From Natronorubrum texcoconense (lineage in GTDB: Archaea > Halobacteriota > Halobacteria > Halobacteriales > Natrialbaceae), in contig NZ_FNFE01000007.1 of assembly GCF_900100335.1 (NCBI RefSeq), positions 1 to 64,000 of the forward strand: a stretch of 64,000 nucleotides of DNA. Direction: 5' to 3'. The translations under genes and the position numbers were made by a program. Positions 1 through 64,000 of this stretch are shown one piece after another. The notes below the pieces were generated by a model, which saw nothing but the letters and a program-made list of their open reading frames with translations, ran no database searches and was not told the origin of the DNA. Within the stretch, counting starts at the first letter, position 1; every line of letters starts with the position of its first letter.

Positions 1-1000
<1,000 letters not shown>

Positions 1001-1011
1001 GGCGCCTCATC

Positions 1012-1647
1012 TCAGCCGGCGGGCTCGATCGTCCGAATCAGGTCCGCGACCGTCTCTCGGTCGGACTCCGGATCGACCTCGAGCCCGGCCGGCAGTTCGC
1101 CCCCGTCGGTCGCACCGGCCCCGTCGACGACGTCACTTCCGTCCTCGAGCGGCAAAATTCCGCCCGCCATTCCGAAACTCGCCTCGGTCGGCCAGACGGC
1201 GATGTGGGCCTCCGCGTCGAGCCACTCGTCCTCGCCCGCCGTCAGGTCGGGGGAGACGGGGTAGCCCGCGTCGAGGACGAACCAACTACCTTCGGCGCCG
1301 TTCGTCGCTTCGAACTCGAGGGTATTTCGCGTCCCGTCGACGCGCAGCCCCTCGTCCTCGAGGGTCGTGACGAACTGCGACTTCGCCTTCGGCGCGGCCT
1401 TCTCGAAGGCCGATTCCGGGGCCATGCCGAGATCCGAGAGCGACGGGGAGAACGTCACGTCGACGGTGAACAGCGAGCGGACCGGAATCTCGCTCGCGCC
1501 CAGCGCCGCCAGTCGGTCGGCGCCGTCGGTCGGTTCGTACACCGTCGTCTCGGCGGTGATCGACGCGAGAAGCACGCTCGATTCGCCAGTCCTGGTTCCC
1601 AGCGCTCGCCACGAGTCGGCCAGCGACGCCGGCAGGTCGATCGTCAT
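1012..1647 (-). CDS. Conserved haloarchaeal hypothetical protein
   Basis: An acidic protein of 211 residues with haloarchaeal composition. The ATG at 1647 (MTIDLPASLADSW) is preferred over the upstream start at 1734, because the first 29 residues of the longer version are basic and low in complexity. The body contains EIPVRSLFTVDV and a segment rich in Ala/Lys (EKAAPKAKSQF), and ends with DRETVADLIRTIEP. I see no signal peptide, membrane span or catalytic motif. It resembles uncharacterised haloarchaeal proteins, but I cannot name a family with confidence. It sits right after the tnpB element, transcribed toward it, so the element may have inserted just downstream of this gene. Confidence 0.7.
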   Translation of the reverse strand: MTIDLPASLADSWRALGTRTGESSVLLASITAETTVYEPTDGADRLAALGASEIPVRSLFTVDVTFSPSLSDLGMAPESAFEKAAPKAKSQFVTTLEDEGLRVDGTRNTLEFEATNGAEGSWFVLDAGYPVSPDLTAGEDEWLDAEAHIAVWPTEASFGMAGGILPLEDGSDVVDGAGATDGGELPAGLEVDPESDRETVADLIRTIEPAG

Positions 1648-1859
1648 CGCTCCCACGTACGCGGCCGTCGCCTTTCGCTCTGGCGGTCGTTTCGAATCGA
1701 GAGAATCACCATACGGTGAGCGATTCGGGTGCACTCGAGAGACACAGCCCGTTCGCGTTGACCGGGTGGGCCCAGCGCGCTCGAGGTGATTAGTGACGGA
1801 GGCTCACGCTGGTCTCCGCTGCAGACGCGCGCCGGTTACTGACTGCAGGCGCAGGCCGG

Positions 1860-2327
1860 TCACTGCTGATGTCGCACGCGAACCGTTCCGTCGGCGGTAA
1901 CGCCGACGATCAGCGGCGTCGAAATCTCGCGGCCTGACACCGCAGCGCCCGCGGCGTCGCTGACGACCTTCATCAGGTCCGGCGCGGTGTGGTCGACCTT
2001 GACCCCCTTCTCGTCGCAGGCCTCGTAAACGAGCTGTGGCACGTCGTAGAGGTCGGTTCCCTCCGGGACGCGAACGCGAACCGGTGCCCGTAACGCCTCG
2101 GCGAAGGCGACCGTCTCGCGGGCCTTCTCGAGGTTCTCGCGACCGCTCGACTCGATCGAGGAGACGTTCGCCCGCGACGTTCCGAGCGCGTCGGCGATAT
2201 CCGCCTGGGAGGTGCCGCGCTCGCGAAGCGCGAGCACCTGTGCCTGTCGGCGTGTCAACACGCTCGTCTCGGCGTCGAACCCGATCTCCTCGAGTAGCTC
2301 CTCGACCTCGTCGATCACGGCGACCAC
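1860..2327 (-). CDS. Tfx-family helix-turn-helix transcription regulator
   Basis: The protein has 155 residues. An N-terminal helix-turn-helix (about 20-65) contains TSVLTRRQAQVLALRERG and SQADIADALGTSRANVSSIE, typical of Tfx proteins. The C-terminal half (about 75-150), with RVPEGTDLYDVPQLVYEACDEKGV, is the conserved Tfx companion domain. The founding member, from Methanothermobacter, binds downstream of a molybdenum formylmethanofuran dehydrogenase promoter; haloarchaeal members have unknown targets. The start is a GTG at 2327 and no in-frame ATG precedes it, although an out-of-frame ATG lies at 2380. It is a stand-alone gene on the same strand as its neighbours. Confidence 0.88.
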   Translation of the reverse strand: MVAVIDEVEELLEEIGFDAETSVLTRRQAQVLALRERGTSQADIADALGTSRANVSSIESSGRENLEKARETVAFAEALRAPVRVRVPEGTDLYDVPQLVYEACDEKGVKVDHTAPDLMKVVSDAAGAAVSGREISTPLIVGVTADGTVRVRHQQ

Positions 2328-2429
2328 CGCGTCCGTTCGACCGACCGCAGACCCCCGAGTTCGGTTTCGCGTGCACTCATACGATACACTAAGCCGGCGG
2401 CGGGATCAAAGCTTTCCCGATCCGACGGG

Positions 2430-2981
2430 TTAGTTGCCGTCGGTCGCGGTCGCCCGCGCCCGTTCGTGGTACCAGCCGCCGAACGCCCCGAGCGGGACGA
2501 TCAGCCAACCGGCGAACACCGCGCTGAACAGGAGTGCCGAGACCGAGACGACGACAGCGAACACGACGAGTTGTGCCAGCGCCAGCGTCCCGGTCGTGAG
2601 GCTGACGGCGGTCAACACGAGCGAGACACCGACGGAGCCGCCGATCATACCGGCGGCTGCCGTACACGCACCCAACAGTGCGCCCGTGAGCGGGTCCAAG
2701 GCGTCCGCGTCGACCGCGCGCCAGCAGAGCGTCCCGACGACGAACGACGCCACCACGCCGAACGGGGCGAAGAGGAGTCCGAACGCGGCGGCGAACTCGA
2801 GATCGTTCGTGCCGGTGACTGCGGGAACGGCGTCGGTCAGAAGCAACAGGCCGGTGGCGACGAACCAGATGGTGATCGCGAGCACCCCCGTAGCCGCCAT
2901 CGCGATCCCGGCGCCGACGTCGCGTCTGGACGCGTACGGCAGTCGGCCGGGACCGAAGCGCCGGCAGATCGAATCGGACAT
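2430..2981 (-). CDS. Hypothetical multi-pass membrane protein
   Basis: 183 residues starting at ATG 2981. Four hydrophobic stretches are visible: about residues 25-48 (GIAMAATGVLAITIWFVATG), 63-88, 100-125 and 132-160, the last ending in GWLIVPLGAFGGWYHERARA. The short polar N-terminus is basic and the tail is acidic. No catalytic or transport motif is recognisable. It is probably an integral cytoplasmic-membrane protein restricted to haloarchaea. The gene lies between the Tfx gene and the NadE-like gene on the same strand, with gaps of about 100 and 190 bases, so an operon is not evident. Confidence 0.72.
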   Translation of the reverse strand: MSDSICRRFGPGRLPYASRRDVGAGIAMAATGVLAITIWFVATGLLLLTDAVPAVTGTNDLEFAAAFGLLFAPFGVVASFVVGTLCWRAVDADALDPLTGALLGACTAAAGMIGGSVGVSLVLTAVSLTTGTLALAQLVVFAVVVSVSALLFSAVFAGWLIVPLGAFGGWYHERARATATDGN

Positions 2982-3174
2982 CGAGTAGACGGTACAGGCG
3001 AAACGAGTTAACAGTGCGTCATTTTTCGACGGCTGAGAAGGGAGAGGCGATCCAGTCGACGGCAGGCGAACCGGCCGAACACCAAAGACCAGTTACGCGA
3101 CTGCCAGCAGTCGTCACGGTTTCGAGGCCGCCGACACCTGCGAGGACGTGCGCCAGGCGAGTTGTTCGGGATCG

Positions 3175-4053
3175 CTAGAACGGATGTTCTGACCCCTCTC
3201 GAGTCGCCGGCGTCGGGGGGAGTCGCCGTTTGTGTCGCATACTGGCGTACCAGTCGGCGATCCGTTCGACCGCCGCAGCGTCGACATCGACTCGTTCGGC
3301 GACGGACGCGACAGCCAGCCCCTCGTCGACGTGTGATCGCAGTATTCGATCCACGGCTTTCGCCTCGATCTCGAGTTCATCACCCGCGAACTGACCTGCT
3401 CCAACAGCAGGAAACGCGGACTGTGCGACGAGATCCGTGGGAATTTCGAGCGCGTCAGCGAGCGCTCGGACCTCGGTCCCGTACAGGTCGCCCAGCGGGA
3501 GACAGTCGACCCCTGTATCGGCGTGTTTCGTCAGCGTCCCGAGGAACCGGTCGGTTCGCGTCGCCGTCCCGACGACGAGCGCGTTCGTCGTGTTCGCGAC
3601 GTAGTACGAACAGGCCATCCGCAGTCGGGCTGCGACGTTCTCCATCGCGACGAGATCGTCGGCCGGTTGGGCGGTCGCACCGATGACCTCCTGAAACGCG
3701 CCGAGCAACGGCTGGAGCGGGACCCGGCTGTACTCGATATCCAAGACGGACGCGATGGCCTCCGCGTCCCGCGCCGCCGCCTCCTGATTCATGTAGGCCG
3801 GCAGAACGAGCCCGGTAACGCGGTCCGAGCCGAGCGCATCGACCGCGAGCGTGGCGGTGACTGTCGACGCAAGTTCACCATCGAGGGCGATCACGACGCC
3901 GTCGGCGCCCGCGTCGTCGACCTGTTCCTCGATGAACGCCGGGACGATCTCCTGAAGCCGTGCCAGCGCGTCGGGATCGGTCGCGAGTCCGTCGTCGTCC
4001 CGCGTGAGCCCGTCGCCTCGAGCGCGACCGACCGCAGCGGCGTCGTCCGTCAT
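3175..4053 (-). CDS. NAD synthetase-like protein with degenerate PP-loop
   Basis: 292 residues from ATG 4053 (MTDDAAAV). The overall fold signature is NadE: VLPAYMNQEAAARDAEAIASVLDIEY, LRMACSYYVANTTNALVVGTATRTD, then LGTLTKHADTGVDCLPLGDLYGTEVRALA. NadE makes NAD from deamido-NAD, ATP and ammonia or glutamine. The ATP-binding PP-loop, normally SGGxDS, reads DGELAS here (residues 58-63), losing the first serine, the second glycine and the aspartate, while the C-terminal half is well kept. This is therefore probably a paralogue that no longer adenylates, or does so differently. The genuine NadE is expected elsewhere in the genome. The family is clear; the function is open. Confidence 0.8.
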   Translation of the reverse strand: MTDDAAAVGRARGDGLTRDDDGLATDPDALARLQEIVPAFIEEQVDDAGADGVVIALDGELASTVTATLAVDALGSDRVTGLVLPAYMNQEAAARDAEAIASVLDIEYSRVPLQPLLGAFQEVIGATAQPADDLVAMENVAARLRMACSYYVANTTNALVVGTATRTDRFLGTLTKHADTGVDCLPLGDLYGTEVRALADALEIPTDLVAQSAFPAVGAGQFAGDELEIEAKAVDRILRSHVDEGLAVASVAERVDVDAAAVERIADWYASMRHKRRLPPTPATREGSEHPF

Positions 4054-4407
4054 CGCTGACCGGTTCGCAGTGTACGAGACGGTTGCTCGACCCCGCACAG
4101 GTCGATCGATCGTTGCGAGTGACTCGAGGAGCGGTCACGGACGAACCGATGACCGTCCCCCCATGGGACTGTCGAAGAGATACTCATTCACTTCGAACAC
4201 CGTCTCCCAACCCACATAGGCATTTCCTAGCCACATCATTCCACAATTGGACAGTGTTTGCATACTTAGTATGATATTCATACACCTGTCTGATGGCAAG
4301 ATCGCTCGGCTGGAGAGGAGGTGAAACGGGACGATAAGGGACGAAATGGGACGGAAAGGACGAAATGGGACGATAGGGGGCGAAAACAGGACGAAAGAAG
4401 ACGGGTG
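4054..4407. other. 354-base gap: AT-richer unexplained segment plus repeat tract
   Basis: No complete gene. On the minus strand a frame ending at 4184 stays open for about 40 codons from about 4310 and encodes a plausible peptide (IRQVYEYHTKYANTVQLW, then NDVARKCLCGLGDGVRSE). It is noticeably richer in A+T than its flanks, has no start codon of its own and matches no family I know, so it may be the tail of a decayed gene. Next to it, on the side of the MBL gene, is the GGACGA tract described separately. The promoter of the NadE-like gene must also lie here. Confidence 0.4.
4329..4394. repeat. GGACGA-type repeat with about 10-bp period
   Basis: The pentamer GGACG starts at 4329, 4339, 4349, 4358, 4368 and 4389, with a variant GGGCG at 4378, giving seven units spaced 9 to 11 bases apart, about one helical turn. 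The units are separated by short A-rich runs (AAAT, AAGG). The tract lies just 3' of the stop codon of the MBL hydrolase gene and upstream of the NadE-like gene on the minus strand, where the RNA would read TCGTCC/TTTCGTCC repeatedly. Such phasing suits a row of protein contacts on one DNA face or a slippage-grown simple repeat. Confidence 0.75.
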
Positions 4408-5406
4408 TCAGTACTCGAGCGTCCAGCGCTCTTCGTCCTTCGCGGCGAGTACCTCGCTCACGCCGTCGGCCAGCCGGTACTCGTCCCCCTCGCGAACGAC
4501 GGTTCCCGCGCGCTCGAGATGCTCGAGGTGGGCGTACGACTCTCCCGGTCCGTGGAGAATGTGGATACTCTCGAGTTCGCCGAACAGGTCCGCGCTGACG
4601 GTCCACGTGTCGCAGGGCCCTTTGCGATCCAGCGCGTCGAGCACCCGAAACGCGCGTTCCTCGTGGTGGTCGATGATGTACTGAGCCCGGCCCGCGGGGT
4701 CGTCGATCGGGTCGCGGTGGCCCGGCCACGCCCGGTCGTAGTCGGCGTCGACGATCCCCTGGAGCGCGCGGAGGTACTTCTCGAGCGGTTGGTCGACCCG
4801 GACGTCCGCGCCGCCGACGTTCGGGGTGTAGACGGGCAACAGCGCGTCGCCGGAGACGACCTCCCGGCGACCATCGAGCGTCGTCTCGAACATCGAGAGG
4901 CCGGCCGCGTGGCCGGAGGTGTGGACGACCTCGAGGTCGTGGTCGTAGCCCTCGAGCGAGAACCGGTCGCCGTCTTCGAACGACGTCACGGTCGGCGACT
5001 CGTTCGCGCCGCCGGCGGACGCCATCCGCTCCTTGAGCACCGCCTGTTTCTCCTCCGGCATGCCCCACTCGTCGAAGTATCGGTGTTGCAGGTCGTGCAT
5101 CGACTCCCAAGCGTCCTCGTCGCCTTCGATCAGCGGCGCGTCGGCCTCGTGCGCGTAGACTTCGGCCCCGCTCTCGGCCTGAATCACGCCCGCTAGCCCG
5201 GTGTGGTCGCCGTGCCAGTGCGTGAGGAAGATCCGATCGACGTCCGCGAACGCGAGTCCGCGCTCGTCGAAGGCGGCCTCGAGTTGCTCGCGCGTCGTCT
5301 CCATCCAGTCCCCGGTATCGATCAGCACCGTTTCCCGCCCGTCCGCGAAGAGGTACGCGTTGTTGTCACCTTCGAACGCCGAATTCGACAACGAAATCCG
5401 ATCCAT
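4408..5406 (-). CDS. MBL-fold metallohydrolase (glyoxalase II-like)
   Basis: 332 residues from ATG 5406 (MDRISLSNSAFEGDNNAYLF); an ATG five codons upstream is also possible. The zinc-binding motif HWHGDHTG (about residues 62-69) follows DRIFLT, and further metal ligands fit HTSGHAAGLSMF (about 160) with SGDALLP and WPGHRDPID. After the metallo-beta-lactamase core comes a C-terminal region with LGELESIHILHGPGESYAHLEHLERAG-like winged-helix character, as in many haloarchaeal and LACTB2-like hydrolases. Such enzymes hydrolyse thioesters or other esters; the substrate cannot be inferred here. It stands alone on the minus strand. Confidence 0.88.
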   Translation of the reverse strand: MDRISLSNSAFEGDNNAYLFADGRETVLIDTGDWMETTREQLEAAFDERGLAFADVDRIFLTHWHGDHTGLAGVIQAESGAEVYAHEADAPLIEGDEDAWESMHDLQHRYFDEWGMPEEKQAVLKERMASAGGANESPTVTSFEDGDRFSLEGYDHDLEVVHTSGHAAGLSMFETTLDGRREVVSGDALLPVYTPNVGGADVRVDQPLEKYLRALQGIVDADYDRAWPGHRDPIDDPAGRAQYIIDHHEERAFRVLDALDRKGPCDTWTVSADLFGELESIHILHGPGESYAHLEHLERAGTVVREGDEYRLADGVSEVLAAKDEERWTLEY

Positions 5407-5515
5407 GAGATTGTATCGCACGAGTGATGAGAAAACTGTTGTGACCGCGGCGGTTCACGAACGGCGAAAACGGCGACTGCTCGATGACTGTCCACTCATC
5501 GAAACGCACGGCGCC

Positions 5516-6019
5516 TTACGAGCCCCAGAAGTTCTCGCGGCTGCCGAGGCGTTCGCGTTTCTCCGCCGCGGACTCCCTCGAGTCGTCTCCCGCCTCAGTC
5601 GACGCGTCTCCGTCACTGTCGTCGGAGTCGTCGGAGTCGTCGATCGCGTCGGCGTCTTCGGTCTCCTCGCCCTCTGCATCCGGGTCCATCGGGAGGAGTT
5701 CGAGCTCCTCCGCGCGGGCGTGGTTGCTGTGGACGCGCGTGATTTCGACGCGAGCGCGAGCCTCCGGCAGGACGCCGTCGACCATGACGATGAACCCGTC
5801 CTCGGTTCGACCGACGCCGGCACCGCTTTCGTGCATGTCGACGACGTCGACGACGACCTCCTCGCCCGCTTTGACGGGCTGGGTCTTCAAGTCCTGGATC
5901 GGCTGGCTGTAGTGATTGCACCACTCCTTGCCACCCCGATCACCGTAGTGGCTACACCCCATTCCCGAGATCCGCTCGGAGAAGCTCGGACAGTCGTCGG
6001 CAAGTGGACAGTCTGCCAT
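5516..6019 (-). CDS. TRAM-domain protein with N-terminal cysteine motif
   Basis: 167 residues from ATG 6019 (MADCPLADDCPSF). An upstream-extended frame runs to 6268, but its extra residues look non-coding. The N-terminus holds CPLADDCP, GMGCSHYGDRGGKEWC and a histidine, a likely metal site. A TRAM domain follows (about 55-120: PVKAGEEVVVDVVDMHESGAGVG, then EDGFIVMVDGVLPEARARVEI), an OB-like RNA-binding fold seen in tRNA methylthiotransferases and in small haloarchaeal proteins. The C-terminus is a low-complexity Asp/Ser/Glu tail. The expected role is nucleic-acid binding, possibly as an RNA chaperone; this is inference from the domain. Confidence 0.85.
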   Translation of the reverse strand: MADCPLADDCPSFSERISGMGCSHYGDRGGKEWCNHYSQPIQDLKTQPVKAGEEVVVDVVDMHESGAGVGRTEDGFIVMVDGVLPEARARVEITRVHSNHARAEELELLPMDPDAEGEETEDADAIDDSDDSDDSDGDASTEAGDDSRESAAEKRERLGSRENFWGS

Positions 6020-6242
6020 AGCGCGTACTACCAGTGGCGTCGTTAAACCGTTTCCGTCTCGCAGATCGACGGCTGTCTCACCGATCGAAGGCTGCACTGT
6101 AGAAAACGCTGGTAACGTCTCCCCGGCTGTTCGCCGGGGAACGTAATACGTACCGGGTGAGTCGGCGACGACTGGAAAATGAACGGCTCCCATCTGAAAG
6201 CGCGTTTCGAAAAGATTTACGGTACGGACGTTGCAGTGATTG

Positions 6243-7037
6243 ATGATGAAAATCCTCGTTACGGTCAAAGAAGTCGCGACCGTCGAAGACGAGTTCGAGA
6301 TCGAGGGTACTGAGATCGCCGATCAGTACCTCGGTGCCGACCTCAACGAGTGGGACGATTACGCCATCGAAGAGGCCGTTCAGCTCCAAGAGGCCGGCGT
6401 CGCCGACGAAGTCGTCACGGTTACCATCGGTCCGGAAGACTGCGAACAAACGATCCGCCAGGCGCTCGCGAAGGGTGCCGACCGCGCCGTCCGCGTCTGG
6501 GACGACGCCCTCGAGGGCGTCGACCTGCTCGACGTCAACGCGAAGACCCAGATCCTGAGCGCCGTCGTCGAGGAAGAGGATCCCGACCTCGTCCTCACCG
6601 GCGTCCAGGCCGGCGACGACAGCTTCGCCGCGACCGGCGTCTCCGTTGCCGAAGAGATCGGCGCCCAGTGGGGGGCCGTCGTCAATCACCTCGAGCACGA
6701 GTTCGACGACGGCGTCGCCTCCGTGCGACGCGAACTCGAGGGCGGCGTCGAGGAGCTCACCGACATCGAGCTGCCGGCCGTCCTCACGATCCAGACGGGT
6801 ATCAACGAACCGCGCTACGCCAGCCTGCGCGGCATCCGCCAGGCCCAGCGCAAGGAACTCGACGTGCAGGGGCTCGCAGACCTCGGCGTCGACGAGGGTG
6901 AGATCGAAGGCGACCTCACGCTCACGGACATGTACGAACCCGAGAGCGAGAGCGACGCGACGATCTGGGAGGGAAGTCCCGAGGAGACCGCCGCCGAGTT
7001 AGGTGAGATGCTCCGCAACAAGGGGGTGGCGCCATGA
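6243..7037 (+). CDS. etfB: Electron transfer flavoprotein beta subunit
   Basis: About 264 residues. Two consecutive ATGs (6243, 6246) offer starts and an in-frame TTG precedes them. The N-terminus MKILVTVKEVATVEDEFEI, the internal VVTVTIGPEDCEQTIRQALAKGADRAVRV and LVLTGVQAGDDSFAATGVSVAEE, and the segment LPAVLTIQTGINEPRYASLRGIRQAQRKEL are characteristic of EtfB/FixA. The protein pairs with EtfA to pass electrons from dehydrogenases to the membrane quinone pool. The downstream etfA overlaps by four bases (ATGA), showing translational coupling. An AT-rich stretch near 6212-6222 (AAAAGATTTAC) is a reasonable TATA region, about 28 bases before the start. Confidence 0.93.
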   Translation: MMKILVTVKEVATVEDEFEIEGTEIADQYLGADLNEWDDYAIEEAVQLQEAGVADEVVTVTIGPEDCEQTIRQALAKGADRAVRVWDDALEGVDLLDVNAKTQILSAVVEEEDPDLVLTGVQAGDDSFAATGVSVAEEIGAQWGAVVNHLEHEFDDGVASVRRELEGGVEELTDIELPAVLTIQTGINEPRYASLRGIRQAQRKELDVQGLADLGVDEGEIEGDLTLTDMYEPESESDATIWEGSPEETAAELGEMLRNKGVAP

Positions 7038-7990
7038 CGGACGTCCTCGCAGTAACCGAACACCGCCGCGGCGAACTTCGCGACGTCAGCTACGAGATCA
7101 TTACCGCGGGCCGCCAACTGGCCGACGAGACCGGCGGCGACCTGCACCTCGCCGTCATCAGCGGCACCGTCGACGACTTTGCGGAGAAACTCAACCGCGA
7201 AGGCGTCGACGCCATCCACACCGTCTCCCACGGTGAGGAGTTCAACCACGACGTCTACACGCAGGCGATCACCCAACTGTACGACGACCTGGCGCCGCAG
7301 TACATCCTGACGCCCAACAGCGTCAACGGCCTCGACTACGCGCCCGCCATCGCCAACGCGCTCGACCTCCCCGTGGTTACCGACACCATCGGCCTCGAGA
7401 CCGACGGCGAGACGCTGATCGCCACCCGCGAGATGTACGGTGGCAAAGTCGAGACGACCAACGAACTCGAGGGTGCCGCAGTCGCCACCATTCGGGGCGC
7501 CGAGTGGCCCGCTGCGGAGGGCACCGGCGACGCCTCGGTCGAGGCGTTCGACGCCGAGATCGATGAAGACGCCGTCGGTTCGACCGTCAACGGCTTCGAG
7601 GAAGTCGGCGGCGGCGACGTCGACATCAGCGAGGCCGACGTGCTCGTCAGCGTCGGTCGCGGGATCGAGGAGGAGGAGAACATCCCGCTCATCGAGGAAC
7701 TCGCCGACGCACTCGACGCGACGGTGTCGTCCTCGCGTCCGATCGTCGACAACGGCTGGCTGCCGAAGAACCGCCAGGTCGGCCAGTCCGGGAAGGTCGT
7801 CACGCCGGACGTCTACATCGCGATCGGTATTTCGGGGGCAGTCCAGCACGTCGCCGGGATGAAAGGCTCCGATACGATCGTCGCGATCAACACGGACCCG
7901 AACGCGCCGATCATGGACATCGCCGACTACGCGATCCACGACGACCTCTTCGACGTCGTCCCCGCGCTCACCGAAGAGTTCGGCGGATAG
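7034..7990 (+). CDS. etfA: Electron transfer flavoprotein alpha subunit
   Basis: 318 residues, overlapping etfB by ATGA. The N-terminal domain (MTDVLAVTEHRRGELRDVSYEIITAGRQLADETGGD) is followed by VTDTIGLE, ATREMYGGKVET and the C-terminal FAD-binding domain with SSRPIVDNGWLPKNRQVGQ, SGKVVTPDVYIAIGISGAVQH and GMKGSDTIVAINTDPNAPI. All the usual EtfA/FixB blocks are present and the length is normal. It binds FAD together with EtfB as a soluble electron carrier linked to acyl-CoA or other dehydrogenases. No FixC/FixX-type quinone reductase is adjacent here. Confidence 0.94.
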   Translation: MTDVLAVTEHRRGELRDVSYEIITAGRQLADETGGDLHLAVISGTVDDFAEKLNREGVDAIHTVSHGEEFNHDVYTQAITQLYDDLAPQYILTPNSVNGLDYAPAIANALDLPVVTDTIGLETDGETLIATREMYGGKVETTNELEGAAVATIRGAEWPAAEGTGDASVEAFDAEIDEDAVGSTVNGFEEVGGGDVDISEADVLVSVGRGIEEEENIPLIEELADALDATVSSSRPIVDNGWLPKNRQVGQSGKVVTPDVYIAIGISGAVQHVAGMKGSDTIVAINTDPNAPIMDIADYAIHDDLFDVVPALTEEFGG

Positions 7991-8001
7991 ACGCTAGACC
8001 A

Positions 8002-8018
8002 CGGGGTTCCTTTTTTGT
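8002..8018 (+). terminator. T-run terminator after etfA
   Basis: Twelve to thirty bases after the etfA stop the top strand reads GGGGTTCC followed by six T residues (8011-8016). Intrinsic archaeal termination occurs at such U-runs, often without a strong hairpin, and none is obvious here. Confidence 0.5.
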
Positions 8019-8346
8019 AGACAGGCTTTACGTCCCGCCGAGAGCGGTGCGCTCGAGAAACGTCGTGACTCCCGCGGAACGCAAAAGAGGTGCCAACACC
8101 TGAGTCACCGCCGCGAGATCGACGCCGAGCGGATTGCCGAGATCTGGCAGAGACAGTACGTCGCTCCAGCCCGGCGACCACTGCTGTCGTCTATCGCAAC
8201 CGGCAGGGAAGACGCCGAGCGCGACGTCGATCGAGGTAGCCAGTCGGCGCTCGAGCGCTGGACCACCGGAAGAACGTGTCGTGTTATTGTATCACAGTTG
8301 ATGACTGCCCGACATAGCTATGTATCAGTGATTAAATACGGTTTGT
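8019..8346. other. Intergenic region: possible gene remnant and promoter of the BasB-like gene
   Basis: From about 8049 to 8250 one plus-strand frame stays open with haloarchaeal-like codon use and reads SHRREIDAERIAEIWQRQY and later EDAERDVDRGSQSALERW, but it has no usable ATG or GTG, so it is either a remnant or chance. The last 65 bases (8281-8346) are AT-rich, with TTATTGTATC, CTATGTATC and TTAAATACG; one of these is presumably the TATA box of the lipoprotein-transducer operon. I cannot decide which from spacing alone. Confidence 0.4.
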
Positions 8347-9615
8347 ATGTCAGTCCGACTGAAACGCCGGAAGCTCCTGTCGGCCGCGGGCGTCGCTGGA
8401 CTCAGCGGCCTCGCCGGCTGTCTCGGTAGTTTCTCCGGGTTCGACGTTCGCGACGACGACGACGGAGATGGAGGCGGTACCGATCGAACGATCAAACTCG
8501 GAGTAATGCTACCGCTCAGCGGTAATCTCGGCTCCGTGGGAGAGCCGATTCGGGACGCCGCGTTGCTTCCGATTACGCAGGTCGAAGACGAGATCGATCT
8601 CGAGATCGAGTACGAAGTCGTCGACACGGAAACCTCGCCGTCGGCGGGCGTTCAGGGAGCCGCCCGCCTCGTCAACGACGGCTATCCGATGGTCAACGGG
8701 CCGGCGGCCTCCGACGTGACGCTCCAGGCGACCCAGCAGGTGCTCATTCCACACCGAGTCGTCAGCTGTTCACCGGCGTCGACGACGCCGACCATCACGG
8801 CCCTGAACGACGCCGGACTCGTCTTCCGGACGGCGCTGTCCGACTCCTTACAGGCGGCTATTCTCGCAGACCAAGCGGTGACGGACCTCGGTCACGAGAC
8901 GGCGGCGACGCTGTACGTGAACAACGACTACGGCTGGCAGCTAACCCAGGCGTTCGCGCAAGCGTTCCAGACGACCCACGGCGGGACGGTATCGGCGCAG
9001 GTTCCGGTGGACGAGGAGAGCGACTCCTACGCTGATGCGATCGAGCAGGCCGGAACGGACGACCCCGAACTCCTGATCGTAATCGGCTACCCCGAGACGG
9101 GCGCACAACTGTTTTCGGATCTGGGCGACGACCTCGACGAGATCGACGTGCTCGTCACGGACGGACTCCGAGACGGCGGCCTTCACGACGAGGTCGACCA
9201 TTCCATCGACGGCATTCGCGGCACGGCGCCGCTGGTCGGCGGCCCCGGCGAGGAGTTCTTCGCCAACGGGTTCGAAGACGCGTACGACGCCGAACCGGGG
9301 ATTTTCACGGCCCACGCCTACGATTCGACGGCCGTGCTCTTGCTCGCCAACGCGTACGCCGGGCAGAACGACGGAACGGCGATCAGAAACGCCATGCAGA
9401 CGGTAACGAACGAGCCCGGTGAGGTGATCGAACCGGAGACGCTCGCCGAGGGGCTCCAACTCGCGGCACAGGGCGAACCGGTCGAGTACCAAGGCGCCTC
9501 GAGCGCCCTGTCGTTCGACCAGAACGGCGACGTGACGGACGCGACGTTCGAGTACTGGGAGTTCGATCGGGAGGCAGATGGCGGTATCGCCGAAATAGAT
9601 CGGGTGACGACCTAA
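8347..9615 (+). CDS. ABC-type branched-chain amino-acid binding lipoprotein (BasB-like)
   Basis: 422 residues. The N-terminus has a twin-arginine-like signal (RLKRRKLLSAAGVAGLSG) ending in the lipobox LAGC, then an acidic linker. The rest is a periplasmic-binding type I fold: IKLGVMLPLSGNLGSVGEPIRDAALL, VNGPAASDVTLQATQQVLIP, LYVNNDYGWQLTQAF and PGIFTAHAYDSTAVLLLANAY. Members bind Leu/Ile/Val or related ligands outside the cell. The stop overlaps the ATG of a chemotaxis transducer (TAATG), the arrangement of basB-basT in Halobacterium salinarum, where the lipoprotein presents amino acids to the transducer. No permease or ATPase genes adjoin, supporting a sensing rather than transport role. The ligand is inferred only. 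Confidence 0.88.
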   Translation: MSVRLKRRKLLSAAGVAGLSGLAGCLGSFSGFDVRDDDDGDGGGTDRTIKLGVMLPLSGNLGSVGEPIRDAALLPITQVEDEIDLEIEYEVVDTETSPSAGVQGAARLVNDGYPMVNGPAASDVTLQATQQVLIPHRVVSCSPASTTPTITALNDAGLVFRTALSDSLQAAILADQAVTDLGHETAATLYVNNDYGWQLTQAFAQAFQTTHGGTVSAQVPVDEESDSYADAIEQAGTDDPELLIVIGYPETGAQLFSDLGDDLDEIDVLVTDGLRDGGLHDEVDHSIDGIRGTAPLVGGPGEEFFANGFEDAYDAEPGIFTAHAYDSTAVLLLANAYAGQNDGTAIRNAMQTVTNEPGEVIEPETLAEGLQLAAQGEPVEYQGASSALSFDQNGDVTDATFEYWEFDREADGGIAEIDRVTT

Positions 9616-12098
9616 TGTCGGTCCGCGAGAAACTGGTCCCGTCGTTCATCAGGCGGCGATACCTCGCGAAGTTCGTGATCTCGATTCTGGTGGTCGTCCT
9701 GGTCATCGGCTCGGTCGGCGCCGTCAGCTACGCCGCCATCGACGACACGGTCAGGACCGATTCGAACGAGCAACTCGAGTCGACCGCGGAGTTGCAGGCG
9801 GACGGAATCGGCGAGTGGGTCGAGTCGATGCGCGTCCAGACGCGGACGGCGTCGGCCTCGCCGGTGTTACAGGACGGCGATCCACAGGAAGTACAGGGTG
9901 AGATCGTCGAGGCGCAGGCGCGGATGTCCGTCGACGTGCGGGCGATCCACTACGTCGACACCGAGAACGACGAGGTCGTTACGAGCACGGACGCGGAACT
10001 CCGCAGCCAATCGCTCGCGGACGTCGACGACCCGTGGGCGACCACCGACTTCCAGGGCGAACTCGCCTTCGACGATGCGGTGTGGAACTCCGAGCAGGCC
10101 TACACGTCGTCGTCGCTCGACGACCAGGTGATGGCCTTTGCCAGTCCGGTTTCCGAACGGGACGACCGCGTCGTCGTCGTCATCGGGACGCTCGAGTACC
10201 GCGTCCAGCAGCTTCAGCAGGAAGGCGCCTCGTCGTCGACGGCTATCGTCGACGCCGACGGAACGCCGGTCCTGCAGTCCGAGAACGCGTCGATCGACGA
10301 GGCGTCGGTCGACGACGAGGCGCTCGAGGCCGCACTCGGCGGTCGACTGACGCGCGTCGACGACGGCGAGTTCGTCCGGGCGTACACGCCGGTCGGCGAC
10401 ACGCAGTGGGTTGCCGTCACGAGCGTCCCGACCGAACAGGCCTACGGCGTCGCGGCCGACGTCGGCACCAACGTCATCGCGATGGTGCTCGTGAGCCTGA
10501 TCGCGCTCGGCGTCGTCGGCGTCGTGCTGGGTCGCCAGACCGTCGTCCCGCTCGCCGAGTTGCGCGATCGGACGAAGGAGATGGAGGAAGGGAACTTAGA
10601 CGTCGATCTCGAGACGTCCCGGGCCGACGAGATCGGACGGCTCTACGAGGGCTTCGACAGCATGCGCACCTCGCTGCGGAATCAGATCGAAGAGGCCGAG
10701 AACGCCCGACGAGATGCAGAGCAGGCGCGGACCGAAACCGAGACGATCAACCGCCACCTCGAGACGAAAGCGGACGAGTACCGCGACGTGATGGCCCAGT
10801 GTGCCGGCGGAGACCTGACACAGCGGCTCGATCCCGAGAGCGAAAGCGAGGCGATGGCCGATATCGCCCGCTCGTTCAACTCGATGGTCGACGAACTCGA
10901 GGAGACGACCGCTCACGTCAAGACGTTCGCCACCGAGGTCGCGACGGCGAGCGAAGAGGTGACGACGAGCGCCGAGGAGGTTCGATCGGCGTCCGAACAG
11001 GTGACGGTGTCCGTCCAGGAGATTTCCGACGGCGCGGACGAACAGAACCAGCACCTGCAAGCGGTCGCGACCGAGATGAGCGGCCTTTCGACGACGACCG
11101 AGGAGATCGCCGCCTCCTCGAACGAGGTCGCGGACATCGCCGAACGGACGGCCGAAACGGGCCGTCACGGCCGCAAAGCGGCACAGGAGGCGATCGACGG
11201 GATGCACGAGATCGAATCCGAGTCGGCCGAGGCCGTCGAGGCGATCCAGGCGCTCGAGGCGGAGATGGAACAGATCGACGAACTGGTCGAGTTCATCTCC
11301 GAGGTCGCCGAGCAGACGAACATGCTCGCGTTGAACGCCAACATCGAGGCCTCGCGCGGAGCCAACGACGACAGCAGCGGGTTCGCCGTCGTCGCCTCGC
11401 AGGTCAAGGAGCTAGCCGAGGATACGAGAGAGACCGCCGAGGACATCGAGAAGCGACTCGAGCGGATCAACGAGCGGACCGACCACACCGCGGCGGAGGT
11501 CGAAAAGACCGCCGATCGGATCTCGACGCACGTCGACTCCGTCGAGAACGCGGCGGCGGCACTCGACGAGATTGCAGACTACGCGAGCCAGACCAACGAC
11601 GGCGTCCAGGAGATCTCCGCGGCGTCCGAAGAGCAGGCGGCCTCGACGCAGGAAGTCGTTGCGATGACGTCGGCCGCGACCGACATCTCCGAGACGACGG
11701 TGCAGGAGGCCCAACACGTCGCGGCCGCGGCGGAGGAGCAGACGTCGGCGCTCGCCGAGGTGTCCGAGAACGCGAACTCGCTGGCCGGACAGGCGGCACA
11801 CCTCAGCGAGGCGCTCGACCGCTTCGATACCGACCGAAGCTCGCAGTCCTGGTCGACCGACGCCGACCCCGAACTGACTGACGAAGCCGACGGAGAGGCC
11901 GAGACGGGAACTGAACTAACATTCGAGGCGGACGAACAGACCGAGACGGACGGTGAACAGATTGATGGCGAACCGACCGGGACGGATACCGAACAGACCG
12001 ATGATGGAGATTCCGCAACGGCGGAGCCGGAAGCGGACACGTCGGAGCCAGCACAAACGGATCAGCCGTTCTCGTTCGATGGCGTGGACGAGTCCTGA
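9615..12098 (+). CDS. Methyl-accepting chemotaxis transducer (BasT-like)
   Basis: 827 residues. A first membrane span (about 17-39) is followed by an extracytoplasmic sensor domain of about 240 residues (Cache-like), a second span near 283-305 (IAMVLVSLIALGVVGVVLG), a HAMP domain (VPLAELRDRTKEMEEGNLDVDL), a second HAMP-like segment around 395-430, and a long coiled-coil MCP signalling domain. The tip EQTNMLALNANIEASRGA lies near 565-582, followed by FAVVASQVKELAEDTRETA. Methylation-type Glu/Gln-rich helices flank it. The tail (from about 750) is an unusually long acidic, Thr/Glu/Gln-rich low-complexity segment. Translation is coupled to the lipoprotein gene. It should signal to CheA/CheW, encoded elsewhere. 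Confidence 0.93.
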   Translation: MSVREKLVPSFIRRRYLAKFVISILVVVLVIGSVGAVSYAAIDDTVRTDSNEQLESTAELQADGIGEWVESMRVQTRTASASPVLQDGDPQEVQGEIVEAQARMSVDVRAIHYVDTENDEVVTSTDAELRSQSLADVDDPWATTDFQGELAFDDAVWNSEQAYTSSSLDDQVMAFASPVSERDDRVVVVIGTLEYRVQQLQQEGASSSTAIVDADGTPVLQSENASIDEASVDDEALEAALGGRLTRVDDGEFVRAYTPVGDTQWVAVTSVPTEQAYGVAADVGTNVIAMVLVSLIALGVVGVVLGRQTVVPLAELRDRTKEMEEGNLDVDLETSRADEIGRLYEGFDSMRTSLRNQIEEAENARRDAEQARTETETINRHLETKADEYRDVMAQCAGGDLTQRLDPESESEAMADIARSFNSMVDELEETTAHVKTFATEVATASEEVTTSAEEVRSASEQVTVSVQEISDGADEQNQHLQAVATEMSGLSTTTEEIAASSNEVADIAERTAETGRHGRKAAQEAIDGMHEIESESAEAVEAIQALEAEMEQIDELVEFISEVAEQTNMLALNANIEASRGANDDSSGFAVVASQVKELAEDTRETAEDIEKRLERINERTDHTAAEVEKTADRISTHVDSVENAAAALDEIADYASQTNDGVQEISAASEEQAASTQEVVAMTSAATDISETTVQEAQHVAAAAEEQTSALAEVSENANSLAGQAAHLSEALDRFDTDRSSQSWSTDADPELTDEADGEAETGTELTFEADEQTETDGEQIDGEPTGTDTEQTDDGDSATAEPEADTSEPAQTDQPFSFDGVDES

Positions 12099-12147
12099 GT
12101 TCGGCTGATCCGTCACCTACTTTGTACCCCCGTCCTAAGCGCTGGCA

Positions 12148-12990
12148 ATGGAACGTCTGGAGCGTCGTCGGGCGCTGATCGAGGAGCGCCTCGTCGAGGT
12201 GATCGACGCCCTCGAGCCGGACTCGCTCAGAGAGGAGATCCGCCACACGGCGCTCTCGGGCGGCAAACGCGTCCGGCCGATGGTCGCACTGCTAGCCTGT
12301 GAAACCGTCGGCGGTACGGCTGAAGACGCGGTTGACTTCGGCGTCGGGATCGAACTCGTCCACAGCGCGTCGCTCGTCATCGACGACATCATCGACCGCT
12401 CCGAACTGCGCCGCGGGACGACCAGCGCGTGGGCCGAGTTCGGCTACGGGCCAGCCATCGTCTCGAGCGACGGCCTGCTCGGGGAGGCGTTCGCCCTCTT
12501 TTCGGCGGACCCGAAGGCGACGCAGGTCGTCGCCGAGGCGATGGTCGAACTCGGCGTCGGCGAGGCGACGGAGCTGTCGGCCGAGCCGGAGACGGAGGAG
12601 GAGTACATGACGCTGGCGCGGCGCAAGACCGGGGCGCTCTTTCGGGCCGCCGCCGAGCTGGGGGCCATCGCGGCCGACTCGGATCCCGTCACCGTCGAAG
12701 CGCTCGGCGAGTACGCCGAACGCGTCGGCGTCGCCTTCCAGATCAGAGACGACGTGCTGGACGCAGTCGCAGAGCCCGAAGAGCTGGGGAAACCGACCGG
12801 CCACGACGCCGCCTTAGAGCGGCCGTCGGTCGTCCAGGTCACCGATCTCACCCCCGAGGAGGCCAACGCGCGCGCTCGAGCCGAGTCGGACCGCGCGATC
12901 GACGCGCTCGACCGGGTCGAGGTCGCCGATCCGGCGGCCAGGGACTACCTGCTCGAGCTGGCGGAGTTCGTCGTCGAACGCGAGCGGTGA
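12148..12990 (+). CDS. Polyprenyl (geranylgeranyl-type) diphosphate synthase
   Basis: 280 residues from ATG 12148. Family hallmarks are LSGGKRVRPMVALLA (substrate-binding GGKRxRP), ELVHSASLVIDDIIDRSELRRG (first aspartate-rich motif DDIID) and VAFQIRDDVLDAV (second motif DDVLD), with GKPTGHDAA near the end. It condenses isopentenyl diphosphate with allylic diphosphates, supplying prenyl chains for archaeal lipids or quinones. At 280 residues it is somewhat shorter than many IdsA proteins, mainly between the two motifs. It is probably one of several paralogues; chain length cannot be deduced securely. The next gene is convergent, so it seems monocistronic. Confidence 0.9.
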   Translation: MERLERRRALIEERLVEVIDALEPDSLREEIRHTALSGGKRVRPMVALLACETVGGTAEDAVDFGVGIELVHSASLVIDDIIDRSELRRGTTSAWAEFGYGPAIVSSDGLLGEAFALFSADPKATQVVAEAMVELGVGEATELSAEPETEEEYMTLARRKTGALFRAAAELGAIAADSDPVTVEALGEYAERVGVAFQIRDDVLDAVAEPEELGKPTGHDAALERPSVVQVTDLTPEEANARARAESDRAIDALDRVEVADPAARDYLLELAEFVVERER

Positions 12991-13058
12991 CTCGAGGCGA
13001 GACCGCGGAGTGACGATCCTCGTATCGACGTCCACGCATTCTCCCGCGAGCGCTGTCG

Positions 13059-14180
13059 CTATACGCGCTGTCTCGTCCCGTCGTCGGTCTCGCGGTCGCT
13101 CTCCTCGTCCGAAAACCGCGACTCGAGGACGGCGAACGTGAGGGTACTCACGATGCCCAGCAGCGTCCCGACCGTCAGCGCCGTCGCGAGGTAGTTGATC
13201 TCGACCTCGTTTAAGAAGTACGCGCTCACCGCGTGGAGGACGATGGCGATCGAGAGGACGTAGAAGGGGGCGTTGAGGTACCGCCACTCGAGTCGACCCG
13301 CGATGTACTCGTCGGTGATCTGGCCGAGACTGGTGGTGAGACCGGCGGCGGCGATCCACTGGATCGAGCCGTAGGCGAACGCGGCGAGCATGACCGGCGC
13401 GCCGATATCGTCCGCGGTAGCCCCCTGGACCTCCTCTAAGGTGTTCATCCCGCTGACGCCGCCGAGGACGAACAGGGCCGCGGCGACGACGTAGGCGAGC
13501 AGGGTCGTCCGGCCGGCGTACAACGACCGTCGGCCGCGTTCGACGGCGGCGTCGAGTCGATCGCCGAGACCGAGCCCGCGGGAGATGAGGTAGAACCCGA
13601 GGAGCGCGGAGGTGGTCCCGAGCACGATACCGGGCATGTCCAGCACGCTTCCGATCAGCGCGAGCGGATAGATGAGCAGGAGGATTCCCAGCGGAATCAA
13701 CACCGTCCCTCGCGTCTCGGGGTCGTTCAGCACCTGTTTGATCGTGTAGTACATCGACTCCAAGTTCTGAGCCTGTCGGACGACGACGCGGCGAACGCCG
13801 TCGATCGGAACCCGCGACCGAATAATGGGGATGACCGACTCGTCCTGTGCCCCGTCGGTGACCACGAGCGCGGTCACGTCCTCCGCAGTCGAGAGGCTCG
13901 CGAGGACCGTATCGACCTCGTCGCCGACCTCCCGATTGGCCTTGACGTCGCCCTCGTCGTTACCGGTGACGACGGCGACTTCGACGCTCTCGTCGCGCCC
14001 GTCGAGGTCGTCGTAGATGTGTAACCCCTGAAAGATGACGTTGACGTCGGAGTCCTCCGGGTCCGCGGTCGCGAGGGCGACGGCCGACTCCTCGACCGGG
14101 TCGCGGCCGATGACCGGCGTCGAAAAGCCCGTTTTCCGGCCGAGGTCGTCGTCGAGGTCGACACAGAGGACCAGCAGCAT
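13059..14180 (-). CDS. DUF373-family membrane protein
   Basis: 373 residues from ATG 14180 (MLLVLCVDLDDDLGRKTGF); a longer frame to 14306 is rejected because DUF373 proteins begin at this motif. The N-terminal soluble half (about 1-170) has VIGRDPVEESAVALATADPEDSD-type sequence, VAVVTGNDEGDVKANREVGDEVD and IPIIRSRVPIDGVRRVVVRQAQNLE. The C-terminal half has about six or seven membrane spans starting at RGTVLIPLGILLLIYPLALIG. The family is widespread in Euryarchaeota with no known biochemical role. The gene stands between the convergent prenyl synthase and an upstream sensor kinase on the same strand. Confidence 0.88.
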   Translation of the reverse strand: MLLVLCVDLDDDLGRKTGFSTPVIGRDPVEESAVALATADPEDSDVNVIFQGLHIYDDLDGRDESVEVAVVTGNDEGDVKANREVGDEVDTVLASLSTAEDVTALVVTDGAQDESVIPIIRSRVPIDGVRRVVVRQAQNLESMYYTIKQVLNDPETRGTVLIPLGILLLIYPLALIGSVLDMPGIVLGTTSALLGFYLISRGLGLGDRLDAAVERGRRSLYAGRTTLLAYVVAAALFVLGGVSGMNTLEEVQGATADDIGAPVMLAAFAYGSIQWIAAAGLTTSLGQITDEYIAGRLEWRYLNAPFYVLSIAIVLHAVSAYFLNEVEINYLATALTVGTLLGIVSTLTFAVLESRFSDEESDRETDDGTRQRV

Positions 14181-14324
14181 CTGCACGAACGTTCGGGCGC
14201 GGGGTATTTCCATCTTCTGGGGACGACAGAATTCATCGGACGGCTCGAGGAAGACGAGCCAATCGAATCCGTTGGACGCGTGCTCATTGGGAAGAACCGT
14301 TTGCACTCGGCGGGAAGGCCGGCC

Positions 14325-16157
14325 TTACTCGGCGGAGCGCTCCCCTTCGAGAGTCGTAGCCTTGCGGATTTCGAAGCGCGCACCGCCGTCTACGCTCTCG
14401 CTGGCGCTGATCTGCCAGCCGTGGGCGTCGGCGATTTCGGCGACAATGCCCAGTCCGAACCCGGTCCCGTCCGCTGCCGTCGTGTGGCCGAATTCGAAGA
14501 TATCTCCCGTCTCGGGAAGTCCAGAACCATTGTCTGCGACGAAGAATCCGGCGCCGTCGCCATCGTCGGTTATTCGGCCGACAGTAACGGTCACGTCCTC
14601 GCCGCCGTGTTCGATCGCGTTCCGGAAGAGGTTCTCGAGGAGTTCGCGAACGCGTCCCTCGTGGCCGGTGATCGTTCCCTCGAGACTGATCACCAGATTC
14701 GCCTCGGCGGTATCGACGCAGGCCCAAGCGGCGTTGGCGAGTTCGGCGAGTTCGATCCGTTCGCGGTCAGCCACGGTGCGGCCGTAGCGGGCGAGGGCAA
14801 GCAGATCGTCGATGAGTTCCTCCATGCGGTCGATCGCCCAGCGGGTCTCCTCGATGGAATCGTGGTCACACTCCGTCTCGAGCAAGTCGAGATGGCCCTG
14901 TGCGACGTTCAACGGGTTGCGAAGGTCGTGAGAGACGATACTAACGAACTGCTCGAGACGTTGGTTCTGGCGCTCGAGTTCTTCCCGATACTCGACGCGC
15001 TCGGTCACGTTTCGGAAGGCGTGGACGGTCCCAGTGAACTCGCCGTCTTCGAGCGGGAGCAGACCAATGTTGAACTCGGTGACACCACGCTCACCCTTCG
15101 CGTTGTTCCACTCCATTTCGTAGGCGATGTGCTCGTCATCGTTCGCCGAAGAAAGTAGGTGTCGAACGCGATCGAGATAGTTATCGAGGATTTGTTCGGG
15201 GACGAACCCGTCGTCGACTAGTTCCTGAAAGTGGGTTCCCACGATATCCCGCTCGATGCCGAGGTCGTTTGTAAACTCCTCGTTGTGCCAGCGGAGGTAG
15301 CCGTCGCCATCGACTGCGAACAATCCAATCGGGGCTGTTTCGACGATCGCTTCGTACTGGCCGAGTTCGCGAATCCGTTGCTTGCGCTCCGTAATGTCAC
15401 GAATCACGGCGGTCGAGCCGGTTCGTTCGCCTCGTTCGTCGGTCAGCACGGTTACGTTCGCTTCGCCGATCCATCGCTCGCCGTCGTCGCCCTCGACGGT
15501 GACTTCGAACCGATCGGACTCGCGGCCGCTCTCGTGCAGTCGACGAACCGTCTTGACGCCGCGCTCGAGCGACGCCCTGCTGATAAACGCCGAAATGTGG
15601 GTCCCGAGAATGCGCTCATGGTCGGCGTCGACTAACTCGCAAAACGCCTCGTTCGCGACGGTACACCGGCCCGTCTCATCCAGGACGTACATCGGATCGC
15701 TCATCGACTCCACGAGCGTTCGGTAGCGCTCGAGTTCACGTTCGCTCTCCCGGCGCGCGCGAGCCGTCCGTCGGCGGTCGACGGCGTTTTCGATTCGGTT
15801 CGCGAGGACCGCGTAGCGATCCAGCCCGGACCCTTTCTGTAGGTAGTCGGTCACGCCGGCCGAGATCGCCTCGCTGGCGATCTCTTCGGACCCCTTTCCG
15901 GTGAACAGGATGAACGGGAGGTCGGAATCCTCCTTCCGAACCGCCTCGAGCAACTCGAGCCCGTTCAGTTCTGGCATGTCGTAGTCGCTGACGATGCAGT
16001 CGGGATCGTCGCCGTTCGCCAGTCGATCGAGCGCCTCGCGGCTCCCGCTCGCCGTCGCGACGTCCAGTTCGTCGCTCGTTCGCTCGAGTGCGGTCGCCGT
16101 CAGTGACCGAACGTCCGGGTCGTCGTCGACACAGAGGACGCTGATCCCGGGAGACAT
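14325..16157 (-). CDS. Hybrid sensor: receiver-PAS-PAS-histidine kinase
   Basis: 610 residues, no membrane span. Order: N-terminal receiver domain (about 1-120) with VLCVDDDPDV, phospho-acceptor context IVSDYDMPELNGLELL and a conserved FTGKGSEE...DYLQKGSG; a PAS domain (about 145-260); a second PAS domain (about 275-395); then HisKA with FVSIVSHDLRNPLNVAQGH (about 405-425) and a HATPase domain with LLENLFRNAIEHGG, VADNGSGLP and GTGFGLGIVAEIA. The arrangement receiver-PAS-kinase is common in haloarchaea; such cytosolic proteins pass phosphate from, or integrate, other sensors. No cognate regulator is adjacent. It is followed by the DUF373 gene 144 bases downstream. Confidence 0.93.
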   Translation of the reverse strand: MSPGISVLCVDDDPDVRSLTATALERTSDELDVATASGSREALDRLANGDDPDCIVSDYDMPELNGLELLEAVRKEDSDLPFILFTGKGSEEIASEAISAGVTDYLQKGSGLDRYAVLANRIENAVDRRRTARARRESERELERYRTLVESMSDPMYVLDETGRCTVANEAFCELVDADHERILGTHISAFISRASLERGVKTVRRLHESGRESDRFEVTVEGDDGERWIGEANVTVLTDERGERTGSTAVIRDITERKQRIRELGQYEAIVETAPIGLFAVDGDGYLRWHNEEFTNDLGIERDIVGTHFQELVDDGFVPEQILDNYLDRVRHLLSSANDDEHIAYEMEWNNAKGERGVTEFNIGLLPLEDGEFTGTVHAFRNVTERVEYREELERQNQRLEQFVSIVSHDLRNPLNVAQGHLDLLETECDHDSIEETRWAIDRMEELIDDLLALARYGRTVADRERIELAELANAAWACVDTAEANLVISLEGTITGHEGRVRELLENLFRNAIEHGGEDVTVTVGRITDDGDGAGFFVADNGSGLPETGDIFEFGHTTAADGTGFGLGIVAEIADAHGWQISASESVDGGARFEIRKATTLEGERSAE

Positions 16158-16329
16158 TAGCTAGCCTCCGTTGGGAGGCCACCGTATAATAGTATGCGGC
16201 CGAGGGTGCTCGGAACGCGACCGTCGCGCGACCGGGAGATGACCGACGCTCGAGGGTGGCGTGAGCCGTCGACTCACGGCGCGTTCGTTTCGCACGGCTT
16301 TTGTGGACGCGCCCAGTACGTTCCCTCGA

Positions 16330-17325
16330 ATGATCTCGAAGGGCTGTGAGCAGTGCGCGAAAGGCGGCAAGATGGTGCTGTTCGTGTACGGCTACTGCGA
16401 CCAGCGTGACTGCTTTTACTGCCCGCTCGGCGAGAACCGCAAGAACGTCACCGACGTCTACGCGAACGAGCGACTCGTCGAGAGCGACGAGGACGTCCTC
16501 ACGGAGGCCCACCGGATGGACGCACTCGGCACGTCGATCACCGGCGGCGAACCCCAGGAGGCCCTCGACCGAACCTGTCACTACCTCGAACTGCTGAAAG
16601 ACGAGTTCGGCGAGGACCACCACACCCACCTCTACACGGGTATTCCTGGCGGCCGCGAGAACATGCGTCGCCTCTCCGAAGCCGGGCTCGACGAAATTCG
16701 CTTCCATCCGCCGCTCGAGCTCTGGGGCGAGATGCACGGCACCGAGTGGGAGGAGATCCTCTACATCGCCCGCGAAGAGGGGCTCACGCCGGCGTTCGAA
16801 ATCCCCGGCATTCGCCCCGAACCGGAGTTCCTCGACTTTCTCGACGAGGGTGCGGCCGACTTCTGTAACGTCAACGAGTTCGAGATGAGCGACGGGAACT
16901 ACCGCCGGATGCAGGAGGAAGGCTTCGAACTCAAAGAAGACCATATGAGCGCCGTCGAGGGCTCCCGCGAGGAGATCCTCGAGGTGATGGGCGACCACGA
17001 GAAGGTCTACTTCTGTACCTCTGTCTTCAAGGACGCCGCCCAGCACCGCCGTCGCCTGAAGCGTATGGCCCGAAACATCCGCCGGGAGTTCGACGATATC
17101 ACCGACGACGGCACGCTCGTCTACGGCAAGACCCGCGCCGAACCCGAGCGGTTCGAAGCGCTGGGCGTTCCCGAGGAGTTCTACACCGTCAAGACGGACC
17201 ACGTCGAGATCGCCTGGTGGCTCTTAGAGGAGATGATCGACGAGGGTGATCTCGAGGACGGCGAAATCGTCGAGCAGTATCCGACGTACGACGGACAGGT
17301 CGTCGAGCGGACGCCGTTGGTGTGA
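16330..17325 (+). CDS. Radical SAM protein with CX4CX2C cluster motif
   Basis: 331 residues from ATG 16330 (MISKGCEQCAKGGKM); an upstream start at 16261 in the same frame gives a poor N-terminus. The iron-sulfur motif is C23-DQRD-C28-FY-C31, one residue longer than the standard CX3CX2C. It is followed by SITGGEPQEALDRT (GGEP, SAM-binding), HTHLYTGIPGGRENMRRLSEAGLDEIRFHPPLE and EIPGIRP. A CEQC pair lies at residues 6-9. This subgroup of archaeal radical SAM enzymes, starting with ISKGCxxCxKGxKMVLF, has no assigned substrate that I know. The gene ends in front of a two-hairpin repeat and is convergent with the next gene. Confidence 0.88.
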   Translation: MISKGCEQCAKGGKMVLFVYGYCDQRDCFYCPLGENRKNVTDVYANERLVESDEDVLTEAHRMDALGTSITGGEPQEALDRTCHYLELLKDEFGEDHHTHLYTGIPGGRENMRRLSEAGLDEIRFHPPLELWGEMHGTEWEEILYIAREEGLTPAFEIPGIRPEPEFLDFLDEGAADFCNVNEFEMSDGNYRRMQEEGFELKEDHMSAVEGSREEILEVMGDHEKVYFCTSVFKDAAQHRRRLKRMARNIRREFDDITDDGTLVYGKTRAEPERFEALGVPEEFYTVKTDHVEIAWWLLEEMIDEGDLEDGEIVEQYPTYDGQVVERTPLV

Positions 17326-17382
17326 GTACCGCGAGCGACTGGAAGGAGTGAGCGGCTTTTTGGTGGAGATTTTTGGAGTTGA

Positions 17383-17430
17383 GCGGGATCGGCGGTCCCG
17401 CTAACCGTGTGAACGGACGCAAAGCGTCCG
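17383..17430. repeat. Two-hairpin repeat module, stand-alone copy
   Basis: Hairpin one has stem GCGGGA (17383-17388) and TCCCGC (17396-17401). Hairpin two has stem CGGACGC (17414-17420), loop AAA and GCGTCCG (17424-17430). They are joined by TAACCGTGTGAA and followed by TGAGCAG. The same module, on the other strand, lies at 58906-58953 inside another repeat, with the second stem changed to CGGGCGC/GCGCCCG and a linker ATACCATGCGAA. It sits in the 154-base gap between two convergent genes, so it could also act as a two-sided terminator; a T-run is present at 17358-17362. Confidence 0.8.
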
Positions 17431-17479
17431 TGAGCAGAGAGCGGTGAGCGGAGCGAACCCGAAAAGAAAGCGGTCGTCG

Positions 17480-18871
17480 TCAATCCAGTTCGGTCGGATC
17501 GACTTCGGGGAGCGTGATGAGATTCTCTCGACCGATCCGGAGCTTCTCGATCTCCTCGTCGTCGTCCATCTGCGAGAGGAGTTGGGAGACCTTGGCGTTC
17601 GACCAGCCGGTCTCTTTGACGATCGAGGCCTGTTTCATCCGCCCGCCGTTTCGCGTGAGCATCCGGAGGACGCGCTCTTCGTCGCTCAACAGTTCGGGAT
17701 CGATACCGTCGTCGGGTTCCTCCTCGTACTCGAGTCGCGTCCCGGCGGCGTCCCGGTCGCCGACAGCGTCCACTGGGTTGTCAGCCGCAGACTGAACTGC
17801 GGTCCCGCCGTCGGTGCCAGTCGCGGACGTGTCCTGATCGCCTGCTCCGTCTCGAGCGGCGGCCCGCGAACGGACACTGGTGAGGAATCCGAGGAGGCCG
17901 AGTTGGGCGATCCGCTCCGAAACGCGCTCGAGCGGGGCCGGAAGCTCGGCGTTCTGGTCGCGGCGGGCGAAGAGGTAGCTCCCGATTCCGACGGCGAAGA
18001 CGACGCCGACGACGCCGGCGATCAGCCAGTTCGGGATTCCCATGGAGGATGCAGGGCCGGCGGAGCCGCCGCCACCGCTGCGGACGAAGACGATCTCGAG
18101 TTCGTGGTCGTTGAACTCGTAGGGTCCGTCCCAGTCGAGTTGCGTGGGTGTCTCGAGGGCGTACGCGTCCGGATAGTCGATGACGAGACGTTGGATGCTG
18201 TTCAACGAGAGCCAGACGCCGTCGTCGGTCTGGAAGACATCGCCGAGATAGATGCGATCGTTTTCGGCCGTCGCGAAGTTAGTCCAGGTGAGCGAGTACG
18301 TGATGGTACCGACGCGAACGTCGTCGCCGTCTTCGTGATCGATCGCTTCGCCGTCAATGTCGTCGACGTCGTCGACGGACTCGACCCGTGGGTCGTCCCA
18401 ACCGGCGTCCCGAATCGTCATCTCGCGGTCGGTTCGGTCCGCAGCTTCGCTCGCGAGATGTTCGAACTCGCGCGGATCGACGTTGGGGTCGCGTTCGCCT
18501 GCCAGAATGGCGTCGGCGTAGTCGTTGAACTCGTCGACATCATCGTCGTCAGTCAGGATAAAACGGCTCTCGATCGACCAACGGGCGTCGCCGGTCTCGT
18601 CGATCTCGATCCGGAGCACCTGTTTCGCACCGGCCTCCGCGGGCGGGTCCTCGATGGCCATCGCTGGTGCGAGACTGGCGGACGAAACCGACGGCGAGGT
18701 GTCAGACGTCGAGATCGACGGGGAAAGTGCGAGTGGAGTCGACTCGAGGGAGTCGTGACCCGTCGGTGTGGGGTCGTGCGGGGACGCCGACGGGGCGGCG
18801 GCCACCACCCCCACGGAAGACGTCACGAGGAGGGCTGTGAGGGCAATTGTAATCGCGGTGGATAACCGCAT
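17480..18871 (-). CDS. Membrane-anchored winged-helix regulator
   Basis: 463 residues from ATG 18871 (MRLSTAITIALTALLVTSSVGVVAAA). The N-terminus is a Sec-type signal peptide, followed by an extracytoplasmic region of about 270 residues (residues 85-270: VLRIEIDETGDARWSIESRF, then RVGTITYSLTWTNFA), one membrane span near 281-302 (WLIAGVVGVVFAVGIGSYLFA), a Ser/Asp-rich linker and a C-terminal winged helix (about 400-460: DEERVLRMLTRNGGRMKQASIVKETGW, NAKVSQLLSQM). This layout matches the haloarchaeal DUF7345/DUF7343 type. It places a sensor outside and a DNA-binding domain inside the cell on one polypeptide. It is divergent from a secreted-protein gene with a motif-rich promoter between them. 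Confidence 0.85.
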   Translation of the reverse strand: MRLSTAITIALTALLVTSSVGVVAAAPSASPHDPTPTGHDSLESTPLALSPSISTSDTSPSVSSASLAPAMAIEDPPAEAGAKQVLRIEIDETGDARWSIESRFILTDDDDVDEFNDYADAILAGERDPNVDPREFEHLASEAADRTDREMTIRDAGWDDPRVESVDDVDDIDGEAIDHEDGDDVRVGTITYSLTWTNFATAENDRIYLGDVFQTDDGVWLSLNSIQRLVIDYPDAYALETPTQLDWDGPYEFNDHELEIVFVRSGGGGSAGPASSMGIPNWLIAGVVGVVFAVGIGSYLFARRDQNAELPAPLERVSERIAQLGLLGFLTSVRSRAAARDGAGDQDTSATGTDGGTAVQSAADNPVDAVGDRDAAGTRLEYEEEPDDGIDPELLSDEERVLRMLTRNGGRMKQASIVKETGWSNAKVSQLLSQMDDDEEIEKLRIGRENLITLPEVDPTELD

Positions 18872-18887
18872 GCGTACCAACCGGTGG

Positions 18888-18946
18888 TTTCCCCGGGGAA
18901 AAAACACTTTCCATCGGAAAATAACGCGTTACTTTCGGGTGGAAAC
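18888..18946. promoter_or_regulatory. Three TTTCC..GGAAA-type inverted repeats, candidate operators
   Basis: Between the divergent regulator and secreted-protein genes there are three dyads: a perfect 14-base palindrome TTTCCCCGGGGAAA (18888-18901), TTTCC-ATC-GGAAA (18908-18920) and the near copy TTTCG-GGT-GGAAA (18934-18946). The minus-strand sequence CGCGTTATTTTCC (about 18916-18928) is a plausible TATA box for the regulator; about 27 bases downstream the start site would fall inside the first palindrome. This supports autoregulation, which is inference. Confidence 0.65.
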
Positions 18947-19032
18947 TCCTGTTTCAGGCCTGTAATCGGCCACTGGACGGATCCATCACTGGTGCGACCA
19001 GTTTTTGTATCAGGAGTCCTTATGGTGGGGCG

Positions 19033-20295
19033 ATGAACAGTGCGACGCCCGTCGTCTTCGCGGTGTTGCTCGTTACGTCGCTTCTGGCGATGCCCGTCAT
19101 CGCGGCGGGACCGGAAGCCGACGACGCAACACGCGATGCCCCCGACCCGCAGTTCCAGCAGTTGACCCTCCAGCAAGCGTCATCGTCGCCGGTCGAAGCC
19201 GAAGATACGACGAACCGCCTCCAGCTTTCCGGTGAGATCAGGGAAGAACGAGCCACGTACGGAACCGATTTCGGTCTCACACTCGCCGCCGTGGACGATC
19301 ACCTCAGGGTCGATCACGAGCAGTACACTATCGTCGACAGCGAGTTCGATACCGCGACGGACGAGGAGCGAGAGAATATGATCAGAACGGCGAACAATCG
19401 GATCGCCGATCGAACCGAAAATCTCGAGCAGCGCGAACGTGATGCGGTCAGAGACCACGCCGACGGTGAGATCACCGATACCGAACTGATACAGACGCTG
19501 TTGCGAAACTACAACGAAGCAGAATCGCTGCTAAACGCACTGAACGAGATAGACGACCGAACGGATGCGGTGCCTGGATACTCGCTGTCGAACCAGCAGG
19601 TCCGTGCCGACGAAGCGGCGCTCGACCTCCACCGAACGTCGCTCCGGGCGAACCTCGACCAGGCGAGCCAGTCGTCCGGCTGGGACGAACGGCCCGACGT
19701 CCGAATTCAGACGTCGGAAGATGGCTACAGCCTCTCGATGATCGAGGGTGACATGTACATTCTCGAGACGGTTCGGTTCGACAACCGCGACACCGGCCCC
19801 GACGTCGAAAACCAATTCGAGGACTATTCGAACTCCGAGACGATGGAGGCCGCCACGGAGCACTATCCGTGGGCGGGCGGTGAACAGAGCTGGTCGAGCT
19901 TCAACGACTACGGCGAGCAGAATCTCTACTTCGTCGAGATGGAGGACGACCGAAACCACCTCCAAGTGTACCTCGACGGGGGAACGGGAGACGTCTACCG
20001 CGAATCACAGGAACTCGCGCTCGAGTCGCTGCCCGAAGACAACAACAGATCGTGGATCAACGACGATATCGATCTCACGATTACGGAAACGCCCGTCAAC
20101 GGGCCGGTAGAAGTGAGAGTAGCCGATATGGTCACTGACGACCCCGAGAATGCGACGGTTTGGATGAACGGGGTAGAACTCGGCGAGACCGACGACGACG
20201 GCACGCTGTGGCTCTTGCCGCCACTCGATGACTACGAGGTGTCGATCGAGTCGGACTCCGGGAGCGTCGACACGAGGACGGCGAATAGACGATAG
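19033..20295 (+). CDS. Secreted haloarchaeal protein of unknown function
   Basis: 420 residues with a Sec signal peptide (MNSATPVVFAVLLVTSLLAMPVIAAG). An N-terminal helical, Glu/Arg/Asn-rich segment (about 75-210) contains NRIADRTENLEQRERDAVRDHADGEI-like repeats and is probably coiled. A beta-rich C-terminal region (about 215-415) contains MIEGDMYILETVRFDNRD, YPWAGGEQSWSSFNDYG and WMNGVELGETDDDGTLWLLPP. It resembles proteins annotated with DUF7096/DUF7094 in haloarchaea, often found beside membrane winged-helix proteins. It has no C-terminal anchor, so it is secreted or surface-associated. GTTTTTGTAT at 19001-19010, about 27 bases before the ATG, suggests a leaderless transcript. Confidence 0.75.
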   Translation: MNSATPVVFAVLLVTSLLAMPVIAAGPEADDATRDAPDPQFQQLTLQQASSSPVEAEDTTNRLQLSGEIREERATYGTDFGLTLAAVDDHLRVDHEQYTIVDSEFDTATDEERENMIRTANNRIADRTENLEQRERDAVRDHADGEITDTELIQTLLRNYNEAESLLNALNEIDDRTDAVPGYSLSNQQVRADEAALDLHRTSLRANLDQASQSSGWDERPDVRIQTSEDGYSLSMIEGDMYILETVRFDNRDTGPDVENQFEDYSNSETMEAATEHYPWAGGEQSWSSFNDYGEQNLYFVEMEDDRNHLQVYLDGGTGDVYRESQELALESLPEDNNRSWINDDIDLTITETPVNGPVEVRVADMVTDDPENATVWMNGVELGETDDDGTLWLLPPLDDYEVSIESDSGSVDTRTANRR

Positions 20296-20312
20296 CATCG
20301 TTCGGCCGTACC

Positions 20313-20319
20313 TTTATAT
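20313..20319 (+). promoter_or_regulatory. TATA box of the pilin-like gene
   Basis: TTTATAT lies 25-31 bases before the GTG start at 20344, preceded by a C/G-rich BRE-like GTACC. The distance predicts transcription starting at, or one or two bases before, the start codon, so the mRNA is probably leaderless. Confidence 0.65.
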
Positions 20320-20343
20320 CGGAACGAGCGGCCACGATGGGGC

Positions 20344-20907
20344 GTGTCACTCCGCTCGAGCGAACCGTCGATCTCCGACCGGAACGTCGAACACAAGAGC
20401 GACCGCGCCAGCAAGGGGAGCGCCGACGAAACGACGTTCGGCTACGACACTCGAGCCGTCAGCCGACTCGTCGGCGTGCTCGCGCTGGTCGCGATAACGG
20501 TCCTGCTGGCGACGATGGTCGCAGTCGGTGCCAGCACGTGGTCGCTCGAGTCCGCCGGGCCGACCGCGGCGTTCGATCTTACGGTCGACGGAGAGGAGTC
20601 GACGGTTGCAATCGATCACGTCGAGGGCGACGCCGTCGACGTTGCCGAGCTGTCGGTACAGATTACGGTCGACGGCGAGGGACTGGCCGACCAGCCGCCG
20701 GTGCCGTTCGTCGGCGCGGACGGATTCGACGGTTCGCCGACGGGGCCGTTCAACGCGGAGAGCGATTCCGAGTGGCGGACCGGGGAGCGCGCGGGCGTCA
20801 CGGTCGCCGGAACGAACGATCCGGATATCGAGTCAGGCGATACAGTCGGCGTCACGCTCGTCGTCGACGGGACCCGGATAGCGACGCTCGAGGCGACGGC
20901 GACGTAG
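20344..20907 (+). CDS. Type IV pilin-like / archaellin-like surface protein
   Basis: 187 residues starting with GTG 20344. After a polar N-terminal region of about 40 residues comes RAVSRLVGVLALVAITVLLATMVAVG (about 37-62), the arginine-led hydrophobic segment of haloarchaeal PilA-type (class III signal) proteins, which normally read RAVSPVIGVILMVAITVILAA. The remaining 120 residues form an acidic beta-rich domain (FDLTVDGEESTVAIDHVEGDAVDVAELSVQI), with no cysteines. The signal peptide is unusually long for prepilin cleavage by PibD. It immediately follows the secreted-protein gene on the same strand with its own promoter. Confidence 0.78.
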   Translation: MSLRSSEPSISDRNVEHKSDRASKGSADETTFGYDTRAVSRLVGVLALVAITVLLATMVAVGASTWSLESAGPTAAFDLTVDGEESTVAIDHVEGDAVDVAELSVQITVDGEGLADQPPVPFVGADGFDGSPTGPFNAESDSEWRTGERAGVTVAGTNDPDIESGDTVGVTLVVDGTRIATLEATAT

Positions 20908-20938
20908 CGTAGCGGTAGCGGAGACCGATAGTCCGCGA

Positions 20939-21562
20939 TTACTCGGGAGCGCGACCGATCGTCGTGATCGCGACGTCCGGATCGTAGGATGGGCCCTGAA
21001 ACAGGTGTTTGACGTCCTCGAACCCGGCTCGTTTGAACATCCGGTCGGCCTCGTACTCGTCGTAAAAGAGCATGATCGAGTCGGCGAGTTTCTGTGCGAC
21101 GAAGCTGTCGGGGTAGTTCGGCCCGACGACGAGCACCTGTCCGCCGGGTTTCAGGACGCGGCGGAACTCCCGGAGCGCGAGGATCGGATTCGGCCAGTAC
21201 TCGATCGAACCGGACGACCAGACGACGTCGAACGTGTCCGTCGCGAACGGCAGCCGTTCGGCGTCGCCGCGGTGGAAGTGAACCGGCGGAGCGCGTTTTC
21301 CGAGTTTCGCGTAGGCCTGCTCGAGCTGGTGCTCGCTCTGATCGAGCGCGTACACCTCGTCGACGTGCTCGAGCAGCCCTTCGGTCGCGAACCCGGTGCC
21401 GCAGCCGACGTCGAGGACGGTCGCGTCGGCCTCGAGATCGAGCAGTTCGAGGGCGTCGGCGCGCATCTCCTCGTTCCAGATGAAGGGATTAACCTGGTCG
21501 TACACCTTCGAGAGGTACTTGTAGAACAGTCGGGCTCTGGCCTTGTTCTCGAGGATTCCCAT
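20939..21562 (-). CDS. Class I SAM-dependent methyltransferase, quinone-methylase-like
   Basis: 207 residues from ATG 21562. Motif I is ATVLDVGCGTGFATEGLLEHVDEVYALDQS (about 47-77), followed by GDAERLPFATDTFDVVWSSGSIEYWPNPILALREFRRVLKPGGQVLVVGP. The N-terminal ARLFYKYLSKVYDQVNPFIWNEEMRADAL and overall size resemble MPBQ/MSBQ and menaquinone (UbiE-like) methyltransferases of haloarchaea, so a quinone or other lipid substrate is plausible but unproven. It is convergent with the pilin-like gene and divergent from the ATP synthase operon. Confidence 0.85.
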   Translation of the reverse strand: MGILENKARARLFYKYLSKVYDQVNPFIWNEEMRADALELLDLEADATVLDVGCGTGFATEGLLEHVDEVYALDQSEHQLEQAYAKLGKRAPPVHFHRGDAERLPFATDTFDVVWSSGSIEYWPNPILALREFRRVLKPGGQVLVVGPNYPDSFVAQKLADSIMLFYDEYEADRMFKRAGFEDVKHLFQGPSYDPDVAITTIGRAPE

Positions 21563-21683
21563 TAGGGGTGGATTTTATCCGGATCGGGATATGTCTGCTG
21601 TTCCCGTCGGTCACGAAGGGCGATTAATCGATACAGACCGACGCCCCCGTGGGCGGAATCGCTGGATGACTTTCGCAACTACC

Positions 21684-21689
21684 ATATAC
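21684..21689 (+). promoter_or_regulatory. TATA box of the ATP synthase operon
   Basis: ATATAC in the context CTACCATATACGCGCC lies 31-36 bases before the atpH ATG at 21721. With the usual spacing transcription would begin near 21712, leaving a leader of under ten bases. Confidence 0.55.
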
Positions 21690-21720
21690 GCGCCCTTGTA
21701 AACGTCCACCCGCTTAGAGT

Positions 21721-22053
21721 ATGCCGAGGCCAGAGGTTCTCGAACGAATACAGTCGGCGGAAGAGGAAGCCGACGAGATCGTCGCATTGGCACAGAACGA
21801 CCGCGACGAGCGAATAGCCGAGGCCCGGAAACGTGCCGAGGAGATTCGCACGGAAGCGGAACAAGAAGCGCGGGATCTCACGGAGCGCCAGCTAGAGGCG
21901 GCGCGCGAAGAGATCGACGAGGAGTGCGAACGCGTCCTCGAGGAAGGAGAACAGGAGCGTGCGGCGCTAGCCGAACGTGCCCAGGATCGGGTCGACGAAG
22001 TGACGAACCACGTCGTCGAACTGTTCCAGGAGGACGTCCATGCTCAGACCTGA
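21721..22053 (+). CDS. atpH: A-type ATP synthase subunit H
   Basis: 110 residues, almost entirely charged alpha-helix: heptad-like runs of Glu, Arg and Ala (EEADEIVALAQNDRDERIAEARKRAEEI) without a membrane span. This matches the AhaH peripheral-stalk subunit, which pairs with subunit E to form the stator linking A1 and A0. It is first in the operon atpHIKECFAB and overlaps atpI by 14 bases. Confidence 0.88.
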   Translation: MPRPEVLERIQSAEEEADEIVALAQNDRDERIAEARKRAEEIRTEAEQEARDLTERQLEAAREEIDEECERVLEEGEQERAALAERAQDRVDEVTNHVVELFQEDVHAQT

Positions 22054-24259
22054 ACGGATGAGCAAGGTCTCGGTGACCGGTTCCAAGGGCGTCATGCCCG
22101 CGGTCATCGAGACGATCCACGGACTGAACCTGGTTCACCTCTCGGACTACGACGGCTCTTGGGAGGGGTTCGACAACGGGAACCCCATCGAAGGAGCCGA
22201 CGACGCCTCCGAGAAACTGGTGACGGTCCGCGCCCTCGAGAGTACCCTGAAGCTGTCGGCCGACGAGGCCGAACCGGGGGCCCTCGAGGAGAACTGGGAG
22301 TCGCGCCTCGAGGAGATCCGAACGCGGGTCAACGAGCTCGACGACCAGCGCAGCGAGACTCGCGAGGAGCTTCGACAGGTCGAAGAGAAGATCAGTCGGG
22401 TCGCTCCCTTCGCGGAGCTCGGAATCGACCTCGACCTCCTGTCGGGGTACGACACGGTCGACGTCGTCGTCGGCGAAGGGCCGCGCGCCCAGGTCGAAGA
22501 CGCCGTCGCCGCGTCCGACGAGATTCGAGCCTACGAGACGTTCACCGGTGGCGACGTTGTGGCTATCGTGGCTGCACCCACCGCAGACGCCGGCTCGAGT
22601 CCGATCGACGACGCCCTGGTCGGCGTCGAGTTCACTCGGCATCCGGTGCCGGAGACCGACCAGACGCCGAGTGCGTACGTCGACGAGCTGTCGGAACGTA
22701 AACGCGAACTCGAGTACGAGATCGAAGATATCGACGCCGAACTCGAGCAGATCAAGGCGAACGAGGCCGGCTTCCTCCTGCGTGTAGAGGAGGAGCTAAC
22801 CATCGAGGTTCAGCAGGCCGACGCGCCGCTGCAGTTCGCGACGACGGGTCGGGCGTTCATCGCCGAAGGATGGATCCCGAGCGACGAGTACGACGATCTC
22901 GTCGCGTCGCTGAACGACGCCGTCGGCGAGAGCGTCGAGATCGAAGAGCTCGAGCGAGCGAGCTACGACCGTCACGGGAAAACCCACACGGAGGATATCC
23001 AGCAGGGTACCCAGGCGGCGAAAGACGACGAAGATGCGGCTGCGGAAGAAGATGGCCAGCAGCAGAAGGCCATGACGGACGGTGGCTCGGCCGTGACGAT
23101 GAGCGACGAGCCGCCGACGATTCAGAAGAATCCGTCGGCAGCCAAGCCGTTCGAAACGCTGGTACAGGCGGTCAACCGACCGAAGTACAACGAACTCGAT
23201 CCCACGATCTTCCTGTTCCTGACGTTCCCGCTGTTCTTCGGGTTCATGATCAGCGACGTCGGGTACGGACTCTTGTACGTGCTGACCGGATTCTACATGT
23301 ACCAGAGCTTCGATAGTCCGGGGATCACGAGTCTCGGGGGCGTCGCCATGTGGTGTGGCGCGTTCACGATCTTCTTCGGGATCCTGTTCGGGGAGTTCTT
23401 CGGACTCCACGAACTCGGCTACATGATCTTCGGTGACGGCGGTGCGCCGATGGGAGACAAGGGACTCTCGCCAGCGACGGCAGAGTTCGTCAACGCCTGG
23501 CTGATCGTCGCCGTCGCACTCGGAGTGCTTCACCTGAACATCGGCTGGATCCTCGACTTCGTCGAAAACATCCAGCACGGTCACGGTCTCTGGGGTGCGA
23601 TCACCCACAGCGGCTCGTGGCTCCTGATGCTCAACGGACTCTGGGTGTGGGTGTTCACGGAGCAGGCAGCGCACGTCAAGCCTGACTTCATCTACACCGC
23701 GTTCGACGGCGAGCCGTTCGCGTTCGGATTCAGCGGCTTCCCAATGATGGATCTGTTCTCGATCGGCGGCGTCGAGATTACGCTGCCGCTCCTGGCAGTC
23801 ATCCTCGGCGTCGTGCTCTTGGCAGTCGGCGACCCGGTCGAACTGGCCGAGTTCGCCATGCCGTTCGCACACGTCGTCTCCTACGCACGAATGACCGCCG
23901 TCCTGCTCGCAAAGGGTGGGATGGCGTTCGTCGTCAACCTGCTGACCTTCGGAGCCGTCCAGACGCCTGAGGGGGCACGTCCCTTCATGGCGCCGTGGAC
24001 TGGCTACGGACCCGAGGACGGACAGGTCATGTTCGATGGCCTGTTCTACATCGGCGACGGAGCAGTCGCGATCGCCGCCTTCGCACTCGGCATTCTCGTG
24101 CTGGTACTCGGACATATCCTGGTCTTGCTACTTGGTATCACAAGTGCCGGATTACAGGGTATCAGGCTCGAGTACGTCGAGTTCTTTGGGAAGTTTTATG
24201 AAGGCGGTGGAAAGAACTACGAACCGTTCGGACACGATCGAAATAACAGCGAGGACTAA
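22040..24259 (+). CDS. atpI: A-type ATP synthase subunit I (a-type, membrane)
   Basis: 739 residues from ATG 22040, overlapping atpH. A second ATG (MSKVSVTGSK, 22058) fits the typical start equally well. The N-terminal cytoplasmic half (about 1-370) includes coiled coils (ELSERKRELEYEIEDIDAELEQIKANE) and a low-complexity linker. The C-terminal half starts at PKYNELDPTIFLFLTFPLFFGFMISDVGYGLL and has about eight spans, with the functional region SYARMTAVLLAKGGMAFVVN containing the conserved arginine needed for ion passage. It forms the ion half-channels next to the c-ring and the stator anchor. Confidence 0.95.
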   Translation: MLRPERMSKVSVTGSKGVMPAVIETIHGLNLVHLSDYDGSWEGFDNGNPIEGADDASEKLVTVRALESTLKLSADEAEPGALEENWESRLEEIRTRVNELDDQRSETREELRQVEEKISRVAPFAELGIDLDLLSGYDTVDVVVGEGPRAQVEDAVAASDEIRAYETFTGGDVVAIVAAPTADAGSSPIDDALVGVEFTRHPVPETDQTPSAYVDELSERKRELEYEIEDIDAELEQIKANEAGFLLRVEEELTIEVQQADAPLQFATTGRAFIAEGWIPSDEYDDLVASLNDAVGESVEIEELERASYDRHGKTHTEDIQQGTQAAKDDEDAAAEEDGQQQKAMTDGGSAVTMSDEPPTIQKNPSAAKPFETLVQAVNRPKYNELDPTIFLFLTFPLFFGFMISDVGYGLLYVLTGFYMYQSFDSPGITSLGGVAMWCGAFTIFFGILFGEFFGLHELGYMIFGDGGAPMGDKGLSPATAEFVNAWLIVAVALGVLHLNIGWILDFVENIQHGHGLWGAITHSGSWLLMLNGLWVWVFTEQAAHVKPDFIYTAFDGEPFAFGFSGFPMMDLFSIGGVEITLPLLAVILGVVLLAVGDPVELAEFAMPFAHVVSYARMTAVLLAKGGMAFVVNLLTFGAVQTPEGARPFMAPWTGYGPEDGQVMFDGLFYIGDGAVAIAAFALGILVLVLGHILVLLLGITSAGLQGIRLEYVEFFGKFYEGGGKNYEPFGHDRNNSED

Positions 24260-24264
24260 CTACA

Positions 24265-24528
24265 ATGGCACTTGAACTCGGACCTGAACTGGCGGATGTT
24301 GCACTGCAAGCAGAAGAAGTGAGCGGCCCAACCCTCGAGAACGAAGGTGCAGCGGCACTGGCAGTCGGTCTCGCGGCACTCGCAGCCGGATATGCAGAGC
24401 GCGGTATCGGCGCCGCTGCGGTCGGCGCAATGGCCGAGGACGACGATATGTTCGTTCCAGGCCTGATCATGACCGTCCTTCCAGAGACGCTCGTGATCCT
24501 GGCACTGGTCGTCGTCTTCATCGTCTAA
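24265..24528 (+). CDS. atpK: A-type ATP synthase subunit K (c-ring proteolipid)
   Basis: 87 residues. A non-conserved N-terminal extension of about 25 residues precedes two membrane spans: ALAVGLAALAAGYAERGIGAAAVGAM (about 30-55) and VPGLIMTVLPETLVILALVVVFIV (about 64-87). The glutamate in LPET is the ion-carrying carboxylate of the second helix. The single hairpin makes it an 8-kDa-type proteolipid. The acidic extension may be removed as a leader peptide. It lies five bases after atpI. Confidence 0.93.
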   Translation: MALELGPELADVALQAEEVSGPTLENEGAAALAVGLAALAAGYAERGIGAAAVGAMAEDDDMFVPGLIMTVLPETLVILALVVVFIV

Positions 24529-24550
24529 AACAACCCCCCTTCTCTCACCA

Positions 24551-25132
24551 ATGAGTTTGGATACAGTCGTAGAAGACATTCGAGAAGAGGCCCACGCGCG
24601 TGCGGAGGACATCCGTGCGGAGGGCGAAGCGCGCGCCGACGAGATCGAATCGGCCGCCGAGGAGGACGCCGAGGAGATCCTCAGCGATGCGGAGCAGGCT
24701 GTCGAGCGCGAGATCGAGCAGCTTCGCGAACAGCGACTCTCCAGTGCGAAACTGGAGGCGAAACAGAAGCGCCTGGAGGCCCGCCGTGACGTCCTCGGCG
24801 ACGTTCGCGAGCAGGTCGAGGACGAGCTCGCCGCCCTCGAGGGAGACACTCGCGAGGAGCTGACGCGAACCCTCCTCGAGGCGGCAAGCGAGGAGTTCGA
24901 CGAGGGCGACGACGTCAGCGTCTACGGTCGCGAAAGCGACGAGGAGTTGATCACGTCGATCCTCGACGACTACGACGGCTACGAGTACGCCGGTGAGCAC
25001 GACTGCCTCGGTGGCGTCTTCGTCGAAAGCGACCAGTCTCGAGTCCGAGTCAACAACACGTTCGACTCGCTGCTCGAGGACGTCTGGGAAGACAACCTCC
25101 GGGAGATCAGCAACAGACTCTTCGAACAATGA
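24551..25132 (+). CDS. atpE: A-type ATP synthase subunit E
   Basis: 193 residues. The N-terminal half is a charged coiled coil (EEAHARAEDIRAEGEARADEIESAAEEDAEEIL). The C-terminal globular part has DVSVYGRESDEELITSILDD, GEHDCLGGVFVESDQSRVRVNNTFDSLLEDVWED and NRLFEQ, all typical of the peripheral stalk subunit E. It binds the top of A1 and pairs with subunit H. The stop overlaps the atpC ATG by ATGA. Confidence 0.93.
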   Translation: MSLDTVVEDIREEAHARAEDIRAEGEARADEIESAAEEDAEEILSDAEQAVEREIEQLREQRLSSAKLEAKQKRLEARRDVLGDVREQVEDELAALEGDTREELTRTLLEAASEEFDEGDDVSVYGRESDEELITSILDDYDGYEYAGEHDCLGGVFVESDQSRVRVNNTFDSLLEDVWEDNLREISNRLFEQ

Positions 25133-26196
25133 GCGTAGGTGCCTCGAATCCGGAATACGTGAACGCTCGCGTTCGGTCACGCCGAGCCTCGCTGTTCGCG
25201 GACGAAGATTATCGGAAGCTGATCCGGATGGGGCCGAGCGGGATCGCACGGTTCATGGAAGAATCGGAGTACGAACGCGAGATCAACGAACTCGGCGCAC
25301 GCTTTTCGGGTGTCGACCTGATCGAGTACGCGCTGAACCGGAATCTCGCGAAACACTTCCAGGACTTGCTCGACTGGTCGGACGGTCGACTGTACGACCT
25401 CATCGCTCGCTACCTCCGGAAGTTCGACGTCTGGAACCTGAAGACGATCATCCGCGGGATCTACACCGAAACCGATCCCGAGGAGATCAGGACGGACCTG
25501 ATCATGGCTGGCGAACTCGATGAGGCGACGATCGATCGACTGCTCGAGGTCGACGAGATCGAGGACGCGATCGAAGTCCTCAATCGAACGATCTACTACG
25601 AGCCCCTCACGGAAGCGTACGAGGAGTTCGAAGAGACCGGTGCGCTCGTCCCCCTCGAGAACGCACTGGACCGAGAGTTCTACGAGCACCTGCTCGACGA
25701 TCTCTCTCGCGGACCGATTGCCGAGCCGCAGGAGGGGCCGGAAGCGAAGTACGTCGAGTTCCTGCAGGCCGAGATCGACTTCCGGAACGCCCGGAACGCC
25801 CTGCGACTCGCTCGCAGCGGTGCCGACCTCGATCCTGCGTCCTACTACATCGAGGGCGGCGTCCTGTTCGACCAGTCGGAGCTGAGCCGACTCGTCAACG
25901 ATTACGACGCGCTCGTCGATCACATCGGCGAGAACAAACGCTACGGCAAGCGACTCTCCGGAGCGATGGATCGGCTGCGGAACGCTGACAGCCTTATCCA
26001 GTTCGAGCACGCACTAGACGCTGCGCTGCTCGAGTACGCGGACACGCTCTCGAGCATCTACCCGGCCTCGATCTCGGCCGTGCTGTCGTACATCCTCGCC
26101 AAGGAGCGCGAGGTCGAGAACATCCGTGCGATCGCTCGCGGACGCGAGGTCGGACTCGAGGAGAGCGAGATCGAAGAGGAGCTGGTGATCCTATGA
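25129..26196 (+). CDS. atpC: A-type ATP synthase subunit C (d-type)
   Basis: 355 residues, all-helical: NPEYVNARVRSRRASLF at the start, WNLKTIIRGIYT in the middle, ILAKEREVENIRAIARGREVGL near the end. These are hallmarks of the V/A-ATPase d/C subunit, a funnel sitting on the membrane c-ring and coupling it to the central shaft (subunits D and F). It overlaps both neighbours by four bases, showing tight translational coupling. Confidence 0.95.
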   Translation: MSVGASNPEYVNARVRSRRASLFADEDYRKLIRMGPSGIARFMEESEYEREINELGARFSGVDLIEYALNRNLAKHFQDLLDWSDGRLYDLIARYLRKFDVWNLKTIIRGIYTETDPEEIRTDLIMAGELDEATIDRLLEVDEIEDAIEVLNRTIYYEPLTEAYEEFEETGALVPLENALDREFYEHLLDDLSRGPIAEPQEGPEAKYVEFLQAEIDFRNARNALRLARSGADLDPASYYIEGGVLFDQSELSRLVNDYDALVDHIGENKRYGKRLSGAMDRLRNADSLIQFEHALDAALLEYADTLSSIYPASISAVLSYILAKEREVENIRAIARGREVGLEESEIEEELVIL

Positions 26197-26522
26197 GTCA
26201 GGAAATCGCAGTCGTCGGCAGTCCGGAGTTCACGACCGGCTTCCGCCTCGCGGGAGTCCGTCGCTCCGAGAACGTCCCGGACGACGAGAAGGAGAGCGAA
26301 CTCGACGACGCCGTCACGGACGTCCTCGAGGACGACGGCGTCGGGATCGTCGTCATGCACGACGACGATCTGGAGTTCCTCTCGCGGAACGTGCGCCAGA
26401 CCGTCGAGACGAGCGTCGAGCCGGTCGTCGTCACGATCGGAAGCGGAACCGGCGGCGGCGGACTGCGCGACCAGATCAAGCGTGCGATCGGTATCGACCT
26501 GATGGACGAAGACGAACAATAA
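26193..26522 (+). CDS. atpF: A-type ATP synthase subunit F
   Basis: 109 residues. The family motifs EIAVVGSPEFTTGFRLAGVR and DGVGIVVMHDDDLEFLSRNVRQTVETSVEPVVVTIG are present, followed by a glycine-rich turn and KRAIGIDL. Subunit F is a small Rossmann-like part of the rotating central stalk and binds subunit D. It overlaps atpC by ATGA and precedes atpA by three bases. Confidence 0.94.
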   Translation: MSQEIAVVGSPEFTTGFRLAGVRRSENVPDDEKESELDDAVTDVLEDDGVGIVVMHDDDLEFLSRNVRQTVETSVEPVVVTIGSGTGGGGLRDQIKRAIGIDLMDEDEQ

Positions 26523-26525
26523 ACT

Positions 26526-28289
26526 ATGAGCCAGGCAGAAGACACCCAGACCGTCGACGAAGACGGTGTAATCGAAAGCGTGAGCGGTCCGGTCGTGACC
26601 GCCGCGGACCTCGACGCCCGGATGAACGACGTCGTCTACGTCGGTGACGAAGGGCTGATGGGCGAGGTCATCGAGATCGAAGGGAACCTGACCACGATTC
26701 AGGTGTACGAAGAAACCTCCGGCGTCGGCCCGGGCGAACCCGTCGAGAACACGGGCGAACCGCTCTCTGTCGACCTCGGACCCGGCGTGCTGGACGCCAT
26801 CTACGACGGTGTCCAGCGCCCGCTCGACGTCCTCGAGGAGAAGATGGGGACGGCGTTCTTGGACCGCGGGGTCGACGCCCCCGGGATCGACTTCGAGACG
26901 GAGTGGGAGTTCACTCCGACCGTCGAGGTCGGTGACGCAGTCGAAGCCGGCGACGTCGTCGGTGAAGTGCCCGAGACCGAGAGCATCACGCACCGCGTGA
27001 TGGTCCCGCCGGACTACGAGGGTGGCGAAGTGACGGCGACCGAGAGCGGAGAGTTCACGGTCGACGAAACCGTCGTCGAACTCGACTCCGGCGAGGAGAT
27101 CACGATGCACCAGGAGTGGCCCGTTCGTGAGGCCCGCCCTGCAGAGACGAAGGAGACGCCGACGATCCCCCTCGTGTCGGGGCAGCGAATTCTCGACGGC
27201 CTCTTCCCGATCGCGAAAGGCGGGACGGCCGCGATTCCCGGCCCCTTCGGTTCCGGGAAGACGGTCACCCAGCACCAGCTCGCCAAGTGGGCCGACGCGG
27301 ACATCGTCGTCTACGTCGGCTGTGGTGAGCGCGGGAACGAGATGACCGAGGTTATCGAGGACTTTCCCGAACTGGAGGACCCGCAGACGGGCAAGCCGCT
27401 CATGTCCCGGACGTGCCTCATCGCGAACACGTCCAACATGCCGGTCGCAGCCCGCGAGTCCTGTATCTACACGGGGATCACCATCGCGGAGTACTTCCGC
27501 GACATGGGCTACGACGTCGCGCTGATGGCCGACTCCACCTCCCGGTGGGCCGAGGCCATGCGCGAGATCTCGAGCCGACTCGAGGAGATGCCCGGCGAAG
27601 AGGGGTATCCCGCATATCTCGCCGCGTCGCTCTCGGAGTTCTACGAGCGCGCGGGCAAGTTCCAGCTGCTCAACGGCGACGAGGGATCGGTGACGGCGAT
27701 CGGTGCCGTCTCGCCGCCCGGCGGGGACTTCTCCGAACCCGTCACGCAGAACACCCTGCGTATCGTCAAGACGTTCTGGGCGCTGGACGCCGACCTCGCG
27801 GAGCGTCGGCACTTCCCCTCGATCAACTGGAACGAGTCGTACTCGCTGTATCGACAGCAGCTCGACCCCTGGTTCCGAGAGAACGTCGCCGAAGACTGGC
27901 CGGAGGTTCGCCAGTGGGCGGTCGACGTGCTCGACGAGGAGGCCGAACTGCAGGAGATCGTTCAGCTCGTCGGCAAGGACGCCCTGCCGGAAGACCAGCA
28001 GCTGACCCTCGAGGTCGCACGCTACCTGCGTGAAGCCTGGCTCCAGCAGAACGCGTTCCACGACGTCGACACCTACTGCGACCCGAAGAAGACCTACCGG
28101 ATGCTCGGCGCGATCCGAACGTTCAACGACGAGGCTTTCGAGGCGCTCGACGCTGGCGTTCCGGCCGAGGAGATTCAGGACGCCGACGCCCTCCCACGGC
28201 TCAACCGGATGGCGACGGCGGAGGAGTGGAACGAGTACATCGACGAACTCGAATCCGAGATCGAATCGCAGATCAGAGCACTGTACTAA
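26526..28289 (+). CDS. atpA: A-type ATP synthase catalytic subunit A
   Basis: 587 residues. The P-loop is GPFGSGKT (about residues 239-246), in the context [24 protein letters not shown]. The non-homologous insertion of A/V-type A subunits is present (about 120-195). [49 protein letters not shown] and SGDFSEP-type [12 protein letters not shown] blocks are intact. It binds and turns over ATP in the A3B3 head. The 750-residue open frame on the opposite strand is a coding shadow. Confidence 0.97.
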
Positions 28290-28291
28290 CG

Positions 28292-29710
28292 ATGAAAGAG
28301 TACCAAACAATCACGGAAATCAGCGGCCCGCTGGTGTTCGCCGAGGTCGACGAACCCGTCGGTTACGACGAGATCGTCGAGATCGAAACCGACGACGGCC
28401 GAACGCTGCGCGGACAGGTGCTGGAATCGAGCGAGGGCGTCGTCTCGATCCAGGTGTTCGAGGGAACGGGCGGTATCGACCGCAACGCTTCCGTCCGATT
28501 CCTGGGCGAGACGATGAAGATGCCCGTCACCGAGGATCTCCTCGGACGGGTGCTCGACGGCTCCGGCAACCCGATCGACGGCGGTCCGGAGATCGTCCCC
28601 GACGACCGCATCGATATCGTCGGCAAGGCGATCAACCCCTACTCCCGCGAGTACCCAGAGGAGTTCATCCAGACCGGCGTCTCCGGTATCGACGGCATGA
28701 ACACGCTCGTTCGTGGCCAGAAGCTCCCGATCTTCTCGGGCTCCGGACTGCCCCACAACGACCTCGCGCTCCAGATCGCCCGCCAGGCGTCGGTGCCCGA
28801 GGAAGAGGAAGGCGACGACGAAGAGGGGTCGGAGTTCGCAGTCATCTTCGGTGCGATGGGAATTACCGCCGAGGAAGCAAACGAGTTCATGGACGACTTC
28901 GAGCGCACCGGCGCACTCGAGCGCTCGGTCGTCTTCATGAACCTCGCGGACGACCCCGCAGTCGAGCGGACGGTCACGCCGCGACTCGCCCTGACGACGG
29001 CGGAGTACCTCGCCTTCGAGAAGGGCTACCACGTACTGGTCATCCTCACCGACATCACGAACTACTGTGAGGCGCTTCGTGAGATCGGTGCCGCACGCGA
29101 GGAGGTTCCGGGTCGGCGTGGCTACCCCGGATACATGTACACCGACCTGGCACAGCTCTACGAGCGCGCCGGTCGAATCGAGGGCAAGGAGGGGTCGGTC
29201 ACGCAGATTCCCATCCTGACGATGCCCGGCGACGACGACACACACCCGATTCCGGACCTGACCGGTTACATTACGGAAGGCCAGATCGTGATGGATCGGG
29301 ACCTGAACAGCCAGGGGATCGAGCCACCGATCAACGTCCTGCCATCGCTCTCGCGGCTGATGGACGACGGGATCGGCGAGGGGCTGACCCGCGGCGACCA
29401 CGCCGACGTCTCCGACCAGATGTACGCCGCCTACGCGGAGGGTGAGGACCTGCGCGACCTCGTGAACATCGTCGGTCGCGAGGCGCTCTCCGAACTGGAC
29501 AACAAGTATCTCGACTTCGCCGACCGATTCGAGGAGGAGTTCATCCAGCAGGGGTACGACAACAACCGCTCGATCGACGACACGATCGAACTCGGCTGGG
29601 ACCTTCTGTCGGAGCTCCCGAAGGAGTCCCTCAACCGGATCGACGAGGACCTCATCGCGGAGCACTACCGCGAAGACGAAACGGAAGCCGCCGAAGTCTC
29701 GGCCGACTGA
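28292..29710 (+). CDS. atpB: A-type ATP synthase regulatory subunit B
   Basis: 472 residues from ATG 28292 ([19 protein letters not shown]), two bases after the atpA stop; the frame is open further upstream but inside atpA. The sequence [24 protein letters not shown] replaces the catalytic P-loop, as expected for a non-catalytic B subunit. [41 protein letters not shown] and [25 protein letters not shown] are standard blocks. An acidic loop ([12 protein letters not shown]) is inserted after the ARQASVP segment, a haloarchaeal adaptation. Confidence 0.97.
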
Positions 29711-29846
29711 TCGGCGCGGTTTCGTTATTCCATTTCTCCCGGTTCGCTCTCACCGAAAGTCGATCGGCCAGCTCGAGCGGCGCCCGAACGCTGACGGGCT
29801 GGAAGTAATGACAATAGTTATTTCATTCCATTCAACATGATTGCGT

Positions 29847-30785
29847 ATGGACGATCGCATTTCGCGGCGACGGCTGCTCTCCACAGCGGCGGCCGGCAGT
29901 CTGACGGTCGGCGTCGCCGGCTGTCTCGACGGGTTCGGTAGCGAGTCGAGCGACGATGACGACGCGACAACCGACGCCGGGAGCGGGCCCGAAAACGGTG
30001 ACGACGATCCCGCCGACGAAGACGAGTCGTACGCAACCGCCTGCGAGGCTGGCACCGGGTTCCTCGAGACGACCTTCGAAGGAGAGTTCGAGGCGGCCGG
30101 GGAGTACTACCCCCACGAGTATCTCGAAGAGTACGACCGGGAGTTTTTCGTCGACTACCTCGAAGGTCGATTTGCCCACGCCGTCGACAACTACGATCTC
30201 ACGGCTGCGAACTGTGCCGAGTCGACGGACGACCACGACGTGATCGAGGCGGCCCGCGACGAACTAGACGTCGAGGTGACAGCGGGCGAGTGGCTCACCT
30301 ACGAACTCGACCTCGAGACCGATGGGGAGACGGCATCGGAGTTGATGGACGTTCTCGCCCTCGAAATAGAGGGGACGTGGTACGCCGGCGTCGTCGACGT
30401 ATCCGGTCAGGACACCGAAGTGACGGTCGAAATCGCCGAGGATGATCAGCTGATCGACGCGGACGCAGACGGGAAAGCCGCGGAAGTCGTCGTTTCGGTT
30501 ATCGACGAGGACGGGGAGATTGTGCCGGGCGCGACGGTGATCGCTACCGATGGATCGGCACTACTCGAGGACGTTCTCCGCGCCGAGACCGGTGCCGTCC
30601 CCGATGACCTCGAGGGTGCCTACGACGACCTCGAAGATCACCAGGCTGTGCTGAATTTCGACGGTCGGCAGTCGCTTCGCGACGACCAGGATATGGGTAC
30701 GATCGAACTGGACATCGTTCCGCCGTCCGATACTAATTATATCGACGAGCAGCCGAACCCTGACATTCGCGTCGTCAGAAACTGA
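29847..30785 (+). CDS. Tat-exported lipoprotein of unknown function
   Basis: 312 residues from ATG 29847 (MDDRISRRRLLSTAAAGSL). The signal peptide has twin arginines and ends in the lipobox VAGC, followed by an Asp/Glu/Gly-rich linker. The mature part repeats a pattern of acidic helices and has ACEAGTGFLETTFEGEF, WLTYELDLETDGETASELMDVLALEIEGTWYAGVVDVSG and a beta-rich end (AEVVVSVIDEDGEIVPGATVIA, QDMGTIELDIVPPS). No enzyme motif is visible. TAGTTATTTC about 27 bases upstream fits its own, leaderless promoter, so it is probably not part of the ATP synthase transcript although it sits directly behind atpB. Confidence 0.8.
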   Translation: MDDRISRRRLLSTAAAGSLTVGVAGCLDGFGSESSDDDDATTDAGSGPENGDDDPADEDESYATACEAGTGFLETTFEGEFEAAGEYYPHEYLEEYDREFFVDYLEGRFAHAVDNYDLTAANCAESTDDHDVIEAARDELDVEVTAGEWLTYELDLETDGETASELMDVLALEIEGTWYAGVVDVSGQDTEVTVEIAEDDQLIDADADGKAAEVVVSVIDEDGEIVPGATVIATDGSALLEDVLRAETGAVPDDLEGAYDDLEDHQAVLNFDGRQSLRDDQDMGTIELDIVPPSDTNYIDEQPNPDIRVVRN

Positions 30786-30926
30786 CCTCGAGTCCGGAGA
30801 CAGTCGGGTCGGCTCCACGCGTTCGATATCCGTGATTCGTCACACGCTCGAGACGGAGGGCGCCGAACTGCGAGCGACCGAAACTTCTGTACGTCTCGTC
30901 GGTGAAGGACCGAATGTGTGGTACTA

Positions 30927-32540
30927 ATGCACAAGCCACTGCTCACAACGGACTTTCTCGACCGGGCGCGGACGCACTACGGCGACGACGAGGCCGTGGT
31001 CGCCACGACGGGTGACCGGTTCACCTACGGCGAACTGGGGGAGCGCGCCGATCGGTTCTCGGCGGCGCTACAGGAACGCGGTATCGAGAAGGGTGATCGG
31101 GTCGCCGTCTTGGATCCGAACACGCACTACCACCTCGAGGCCGCCTACGGGATCATGCAACTCGGCGCGGTCCACACGCCGCTGAACTATCGGTTGACGC
31201 CGAACGATTTCGAGTACATCCTCAACGATGCGGGCGTCGACGCAATTTACGCGGACTACGACTACGCCGAGAACATCGAGGCGGTCCGCGAGTCGGTGCC
31301 GACGGAGACGTTCATCACGAACGACGCGGACGCGGTAGACGGTGAATGGGAATCGTTCGACGAGATGCTCGAAGCGGCCGGAACGGAGTACGACCGCCCC
31401 GAGATGAGCGAGGACGAGATCATCACGATCAACTACACCTCGGGGACGACGGGCGATCCGAAGGGCGTCTGTCGAACCCACCGCTGTGAGACGATTCACG
31501 CCTATCTGATCACCGCCCATCAGGAGCTCCGAGACGACGACGTCTACCTCTGGACGCTGCCGATGTTCCACGCCAACGGCTGGGGACACATCTTCGCGGT
31601 GACCGGGATCGGCGCGAAACACGTCTGTACCCGCGGCGTCGACGCCGCGGACATCTTCGAAGCGGTCCGTAGCGAGGACGTCTCCTACATGTGCGGCGCG
31701 CCGACGGTGTTGAACATGCTGACCAGTCACTACGCAGAGCACGAACCCGAGACGACGGGCGACGCCGACGTTCGGCTGGCCACCGCCGGCAGCGCGCCGC
31801 CGGAGGCGACGATCCGAACCGTCGAAGAGGAGTTCGGCTGGTACATGAAACACGTCTACGGTGCGACCGAGACCGGCCCGCTGATCACCACCTCGGACGC
31901 GCGACGGCACTTCGACGACGACAGCGACGACCGGTTCCGGATCAAGAAACGGCAGGGCCTCGCCTATCTGGGGACCGAGGTCCGTGTCGTCGACGAGGAC
32001 GGGAACGACGTCCCCCGCGACGACGAGACGATCGGCGAGATCGTCGTTCGGGGCAACCAGATCATGGAGAAGTACTGGAACAAGCCCGAAGAGACCGAGG
32101 AAGCGTTCAACGACCGGATCGAGGGCTACTACCACATGGGCGACCTCGCGACCGTCGACGAGAACGGGATGGTCTCGATCCAGGACCGCAAGAAGGACAT
32201 CATCATCTCCGGCGGCGAAAACATCTCGAGCATCGAACTCGAGGACACGCTGTTCGACCACCCCGAAATATCTGACGTGGCGGTCATCCCGGCCCCCAGC
32301 GACCAGTGGGGCGAGACGCCGAAGGCGTTCGTCGTGCCCGAGGGCGGCGATCCGGACGACCCCGGCGTGACTGTCGACGAACTCGTCGACTTTACGCGAG
32401 ACAACCTCGCGGGGTACAAGGTGGTTCGGGAGATCGAGTTCGTTGAGGAGCTGCCGACGACGGCAACCGGGAAGGTTCAGAAGTACGAACTTCGTCAGGA
32501 GGAGTGGGAGGACGAAGACCGCATGGTCGGACAGGGGTGA
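30927..32540 (+). CDS. Acyl-CoA synthetase (long-chain fatty acid-CoA ligase family)
   Basis: 537 residues from ATG 30927 (MHKPLLTTDFLDRAR); a GTG three codons earlier is possible. ANL-superfamily motifs are all present: the phosphate-binding YTSGTTGDPKGV (about 168-179), the adenine site YGATETGP (about 310-317), YHMGDLATVDENGMVSIQDRKKDIIISGGENISSIELED (hinge and A8) and the lysine in PTTATGKVQKYELR (A10). It activates a carboxylic acid with ATP and CoA; the chain preference cannot be read from sequence. It lies between atpB and atpD, interrupting the ATP synthase gene set. Confidence 0.93.
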   Translation: MHKPLLTTDFLDRARTHYGDDEAVVATTGDRFTYGELGERADRFSAALQERGIEKGDRVAVLDPNTHYHLEAAYGIMQLGAVHTPLNYRLTPNDFEYILNDAGVDAIYADYDYAENIEAVRESVPTETFITNDADAVDGEWESFDEMLEAAGTEYDRPEMSEDEIITINYTSGTTGDPKGVCRTHRCETIHAYLITAHQELRDDDVYLWTLPMFHANGWGHIFAVTGIGAKHVCTRGVDAADIFEAVRSEDVSYMCGAPTVLNMLTSHYAEHEPETTGDADVRLATAGSAPPEATIRTVEEEFGWYMKHVYGATETGPLITTSDARRHFDDDSDDRFRIKKRQGLAYLGTEVRVVDEDGNDVPRDDETIGEIVVRGNQIMEKYWNKPEETEEAFNDRIEGYYHMGDLATVDENGMVSIQDRKKDIIISGGENISSIELEDTLFDHPEISDVAVIPAPSDQWGETPKAFVVPEGGDPDDPGVTVDELVDFTRDNLAGYKVVREIEFVEELPTTATGKVQKYELRQEEWEDEDRMVGQG

Positions 32541-32650
32541 GCGTGACTCCGATCGAGGGCGAGTCCACGCGCTCGAGGGCCGTCCCACGGCCGCAGCGGC
32601 CAGGGAAACTGTAAACAGTTATCCGACTGGGGGCGCAATCCTCCCACAAG

Positions 32651-33397
32651 ATGGCCAAGGACGTCAAGCCCACCCGCAAGAACCTGATGGAGATCGAGGA
32701 TCGCATCGAACTCTCCGAGCGGGGGCACGGGACGCTCGAGAAGAAACGGGACGGGCTGATCATGGAGTTCATGGACATCCTGGACAAGGCCCAGGACGTC
32801 CGCGGCGACCTCGCACAGGACTACGAGGACGCTCAGAAGAAGATCAACATGGCGCGAGCCATGGAGGGCGACGTCGCGGTTCGCGGGGCCGCCGCCGCGC
32901 TGCAGGAACACCCCGAGATCACCACCGAGTCGAAGAACATCATGGGCGTCGTCGTTCCGCAGATCGAGTCCTCGCGCGTCTCGAAGAGCCTCGATCAGCG
33001 TGGCTACGGGATCATGGGCACCTCCGCCCGCATCGACGAGGCCGCCGAGGCCTACGAGGACCTGCTCGAGAGCATCATCCTCGCCGCCGAGGTCGAGACC
33101 GCGATGAAGAAGATGCTCCGCGAAATCGAGACGACGAAACGGCGCGTCAACGCCCTCGAGTTCAAACTCCTGCCCGACCTCTACGACAACCAAGAGTACA
33201 TCGAGCAGAAACTCGAGGAGCAAGAACGCGAGGAGACCTTCCGCCTGAAGAAGATCAAGGAGAAGAAAGAACAGCAGGAGAAAGAAGAGCGTCAGGCCGA
33301 AGCGGAGGACGAAGCGGCCCCCGACGTTGGAGACGAGAGCACGGCCGAACCCGATATGGAGCAGTCGACTGCGGGCGGCGTTCCGGGCGGCGACTGA
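32651..33397 (+). CDS. atpD: A-type ATP synthase subunit D (central shaft)
   Basis: 248 residues. [35 protein letters not shown] starts the long N-terminal helix and [44 protein letters not shown] the C-terminal helix of the antiparallel coiled coil that rotates inside A3B3. An acidic tail of about 30 residues is a haloarchaeal extension. The gene is separated from atpB by about 2.9 kb holding a lipoprotein and an acyl-CoA ligase gene. An inverted repeat AACTGT-AA-ACAGTT and AT-rich bases about 40 bases upstream suggest its own promoter. Confidence 0.95.
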
Positions 33398-33418
33398 TCG
33401 GCTCCGACCAGTTCTCTT

Positions 33419-33808
33419 ATGACTTGTTCAGTCTGTGATTCCCCGACGGTCGCGTTTGCGATTCCCGAACCGTACCGCGAGTACGCACCGGAACGGTCGT
33501 CGGCCGCGGCGTGTTGTACGCGCTGCCTCACCGTCGAACCGGCGGAGGGCGAGGGCAAGGATCCCGATTTCACACGCGTGAGCGACGCGTTTCCGACGGG
33601 CGAGGCGGCGGTTCCGCTCGCGCTCGCGCTGGGCCTGTGTTCGTCGCTCGCGACTAATCGGGCAGCGATCGAAGACCTCTTCGAGGCGGTCGAACGCGCG
33701 GGAACGGATCCGCTGCTGGTGCTCGATCGGCTCGTCGACGATCCCGAACTCGAGCCGGAAATCGATCTCGAGCGCCGACGGCACCAACTCGAGCAGTTAT
33801 TGTACTGA
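33419..33808 (+). CDS. DUF6276-family zinc-finger protein
   Basis: 129 residues. The N-terminus has CSVCDSPTVAFAIPEPYREYAPERSSAAACCTRCLTVEP: two CxxC pairs that probably bind zinc. The C-terminal part (about 65-129) is helical, with VPLALALGLCSSLATNRAAIEDLFEAVERAGTDPLLVLDRL. It matches the haloarchaeal DUF6276 family, which I recall as being found right after atpD; here it follows 21 bases later on the same strand. The function is unknown, and whether the link to ATP synthase is functional is untested. Confidence 0.82.
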   Translation: MTCSVCDSPTVAFAIPEPYREYAPERSSAAACCTRCLTVEPAEGEGKDPDFTRVSDAFPTGEAAVPLALALGLCSSLATNRAAIEDLFEAVERAGTDPLLVLDRLVDDPELEPEIDLERRRHQLEQLLY

Positions 33809-33894
33809 CTGCATCGCTACGCACGGTCGACGGTCTCCGAAAGAGGATCATAGAGTATCCGTTCAGTAGAGGTAGAGACGTTTCTGTTCGGACT

Positions 33895-34100
33895 GACCTA
33901 ACCACGTGCAGCGGCGCACGCTGTCGGTCGACCGAACGAGCGTGAGGTCGGGCGACGAAAACGTGCGAGGGATGAGCGAGCGACCGTGGAGCGAGCGAAT
34001 CGGTTGGGGAGGACGTGGAAATCATTGCTGCCAGCGGCACGATACACTCGCCCTCACCAAATCATCATCAAAACAGCCCTGTTCACTACGCTCGCATGGT
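33895..34100 (+). repeat. Dispersed structured repeat, copy 1
   Basis: This 322-base gap between the DUF6276 and DUF5811 genes carries a sequence also found at about 57940-58145 (same strand) and 58840-59045 (opposite strand). Shared parts are CACGTGC..GGCGC, the invariant core GTGCGAGGGATGAGCGA (33963-33979), then GCGAATCGG, TTGGGGAGGACGTGG, and GCCAGCG and TTCACTACGC farther on. A weak hairpin, GTCG..GACC against GGTC..CGAC (about 33922-33956), takes the place of the strong hairpin in the other copies. Open frames here are spurious and encode the repeat. Boundaries are approximate. Confidence 0.8.
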
Positions 34101-34130
34101 GAACGTACCCGAAACGCAACAGAGCCGCAA

Positions 34131-34529
34131 CTACTTTCCGGTCGGCGTCACGTTGTTGCTGACCGCCTGTTTCACCTGTAGGGCCGCGCTGGCGGCCAAC
34201 CCCCGAGCCACCTCGCTGCGCTCGTCGGCGGTGATGACCTCCTCGCCGGCTGCGACGTCCTCGAGGTCCGGCGTAAATCCGGCGCTGACCGCGTGACCCA
34301 CCGGCGGCCGAACGGCGACGGTGACCTGAGGACCGGTCATCCCGCTCGAGACGTCGGAGTCGACGACGTACTCGCTGGGGAGGAACTCGCGAGTGCGGGC
34401 GGCGATTCGCGAGACGTCGCGGTGAAGCAGTCGTTTCTGATCCCTCGAGAGGTCCGGAACGTCCGCCGCGGCACGCTGACCAGCACCCGTCTCTCCCGGC
34501 AGCCCTGCGTACGGCGTATTTCCGTTCAT
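34131..34529 (-). CDS. DUF5811-family protein
   Basis: 132 residues from ATG 34529 (MNGNTPYAGLPGETGAGQRA). LSRDQKRLLHRDVSRIAARTREFLPSEYVVDSDVSSG, VAVRPPVGHAVSAGFTPDLED and EVARGLAASAALQVKQA match what I know of the haloarchaeal DUF5811 family. It is soluble with no cysteines and no recognised catalytic motif. The last residues (VTPTGK) abut repeat copy 1. No function is known. Confidence 0.8.
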   Translation of the reverse strand: MNGNTPYAGLPGETGAGQRAAADVPDLSRDQKRLLHRDVSRIAARTREFLPSEYVVDSDVSSGMTGPQVTVAVRPPVGHAVSAGFTPDLEDVAAGEEVITADERSEVARGLAASAALQVKQAVSNNVTPTGK

Positions 34530-34629
34530 AAGATGTGTGTGCCGGTCACAATGCGCTGCCGGGTCAAAAGGATTCGCCTTCGGACAATCCGAGCACGATA
34601 CGCGTACGCATCCAACATCCTTCGATCAC

Positions 34630-35814
34630 TCATTCCAGTTCGAAGGCGCGGATCGAATCACCACCACTCTGGAGAAACGCGACGTCTCCGGCGACGGCTG
34701 GCGGCGACGTGACGGTTCCGACATCCCAACGGGATTCGGCGTCGATGGACTCCGTATCGGCATCGAGAACGTGGACGTGCTCGTCGAATCCAAGTACGTA
34801 GAGCCAGTTGTTCGTCGCGTTGATCTCGTAGTTGAAAAGCTCGCCGTTCCAGCCGTCACCGTCCGTATCGGTGTCCCACGTCCAGACGGCATCGCCGTCG
34901 ACGGTGACTGCGTGGACGACGCCGTCGCGGTCGAGGACGTGGACGCGGTCGTTGACGGTGGTCGGATTGGAGACGATCGCCTCGCTCTCCGTGTCGTACT
35001 GCCAGCGGGCGTCGCCAGTGGCTCGATCCAGCGCGACGAGTGTCCCGTCGCGAGTGGAGAACAGCACGAGGTCCGCGTGCTGAGCGTGTGCAACCGGCCC
35101 TCGATCGAGGCTTCGTTCCCAGAGACCGTCGCCACCGTGGTCGACGAACTCGACGGATCCGCCGTTCGAAATCCCTGAAATACCGTCTTCGCTGACGGCG
35201 AGCTGGGCGGTCGATCCCGCGAGTTCGTACTCCCAGCGGACGTCGCCGGATTCCGCGTCGAATCGGACGAGTCTCCCCGTGCGGGTTTCGACGACGTACA
35301 CCGAATCGTCGTACAGCTTCGGTGCGGTCAGGGCACCGATATCGGCGGCCCACCGTCTCTCACCGGTTTCGCTATCGCGGGCGACGAACGGCGTCTCAGT
35401 AGCGATCGCGTGATTGTACACGTGCTGCTCGTCGATCGCGATGGGATAGAACGCGTTCCCGTCGGGTACCGACCACAGTTCCGTACCGGTTTGGAGGTCC
35501 ACCCCGACGAGTTCTCGCTCGCGATCGACGTAGAACAACCGGTCTTCTGTGAATACCGGCTCCGTGTAGACACCGATATCGGAGTGCGACCAGACGAGAT
35601 CGACCGGCGCTGCGCTGCTCTCCGTCTCTACGTGCCCCGAGTTCCGTCGATCGACACGCCCCATTCGCCACTCGTGGTCGAGAGCGTCGAGTGATTCTGA
35701 GAGTTCATTACTAGGGAGGGAAATAGAATGATCGTTACTTGTGAGAGTGCAACCAGCAAAACTTATCGTCCCAATAGTAGTAATAAGACTGCGGCGTGAT
35801 ATTGATTCTTCCAT
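34630..35814 (-). CDS. PQQ-like beta-propeller lipoprotein
   Basis: 394 residues from ATG 35814. The signal SRRSLITTIGTISFAGC ends in a lipobox cysteine. The mature protein is a run of about seven PQQ-like blades, each ending in a pattern like DLQTGTELWSVP, DSETGERRWAAD, DAESGDVRWEYE or DRATGDARWQYD. Such propellers usually serve as scaffolds (BamB-like) or quinoprotein relatives; catalytic residues of PQQ dehydrogenases are not evident. It is a surface-anchored protein of unknown ligand. Its first 120 bases and promoter are more AT-rich than the rest, at the border of the AT-rich island. Confidence 0.85.
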   Translation of the reverse strand: MEESISRRSLITTIGTISFAGCTLTSNDHSISLPSNELSESLDALDHEWRMGRVDRRNSGHVETESSAAPVDLVWSHSDIGVYTEPVFTEDRLFYVDRERELVGVDLQTGTELWSVPDGNAFYPIAIDEQHVYNHAIATETPFVARDSETGERRWAADIGALTAPKLYDDSVYVVETRTGRLVRFDAESGDVRWEYELAGSTAQLAVSEDGISGISNGGSVEFVDHGGDGLWERSLDRGPVAHAQHADLVLFSTRDGTLVALDRATGDARWQYDTESEAIVSNPTTVNDRVHVLDRDGVVHAVTVDGDAVWTWDTDTDGDGWNGELFNYEINATNNWLYVLGFDEHVHVLDADTESIDAESRWDVGTVTSPPAVAGDVAFLQSGGDSIRAFELE

Positions 35815-35871
35815 AAAATAATTCTGTGCTCGTTTGCTAAAAAACTAAGGGTAAGAATAGAAGGGGCTTAG

Positions 35872-36255
35872 TCAGCCCTGATATAGGATATCATATCGGC
35901 TGTCGCTATCGCTGTACCGCCAGAAGCATGCACCGCCAGTACAGAGGCGATCTCGGAATTGGACCTGTTGTCTGGTCATAACAACTCTCCTGTTAACGTT
36001 TGGTGAATCATCTAAAGTAGCTATAGACGATGAGCGGAAATTGTCTGTATCTGATCTTCCACTATTGAATTCATAATGAAGATCAAAGTTAGTCTGGTCC
36101 GAATTATCGGACCTTGATACGTCAGGGGTATCGAAACTGAATCCGATAGTAGGTGCCCCATATGTGAATTCAAGGTAAGTATCTACACTACCAGAATTAG
36201 GACCAGACGGTTCATGGTCCCTACGAGTGCCATTCAGGTCCGAGCTTTCATCCAT
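35872..36255 (-). CDS. Hypothetical protein, probable downstream part of the preceding secreted protein
   Basis: 127 residues with no signal peptide and no recognised family. It has Ser/Asp/Asn-rich stretches, YLEFTYGAPTIGFSFDTPDVS and DRLCTGGACFWRYSDSDSRYDIL at the end, with a CxxxxC pair. The ATG overlaps the 3' end of the next gene by 22 bases in another frame, and the sequence reads like the beta-rich continuation of that secreted protein. I therefore suspect one gene split by a frameshift near 36240. A genuine overlapping gene is the alternative. Composition is AT-rich compared with the window. Confidence 0.5.
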   Translation of the reverse strand: MDESSDLNGTRRDHEPSGPNSGSVDTYLEFTYGAPTIGFSFDTPDVSRSDNSDQTNFDLHYEFNSGRSDTDNFRSSSIATLDDSPNVNRRVVMTRQQVQFRDRLCTGGACFWRYSDSDSRYDILYQG

Positions 36256-37055
36256 TCGTGACGGATTCCTAACTCATCGTTTTGCCAGTCGTCTACACAG
36301 CCTTCGTTTGTACCTGGAATGATCGATTGAGTAGTCCCTATCGCCCATCGATCGTTATGGTCACCTGTTCCTCTCATTACCTCATGCTCTGTGTTTACGA
36401 ATCCAATTGGACAATCACCGAAATCGTCTTGAACATATCGTCGATGATCCAAATTATCAGTGTCGAAACCACTACTCTGGGTAGAGAAGGTGTCTCTTTC
36501 ACTGCTCTTTGTTGCAGTCATACCGCTACTGTTTTCCAGAAAGTCTTTTGTGCTATTACGTCTCTCACTAACGTCCGAGCGCGGTAGTTCAATTTCACTA
36601 GCAGGGACCTCACTCAATATTTCCTCTTGAGAGAGTTCTGTATTGTATTCAGCCACTTCTGTGTCTTCAATAGGTTCGTACCTGAGATCTTCTCTTGGAG
36701 AGAATGAATCAGATAATGCGTAACCGAAATGAGAATGCATAACACCGTCATTGTCAATATAATGTGCGTATGATACGATATCATGCATGTCTGCTTTGGA
36801 CGGAACGGCTAAGAGTTTGTCATCAACCAAATCATCATCGTTGATTCGATTGAACTCATCTGCTTGGAGGTCAGATATTGCATCAGCACAAATTGGGCTG
36901 GCTCTTGTACCTTCTCGATAAACTTTGCCTGTTCCTGTATCTGGTCGATTACTGGGAGTTCCCTTAACGGGAGTGGATAGCATTAGAACACTACCCGCTG
37001 TGATTGCTGAAAGTGCTTTTCTACGAGACATTCGATGACTATTATTACTAGCCAT
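36234..37055 (-). CDS. Tat-signal secreted hypothetical protein in an AT-rich island
   Basis: 273 residues from ATG 37055 (MASNNSHRMSRRKALSAITAGSVLML), with SRRKALS as a twin-arginine-like signal. The mature part contains SPICADAISDLQADEFNRIND, DMHDIVSYAHYIDNDGVMHSHFGYALSDSF and DDFGDCPIGFVNTEHEVMRGTGDHNDRWAIGTTQ; no family is recognised. Codon usage favours A/T in third positions; a 60-base sample (36001-36060) has 24 G/C bases, against well over 60 percent in neighbouring genes, which suggests recent acquisition. The C-terminus may continue into the 127-residue frame downstream. Confidence 0.7.
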   Translation of the reverse strand: MASNNSHRMSRRKALSAITAGSVLMLSTPVKGTPSNRPDTGTGKVYREGTRASPICADAISDLQADEFNRINDDDLVDDKLLAVPSKADMHDIVSYAHYIDNDGVMHSHFGYALSDSFSPREDLRYEPIEDTEVAEYNTELSQEEILSEVPASEIELPRSDVSERRNSTKDFLENSSGMTATKSSERDTFSTQSSGFDTDNLDHRRYVQDDFGDCPIGFVNTEHEVMRGTGDHNDRWAIGTTQSIIPGTNEGCVDDWQNDELGIRHEWMKART

Positions 37056-37075
37056 ACGACATTCTATATGGCCGA

Positions 37076-37084
37076 GTATAAATA
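37076..37084 (-). promoter_or_regulatory. TATA box of the AT-rich-island gene
   Basis: The minus strand reads ACTTATTTATACTCGG here; TTTATA is centred about 26 bases before the ATG at 37055, fitting a leaderless transcript and supporting that start over the upstream and downstream alternatives. Confidence 0.6.
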
Positions 37085-37176
37085 AGTTCACATCGAAGTC
37101 ATAATTTGAATGAATGTTCCACTGTATTATTGGCTATGTCAGGTTAACGGAAAAGAATATAAGACCACCCGTTCGC

Positions 37177-37656
37177 TCAACAGATCGGCTCGCTCTCGCC
37201 GTACACCGCAAGAACGAGCGCCGTCGTGTGCACGCCCGACTCGGCTTGCGTGCTCTCGACGGCGACCCGCGGTTCGGTGAACTCCCAATCACGAAGCTCC
37301 TGGCCCGCGGCCAGCCCTTCGCGAACGCGTCGTTCGACGTCCTCGCGGTCCGTCTCTCCGGACGTCTCGTAGAACAGCCCCGGCCCGTCGTCGACCGACT
37401 GGGACCACGCGAGCGCCGCGCTGGCTCGGCCGGGGCCGGCGACGGTGGCTCGAGCCTCGACGACGGTCAGCCGTTCGCCGGCGGGACCGAGATCGGGTGC
37501 GGTGCCGACGGCTTCGACGTTCACGTCCGCGGGAATCACGGAGGAGACCGAGACGAGGTTGTAGTTCTCGACGCCGGCGTCCGCGAGCGCGGCGTCGTAG
37601 GACGACATCGCCGTGGGGCCGGACGCGGTCCCCCAGACGACTCGAATCGTGCTCAT
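37177..37656 (-). CDS. pdaD: Pyruvoyl-dependent arginine decarboxylase
   Basis: 159 residues. MSTIRVVWGTASGPTAMSSYDAALADAGVENYNLVSVSSVIPADVNV matches PdaD; self-cleavage is expected between Ser38 and Ser39 in VSSVIP, turning Ser39 into the pyruvoyl group. GPAGERLTVVEARA and GLFYETSG are further family blocks. The enzyme makes agmatine from arginine, needed in archaea for polyamines and for agmatidine in the tRNA-Ile2 wobble position. It stands alone, following the AT-rich island on the same strand. Confidence 0.92.
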   Translation of the reverse strand: MSTIRVVWGTASGPTAMSSYDAALADAGVENYNLVSVSSVIPADVNVEAVGTAPDLGPAGERLTVVEARATVAGPGRASAALAWSQSVDDGPGLFYETSGETDREDVERRVREGLAAGQELRDWEFTEPRVAVESTQAESGVHTTALVLAVYGESEPIC

Positions 37657-37749
37657 ACTCGCGTTCGGGGACCGAGGGCGTAAGGCGTTGCGGTTCCGAG
37701 GCCGAACCCGCCGAGCGGCGCGTCGTCTCGCGACTCTCCTCGCTGAAAT

Positions 37750-37974
37750 CTACCGGCGAACGAGTGCGGCGCTACCCGCGACGACGAACGCGGCTATTCC
37801 GGCGGCGAGCCCGTACCGAGCCGCTTCCGGGGGTGACTGACCGGCGATCAGGATCGAGCTGACCGCCCAACTCGAGCCGATGACACCCGCGAGAACGAGA
37901 CCGTGAACGAACGGGTGAGCCTCGAGCCACTGTCCGACCTATCGGTACCGACGAAACGCGGATTCGAGGCTCAT
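37750..37974 (-). pseudogene. Small membrane-protein gene interrupted by an in-frame stop
   Basis: From ATG 37974 the frame reads MSLESAFRRYR, then a TAG stop at codon 12 (37941-37939), then continues for 62 more codons: VGQWLEAHPFVHGLVLAGVIG, SSWAVSSILIAG and ARYGLAAGIAAFVVAGSAALVRR, ending with TAG at 37750. The downstream part has two clear hydrophobic spans separated by a short polar turn, typical of small haloarchaeal membrane proteins, and has no alternative ATG or GTG after the stop. Either the gene is inactivated, or a base is wrong in the assembly (CGG/CAG to TAG). Confidence 0.6.
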
Positions 37975-38044
37975 ACGTCGCTGTACGCACCGATAGTATC
38001 ACACGTCTAATAAGTCGGTCGAAGCAAATCGGGGAAGAAACCGC

Positions 38045-39277
38045 TTACTGGTAGAAGTAACCCGCCGACGAGATGACCTCGCTCGAGTCGTCTTTCTCGA
38101 TCTTCTCTAAGGCCTCGACGAAGTCCTGGTGGTGGACCTGCTCGCGGTCGTTACGGATCGCGAACATGCCGGCTTCGGTGGTGAGACTCTCGATCTCGGC
38201 ACCGGAGTAGCCGTCGGTGTCGTCGGCCAAGTCGGCGAAGTCGACCCCGTCCGCGACGTTCATGTTCCGGGTGTGGATCTCGAGGATCTGCTCGCGGCCG
38301 TCGCGGTCGGCCTCGGGGACTTCGATGAGTCGGTCGAAGCGACCGGGGCGGAGGATGGCGCGGTCGAGCATGTCGAAGCGGTTCGTCGCGGCGATGATGC
38401 GGATCTCGCCGCGGGCCTCGAAGCCGTCCATCTCGGAGAGCAACTGCATCATCGTTCGCTGGACCTCGGCGTCGCCGGAGGTCTTCGACTCCGTGCGAGT
38501 CGTGGCGATGGCGTCGATCTCGTCGATGAAGATTATTGCCGGCTCGCGCTCGCGGGCCATCTCGAAGAGGTCGCGGACGAGTCGGGAGCCCTCGCCGATG
38601 AACTTCCGGACGAGCTCCGAGCCGGCCATCTTGATGAAGGTGGCGTCGGTCTCGTTGGCGACGGCTTTGGCGAGCATCGTCTTGCCGGTCCCGGGCGGGC
38701 CGTAGAGCAGGACGCCGCTCGGCGGCTCGATCCCGACCTCGTGGAACAGTTCGGGTTCGGCCAGCGGCTGTTCGACGGCCTCGCGGACCTCGCGAACCTG
38801 CTCGTCGATCCCGCCGATGTCTGCGTAGGTTACTTCCGGCTTCTCCGTGATCTCCATCGACTGGGCGCGCGCGTCGGTCTCGGCGTTGAGCACCGTCTGG
38901 ATCGCAAAGGAGTCGTTGACCGCGACGCGGTCGCCGGGATCGACCTCCTCGACGATGCGCGGGGAGACGTCCGTGAGCACCTCCTGGTTGTTGCCGTGCT
39001 GTTTGACGATCACTTCGTCGTTCTCGAGGACGTCCTCGACGGTGGCGATGTACAGCGAGGAGCTCTTGAGCGTCTCGTTCTCGCGCTCGACGCGCTCGAC
39101 GCGGTCGCGCAGGTCTTGGCGACGCTGTTCGGCCTCCTCGAGCTGCTCGGTGAGCTGTTCGTTTACCTCCGCGAGATCCGCAAAGTGCCCGCGGAGCGCC
39201 TCGAGCCGCTCATCGTCGGGGAGATCGGGATCGATATCGCGGTGAGGTCGGTCTGGGATAGACGGGCTTCGAGACAT
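38045..39277 (-). CDS. pan: Proteasome-activating nucleotidase (PAN)
   Basis: 410 residues. An N-terminal coiled coil (about 20-70) is followed by an OB-like domain (SLYIATVEDVLENDEVIVKQHGNNQEVLTDV) and one AAA+ module: Walker A GPPGTGKT (about 193-200), Walker B IIFIDEIDAI, sensor AATNR and arginine fingers in ILRPGRFDR. The C-terminus FYQ is an HbYX motif that docks into the 20S proteasome alpha ring. It is a hexameric unfoldase feeding substrates to the proteasome. Haloarchaea often have two PAN genes; which one this is cannot be said. Confidence 0.96.
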   Translation of the reverse strand: MSRSPSIPDRPHRDIDPDLPDDERLEALRGHFADLAEVNEQLTEQLEEAEQRRQDLRDRVERVERENETLKSSSLYIATVEDVLENDEVIVKQHGNNQEVLTDVSPRIVEEVDPGDRVAVNDSFAIQTVLNAETDARAQSMEITEKPEVTYADIGGIDEQVREVREAVEQPLAEPELFHEVGIEPPSGVLLYGPPGTGKTMLAKAVANETDATFIKMAGSELVRKFIGEGSRLVRDLFEMAREREPAIIFIDEIDAIATTRTESKTSGDAEVQRTMMQLLSEMDGFEARGEIRIIAATNRFDMLDRAILRPGRFDRLIEVPEADRDGREQILEIHTRNMNVADGVDFADLADDTDGYSGAEIESLTTEAGMFAIRNDREQVHHQDFVEALEKIEKDDSSEVISSAGYFYQ

Positions 39278-39384
39278 CCTGACGTACGCTGGTAAGTCCC
39301 CGATGATAAATGTGCCTTTGGGTCCCGGACGGTTTTCGAATCAGAGTACGGCGCGGCGGAACCCTCGATATACGGGGAGGAACG

Positions 39385-41196
39385 CTACTCGAGCAGCGCG
39401 TCCATCTCCTCGAGTCGCTGGCCGTAGCTCTCGAGCGCGCGATCGATCGGGTCCGAACTGCTCATGTCGACGCCGGCGATGCGCAGCAGTTCGAGGGGAT
39501 ACTCCCGGGAACCGCGCCGGAGGAACTCGAGGTAGTCCTCGGCCGCGTCGCGGTTCGGCTCGCTGCCGGCTCCGTTCGGGAGGACGTCGTCGACGATGGC
39601 CAGCGCGGCCGAAATCCCGGTCGCGTACTGGTAGACGTAGAACGCGCGGTAGAAGTGGGGGATGCGCATCCACTCGCGGGCGATGTGGTCGTCGACGACG
39701 GCGGGCTCGTAGTACTCCGATTTGAGTCCGCGGTAGAGTTCGTCCAGTCGGTCCGCCGTCAGCGGTTCGCCCTCCTCCTCTAAGCGGTGGGCCTCGTGTT
39801 CGAACTCCGCGAACAGCGTCTGTCGGTAGAGCGTCGAGCGGACGCGTTCCAGGAATTCGTTGAGCACGTGCTTGCGGAACTCGGGGTCGTCGACGGTCTC
39901 GAGCAAGTGATTCGTCAGCAGGGCCTCGTTGACCGTACTGGCGACCTCGGCCACGAAGATTTCGTAGTTCGAGTAGACGAAGGGCTGTTCGTCTTTCGTC
40001 AACTCGGAGTGCATCGAGTGGCCGAGTTCGTGGGCCAGCGTGTACATCGAGGAGATGTCGTTCTGATAGTTCATCAGGATAAAGGGCTGGGTGTCGTAGG
40101 TGCCGCCCGAGTACGCCCCGGACTGCTTGCCCTCGTTCTCGTAGACGTCGACCCAGCGCGAGTCGAGACCCTCGGCGACGCGGGACTGGTACTCCTCACC
40201 CAGCGGCGCGAGGGAGTCGACGACCCACTCCGCGGCTTGATCGTACTCGACGTCGGGACCCTCGTCGCCGGTCAGGGGCATGTAGACGTCCCACATCTGG
40301 AGCTCTTCGACCTCGAGGGCCTGTCGCTTGAGTTCGGCGTGGTGGTGGAGCTTGTCGATGTTCTCGTGGACGCTGTCGACGAGCGTGTCGTAGACGTCGA
40401 CGGGGACGTTGGGACCGTCGAGGGCGGCCTCGCGAGCCGTGTCGTAGTTTCGCGCCCGGGCCGTCTTGACGTCGGCCTTGACGCTGTTCTTGTAGGCCGA
40501 GGCGACCGTGTTTCGGAGCGACTCCCACTCGTCGTAGTACTCCTCGTGGACCGTCCGGCGGAAATCGCGGTTCGGCCGTTTGAGCAGGTTGACGAAGTTG
40601 CTCTGGGTGATTTCGACGGCGTCACCGTCGGAATCCTCGACCGTGGGGAACGCCATGTCCGCGTTCGCGAGCATGTTGTACACCTCTCCCGTCGCGCCCG
40701 TGACTTCGCCCAGTTCGGCGAGCAACTCCTCGACTTCGGCCGAGCGCGTGTGCGGTTTCATCCGCAGGACGTCGTCGACGTAGTGGTCGTACGTCTCGAG
40801 CGCCGGTTCCGCGTCGACCATCTCGTCGAACGCCTCGCGCGTCAGCTCCTGCAGTTCGGGATCGATGAACGAGGCCGCGGAGTGGGCGTCGGAAGCGAGC
40901 GACTGCGCTCGCGCCGTCAGGGCCTGATACTGCTGATTCGTCGTGTCCTCGTCGCGACGCATTCGAGCGTAGGAGGCGACCATCGACACCTCGCGCATGA
41001 TCTCGTCGCGCAACTCGAGCGTCTCGAGGAGCGTGTCGGCGTCGTCGGTAACCTGTCCTTCGTACGCGGCGAGTTCGTCGACGCGCTCGGCGACCGTCTC
41101 GTAGGCGCTCTCCCAGTCGTCGTCGGACGCGTAGATGCTCTCGAGATCCCAGGTATAGTCCTCGTCGACCTCGGAGCGTTCGGGAACAGAACTCAT
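39385..41196 (-). CDS. pepF: Oligoendopeptidase F (M3 metallopeptidase)
   Basis: 603 residues. The zinc motif AHELGHSMHSEL lies near residue 387 (HELGH), with the third ligand region in FVAEVASTVNEALL. The N-terminus EVDEDYTWDLESIYASDDDWESAYE and C-terminal FYRAFYVYQYATGISAALAI are typical of PepF, as is the length. It cleaves cytosolic peptides of roughly 7-17 residues, fitting downstream processing of proteasome products next to pan, although the two genes are about 107 bases apart and may be transcribed separately. Confidence 0.95.
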   Translation of the reverse strand: MSSVPERSEVDEDYTWDLESIYASDDDWESAYETVAERVDELAAYEGQVTDDADTLLETLELRDEIMREVSMVASYARMRRDEDTTNQQYQALTARAQSLASDAHSAASFIDPELQELTREAFDEMVDAEPALETYDHYVDDVLRMKPHTRSAEVEELLAELGEVTGATGEVYNMLANADMAFPTVEDSDGDAVEITQSNFVNLLKRPNRDFRRTVHEEYYDEWESLRNTVASAYKNSVKADVKTARARNYDTAREAALDGPNVPVDVYDTLVDSVHENIDKLHHHAELKRQALEVEELQMWDVYMPLTGDEGPDVEYDQAAEWVVDSLAPLGEEYQSRVAEGLDSRWVDVYENEGKQSGAYSGGTYDTQPFILMNYQNDISSMYTLAHELGHSMHSELTKDEQPFVYSNYEIFVAEVASTVNEALLTNHLLETVDDPEFRKHVLNEFLERVRSTLYRQTLFAEFEHEAHRLEEEGEPLTADRLDELYRGLKSEYYEPAVVDDHIAREWMRIPHFYRAFYVYQYATGISAALAIVDDVLPNGAGSEPNRDAAEDYLEFLRRGSREYPLELLRIAGVDMSSSDPIDRALESYGQRLEEMDALLE

Positions 41197-41391
41197 AGCA
41201 CGCGTTTCGGAACGTAGGTGGTAAAGGGTATCGAAGGGGGATGGTCACACCACACACGACAGAACCGTCGGGACATCGCCGAGCGGTCGGTTTGGTCGCC
41301 GAGACGGTAGTCGAACGGTCTCCGTCTCGCGCGACCAATCCCGGCCGAATCCGACCAGCAAAATATGCCGCTCGAGCGCGAATAGCCGGCT

Positions 41392-42822
41392 ATGGACGAC
41401 GAGGCAATCATCGACGAGCGACTCGAGCGCGCGCTCGGTCGTGCCTGGAGCGACGACCGGGGCTGGGAACTGCTGACACGATTGACCGAACTCCCCCACC
41501 GGATGGGGGGTTCGCCGGGCGAACGCCGCGCCGCAGAGATCGTTCGCGAGGAGCTGACCGACGCCGGACTCGAGGACGTCGAGTTCCAGGAGTTTCCCAT
41601 GCAGTACTGGGAACGAGGCTCCACGGAGTTCGCCGTGCTGGGAAGCGAGACGACGACCGGCGGGAGCGGGGATTCGGGAACCGATTCGGATCCGCAGCGT
41701 GACAGCCCTGAGTCGGGATCCACGGGCGTCGACCGCTCGTTCGAGGCGATCGCACTCCCGTACGCCCCGGCGGGCGACGTTGAGGGACCGTTAGTCGACG
41801 TCGGCTACGGGACGCCGACGGAACTCGAGGACGTCGATCTCCAGGGGGCGATCGCCGTCGCGAGTACGACGACGCCGTCGGGCCAGCGGTTCGTCCACCG
41901 GATGGAGAAGTTCGGTCACGCGGTCGCGGCGGGCGCGAAGGCGTTCGTCTTCGCGAATCACGTGCAAGGACAGCTACCGCCGACGGGGGCGCTGAAGTTC
42001 GACAGCGAGGCCGCAGTTCCCGGCGTCGGCGTCAGCGCCGAGACCCACGACTGGCTGACCGAGTACGCCGACAGGGGGGCTCGAGGGCGGCTTCGCGTCG
42101 ACGCCTCGACGCAGGACGGCTCGAGTCAGAACGTCCACGGGACGCTTGGCCCCGACACGGACGAGGAGGTCCTCGTCGTCGCCCACTACGACGCCCACGA
42201 CATCACCGAGGGGGCACTGGACAACGGCTGCGGTATCTCGACCGTCGCCGCCGCGACGTCGATCCTGTCGGCGATCGAGGGTGACCTCGACTGTCGGGTC
42301 CGGATCGCCGGCGTCGGCTGCGAGGAGATCGGATTGCTGGGTGCCGAGGCGATGGCCGACGAACTCGACCTCGAGTCGATCCGCGCGGTCCTCAACGTCG
42401 ACGGCGCGGGCCGGTTTCGGAACCTGAAGGCGTACTCCCACGGCTCCGAGCCGATCGCGGAACTGGCTGAAGAAGTGACGGACGCGGCGGGCCAGCCGGT
42501 CGTCCACGAGTCGGATCCGCACCCGTTCAGCGATCACTGGCCGTTCCTGCGGGCGGGAGCACCCGCACTCCAACTGCACAGCGAGCCGCCGGAGGGCTCC
42601 GAACGGGGCCGCGGCTGGGGACACACGAGCGCGGACACGCGAGACAAGGTCGATCCGCGGAACCTCCGCGAGCACGCCATGCTGACGGCGCTGCTGGTTC
42701 GCGAACTGACGCGGACGGACGTGCCGCGAGTCGAGGCCGGCGAGTTACGCGAGCAACTACGAGAACAGGAGTACGAGCCGGGGATGCGGGCCGCAGAGGT
42801 TTGGCCGGACGGGTGGGAGTGA
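41392..42822 (+). CDS. M28-family zinc peptidase
   Basis: 476 residues. There is no signal peptide (starts MDDEAIIDERLERALGRAW). A protease-associated-like region precedes the catalytic domain. Metal and catalytic residues fit HYDAHDITEGALDNGCGISTV (about 263-283), GCEEIGLLGAEAMADEL (about 304-320), NVDGAGR and a histidine in DHWPFLRAGAPALQL. It resembles bacterial and archaeal M28 aminopeptidases/Iap-like enzymes that remove N-terminal residues. A Gly/Ser-rich insertion (about 85-115) breaks the N-terminal part. Probably cytoplasmic. Confidence 0.9.
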   Translation: MDDEAIIDERLERALGRAWSDDRGWELLTRLTELPHRMGGSPGERRAAEIVREELTDAGLEDVEFQEFPMQYWERGSTEFAVLGSETTTGGSGDSGTDSDPQRDSPESGSTGVDRSFEAIALPYAPAGDVEGPLVDVGYGTPTELEDVDLQGAIAVASTTTPSGQRFVHRMEKFGHAVAAGAKAFVFANHVQGQLPPTGALKFDSEAAVPGVGVSAETHDWLTEYADRGARGRLRVDASTQDGSSQNVHGTLGPDTDEEVLVVAHYDAHDITEGALDNGCGISTVAAATSILSAIEGDLDCRVRIAGVGCEEIGLLGAEAMADELDLESIRAVLNVDGAGRFRNLKAYSHGSEPIAELAEEVTDAAGQPVVHESDPHPFSDHWPFLRAGAPALQLHSEPPEGSERGRGWGHTSADTRDKVDPRNLREHAMLTALLVRELTRTDVPRVEAGELREQLREQEYEPGMRAAEVWPDGWE

Positions 42823-42940
42823 GAGACGGCTCGCGAGCCAACGTGAACTCCGGCGTTGAAAGACGGGAGCCGACGGGAACGACTCCGTGAATCGCCGAGA
42901 CCGGCAGGAGATTTAACTACAGCTATCGATTGGAGACGGT

Positions 42941-45634
42941 ATGAGCGATCCGGGAGAGCGCGTAGGGTCGAACTCGCGGACGGTCGAGGAGGGGCCGTCC
43001 CGCGAGTACCGGACACTCGCCGACACCCTCGAGGACGGCGTCTTCCAACTCGACGCCGAGGGGCGGTTCGTCGCGGTCACCGACGGCATCGTCGACCGGA
43101 CGGGGTACGCCCGCGACGACCTGCTGGGCGCACACGTCTCGCTCGTCGTCCGCGAAACGGATACCGAACGCCTCGAGCGAGCGCTTCGATCGCGACTCGA
43201 GAGCGACGGCGACGATACGACACAGGAGGTCGTGATAGAGACGGTCGAGGGCGACCGTGTCCGATGCGAGCTACAGTGGAGTCGACTCGTCGAGGACGGC
43301 ACGTTCGAGGGGATCGTCGGCGTCGTCAGCGAGGTCGACGACCGGACCGGCGCGGGCGGCCGGAGCGAATCCATCTGGGAGCGGTACGAATCGATCACGA
43401 GCGTCATCGACGACGCCGACGTCGGCGTGTTCATCCTGGACGAGGCGTTCGACATCGTATGGATCGACGAGACGATCGAACGGTACTTCGGCCTGAGCCG
43501 GGACGACGTCGTCGGCCGGGACAAGAAGACGGTCATCGAAGAGACGATCCGGGACCGGTTCGCCGATCCTGACGCGTTCGCGGAGACCGTGCGAGCGACC
43601 TACGACGACAACACGTACGTCGAGCAGTTCGAGTGTCACATCACCGCCGGCCCCGACCGCGAGGAGCGCTGGCTCGAGCACCGGAGCAAGCCGATCGAGT
43701 CGGGTCGGTACGCGGGTGGTCGAGTCGAACTGTACTACGACATCACCGACCGGAAGGAGTCGGAACGAGCCCGACGGGAGAGCGAACGGCGGTTTCGATC
43801 GTTGATCGACGCCGTCGAGGAGTACGCGATCTTCACCCTCGACCCGGACGGACGGCTCGCGAGCTGGAACGAGGGTGGCGAACGGATCGCGGGCTACGAC
43901 TCGTCACAGATTCTCGGCGAGCACGTGTCGGTGTTTTACACCGACGAGGATCGAGCGAACGAGGTCCCGGAGCGCCAGCTCGCACGAGCGAGGGAGGAGG
44001 GGTCCATCGAGGACGAAGGCTGGCGCGTTCGGGCCGACGGCTCGCGATTCTGGGCGAGGGTAACGATTACCGCGATCCGAGACGACGACGCCGAGATACA
44101 GGGGTACGCGAAGATCACGCGCGATATGACCGAGCGACGGGAGCGCGAACGACAGCTGCGTCGCGAGCGGGATCTGACCGAACGGATCCTGGAGACGAGC
44201 CCGGTCGGCATTGCCGTGGTGAACTCCGACGGTTCGACGAGCCGAGCGAACGAACGGATGGCCGAACTGCTCTCGGTTCCGGCGAGCGAAATGTCGGGGT
44301 ACAGCGCGGGTCAGCGCGAGATGTTCGATGCGAACGGGGAGTTTCTCCCGGTGGAACGCCGCCCGGCGAGCCGCGTTTTCGAGCGGGGAGCGCCGGTGTA
44401 CGATCAGGAGATCCTGCTGTCTCCCGCGACGGAACGGCGAACGTGGCTGTCGGTGAACGCGACGCCGATCACCGACGACGGAGGCTCGCCGGAGCGGGCC
44501 CTCGTCACTGCGACGGATATCACCGATCTGAAAAAGCTGGCGGACCGCCGAAAGCGGGAACTGCAGGAACGGGAGAAAGAGCTCGCCGCCGTCCGCCTCG
44601 CGACGGATCTGCTCGAGACCGGTGACCAGCCGATCGAGACCCTGCTTCGCGAGTTCGTCACGGAGCTTCCACAGTTCTTCAAGTATCCCGAACGGACCGG
44701 TGCACGCGTCTCGGTCGGCCAGCACGTCGCAGCCACCGACGGGTTCGATCGGATATTGCCGACGATCAGCGCTCGCACCAGGACGGACACCGGGACGCCG
44801 ATCACGATCGAGATCGGGACCGCCGCGAGCACGCCTGAACCCGACGCGGAACCGTTTCTCGAGGAGGAACGCGAACTCATCGAGACGCTCGCGACGCTCG
44901 TTCGCTTTCACTTCGAGCGCCAGGAGTACATCGACGAGTTACAGGCGGAGACCAGGCGCTTAGAGCAGTTCGCGTACGCCGCCAGCCACGACCTCCAGGA
45001 GCCGCTGCGGATGGTCTCGAGCTACCTCCAGTTGCTCGAGCGCCGCTACGGCGACGAGTTCGACGACGACGGCGAGGAGTTCATCGGCTACGCCGTCGAC
45101 GGCGCCGAACGGATGCGGGACATGATCGACGGGCTGCTCGCCTACTCGCGGGTCGAAACCCGCGGCGACCCGTTCGAGCGGGTCGATCTGGACGCCGTGC
45201 TCGACGACGTTCTATTGGATCTCGAGCGGCGGATCGCCGAAACCAGCACCGAGATCACCGCGACGGAGCTACCGACCGTCGAGGGAGACGCCAGCCAACT
45301 CCGACAGGTGTTCCAGAACCTCATCATCAACGCGATCGAGTACAGCGAGGACATTCCGCAGGTCGAGATCTCGGCCGAACGAAGCGGAGACCAGTGGATC
45401 GTGTCGATTCGTGACGAAGGGATCGGCATCGACCCCGATGAGACGGATCGAATCTTCGAGGTCTTTCAGCGGCTCCACAGCCGCGAGACTCACGCCGGAA
45501 CCGGTATCGGGTTGGCGCTGTGTCGGCGGATCGTCGAGCGCCACGGCGGCGAGATCTGGGTCGACTCCGAGCCAGATCAGGGATCGACGTTCTCGTTTAC
45601 GTTGCCGGCGGCCAACGGCGTCGGCGGGAGCTAA
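42941..45634 (+). CDS. Multi-PAS sensor histidine kinase
   Basis: 897 residues without membrane spans. Four PAS domains follow one another: about 24-130 (TLADTLEDGVFQLDAEGRFVAV), 146-270, 280-400 (LIDAVEEYAIFTLDPDGRLASWNEGGERIAGYD, a frequent light/oxygen PAS type) and 410-530. A degenerate GAF-like linker comes next (about 545-655). HisKA has FAYAASHDLQEPLRMVSSYLQLLERRYGDEF (His near 683) and the HATPase has FQNLIINAIEYS, DEGIGID and GTGIGLALCRRIVERHGG. This LEQFAYAASHDLQEPL type is related to phytochrome-like kinases common in haloarchaea. No adjacent response regulator, so it probably acts on a stand-alone receiver protein. Confidence 0.94.
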   Translation: MSDPGERVGSNSRTVEEGPSREYRTLADTLEDGVFQLDAEGRFVAVTDGIVDRTGYARDDLLGAHVSLVVRETDTERLERALRSRLESDGDDTTQEVVIETVEGDRVRCELQWSRLVEDGTFEGIVGVVSEVDDRTGAGGRSESIWERYESITSVIDDADVGVFILDEAFDIVWIDETIERYFGLSRDDVVGRDKKTVIEETIRDRFADPDAFAETVRATYDDNTYVEQFECHITAGPDREERWLEHRSKPIESGRYAGGRVELYYDITDRKESERARRESERRFRSLIDAVEEYAIFTLDPDGRLASWNEGGERIAGYDSSQILGEHVSVFYTDEDRANEVPERQLARAREEGSIEDEGWRVRADGSRFWARVTITAIRDDDAEIQGYAKITRDMTERRERERQLRRERDLTERILETSPVGIAVVNSDGSTSRANERMAELLSVPASEMSGYSAGQREMFDANGEFLPVERRPASRVFERGAPVYDQEILLSPATERRTWLSVNATPITDDGGSPERALVTATDITDLKKLADRRKRELQEREKELAAVRLATDLLETGDQPIETLLREFVTELPQFFKYPERTGARVSVGQHVAATDGFDRILPTISARTRTDTGTPITIEIGTAASTPEPDAEPFLEEERELIETLATLVRFHFERQEYIDELQAETRRLEQFAYAASHDLQEPLRMVSSYLQLLERRYGDEFDDDGEEFIGYAVDGAERMRDMIDGLLAYSRVETRGDPFERVDLDAVLDDVLLDLERRIAETSTEITATELPTVEGDASQLRQVFQNLIINAIEYSEDIPQVEISAERSGDQWIVSIRDEGIGIDPDETDRIFEVFQRLHSRETHAGTGIGLALCRRIVERHGGEIWVDSEPDQGSTFSFTLPAANGVGGS

Positions 45635-45664
45635 AAAGGAGCGACTCGCCGCGAGAGATCATCC

Positions 45665-45979
45665 CTAGAAGGGGACGTCGTCCGAAATGTCCCGAGACGT
45701 CCCCTCACTCAGCCCGTCGAAGCCGGTGGTCACCGAGACGTAGTCGATCGCGTCGATCTCGCTCGGGAGCCGCCGCTGGATCGCCTGCGTCGTCATCGGA
45801 CTGACGCCACAGCCGCTGCAGGCGCCGCTTAAGTTGATCTCGACGTGGCCCTCCTCGAGATCGACGTCGGTGATCGAGGAGTCGCCGCCGTGGGCCTGAA
45901 TCTGGGGGAAGTTTCGCTGGAGGAACAGCGACACCGCTTCTCGAACCTCGTCTTCGGGGGACTGGACGGACTCGCTCAT
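45665..45979 (-). CDS. NifU C-terminal-domain protein
   Basis: 104 residues from ATG 45979 (MSESVQSPEDEVREAVSLFL). NFPQIQAHGGDSSITDVDLEEGHVEINLSGACSGCGVSPMTTQAIQRRL is the NifU/Nfu domain, with the CxxC (CSGC) that holds a transient iron-sulfur cluster for transfer to client proteins. The C-terminus DISDDVPF is an unrelated short tail. The gene is convergent with the sensor kinase gene. Confidence 0.92.
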   Translation of the reverse strand: MSESVQSPEDEVREAVSLFLQRNFPQIQAHGGDSSITDVDLEEGHVEINLSGACSGCGVSPMTTQAIQRRLPSEIDAIDYVSVTTGFDGLSEGTSRDISDDVPF

Positions 45980-46040
45980 GCTCGACTCGAGGATCCGGAT
46001 GGATAAATCTCTGTTCACCGCTCGAGTCGGTCGTCTCGTT

Positions 46041-46283
46041 TCACCCCCGCATCTCGGCGTCGACGGCGGTTCGAACGGTCCGAGCGACGCCGAGCATCGC
46101 GATGAAACAGCCGGCGACGACGAGCGCGACGAACAGGAAGATCCCGATACCGACCGCGCCGACGTTGGAGTAGGCGAGCAGCGGCGAGGCGACCTGATAG
46201 CCCAGATAGACGATAACGATGCCCGCGGAAACGTGCAGCGACGCCCGCCAGTACGCGCCGTACTCTTCCGGTGAGAGTTCCAT
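46041..46283 (-). CDS. Small two-span membrane protein
   Basis: 80 residues from ATG 46283 (MELSPEEYGAYWRASLHVSAG). Two hydrophobic spans are visible, about 17-37 (VSAGIVIVYLGYQVASPLLAY) and 42-65 (VGAVGIGIFLFVALVVAGCFIAML), then a short basic/acidic tail ending EMRG. The function is unknown; I recall similar small proteins in other haloarchaea. It lies between truA and the NifU-domain gene on the same strand. The longer upstream start (46352) overlaps truA and is unlikely. Confidence 0.72.
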   Translation of the reverse strand: MELSPEEYGAYWRASLHVSAGIVIVYLGYQVASPLLAYSNVGAVGIGIFLFVALVVAGCFIAMLGVARTVRTAVDAEMRG

Positions 46284-46348
46284 GCTCCGAGGTGTCTTCC
46301 TCGACACAAAAAGGCTCGTCAAGGGACCGGGTACCGTCGGTCGTCGAC

Positions 46349-47206
46349 TCATCGGACGCCGTCGGCGATCTGCCCCGCCACGCGCGAACCCGTCCGGCGG
46401 TCGATCCGTCGCCGCTCGAAGATCGCTCGAGCGCTCGCAGCCGCCTCCTCGTCCACCGCGAACTCGAGGTCGGGGTAGTCGACCGCGGCCAACACGAGCG
46501 GTTCGGGAGGCGCGGGCGCGATTCCCTCGTGACCCGGCAGCGGGTCGGAACCGAACGTGCGGTCGATCTTCGCGAGCGGCTCCGCCCCGGTGGCGACGTC
46601 GCGGGCCAGCGAGACGAGCCGCCGGACGAGTTCGCGGGCGAAGCCGCTCGCGGTGACCGTCACGACGAGATAGTCGCCGTCGCGGGACGCCTCGAGCGTC
46701 GGCGCGCGCTCGGTGTTGTGGTCGTCCGGCGTGAGGTTGTGGAAATCGTGACTGCCCGAGAGCGCCTCGCAGGCGGCGCGGAACCGAGCGTCGTCGACGG
46801 CGTGTTCGCCCGCGATTCCGGCCGTATCGCCGGCGTCGGCTAGATTCGGCGGCGCATACAGGTGGTACGTGTACGTCCGACTGGCTGCATCGTGGGTCGC
46901 GTGAAAAGCCTCGGACGCGTCACCGGCCGCCCACGCCCGAATATCGGCGGGGAGTTCGGCGTTGAACGCCCGCGGCGTGAGCCACTCCGGGACCGCGAGC
47001 GCCACCGTCTGGGCGAGCGCGGAGACGCCGGCGTCGGTCCGGCCCGCCGCGGCGTAGCCGTCGGGTTTGTCGGCGTCCGAGGCGAGAGCTCCGAGACCGC
47101 GCAGGGCGTCGAATACCGCATCCTCGACGGTGGGTACGTCGGGCTGGCGCTGAAAGCCGTAGTAGCCGGTTCCGTCGTAGGCGATCCGGAAGGCGCGCGT
47201 CGGCAT
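46349..47206 (-). CDS. truA: tRNA pseudouridine(38-40) synthase
   Basis: 285 residues from ATG 47206 (MPTRAFRIAYDGTGYYGFQRQPD). The catalytic aspartate is D58 in AAAGRTDAGVSALAQ. FNAELPADIRAWAA, SRTYTYHL, GSHDFHNLTPDD and ASGFARELVRRLVSLARDVATG are family blocks. TruA converts uridines 38-40 of the tRNA anticodon arm to pseudouridine. The start was chosen because the upstream 19 residues are non-conserved and arginine-rich. The gene ends 65 bases before the small membrane-protein start. Confidence 0.94.
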   Translation of the reverse strand: MPTRAFRIAYDGTGYYGFQRQPDVPTVEDAVFDALRGLGALASDADKPDGYAAAGRTDAGVSALAQTVALAVPEWLTPRAFNAELPADIRAWAAGDASEAFHATHDAASRTYTYHLYAPPNLADAGDTAGIAGEHAVDDARFRAACEALSGSHDFHNLTPDDHNTERAPTLEASRDGDYLVVTVTASGFARELVRRLVSLARDVATGAEPLAKIDRTFGSDPLPGHEGIAPAPPEPLVLAAVDYPDLEFAVDEEAAASARAIFERRRIDRRTGSRVAGQIADGVR

Positions 47207-47281
47207 CGGCTCGACGGATGGACGCCAGCGTGTTAGGCGCGTCGAACGGCGCCAGCCTGCCATCGCACTCGAGGTGATGTG

Positions 47282-47638
47282 CTATCGCTCCGCCTCCTCG
47301 TCGGTGACATCCCTAATCCAGCTCAGGGCGGCCATCGCCTGCGGGAAGCCGACTGTCGGAATCGCGAGGACGGCGACCTGCTCGAGCGCCTCGGGGTCGT
47401 GGCCCTCCTCGAGTCCACGACGGACGTGCGAGTGGACGGCCCCTTCGGACTGGGCGGCGACTGCGAGGCCGAGTTTGACGAGTCGCTTCGTCTCGTCGTC
47501 GACGGGACCGGCCGCGGAACAGGCTTCGCCAAGGTCGGCGTAAGCGTCCCAGACCTCGGGGTGGCGCTCCGCGAACTGGCCGGCGGTCGACGGCAGCTCT
47601 TCCGTCGGATCGTCGATCTCGTCTGCATCGTTTGCCAT
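47282..47638 (-). CDS. Carboxymuconolactone decarboxylase-like protein without redox cysteines
   Basis: 118 residues from ATG 47638 (MANDADEIDDPTEELPSTAGQFAERHPEVWDAYADLGEACSAAG). DETKRLVKLGLAVAAQSEGAVHSHVRRGLEEGHDPEALEQVAVLAIPTVGFPQAMAALSW is the AhpD/CMD fold. The CxxC that makes AhpD members redox-active is absent (EGAVHSHV instead), so this is a gamma-CMD-type protein of unknown substrate. It lies divergent from the nucleoside hydrolase gene, with 140 bases between them. Confidence 0.87.
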   Translation of the reverse strand: MANDADEIDDPTEELPSTAGQFAERHPEVWDAYADLGEACSAAGPVDDETKRLVKLGLAVAAQSEGAVHSHVRRGLEEGHDPEALEQVAVLAIPTVGFPQAMAALSWIRDVTDEEAER

Positions 47639-47778
47639 GCTCGTTCGCGTCGTCTTTCCGGACGGGAATAAGCCCGGGTGGGAGTTGCCAGTCGACGGGA
47701 ACGAATACCTCGCAAGCGGCGGTTTCGGTCGGCAGTCTCTCCCCGGCGTTTTATGCCCGTCAGGTTCCGAGAGTCCCC

Positions 47779-48750
47779 ATGAGCCGCCCACTGCTGGTCG
47801 ATACGGATCCCGGCTGCGACGACGCCGTGGCCATACTAACCGCCCTCGAGCGCGCCGATCTCGAGGTCGTCGGACTGACCACCGTCCACGGCAACGCGCC
47901 GGTTTCGGAGACGACCGAGAACGCCAGGTCGATTCTCGAACTCGTCGATCGCACGGACGTGCCCGTCGCGAAGGGCGCCGATCGACCGCTGACCGTCCCG
48001 CTCCGGACGGCCGAACACATCCACGGCGAGGGCGGGATCCGCGGCGACTTGCCGACGCCGACGGCTGCGAGCCGGCCCGTGGACGTCCACGCCGCGCAGT
48101 TCATCGTCGAGCAGGCTCGAGCGCACGCGGGAGAGCTGACGCTCGCCGCGATCGGGCCGCTGACGAACGTCGCGCTCGCACACGCGATGGAACCGGACTT
48201 GCCCGACCTGCTCGACGAACTCGTCGTCATGGGCGGGGCCGCGTTCAGTTCGGGCAACGTGACGCCGCTGGCCGAGGCCAACTTCCACACCGATCCCCAC
48301 GCCGCCCACCGGGTCGTTCGGGACTGTTCGCCCACGCTCGTCGGCCTCGACGTCACGGCCGACGCCGCCGTTCCGCCGGCGGAAATCGAGTCGCTTCCGC
48401 GAGACGACTCGCTGGGACGGGCCGTCCGCGAGTGGCTCACCTACTACGGCGACGAGCAACTCGAGCAGTACGGGATCGAATCGGCCGCGATTCACGATGC
48501 CCTCGTGATCGCGGCCATCGTCGACGACGGCGTACTGGAGACCGAGCGCTATCCGATGGAGGTCGGAATCGACTCCGACATCGCTCGCGGAGCGCTGGTC
48601 TGCGATCGGAACGACGTGAGGGGTGAGCAGCCGAACGGCTCGGTCGCCCTCGAGGCCGACTACGAGCGGTTTCGGGAGATCGTGACCGAGTCGCTCGAGC
48701 GATCTCTCGACGGACCCGAGGCGAAACCGAGCGAGGACTCCGTCGCGTGA
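47779..48750 (+). CDS. Nucleoside N-ribohydrolase (IUNH family)
   Basis: 323 residues from ATG 47779 (MSRPLLVDTDPGCDDAVAIL). The calcium site DTDPGCDDA (residues 8-16), VHGNAPVSETTENA, IGPLTNVALA, VVMGGAAFSSGNVTPLAEANFHTDPHAAHRV and the late HDALVIA (histidine/aspartate) are family signatures. It splits ribonucleosides into base and ribose. The adjacent ribokinase gene, convergent with only a 37-base gap, would phosphorylate the released ribose, making a compact salvage/catabolic pair. Base preference cannot be decided. Confidence 0.93.
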   Translation: MSRPLLVDTDPGCDDAVAILTALERADLEVVGLTTVHGNAPVSETTENARSILELVDRTDVPVAKGADRPLTVPLRTAEHIHGEGGIRGDLPTPTAASRPVDVHAAQFIVEQARAHAGELTLAAIGPLTNVALAHAMEPDLPDLLDELVVMGGAAFSSGNVTPLAEANFHTDPHAAHRVVRDCSPTLVGLDVTADAAVPPAEIESLPRDDSLGRAVREWLTYYGDEQLEQYGIESAAIHDALVIAAIVDDGVLETERYPMEVGIDSDIARGALVCDRNDVRGEQPNGSVALEADYERFREIVTESLERSLDGPEAKPSEDSVA

Positions 48751-48787
48751 GAGAACGGGGCGCCGTCGGTGACGCCGATGTTGACGG

Positions 48788-49747
48788 TCAACCGTCCCCG
48801 GGCCTACGTTCGAGGACTTTCTCGACCGTCTCGCGGTCTGGAATCGCGTGCTGGACGCCTTCCGCCTCGGTCGCCAGCGAGCCAGCGACGGTCGCAGCCT
48901 CGAGCGCTCGCTCGAGCCCCGCTCCCGCACCCACCAGCGCTGCGAGGTAGCCACAGAAGGCGTCGCCCGCACCGGTCGTGTCGACCGGTTCGACGACGGG
49001 CGGCGTGACCTGATATTCGACGGCACCGGTCGCGACGACGTCGTCGGCTCCCTGCGTTCGGACCATCGTCCCGTCGAACGCCGCGAGTTCCTCCTCGAGC
49101 GCCGCGTGCTCGGTTTCGTTGACGACGACGATATCGACGGCCGAACGCGAACAGAGCGGTCCGGCTCCCTCGGCCGGAGCCGGGTTGAACACCACCGTCG
49201 GACGGGTGGGCTCGTCCTCGAGGCGCTCGAGCAGCCGATCCGCCGCGGTGACGGGAATCTCGTTCTGCAAGAGGACCGCGTCAGCCGTCCGAATCCGTTC
49301 GACGTGGCGGTCGACGTACGCCCCGTCGACCGCGTCGTTCGCCCCGCCGACGATCGCGATCCACGACTCGCCGGCGTCGTCGACGAACACGTACGCTTTG
49401 CCCGTCTCGCGATCGGCGACGATCGCCACGTGGTCGACGTCGACGCCGCGGTCGGCGAGCGTCTCGAGCACGCCGAACTCGGCCTCGTCGGCCCCGACGC
49501 AGCCGAAGAACGCGGCCTCGGCGCCGGCGCGAGCCGCCGCAACCGCCTGATTTGCACCCTTGCCGCCGACGACGTTCTCGTAGCGTTCGGCCTCGAGGGT
49601 CGGCAGGTCGGGGCTGCAGTCGATCCGAACGGTCTCGCCGGCCGCCGGAAACCAGTCGTATCGTGTCTCGAGGTCGCGGATTCGGTCGGCCGGCAGGTAC
49701 CGGGTCCGGTCGACGTTAGCGCTGCCCAGACTCACGACGTCGGTCAT
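48788..49747 (-). CDS. rbsK: Ribokinase-like PfkB-family sugar kinase
   Basis: 319 residues. VVSLGSANVDRTRYLPADRI at the start, VVGGKGANQAVAAARAGAEAAFFGCVGADEAEF (substrate-site GGKGANQA), FNPAPAEG and the catalytic DTTGAGDAFCGYLAAL near 255-270 all match ribokinases. It phosphorylates ribose or another pentose/nucleoside with ATP. Convergent with the nucleoside hydrolase gene. The symbol assumes ribose as substrate; other PfkB substrates are possible. Confidence 0.88.
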   Translation of the reverse strand: MTDVVSLGSANVDRTRYLPADRIRDLETRYDWFPAAGETVRIDCSPDLPTLEAERYENVVGGKGANQAVAAARAGAEAAFFGCVGADEAEFGVLETLADRGVDVDHVAIVADRETGKAYVFVDDAGESWIAIVGGANDAVDGAYVDRHVERIRTADAVLLQNEIPVTAADRLLERLEDEPTRPTVVFNPAPAEGAGPLCSRSAVDIVVVNETEHAALEEELAAFDGTMVRTQGADDVVATGAVEYQVTPPVVEPVDTTGAGDAFCGYLAALVGAGAGLERALEAATVAGSLATEAEGVQHAIPDRETVEKVLERRPGDG

Positions 49748-49806
49748 TCGTGCCGTAGCTTCGATCGCGGGGGTATTAATCCGGTCGTCAGCCGACGCTC
49801 GGCTGC

Positions 49807-49887
49807 CCCGCTCGCCGGCCGGCTTTTGGGTGTCCCGGTCGTTGGCCGGTCTTCGGGTGTCCCGGCCATCGATCGGCTTTCGGGTAC
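49807..49887. repeat. 27-bp tandem repeat, three units
   Basis: Three 27-base units (49807-49833, 49834-49860, 49861-49887) share CCCG..C...GGCCGG.TTTCGGGTGT, with several differences in the third. It fills the gap between the ribokinase gene and the end of the downstream-transcribed sulfatase gene. On the minus strand an out-of-phase frame would read PGHPKTGQR-like repeats, which is not a gene. Confidence 0.75.
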
Positions 49888-49921
49888 CTCGAGCGCCGGC
49901 CCAGGCCGTGGCCCGTCCGCG

Positions 49922-51301
49922 TCAGTTCCGCGTCGCCTCCCGGTCGTCTTCGCGTCGCGGATGGACCGTCTCCCAGTCGTTGGGCAGGACCGGTCCCTCG
50001 AGCAGGGGATCGTCGGTCTCGGCCATCCAGTCGAGTAACTCGTCGCGGAGCCGGTCGCGAACGGCCTCGACGGCCGGGTCGTCGGGTTCGTCGTCCGCGA
50101 GGTTCTCCTGCTCGAGCGGGTCGGCCTCCAGATCGTACAGTTCCTCGTACGCTCGCTGCTCGCCGTAGTACTCCTCTTGGACCTCGCGGCCGGCCTCGCT
50201 GGCGTAGATATCCGTCGTCATGTAGACCGCGGGTAAGTGCCAGAAGTTCCGGATGTACTTCCAGCGCTCCGTGCGGATCGCCCGGATCGGGTTGTACCGA
50301 TCGTGCCAGGTCATCCCGGCGAAGAGTCGGTCGCGCGACTCGTACGCGGATTCGCCGTCGCGCAGTAGCGGCGCGAAACTCCGGCCGGCGAGCCGGTTCG
50401 GATCGGGCATCGACGCCCCCGCGACCTCGAGCAGCGTCGCGAAGACGTCGACGTTGCTCACGAGGTCGTCGACGACCCGACCGGACTCGAGGACGCCGGG
50501 CTGGCGCATCAGAAGAGCGCCCTCGATGCCGGCGTCGAAGCAGGTTCCCTTCGCTCGCGGCATCGCCAGCCCGTGTTCGGTCGTGAAGACAACGAGGGTG
50601 TCCTCGGTGAGACCCGCCTCGTCTACGGCCTCGCAGATTCGCCCGACGCCGTCGTCGATCGCGCCGAGCATCCCCTGCATCTCGGCGATATCCGACCGGA
50701 TGCCGGGTCGATCGGGGAGGAACTCGAGCGGTTCGACCGCGTCGGGATCCGGCGTCTCGTAGCGGTCGCCCTCGAAGCCGAAGCCGCCGTTCTCCTCGAC
50801 TCGGTGGAGCTCGAAGAAGCCGACCGAGGCGAAGAAGGGGTCGTCGTGGTCGCCCGCCTCGAGCATCCCGGCGACGTCGTCGGCGACGTCTCGAGCGCGG
50901 GCCGTCTCGTGGACCGAGGGCGGTGCGTCCGCCGTCAGCGGCTCGTCGCTGTGGATTCGATCGTAGCCGAGCCGGTCCGGATATTCGGTGAGATGCTGGA
51001 GGCCGAACAGGTGCGTTTCGTAGCCGGCCTCCGCCAGCAGTTCGGGCAACAGTCGCTCGTCGGGACCGAGCTCCCAGTTCCCGTGGGCCAACCCGAGCAT
51101 CCCGTTCTGGTGGGGATGACGGCCGGTCATGAGACTCGATCGGCTGGGCGAACACTGTGGAGCCGTCACGAAGTGGCGATCGAACCGGACGCCGTCGTCG
51201 GCGAGGGCGTCGATGTTCGGCGTGTCGACGGCCGCACCGTAACAGCCCGCGTACGTCCCCAGATCGTGGCAGTGGACGAGAACGATGTTGGGTGAGACCA
51301 T
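49922..51301 (-). CDS. Sulfatase with CSPSR formylglycine motif
   Basis: 459 residues from ATG 51301 (MVSPNIVLVHCHDLGTYAGCYG); a longer frame to 51400 has an unlikely N-terminus. The catalytic Cys50 lies in APQCSPSRSSLMTGRHPHQNGMLG, the CxPSR box in which cysteine becomes formylglycine. Metal-site segments are CHDLG and TTEHGLAMPRAKGTCFDAG, with WKYIRNFW and YELYDLEADPLEQENL typical of heparan N-sulfatase-like arylsulfatases. There is no signal peptide, so it is cytosolic unless exported otherwise. No formylglycine-generating enzyme is encoded in the window. Confidence 0.92.
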   Translation of the reverse strand: MVSPNIVLVHCHDLGTYAGCYGAAVDTPNIDALADDGVRFDRHFVTAPQCSPSRSSLMTGRHPHQNGMLGLAHGNWELGPDERLLPELLAEAGYETHLFGLQHLTEYPDRLGYDRIHSDEPLTADAPPSVHETARARDVADDVAGMLEAGDHDDPFFASVGFFELHRVEENGGFGFEGDRYETPDPDAVEPLEFLPDRPGIRSDIAEMQGMLGAIDDGVGRICEAVDEAGLTEDTLVVFTTEHGLAMPRAKGTCFDAGIEGALLMRQPGVLESGRVVDDLVSNVDVFATLLEVAGASMPDPNRLAGRSFAPLLRDGESAYESRDRLFAGMTWHDRYNPIRAIRTERWKYIRNFWHLPAVYMTTDIYASEAGREVQEEYYGEQRAYEELYDLEADPLEQENLADDEPDDPAVEAVRDRLRDELLDWMAETDDPLLEGPVLPNDWETVHPRREDDREATRN

Positions 51302-51466
51302 GGCCGTGGTGTATGGGAACGAGCCGAGTAAGCGTTCGGACTGCAACAGCCGCGAGATCGGGTCTCGACGGCGAATATCGAGGATATGGATACATTCCAA
51401 TATCGTGAACCACCTGCATACTCCGGGGCGGTGACCTTCCCTGCGAGGGGCGGAGCTGTACCAACC

Positions 51467-52978
51467 ATGGCGGACTCTACCGAATCCGATGCGGCCTCGA
51501 GTAACGAGCGTGACTCGGAGTCACATTCCACCGTGCGGAACGTCGTTCTGGTCGTTCTCGACACCGCTCGAGCGAAGAGCAGCGGGCCGAAGACGAGCCC
51601 GACGTTGACTCGCCTCGCAGACGAGGGAACCGCCTTCACCAACGCCTTCGCGACGGCGCCGTGGACGCTCCCCTCCCACGCGTCGATGTTTACCGGCACC
51701 TACTCCTCCGAACACGGGACCCACGGCGGTCACACCTACCTCGACGAGGGGTTGCGAACCCTCGCCGAATCGTTCGCCGATTCCGGATACGAAACGATCG
51801 GCGTCTCGAACAACACCTGGATCACCGAGGAGTTCGGCTTCGATCGGGGCTTCGACGAACTCCGAAAGGGCTGGCAGTACATCCAGTCCGACGCGGACAT
51901 GGGGGCCGTCGTCCGCGGCGAGGACCTTCGCGAAAAGCTCGACGCGACCCGAAATCGACTCTTCGACGGCAACCCGGTGGTCAACGCGGCGAACATCCTC
52001 TACAGCGAAGTGCTCCAGCCGGCCGGCGACGACGGCTCCGACCGATCGACGACCTGGGTCGCGAACTGGCTCGCCGAGCGCGACGCCGACGATCCGTTCT
52101 TCCTGTTCTGTAACTTCATCGAACCCCACGTCGAGTACGACCCGCCGCGGGAGTACGCCGAACGATTCCTCCCCGAGGGCGCGAGCTACGAGGAGGCGGC
52201 CGCGATCCGACAGGACCCCCGCGCGTTCGACTGCGAGGACTACGAGCTCACCGACCGCGACTTCGCCCTCCTCCGCGGACTCTACCGGGCCGAACTCGCT
52301 TACGTCGACGATCAGCTCGGCCAACTCCGGACCGCGCTCGAGGAGAGCGGCGAGTGGGAGGACACCCTCTTCGTCGTCTGCGGCGACCACGGCGAACACA
52401 TCGGCGAGCACGGTTTCTTCGGTCACCAGTACAACCTCTACGACACCCTGATCAACGTCCCGCTCGTGTTCCACGGCGGCCCCTTCACCGACGGCGGCGA
52501 ACGCGACGACCTCGTCCAGTTGCTCGACCTCCCCGCCACGCTGCTCGAGACCGCAGGCATCGACGACCCCGAACTGCTCGAGCAGGGCTCGAGTCGCTCG
52601 CTCCACCCCGATTCGACGGCGCCGCCGCGGGACGCCGTCTTCGCCGAGTACGTCGCCCCGCAGCCCTCGATCGAGCGCCTCGAGGCCCGTTTCGGCGACA
52701 TCCCCGACCGCGTCCGCGAGTACGACCGTCGGCTTCGCGCGGTTCGGACGCGGGAGTACAAGTACGTCCGCGGCGACGACGGCTTCGAGCGCCTCCACGA
52801 CGTCACGACCGATCCGAACGAGCGCGACGATATCGCGGCCGAGGAGCCCGAGCAGGTTCGGACGCTCCAGCGTCGGCTCGAGGAGCAGTTCGAACCGCTC
52901 GAGGACGCCGACGCGACGGGTACGGTGGAGATGCGCGAGGGGACCAAAGAACGGCTGGCGGATCTGGGGTACCTCTGA
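51467..52978 (+). CDS. Sulfatase/alkaline-phosphatase-superfamily hydrolase with Thr nucleophile
   Basis: 503 residues from ATG 51467 (MADSTESDAASSNERD). The core runs NVVLVVLDTARAKSSGP, FATAPWTLPSHASMFTGTYSSEHGTHG, FLFCNFIEPHVEYDPP, VVCGDHGEHIGEHGFFGHQYNLYDTLINVPLVF and LFERL-like REYKYVRGDDGFERLHDVTTDPNERDDI. The CxPSR box reads T67-LPSH, so the nucleophile is probably threonine, as in many archaeal members and in phosphoethanolamine transferases; sulfatase, phosphodiesterase or transferase activity are all possible. It is divergent from the cysteine-type sulfatase gene, sharing a 165-base promoter region. Confidence 0.88.
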   Translation: MADSTESDAASSNERDSESHSTVRNVVLVVLDTARAKSSGPKTSPTLTRLADEGTAFTNAFATAPWTLPSHASMFTGTYSSEHGTHGGHTYLDEGLRTLAESFADSGYETIGVSNNTWITEEFGFDRGFDELRKGWQYIQSDADMGAVVRGEDLREKLDATRNRLFDGNPVVNAANILYSEVLQPAGDDGSDRSTTWVANWLAERDADDPFFLFCNFIEPHVEYDPPREYAERFLPEGASYEEAAAIRQDPRAFDCEDYELTDRDFALLRGLYRAELAYVDDQLGQLRTALEESGEWEDTLFVVCGDHGEHIGEHGFFGHQYNLYDTLINVPLVFHGGPFTDGGERDDLVQLLDLPATLLETAGIDDPELLEQGSSRSLHPDSTAPPRDAVFAEYVAPQPSIERLEARFGDIPDRVREYDRRLRAVRTREYKYVRGDDGFERLHDVTTDPNERDDIAAEEPEQVRTLQRRLEEQFEPLEDADATGTVEMREGTKERLADLGYL

Positions 52979-53058
52979 GCGGCGGCGAGAACGGCCACCT
53001 ATCAAACCGATATCTGTGCACGCGGGTCGACTTCCGTCTGCCTTCGATACGTGGCTGC

Positions 53059-53349
53059 ATGCCCTCCGCCACGCACACGACAACGCAGTTTCCGACTCGA
53101 GCGGTCCACGACCGATCGACCGGGCGGCTGACCGTCGTCGTCGATGCACTTCCGGCCCCCGTCGACGACATTACGGTCACCGCCAGTTCGACGCGCGTCT
53201 ACCTCCGAATCGAACAGGAAGACACCACCTTCGAGCGGGTCGTCTCCCCGCCGGTCCGCCTGGAGGAGTTCACCGACGACCGCGAGGCCGTCTACAACAA
53301 CGGCGTGCTCACCGTCACGGTCGGGACGGAACGGCGATACGGGCACTGA
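53059..53349 (+). CDS. Hsp20-like small protein
   Basis: 96 residues from ATG 53059 (MPSATHTTTQFPTRAVHDRSTGRLTVVVDALP). The beta-strand pattern LTVVVDALPAPVDDITVTASSTRVYLRIEQ and the end EAVYNNGVLTVTVGT resemble the core of alpha-crystallin/Hsp20 domains (a GVLTV-like last strand). It lacks the usual N- and C-terminal oligomerisation extensions, so it may be a small relative of unknown function rather than a full chaperone. It lies 80 bases after the Thr-type sulfatase gene. Confidence 0.68.
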   Translation: MPSATHTTTQFPTRAVHDRSTGRLTVVVDALPAPVDDITVTASSTRVYLRIEQEDTTFERVVSPPVRLEEFTDDREAVYNNGVLTVTVGTERRYGH

Positions 53350-53480
53350 GTCAGCCGCTCCGTTCGCCCGAGTGGGTGTGCCTGCAATGAGCTTTTGCCC
53401 GGGGATCCGATACACTCGAGCCACGAGTTTCGTCTCCCGTCTCGAGTCCGAATCACTCGGGAGAGCCACAACGCCACCCG

Positions 53481-55082
53481 ATGACCACACACGACGCATC
53501 CGCTGACGCGAACGGCTTCGTTCGGTTCTTTCGCAACTACACGAAGACGTGGATTCACGCCGTCGCGACGGCCGGGTTGACCGCGTTCGGGACGCTGACC
53601 ATCGTCCACCGCTGGTTCGCCGCGCTCGCGATCGCGTCCTATCTCGTCCCGCCGATCGCGCTCTATCTCCGGCACGGGCGGGCGCGCCCGCGAGAGGATT
53701 CGGCGTCAGTTGCGGACTCGAGCGACGGGAGCAGTTCCTCGAGCGGCGACGAGCGTGAGAGCGGGAGCGTCGCCGAGAGCGGTCAGTCGGGCGAGTCGGA
53801 ACACGCCGGCGCTCGAGCATCGGCACAAGAAACGACGACGAACGAGTCTACGGCAAACACGCCGGACGCCGCTGCGGACGCCTCTTCGAGCGAGACGGCC
53901 GGAACGGAACCGAACACGACAGTCGAGCGACGCTCCACGGCAGGGTCGGGCGGCGACGAAGCCGGTGGGGCGGCGCTCGAGCACGCCGATTCCGTGAACG
54001 GAGACGCTGCCGAACCAGCGAGGAGCGACGCGGCAGTCGACGAGGAGCCAACGGAGGCCGGCACCACTCGAGACCAGTCGACAGTCGACGAGTCGACGGG
54101 AGCATCGGCGGAGACCCAGCCCGAGTGGAACGCCGTCGACGTTCCAACGGATGCGACGCTGCGTGACGCGACCGTTTCGAGCAGCGGCGGCTACGCGGTC
54201 GGTGACGGCGGCACGGTCCTCGCTGATAGCGGGAACGGAGAAAGCGGCGGAAACGGCGAAAGCGCCGATACCGGCGGAAACGGCAAAAGCGCCGATACCG
54301 GCGGAAACGGAGAAAACGGCGACGGAGACGAGTGGCGCGTTCTCCTCGAGGACGGTCCCACCGCCGGCGGCAACGACCTCCGAGGGGTCGACACGACGAG
54401 CGACGGCGGCGCGGTCTGGGTCGCGGGCGACAGCGGCTCGCTGGGACGAATCGACGACGAGACCGGCCGCCACGTGGACTACACGGCCCCCGATGATATC
54501 ACCGACAACTGGCTGGGCGTCGCCGTCGCCGGCGAGAGCGGCGCGGAGACGATCCTCCTGATCAACGGCTCCGGAGCCGTCCTCCGCGGGCGGTACCGCG
54601 GCGACGCCCTCGAGTGGACCGGCCCAGAGAAACCCGGCAGCGGCTCAAGTCTGAGCGGCGTCGCGCTCCTCGAGGACGGCGTCGGCTACTGCTGTGACAC
54701 CAACGACGGCGTCTTCGAGACGACCGACGGCGGCGAGTCGTTCGAGCGGGTGGGACTCGAGGGAGCCGACGGGACGCTCACCGACGTCGCGACGACGGGA
54801 GAGGGCGAGTGTCTGGTGGCCGCGGACGACGGCGTCGTCCACCGCTACGACGGCCCGACGTGGACGCCCGAGCGCGTCGCCGACCGGGCAGCGTCTGGAA
54901 TCGCCCGCCACGACGAACGCGTCACGGTGTGTACCGACGACGCAGTGTACGAACGGGCCGGCCCGACCGGGGACTGGGAGCGGTTCGACGTCGACGCGTC
55001 CGGCCCGCTGCTGGGGGTCTCGATCGACGGCGCTCGAGGGGTCGCGGTCGGCGAGAACGGCACCTTCGTCGAGCGAAGCTGA
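53481..55082 (+). CDS. Membrane protein with acidic repeat linker and beta-propeller domain
   Basis: 533 residues. The N-terminus (about 24-62, WIHAVATAGLTAFGTLTIVH and WFAALAIASYLVPPIAL) makes two short spans. It is followed by a long Ser/Glu/Ala/Gly low-complexity linker (about 70-290), including the GGNGESADT repeat encoded by 54246-54320. The last 240 residues form propeller blades of the YCF48/BNR kind (LRGVDTTSDGGAVWVAGDSG, GVYETTDGG-like DGVFETTDGGESFERVGLEG, DGVVHRYDG). The topology puts a propeller on one side of the membrane. No function is assigned. It ends 46 bases before the metal ATPase start, on the same strand, so co-transcription is plausible. Confidence 0.75.
   Translation: MTTHDASADANGFVRFFRNYTKTWIHAVATAGLTAFGTLTIVHRWFAALAIASYLVPPIALYLRHGRARPREDSASVADSSDGSSSSSGDERESGSVAESGQSGESEHAGARASAQETTTNESTANTPDAAADASSSETAGTEPNTTVERRSTAGSGGDEAGGAALEHADSVNGDAAEPARSDAAVDEEPTEAGTTRDQSTVDESTGASAETQPEWNAVDVPTDATLRDATVSSSGGYAVGDGGTVLADSGNGESGGNGESADTGGNGKSADTGGNGENGDGDEWRVLLEDGPTAGGNDLRGVDTTSDGGAVWVAGDSGSLGRIDDETGRHVDYTAPDDITDNWLGVAVAGESGAETILLINGSGAVLRGRYRGDALEWTGPEKPGSGSSLSGVALLEDGVGYCCDTNDGVFETTDGGESFERVGLEGADGTLTDVATTGEGECLVAADDGVVHRYDGPTWTPERVADRAASGIARHDERVTVCTDDAVYERAGPTGDWERFDVDASGPLLGVSIDGARGVAVGENGTFVERS
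54246..54320 (+). repeat. 27-bp in-frame coding tandem repeat
   Basis: Two exact-length units (54246-54272 and 54273-54299) and a partial third (54300-54320) begin GGCGGAAACGG. They encode GGNGESADT, GGNGKSADT and GGNGENG in the linker of the membrane-propeller protein. The units differ by single bases, so copy number probably changes by slippage without breaking the frame. Confidence 0.85.
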
Positions 55083-55128
55083 CGAGCGCTGCGACCACCG
55101 TTATGGTACTCGGCGGCGGAGCGTTCGT

Positions 55129-57837
55129 GTGGCGAGTGATCAGGAATCGGCGCGGGATCGCTGTCGCCTCTGTGGAGCGGCGTGTTCCGAACCCACGGAC
55201 GAGTCGGCGTCGGAGGCGGCTGTGAATCCGGATACGGATTCGGAGCCGGATATCGATCCGGATTCTGAACCGGAGCCCGAGGGCCCGTTCTGCTCGAGCG
55301 GCTGTCGCGAGGTCGCCGCGGAACTCGGCTGCCCCCACGGCGACGACCATATTGCCGAGGGACACTCGGTCGAGAGCGGGAGCAACACCGCGGAGGCGGC
55401 GTCCACGGAGACGACTTCCGCCGAGCACGTGCGCGCGTTCTTCCGGGTCGACGGCATGCACTCGACGCTGTGTGAGTCCTACCTCGAGTCGATCGCCGAG
55501 CGGTGCGAGGGCGTCGCGGACGCGGCGGCAAGTTACGTGACGGAGACGGTGCAGGTCGATCACGATCCCGATCGGGTGTCGGCGGCGGAACTCGAGGATG
55601 CGCTGAGCAGAACGGGGTACACCGCGTACCGTCGCGAGGAGGCCGCGGGTGGGGACGACGGCGGGTCCGTTGTTTCCGGGGGACGGAGTAACGACACGAG
55701 TACCACCCGCCGATCCCGCGAGATGCGGGGGATGCGCAAACGACGCTCGGAGGACGTCCTCGAGATCCGCTACATCGTCGGGATCGTCTTCGGCTCGTTC
55801 CTGCTGGTGCCGTACGTGACGGTGTTCTACCCCGTCTATCTCTCCCGATACACGGAGTACTGGCTGTTCGCTCAGTACGGCGAAACGTTCGCGAGTTTCG
55901 ACGGGATGCTGTTCCTGCCCGTCTTCTTCGTGCTGACCGCGGCCGTCCTCTACCTGACCGGGATGCCGTTGCTTCGCGGGGCCTACGTGAGTTTGAAACT
56001 CCGGCAGCCGAGCACGCAGTTGCTCGCCGCGCTGACGATCGTGGCCGCCTTCTGTTACGGGACGCTCTCTTTTTTCGAGGGGCGACCCGAGGTCTACTAC
56101 GACCTGACGATCCTCGTCGCCGCGACGGTGATGGCCGCCGTCTTCTACGAAGAGACCGTCAAACGAGCGGCGCTGAACCGACTCACCGATCTCACGGTTT
56201 CGCAGGTCGATACGGCCCGCATCCTCGAGTCCGACGGAACGACGCGAGCGATTCCGGTGGCGGACGTCGCGGCCGACGACCGCCTGCTCGTCCGCGCCGG
56301 CGAACGGATCCCGGTCGACGGCCGCGTCGCCGAGGGCGAGTGTACCGTCGACGAGGCGGTCGTCACCGGCGAATCCCTCCCGATTTCGAAAGCCGCGGGG
56401 GACGAGGTGATCGGCGGCTCGGTCGTGACGGGCGACGCCGCGGTCGTCGACGTCGGCGACCGGACCGCGAGCAGCATCGAGCGGTTAACCCGAACCGTCT
56501 GGAACCTCCAAAGCGCGGACCACGGCGTCCAGCGCCGGGCAGACGAACTCGCCGGAATCGCCCTCCCGCTCGTCGTCGTTGCCGCCGTCGTCGTCGGTCT
56601 CGCGGCCGTCCTGCTGGGATCGAGCGGGCCGGCCGTCGCGTCGGCCGTTCTTCTCACAGTCGTCGTCGCGAGTCCGTGGGCGCTCGCGCTCGCCACGCCG
56701 TGTTCGATCGCCTCGAGCATCCGCGACGCCCTCGAGTCCGGCATCGTCGTCTTCGACGAGAGCGTCTTCGAACGGCTGCGCGAGGTCGACTGCGTCGTCT
56801 TCGACAAGACGGGGACGCTCACGACCGGCGAGATGACCGTGCTCGAGGCCGAGGGGCCTGACGAGCTGTTACGGGCTGCCGGGACGCTCGAACGACGCGC
56901 GGCACACCCGGCTGCGGCGGCGATCGCGGACGCCTTCGCCGACGGGATCGACGAGGGCGGGAGCGACCAGACTCGAGCGGATGGCGGGAACGAACAGGCA
57001 CGAACCGATGGCGGAAACGAGCGAGCGCGAACGGACGGCGGAATCGCCGACGAGGGACCGAGTGAGACGGGTGACGGCCCGGAAGAGAAATCGGTGAAGG
57101 AGTTCCAGCGCCACGCGACCGGCGTCGAGGGGGTCGTCGACGGCCAGCGGCTGGTCGTCGGTCACCCCGACTTCGTTCGGGTGGCGGGGTGCGAGTTCGA
57201 GGCCGATCTCGAGCGCCGAATCGACGACGTGCGAGCGGACGGCCACCTCCCCGTGATCGTCGGTCGGGACGGACGCGCGGAGGGCCTCGTCGTCGTGGGT
57301 GACGAACCGCGAGCGGAGTGGGAAGACGTGGTGTCCGCGCTCGACGCCCGCGGCGTCGACGTCGTGGTCCTCACCGGCGACGACGAATCAGCGACGGCCC
57401 GTTTTCGGGACCAGACCGGGGTGAGTCGCGTCTTCTCGAGCGTCCCGCCGACGGGAAAGACGGCCGCGATCCGGCGACTGCGCGAGGACGGCTGCGTCGC
57501 GATGGTCGGCGACGGGACGAACGACGCGCCCGCGCTCGCCGCGGCGGATCTGGGGCTCTCGCTCGGCGGCGGGACGGCGCTGGCCGCCGACGCGGCCGAT
57601 CTCGCGATCGTCGAGGACGATCTCGCCGCGGTCGAACGCGCCTTCGCGCTGGCCCGCGGCGCTCGCAGGCGCGTAATGCAGAATCTCGGGTTGGCGCTCG
57701 CCTACAACGCGATCGTGATCCCCGTCGCGCTTGCGGGCCTGTTGAGTCCGGTGGTGACCACTCTTGCGTTGGTTCTCAGTGCGGCGTTGATCGTCGGAAA
57801 CTCCTCGCGGGCGCTGCTCGAGGAGCAATTCGCGTAA
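55129..57837 (+). CDS. P1B-type heavy-metal ATPase with TPC motif
   Basis: 902 residues from GTG 55129 (MASDQESARDRCRLCGAACSEP). A longer frame exists upstream but overlaps the propeller gene. Order: cysteine-rich N-terminus (CRLCGAAC, FCSSGC), an HMA-like domain (about 100-165) in which GMxCxxC reads GMHSTLC, eight-span ATPase core with TGES (about 413), membrane metal motif ATPCS (about 520-524), DKTGT phosphorylation site (about 558) and GDGTNDAP (about 793). A Gly/Asn/Arg-rich repeat (about 610-645) is inserted in the nucleotide-binding part. It exports or inserts a metal ion; TPC-type P1B pumps have no fixed metal, so copper or another metal cannot be decided. Confidence 0.9.
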   Translation: MASDQESARDRCRLCGAACSEPTDESASEAAVNPDTDSEPDIDPDSEPEPEGPFCSSGCREVAAELGCPHGDDHIAEGHSVESGSNTAEAASTETTSAEHVRAFFRVDGMHSTLCESYLESIAERCEGVADAAASYVTETVQVDHDPDRVSAAELEDALSRTGYTAYRREEAAGGDDGGSVVSGGRSNDTSTTRRSREMRGMRKRRSEDVLEIRYIVGIVFGSFLLVPYVTVFYPVYLSRYTEYWLFAQYGETFASFDGMLFLPVFFVLTAAVLYLTGMPLLRGAYVSLKLRQPSTQLLAALTIVAAFCYGTLSFFEGRPEVYYDLTILVAATVMAAVFYEETVKRAALNRLTDLTVSQVDTARILESDGTTRAIPVADVAADDRLLVRAGERIPVDGRVAEGECTVDEAVVTGESLPISKAAGDEVIGGSVVTGDAAVVDVGDRTASSIERLTRTVWNLQSADHGVQRRADELAGIALPLVVVAAVVVGLAAVLLGSSGPAVASAVLLTVVVASPWALALATPCSIASSIRDALESGIVVFDESVFERLREVDCVVFDKTGTLTTGEMTVLEAEGPDELLRAAGTLERRAAHPAAAAIADAFADGIDEGGSDQTRADGGNEQARTDGGNERARTDGGIADEGPSETGDGPEEKSVKEFQRHATGVEGVVDGQRLVVGHPDFVRVAGCEFEADLERRIDDVRADGHLPVIVGRDGRAEGLVVVGDEPRAEWEDVVSALDARGVDVVVLTGDDESATARFRDQTGVSRVFSSVPPTGKTAAIRRLREDGCVAMVGDGTNDAPALAAADLGLSLGGGTALAADAADLAIVEDDLAAVERAFALARGARRRVMQNLGLALAYNAIVIPVALAGLLSPVVTTLALVLSAALIVGNSSRALLEEQFA

Positions 57838-57939
57838 ATCGTTCAGAGACGGCTCGATACGGGTCGACCGAGCGACTGCTTCTCGGTGGACGCCCGAGAA
57901 ACAAAAAGTGCAGGCTGAGGCGTTACCACTCGACTGACC
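57838..57939. other. Intergenic leader to repeat copy 2
   Basis: The first 100 bases of the 417-base gap after the metal ATPase gene. I see no gene; GAGAAACAAAAAGTGC at 57896-57911 may end transcription. Confidence 0.4.
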
Positions 57940-58145
57940 GAGCCACGTGCGGTGGCGCGCACTGAGCCGCGGTGAACCAACAGTGAACCGCGGCTCGAAG
58001 ATGTGCGAGGGATGAGCGAGCGACCCCGGAGCGAGCGAATCGGCTGGGGAGGATGTGGTACTCATCGCCGCCAGCGATAGCAACACGTTCGTCCTCACCA
58101 ACACCTCAGCAACAGAGCTCCGTTCACTACGCCCACCAAGTGACC
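57940..58145 (+). repeat. Dispersed structured repeat, copy 2
   Basis: It has CACGTGCGGTGGCGCGC, then a perfect 10-bp hairpin GAGCCGCGGT (57964-57973) with ACCGCGGCTC (57987-57996) and a 13-base loop, then the core GTGCGAGGGATGAGCGA (58003-58019), GCGAATCGG, CTGGGGAGGATGTGG, ATCGCCGCCAGCG and a 3' part ending in TTCACTACGC that it shares with copy 1. It lies just before the flavodoxin-like gene, with the inverted copy 3 just after that gene. Open frames in it are spurious. Ends are approximate. Confidence 0.85.
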
Positions 58146-58254
58146 GACTCGAGCGGGTCAGTTCAGGTACAACGCTCAATACCCACATCGTCGAACAGGG
58201 ACTCGAGATGTCTCTGTTCGACCCCGAATCCGCGGCCGCTCGAGGCGGTCACCG

Positions 58255-58794
58255 ATGACCCGCGTGCTCGTCGCCTACGGCTCGAGCGAGGGCCAGACGG
58301 CCACGATCGCCGAACGAGTGGGTGACGTCCTCGACTCTGCGGGCCACGAGCCAGTGCTGATTCACTTAAAACATCCTCCGTCGGGGCTCGACGTGGCTGC
58401 GTACGACGGCGTGATCGTCGGCGCGTCGATCCACGCCGGCTCCCATCAGGGGTACGTCGCCGAGTTCGTTCGCGACCACCGCGAGACCCTGAACCGGAAG
58501 CCGTCAGCCTTTTTCTCGGTGAGTCTGACGGCGGCGAACGCGGATCCGGTCGAGCGAGAACCCGCACGGGAGTTGCTCGAGGCGTTTCTCGAGGAGACGG
58601 GCTGGGAGCCGGACGGGACGCTCACCGTGGCGGGCGCGCTCAAGTACAGCGAGTACGGACTGGTAAAACGGTTCGTGATGCGTCGAATCGCGGGAAAGGC
58701 GAGCGGCGATACCGATACGTCACGGGACTACGAGTATACGGACTGGGACGAAGTCGAGGCGTTCGCACTCGAGTTCTCATCTCAGCTCAGCTGA
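58255..58794 (+). CDS. Flavodoxin-domain protein, HemG-like
   Basis: 179 residues. The FMN-binding start is MTRVLVAYGSSEGQTATIAERVGDVLDSAGH, with YDGVIVGASIHAGSHQGYVAEFVRDHRETLNRKPSAFFSVSLTAAN and GALKYSEYGLVKRFVMRRIAGKASGDTDTSRDYEYTDWDEVEAFA, as in menaquinone-dependent protoporphyrinogen oxidase HemG and related flavodoxins. A role in haem synthesis or redox transfer is possible but not proven. The gene is framed by repeat copy 2 (same strand) upstream and copy 3 (opposite strand) downstream, an arrangement that could permit inversion or joint mobilisation. Confidence 0.85.
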   Translation: MTRVLVAYGSSEGQTATIAERVGDVLDSAGHEPVLIHLKHPPSGLDVAAYDGVIVGASIHAGSHQGYVAEFVRDHRETLNRKPSAFFSVSLTAANADPVEREPARELLEAFLEETGWEPDGTLTVAGALKYSEYGLVKRFVMRRIAGKASGDTDTSRDYEYTDWDEVEAFALEFSSQLS

Positions 58795-58839
58795 ACGACT
58801 GTATTGCTCTCTTTCCGACGGACATGGCGAGTCGAGCGT

Positions 58840-59045
58840 TCTGCTGACGCTGGCGGCGATGAGTGCCACGTCCTCCCCAGCCGATTCGCTCACTTCGTCT
58901 GCTCACGGGCGCGAAGCGCCCGTTCGCATGGTATGCGGGACCGGAGGTCCCGCACTATTCGCTCATCCCTCGCACGATTTTGTGCCGTGGTTCGCCCCCT
59001 GGCTCACCACGGCCCAGCGCGCGCCACCGCACGTGGACCGATCGG
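58840..59045 (-). repeat. Dispersed structured repeat, copy 3, carrying the two-hairpin module
   Basis: Read on the minus strand it has CACGTGCGGTGGCGCGC, a hairpin GCCGTGGT (59013-59006) with ACCACGGC (58991-58984), the core GTGCGAGGGATGAGCGA (58975-58959), then, instead of the short GCGACCxxGGA spacer of copies 1 and 2, a two-hairpin module: GCGGGACC-TCC-GGTCCCGC (58953-58935), linker, and CGGGCGC-TTC-GCGCCCG (58922-58906). GCGAATCGG, CTGGGGAGGACGTGG and ATCGCCGCCAGCG follow. The remaining bases between the flavodoxin-like gene and the nuclease gene hold no gene that I can see. Confidence 0.85.
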
Positions 59046-59085
59046 TCCGAAGTGACGCGTGGGAAGTTCTCCTCGTCGGGCGAAT

Positions 59086-60447
59086 TTACACGAGACCGAG
59101 CGAGAGGACGACCAAGAACGCCGCAAACAGCAGACAGAGGACGGTGCCCGCGGCCAGTCTCACGTTCTCCTTTGCCTTCTCGTGGATCGGCATCTCGGCG
59201 TACTCCTCGCGGAAGGCCTCGAGGTTCTCCTGATCGTAGAAGTACTTGGTATCGAACGCGAACCGCTCGGTCACGGCGCAGCCAGTACAGACCGGTTCGC
59301 CCACGAGTCGCTCCGTCTCGATGTGGTCGTCGCAGTTGATGCTCCCGCAGTTGGTACAATAGGTGTAGGTCTCGTTCGCGCCGTCGGCGCCGCAGTGGAC
59401 GCACTGGCGAAACTCGTTCGTCGTGGTCGCTCTCGAGGGACCCGCGGCGTAGTGGCCGTACCGATACTCGTACTCGCCCAGCGAGACGCGCGAGCGAACG
59501 TGGGGCACGTAGACCGGGTCGATCGACCAGATCGAGATATCCGACGGTCTCGGGGTACAGGTCTTCTCGTAGTCGACGTTGTTGCCGCCCGTGTACTGGA
59601 CCGTCGTGGTGTGGACCTGCTGGAGCCGATCGATCGCCCACTGTTTGTAGGTCGTCTCGGTCCGGCCGAATCGCCGCCGTTCGACGCCGTCGAAGGTTTC
59701 CTCGAGATTTCGATCCTCGAGGTCGATGCGGGGGGCCGACGGGTTCGCGACCAGTTCCTTGACGTCGCCGGTCTCGATCCGCGGCGTGTCGCCCTCGGCG
59801 CGGATCACGAGGTCGTCGGACTCGTCGACCTGGTGGACGATGCCGACGCTCGTCTCGAACGTCGCGTTCGTTCTCGTGTGGACGGTCACCATCGGCTCGA
59901 GCGAGACGGTCGTCTCCGGCGTCGGGATCATCGCGGGCTCGAGGTTCTCGATCTCACGGGACGCTTCGAAGACCGGCGCGTCCCGCCCGCAGGTCGGGTT
60001 GGTCGGCCGGAGGGCCTCCTCACAGAGGATCTCGATCCGGCCGTTGTAGAGGTCCATGCCGATCTCCTCGCCGATCTCCCGAAGGTCCGCGCCGTCGAGC
60101 AGTTCCATCCCGCCGTCCCGTCTGGCACCGAGGTCCTGTGCGTACTCTCGGGCGGGAGCAGTGAAGCGTCCAGTCGTCACCACCATCCCCCGGACGGGCC
60201 CGTCGTAGTCGTAGGTCGTGACCGCCGAGTGGAGCTTCTGGATAACCGGACGGCTGACGGTCTCCGTGTGTTTGCACTCGACGACGACCGCACGTCGGCT
60301 CCCGTCGACGACCTCCTCCATCAGAATATCCCGCCCCTCGTCGGCCGTCCGCCTCGATTGGCGGACGTTCTCGTAGCCCAAGTGGCGGAACACGTCCTCC
60401 ATCAGGTCCTCGAACTCGTAGCCCGAGAGGTCGTCGAGTATCGCCAT
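59086..60447 (-). CDS. Membrane-tethered Mrr-like nuclease with zinc ribbons
   Basis: 453 residues from ATG 60447 (MAILDDLSGYEFEDLMEDVF). The first 140 residues are an Mrr-type PD-(D/E)xK domain: FEDLMEDVFRHLGYENVRQSRRTADEGRDILMEE with the catalytic Asp and RRAVVVECKHTETVSRPVIQKL with the ECK pair. A middle beta-rich region (about 170-330) is unassigned. Near 346-392 four cysteine pairs (CVHCG, CTNCGSINC, CTGC) form one or two zinc ribbons. The last 25 residues (VRLAAGTVLCLLFAAFLVVLSLGLV) form a membrane span, so the protein is tail-anchored with the nuclease in the cytoplasm. No methylase gene adjoins, making a type IV-like or repair/quality-control nuclease more likely than a classic R-M enzyme. 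Confidence 0.8.
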   Translation of the reverse strand: MAILDDLSGYEFEDLMEDVFRHLGYENVRQSRRTADEGRDILMEEVVDGSRRAVVVECKHTETVSRPVIQKLHSAVTTYDYDGPVRGMVVTTGRFTAPAREYAQDLGARRDGGMELLDGADLREIGEEIGMDLYNGRIEILCEEALRPTNPTCGRDAPVFEASREIENLEPAMIPTPETTVSLEPMVTVHTRTNATFETSVGIVHQVDESDDLVIRAEGDTPRIETGDVKELVANPSAPRIDLEDRNLEETFDGVERRRFGRTETTYKQWAIDRLQQVHTTTVQYTGGNNVDYEKTCTPRPSDISIWSIDPVYVPHVRSRVSLGEYEYRYGHYAAGPSRATTTNEFRQCVHCGADGANETYTYCTNCGSINCDDHIETERLVGEPVCTGCAVTERFAFDTKYFYDQENLEAFREEYAEMPIHEKAKENVRLAAGTVLCLLFAAFLVVLSLGLV

Positions 60448-60568
60448 CGCGTTCACGGAATCTAGATAGTCAGGGAACCATAGCGTTTCGGGTCGAGTAT
60501 CGGATTCGAGAATCGGCAGCCGTTGCCGAGCCTGAAACGTCTTTTGTCGCGTTCGTGGTCGCAGGCCT

Positions 60569-60970
60569 ATGACAACTGACCCCGACGATCTCGAGTTGAC
60601 CGACGCCGAGGAGCAGGCCCTCCACGAACTGCAGCTGGGCATCGAGCACATCCACCGGGCGTACGGGACCCTCCTCGAGTTCCACCACGATCTCGGCCAC
60701 GCAATGGATCGGATGAGCAGCGCCGAGGATGCCCTCCGCGAGGCCGGTCACGACGAGTGGGCGGACGATCTTCGCGACGAGCACCTCCCCGCAGGGGCGA
60801 TCAGCGACCAGTGGACGTTCGAACTCGTCGAAGAGTTCTCGACCGAGTTCCTCGATGAGGTCGACGACTTCGAAGCCGCGGTCAGGGACGAACTGGCCGA
60901 CGGACTCGATCACGTAACCGAGCGCCGCCAGAAGCGACGGTTGCGCGACCGCGCGACGGACGAGCGGTAA
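60569..60970 (+). CDS. Conserved haloarchaeal hypothetical, helical
   Basis: 133 residues, mostly helical and acidic: EEQALHELQLGIEHIHRAYGTLLEFHHDLGHAMDRMSSAEDAL, then HDEWADDLRDEHLPAGAISDQWTFELVEEFSTEFL. Histidines are abundant in the first helices (HIHRAY, FHHDLGHAMD), which could bind metal, but no family is recognised. It is divergent from the nuclease gene with about 120 bases between. The function is unknown. Confidence 0.7.
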   Translation: MTTDPDDLELTDAEEQALHELQLGIEHIHRAYGTLLEFHHDLGHAMDRMSSAEDALREAGHDEWADDLRDEHLPAGAISDQWTFELVEEFSTEFLDEVDDFEAAVRDELADGLDHVTERRQKRRLRDRATDER

Positions 60971-61079
60971 CGGCCGGCGAAACTCTACGCGTTCGATACA
61001 ATTATTTGATGGGACGCCAGATAGTTGATCGAATGGGGGATTCGGAAATAGCGACGGCTGGGGACGCCGTCGGGCTAAG

Positions 61080-62024
61080 ATGGCCATGAATCGAACACGA
61101 CGAACGATCGTCGCGACCATCGGCGGCTCGATCGGCGTGCTCACTGCGGGGACGCTCGCGGCCTCGTACTGGTCCAGCGACGGATCCGGCGAGTCGGCGG
61201 TCGACGGCGAGAGCGCGGTCCTCGAGTTGACCGACGATGGGGTCGAGGCCCACGGCGACCTGTTCGACGGCGAGGTCCAGCGTCCGCCAGTCACGTTCGA
61301 CGTCGTGAACGGGCGTTCCGAACCCGTCTCCGTCACGCTCGCCGCCGACGCGTTTCGACTGAACGCGACGGACGCCACGACGACCGACGACGGCCGACTC
61401 GTCGTCGGAGACGGCTCGAACGACCGACTCCAGCCCGGTGATCGACTCGCGAACGTGGTCGTCGAACTGACGTTGGACGCCGCCACGCGAGCGAGAGAGC
61501 GAACGATCACGGTGCCGATTGCGGTCGCTATCGACGGCGAGGGGTCGAGCGAGACCGGACCGAAACTCACCCTCGAACGACCCGGATTCGTCGTCGAGGA
61601 GGCGGCGCTGGCGCTGCGTCGAGTCGACGACGACACCGTCGAACACCGATGGACCCTGTCGAATCTCGACACCGGCGGCGTCGCGCTCGAGGCGCTTCGG
61701 TTCGATTACACTGACCTCGAGGCGGGCTCCTCGCATCGGTTCGACGACGCGAAGTCGCTGTCGACGACGGTCGTGGTCGACGGCACCGAACGCGAGGCCG
61801 AGATCGAACGCCGGACGGCGGATCGGATCGACGTCGCGCTCGCGGAGCCGCTCGAGACCGACGATGCATCGTTCGAACTTCGACTCGTGAAATCGGAATC
61901 CGAATCGGCGTCGTCGGCGACCCAACCGCCGGACGGAAAGCCAGGAACCCGGAGCGGGGCGACGCTCGAGTTCGTCGGCGACGGGTACAGCGGGCGCGTC
62001 GAGGGCGTCTGGAGCGATTCCTGA
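61080..62024 (+). CDS. Exported or membrane-anchored haloarchaeal hypothetical protein
   Basis: 314 residues from ATG 61080; the ATG at 61086 is equally possible. The N-terminus NRTRRTIVATIGGSIGVLTAGTLAASYW is a signal peptide or uncleaved anchor with paired arginines. The mature part is beta-rich with Ig-like spacing (VTFDVVNGRSEPVSVTLAADAF, NVVVELTLDAATRARERTITVPIAVAIDGEG, TVEHRWTLSNLDTGGVALEALRF), and ends in a Ser/Gly-rich tail. It resembles haloarchaeal surface proteins of unknown function. Confidence 0.7.
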   Translation: MAMNRTRRTIVATIGGSIGVLTAGTLAASYWSSDGSGESAVDGESAVLELTDDGVEAHGDLFDGEVQRPPVTFDVVNGRSEPVSVTLAADAFRLNATDATTTDDGRLVVGDGSNDRLQPGDRLANVVVELTLDAATRARERTITVPIAVAIDGEGSSETGPKLTLERPGFVVEEAALALRRVDDDTVEHRWTLSNLDTGGVALEALRFDYTDLEAGSSHRFDDAKSLSTTVVVDGTEREAEIERRTADRIDVALAEPLETDDASFELRLVKSESESASSATQPPDGKPGTRSGATLEFVGDGYSGRVEGVWSDS

Positions 62025-62054
62025 ATCCGAGGTGAACGGACGAGTTCGAGTGCG

Positions 62055-62978
62055 TTACAGGCCGTCGATAATCTCGTCGGCGAACGTCGCCAGCGCCGCC
62101 TCCCGATCGTCGTTCTGGATCCCGACGATCGCGTGATCGAGCCCGTACTCCTCGAGCCGTCGGAAGTAGTCCCGAAACCACTCGATCCCCGCGTGAAAGC
62201 CCAGATGTAGCGGTTCGGGCTCAGCCGTCGGCTCGTCGGCCAACTCGACCCGGACGGCGATCGAGAACGGCTTCTCGTCCGTCCGCTCCCGCCAGTCCGC
62301 GAGGTAGCTCTCGAGCGTGCGTTCGGGAAGGTGGTAGAACAGCCAGCCGTCGCCGTGCTCGGCGATCCACTCGTCGGACTGCCGCGAGTTGCCGGTCGGG
62401 AGGAGCGGGATCGTCTCCTCGACGGGGTTCGGCACCACCTCGAGGTCGCCCTCGAGTCGCCCCCACTCGCCCTCGATAGTCGGGTACTCCTCGCGCCAGA
62501 CGGTTCGGATCGCCTCGTACCGCTCGCGAAACGCCCGGCCGCGCTCCTCGCGGTCGACGTCAAAAGCAGGGTACTCGGGGTCGCGGTCGCCGGAGGCGAC
62601 GCCCAGGACGAGTCGGCCGCCCGAGAGCTGATCGACCGTCGCGGCCGATTTTGCGACGTGGATCGGATGACGGAGCGTAAGCACGACGCTCGAGGTCCCC
62701 AGCGCGATCTCGTCGGTGTGGGCGGCGACGTGGGAGAGCCACGGCCAGGTGTCGAACGTTTGGCCGGCATCGCCAAATTTGGGCCAGTAGGTCGGCACGT
62801 CGCGCGCCCAGAGGCCGTCGAAACCGACGGCTTCCGCGTGTTTCGCGAGCCGAATCTCTTCGGCGACGTCCGGCGTCGAGCGATTCGCGCCCGTGAGCGG
62901 AAAGCCCGCGCCGAAGGTCAGGCCGTCGCGGTCGAACAGTCGTCGGTAGCCCTCGTTTTCGTGTCCCCGGGTCGGCAT
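62055..62978 (-). CDS. LLM-class flavin-dependent oxidoreductase
   Basis: 307 residues from ATG 62978. LTFGAGFPLTGANRSTPDVAEEIRLAKHAEAVGFDGLWARDVPTYWP, ALGTSSVVLTLRHPIHVAKSAATVDQLSGGRLVLGVASGD and the C-terminal DHAIVGIQNDDREAALATFADEI fit bacterial-luciferase-like monooxygenases and F420-dependent oxidoreductases of the LLM class. In haloarchaea F420 or FMN is the likely cofactor; the substrate is unknown. Its upstream region holds the 30-bp tandem repeat. Confidence 0.88.
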   Translation of the reverse strand: MPTRGHENEGYRRLFDRDGLTFGAGFPLTGANRSTPDVAEEIRLAKHAEAVGFDGLWARDVPTYWPKFGDAGQTFDTWPWLSHVAAHTDEIALGTSSVVLTLRHPIHVAKSAATVDQLSGGRLVLGVASGDRDPEYPAFDVDREERGRAFRERYEAIRTVWREEYPTIEGEWGRLEGDLEVVPNPVEETIPLLPTGNSRQSDEWIAEHGDGWLFYHLPERTLESYLADWRERTDEKPFSIAVRVELADEPTAEPEPLHLGFHAGIEWFRDYFRRLEEYGLDHAIVGIQNDDREAALATFADEIIDGL

Positions 62979-63000
62979 TCGCTCGAGCTATCGGCTCTGT

Positions 63001-63120
63001 TCGGATGTCGGTACCGGTTCGGACCCGAGATCGGCTGTCGGTACCGGTTCGGACCCGAGATCGGCTGTCGGTACCGGTTCGGACCCGAGATCGGCTGTCG
63101 GTACCGGTTCGGACGAGACA
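63001..63120. repeat. 30-bp tandem repeat, four units
   Basis: Four head-to-tail units start at 63001, 63031, 63061 and 63091. Each contains CTGTCGGTACCGGTTCGGAC; units 2 and 3 are identical, unit 1 has one substitution (TCGGATG), unit 4 diverges at the last seven bases. Each unit holds the 8-base palindrome CGGTACCG and a TCGGACCCGA near-dyad. The array begins 22 bases upstream of the LLM gene start, where its promoter should lie, with the aminopeptidase gene's 3' end on the far side. Confidence 0.93.
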
Positions 63121-63227
63121 CCAGTTCGCGTGCGAGCGCCGAGAGTCATACTGTTTGCTGTAAGTCATTTCCAGTGGGACCGCGACCGTCTTGCGAACCC
63201 ACCGGTACATCGGTACAGCAAACCGTA

Positions 63228-64000
63228 TCAGATATCGACGGCGAACGGCGCGAACTCGTGTGCGTCGCTCGCGAACGCGCCGAGGAGGGCCGCGATCTCC
63301 TCGAGGTCCTCGGTGTCGATCAGCTCCACGGGGGTGTGCATGTACCGGTTAGGCACGCTGACGACCTGCGAGGGGATGCCGCCGGCCGCCGTAAAGAAGC
63401 CGTCGGCGTCGGTTCCCGTTCCGAGCCCGAGCGCTTCGACCTGCACGGCGATCTCGCGGTCGTCGGCGACCGACCGCAGCGCCTCGAAGAGCACCGGGTG
63501 GTTCGTACTCCCGCGTCCCAGCGCCGGCCCCTCGCCGAGTTCCATCTGACTCGTCTTCTCTTTCGGTGCCGAGGGGTAGTCGACCGCGTGACCGACGTCG
63601 ACGACGACGACGGCGTCGGGCTCCAAGTCGAAGCCGACCATCTGGGCCCCCTTGATCCCGACTTCCTCCTGGACGGTCGAGACGGCGTAGACGGTCGCCT
63701 CGGTGCCGGCTTCGACGGCCGACCGAAATCCTTCGGCGGCAGCCCACGTCCCGACGCGGTTGTCGAGCCCGCGGGCGGCCAGCCGCGTCTCCGAGAGCCA
63801 GGAGACCGTCGACGAGAACGTGATCGGATCGCCGACTGCGAGGCGCTCGCTCGCTTCCTCCTCGTCTTCGGCCCCGATATCGATCCAGAGGTCGGAGATC
63901 TCGGGTCCGTCGCCGTCCTCCTCCCGGAGGTGGATCGCCGTCTGGCCGACGACGCCCTCGACGGGACCGTCCGCGGCGTGAATCGTCACGTGTTGACCCT
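63228..64000 (-). CDS. M42-family aminopeptidase (TET/FrvX-like), 5' end missing
   Basis: The frame is open to the right edge, so the N-terminus is outside; at least 257 residues are present. LAARGLDNRVGTWAAAEGF (metal-binding Asp), STVQEEVGIKGAQMVGFDLEPDAVVVVDVGHAVD (catalytic Glu-Glu and a metal Asp), GPALGRGSTNHPVLFEAL, AGGIPSQVVSVPNRYMHTPVELID (last metal His) are M42 motifs. These enzymes form large tetrahedral complexes that trim peptides, complementing the proteasome and PepF. The 249-base gap before the LLM gene contains the 30-bp repeat and no other gene. Confidence 0.92.
   Translation of the reverse strand, partial: GQHVTIHAADGPVEGVVGQTAIHLREEDGDGPEISDLWIDIGAEDEEEASERLAVGDPITFSSTVSWLSETRLAARGLDNRVGTWAAAEGFRSAVEAGTEATVYAVSTVQEEVGIKGAQMVGFDLEPDAVVVVDVGHAVDYPSAPKEKTSQMELGEGPALGRGSTNHPVLFEALRSVADDREIAVQVEALGLGTGTDADGFFTAAGGIPSQVVSVPNRYMHTPVELIDTEDLEEIAALLGAFASDAHEFAPFAVDI

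Follow-up and report, generated by a model that had tools for sequence, protein, structure and literature searches.

How might a solitary restriction-type nuclease with a hydrophobic C-terminus act in a haloarchaeon, and on which DNA? The question arises from a gene of Natronorubrum texcoconense located in the window, by which we mean the whole stretch of 64,000 nucleotides that was analysed. A sequence-only reading had described the product as one protein that joins an Mrr-type nuclease domain, a beta-rich middle, a zinc region and a C-terminal hydrophobic span, and had proposed that a nuclease held at the membrane could guard DNA entry. The gene is indeed a single, exact open reading frame with these four parts in this order (Table 1). 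It is present in one copy in the host genome, another contig of which carries a second, short Mrr-like gene. The window is chromosomal, as indicated by the core genes that it contains, an ATP-synthase-like operon among them. None of its 55 called genes encodes a recognisable restriction, methylase or defence neighbour, and the PADLOC matches in the window are weak, to generic ATPase and similar families. The original remark that no methylase or restriction gene lies nearby is thus correct for this chromosomal locus but does not extend to many plasmid-borne relatives, as detailed below.

Table 1. Coordinates of the nuclease gene, its domains and the related features discussed in the text.
Feature	Position	Strand	Evidence or remark
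Whole gene, predicted tail-anchored Mrr-type nuclease	59086..60447	-	453 aa, ATG start at 60447
Mrr_cat / MspJI-AspBHI-like PD-(D/E)xK domain, residues 1-132	60052..60447	-	Pfam, fold matches, conservation
Beta-rich middle domain, residues 145-345	59413..60015	-	AF2 pLDDT 92.7; invariant residues
FYVE-like double-zinc module, residues 349-390	59278..59403	-	Profile, Foldseek, ligand conservation
C-terminal hydrophobic helix (predicted tail anchor), residues 429-453, ends protein	59089..59163	-	90/90 relatives; modelled helix
Neighbouring gene, 133-aa protein	60569-60970		Divergent from nuclease gene; no Pfam match
Copies with predicted dead nuclease, L019 and L020	G197:C1:3356150-3357511; G371:C1:1100311-1101666		
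Remote archaeal relatives, 542-559 aa, without membrane span	L190:5964-7589, L191:6433-8058, L192:7424-9100		
Hachiman (HamA/HamB) and TmtA-like gene near family gene	L050:2075-5571, L050:16186-21090 (pJ7-1)		
Small-gene run with DUF7567 and DUF7568	L050:14167-16017 and equivalents on other plasmids		
Conjugation-like VirB4/relaxase/TraD operon	L148:880-10365 (pNYT1)		MOB-suite type non-mobilizable
HD/Cas10-like large subunit of type III CRISPR	L108:3922-6372		By eye

The N-terminal part of the protein matches the Pfam domain Mrr_cat (PF04471) over residues 4-124, with an E-value of 9.9e-25 and 87.3 bits against a cut-off of 21, and the same Pfam domain is found in all 53 aligned family members. 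The active site residues E13, D40, E57 and K59, which come from the DEGRDI...VECKH motif, are all present in the window copy, in agreement with the initial description of an intact Mrr-type PD-(D/E)xK domain. Across the family, all 97 sequences compared have D40, and 94 of them also have E57 and K59, the exceptions to intact catalytic residues being L019, L020 and L030. The folds closest to the modelled domain are those of AF1548 (1y88; Z 14.0), AspBHI (Z 13.2), MspJI (12.5) and EndoMS (12.3), and Foldseek matches the domain to MspJI with an E-value of 2e-5. Single-sequence search yielded no solved relative.

The middle domain (approximately residues 145-345) was rightly called beta-rich and uncharacterised. 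Structure prediction with AF2, in which it was modelled together with the remaining C-terminal residues, gives a beta-rich fold with a mean pLDDT of 92.7, for which neither the PDB nor a viral structure library offers a credible match. Within this domain, the invariant Y-T-G-x-N-N-V-x-Y-x-K-x-C at residues 285-297 stands out as the family's most striking conserved motif. Similarity to triphosphate-tunnel (CYTH) or Med18-like proteins was considered and dismissed (Foldseek E-values of about 0.5-2, probability at most 0.05, rmsd 14-17 A); CYTH proteins carry an ExExK motif, which was not seen in the middle domain. Nor did VIA-align detect a meaningful relationship, the best Z-score being 5.4, to ribosomal proteins.

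The region that follows had been described as zinc ribbons. The eight cysteines and histidines at residues 349-390 are arranged as CX2C-X11-CX2C-X4-CX2H-X11-CX2C, which is the FYVE spacing, and these ligands are kept in 95-97 of 97 sequences. Searched against the PDB, the family profile retrieves the FYVE domains of EEA1 (E 0.0045) and RUFY1 (E 0.04), both with modest E-values, and Foldseek pairs the modelled module with 2yw8 (probability 0.85 at 24% identity, with a weak E-value) and with Hrs (0.80); Pfam itself reports FYVE in one family member only (E 0.04). Separate zinc ribbons were therefore rejected: the spacing of the ligands and the matches in profile and fold speak for one cross-brace module, named FYVE-like rather than FYVE because the E-values are modest. 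The likeness to EEA1, RUFY1 and Hrs lies in the eight-ligand pattern CX2C...CX2C-X4-CX2C/H...CX2C and in the profile and fold matches; the difference is that the sixth ligand here is a histidine and that the RHHCR motif, by which eukaryotic FYVE domains bind PI3P, is absent, the corresponding stretch being YTYCTNCG. Lipid binding by this module therefore cannot be assumed. The literature search on FYVE in archaea returned nothing useful.

Beyond the zinc module, the protein ends in a hydrophobic stretch that is predicted to form a helix (residues 429-452). For 90 distinct full-length relatives, we took the best 19-residue window within the last 45 residues by Kyte-Doolittle mean. All 90 score between 1.98 and 3.38; for comparison, a value of 1.6 is attained by 16% of 349 other long proteins encoded at these loci. 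The 19-residue stretch is uncharged in 84 of the 90, and in 89 the protein ends no more than 10 residues from it. The tail accepts substitutions faster than the other domains while its hydrophobicity stays constant, as expected of a membrane span. Elsewhere in the N. texcoconense protein, the Kyte-Doolittle maximum is 0.62, with no further hydrophobic span; neither a signal peptide nor a second span was seen, so that the enzyme should face the cytoplasm. The predicted C-terminal anchoring of the family proteins in the membrane is thus well supported by sequence.

The tethering proposal had been staked on homologues keeping this span, and the outcome depends on evolutionary depth. Within the family, the proposal withstands this test: the span is kept in every full-length relative tested and the order of domains is unchanged, down to about 27% identity; members from other Halobacteriota (L105, L106, L108, L193 and L194) still end in a hydrophobic helix, and those that were aligned are 27-32% identical and keep the full architecture. 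More remote proteins of 542-559 aa (in genomes G608, G687 and G463) contain an N-terminal zinc ribbon, the Mrr domain and a related middle, followed at the C-terminus by zinc fingers in tandem. These proteins, as well as a frame-broken gene in G602, share the nuclease-middle-zinc core and lack the membrane span. Either the core predates the anchor, or the remote relatives have lost it; the anchor thus defines the clade and not the whole superfamily.

The family is widespread and patchy, with matches at E 1e-10 in 178 of 392 Halobacteriales genomes, some of which are fragments only; members are also found within the genus Natronorubrum. In the tree, a Natrialbaceae chromosomal clade that includes the window gene is separated from a second, broad clade that contains all sampled plasmid copies; each of these groups is one side of a branch with support 99, and the basal long-branch placements are unsure. 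No virus-borne copy was found in IMG/VR, and the phage collection yielded only a partial Mrr match at 27% identity in a Salmonella record; this absence is neutral with respect to a defence role. No description of the family architecture was found in the family libraries and papers searched. About 2 kb from the relative at L108 lies a protein that, judged by eye, resembles the HD/Cas10 large subunit of a type III CRISPR system.

A survey of gene neighbours across haloarchaea, which had been suggested as a check, revealed chromosomal synteny in Natrialbaceae and plasmid copies among defence genes. In Natrialbaceae, the nuclease gene occupies a conserved syntenic position across genera, which is indicative of vertical inheritance of this clade. 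The small divergent gene next to it (Table 1) is shared by 67 of 81 Natrialbaceae genomes. Of the 30 loci examined, 17 have it without the nuclease gene, which is cleanly missing, so that this neighbour was rejected as a partner and serves as a landmark. An ATPase_2/DUF234 gene located just upstream was likewise dropped as a candidate partner, being found in 4 scattered loci, too few for such a role. Several haloarchaeal genomes contain remnants of the gene (L195-L200), mostly N-terminal pieces of 37-60 codons, which we regard as truncated remnants and not as a short form of the protein.

The plasmid copies present a different context. A full-length copy is encoded on at least 71 haloarchaeal plasmid records, in 69 of the 71 with at least 80% identity to the Haloarcula taiwanensis protein, and the plasmid clade spans host families. 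VirB4 is encoded on at least 44 of 60 listed family plasmids compared to 171 of 413 Orc1/Cdc6 plasmids (Fisher p 8e-8), with the caveat that the plasmid records are not phylogenetically independent and that large plasmids carry more of everything. Usually, the family gene lies tens of kilobases from the transfer genes; on pNYT1, it is directly downstream of a VirB4-relaxase-TraD operon. That operon is conjugation-like, and MOB-suite types the plasmid as non-mobilizable. On pJ7-1, the family gene is located between Hachiman (HamA E 2e-47, HamB E 0), a PDC-S39 candidate (E 6e-223) and a TmtA-like protein; BREX-5 genes are found elsewhere on the same plasmid. Other family plasmids encode PD-Lambda-4_A, or an HmaB-like methylase and PDC-S27 beside the family gene. 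Downstream of many plasmid copies runs a conserved, divergently oriented set of small genes encoding DUF7567, DUF7568 and two proteins without a Pfam match; no literature on DUF7567/7568/7577 was found. Defence genes are intrinsically common in plasmid neighbourhoods, which weakens the defence reading that this context suggests.

Purifying selection acts across the family (dN/dS 0.07-0.26) and apparently reaches beyond catalysis. The L019 and L020 copies, which occupy the syntenic locus in two sister species of the genus Natronorubrum, share the replacements E57A, K59E and Q70E. Since these two copies split, the Mrr domain has accumulated 13 synonymous vs 4 non-synonymous changes, and neutrality is rejected with p 8e-6, an estimate that comes from one pair by simple counting. 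The predicted dead nuclease thus appears to be maintained by selection, and therefore part of the function would require no cutting, at least in these two species.

Taken together, these observations lead us to favour, with a probability of roughly one half, the reading that the protein is a stand-alone, membrane-tethered endonuclease of the type IV kind (Mrr/MspJI-like) that would cut entering DNA. The C-terminal helix would insert into the cytoplasmic membrane and leave most of the protein on the cytoplasmic side; the FYVE-like module and the beta-rich domain would hold or position the nuclease and might recognise a feature of the membrane or of the DNA; and the nuclease would cut DNA arriving through the membrane from a virus, by plasmid entry or by conjugation. 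Being kept at the membrane, the enzyme would do less harm to the host nucleoid. The copy in the window would then be the vertically inherited chromosomal version, and conjugative-type plasmids would carry the sister clade and disseminate it within their defence cargo. We lean towards defence because the patchy spread, the clean absence of the gene and its decayed remnants are as seen for dispensable defence genes; to be dispensable and yet to persist vertically is characteristic of defence genes, although it is not proof. Specificity for modified DNA, as in type IV enzymes, is possible given the MspJI/AspBHI-like fold and the role of Mrr in Haloferax. A more elaborate version, which we put forward only tentatively, is a widespread archaeal entry defence that arose independently of SNIPE, the bacterial membrane nuclease discussed below: the FYVE-like and beta-rich module would recognise a site of DNA translocation in the membrane and position the Mrr domain there to cut the DNA as it passes, the gene would be traded between chromosomes and conjugative plasmids, and dead versions in some species would act as non-cleaving blockers or regulators.

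The same observations can be read in other ways. A large, conserved, non-catalytic module adjoining the membrane would also suit a suicide nuclease triggered by membrane stress, in which the FYVE-like and beta-rich parts and the transmembrane helix sense viral perturbation and both host and viral DNA are cut. Zorya and Kiwa are systems that detect perturbation of the membrane (PMC12904381), and ZorD has an Mrr-like domain. We nevertheless consider this rather unlikely, given that a permanent tether fits local and not genome-wide cutting and that a partner gene is conserved in neither the chromosomal nor the scattered loci. The abundance of full-length copies on plasmids, mostly together with VirB4, their spread across host families and the arrangement on pNYT1 could instead point to a factor for entry exclusion or competition by which conjugative plasmids act against a second plasmid, with the chromosomal copies being domesticated descendants or cousins. 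The usual distance to the transfer genes argues against such a role, as do the chromosomal, apparently vertical history of the Natrialbaceae clade and the deepest relatives, which, where checked, are not plasmid-linked; we hold this explanation to be unlikely.

The Natrialbaceae genes, located outside defence islands and in long-term synteny, would fit a stable host function equally well, so that a housekeeping nuclease for membrane-associated DNA, serving in repair, segregation or the processing of DNA during uptake, has to be weighed too. Strong purifying selection and the window devoid of nearby defence genes would agree with such a function, for which we nonetheless see little probability: more than half of the sampled genomes of the order lack the gene, close relatives have a clean gap at the same site, others retain decayed pieces, and the plasmid copies keep company with defence genes. 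The least probable explanation, in our judgement, is a soluble type IV restriction enzyme in which the C-terminal span serves as a hydrophobic helix for oligomerisation and not as a membrane anchor. It would account for the remote relatives with the same core that lack the span; the unbroken, mostly uncharged and strongly hydrophobic 19-residue stretches at the extreme C-terminus, the sequence of which is free to vary, are hard to reconcile with it.

Among known systems, the protein can be compared with restriction enzymes and with membrane-based defence. MspJI and AspBHI, the fold of which the nuclease domain shares, have an N-terminal SRA-like domain for recognition of 5mC and neither a zinc module nor a transmembrane segment; the middle domain of the present protein has no match to them. 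With the Mrr proteins of type IV restriction, namely HVO_0682 of Haloferax volcanii and E. coli Mrr, it shares the PD-(D/E)xK domain of the Mrr_cat type and a solitary occurrence without a methylase, but here the Mrr domain is N-terminal and is followed by the beta-rich, FYVE-like and transmembrane modules. Haloferax Mrr acts against GATC-methylated DNA (PMC6471742, PMC7776575). By its published distribution, the HVO_0682 family is absent from Natrialbaceae (PMC6471742), where the family described here is common. ZorD and the PADLOC candidate PDC-S02 likewise contain an Mrr-like nuclease domain (E 6e-8 and 6e-13, respectively), but only the Mrr stretch, near the C-terminus of these profiles, matches; in PDC-S02, positions 240-355 of 390 align, short of a full-length match, and the protein has no helicase and no accompanying ZorAB, in contrast to Zorya, in which ZorD joins a SWI2/SNF2 helicase to the Mrr domain.

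The closest parallel is functional. SNIPE, a bacterial nuclease of the inner membrane, cleaves phage DNA while it is being injected and becomes toxic without its transmembrane segment (PMC13190303), and membrane localisation is one way in which nucleases tell foreign from own DNA (2026 review, PMC12904381). This precedent and the plasmid relatives among defence genes make guarding of DNA entry plausible for the haloarchaeal protein. The common plan, predicted in our case, is a single protein with one transmembrane helix, a recognition domain in the middle and a cytoplasmic nuclease. SNIPE follows the order N-terminal transmembrane segment, DUF4041 and GIY-YIG nuclease, whereas the family described here has the Mrr nuclease, beta domain, FYVE-like zinc module and C-terminal transmembrane helix; Pfam finds neither GIY-YIG nor DUF4041 in the protein, and no homology to SNIPE was detected. 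The best reading seems to be that of a functional analogue unrelated in sequence, not a member of the SNIPE family. The question concerns nearly half of the sampled haloarchaeal genomes, which carry a family annotated on plasmids just as 'restriction endonuclease', and the combination of a FYVE-like zinc module with a predicted membrane anchor in archaea is of interest for the origin of membrane-recognition domains. If the protein acts at the membrane, Archaea would have independently built a counterpart of SNIPE, and the sparing of host DNA by anchoring would become testable in genetically tractable haloarchaea.
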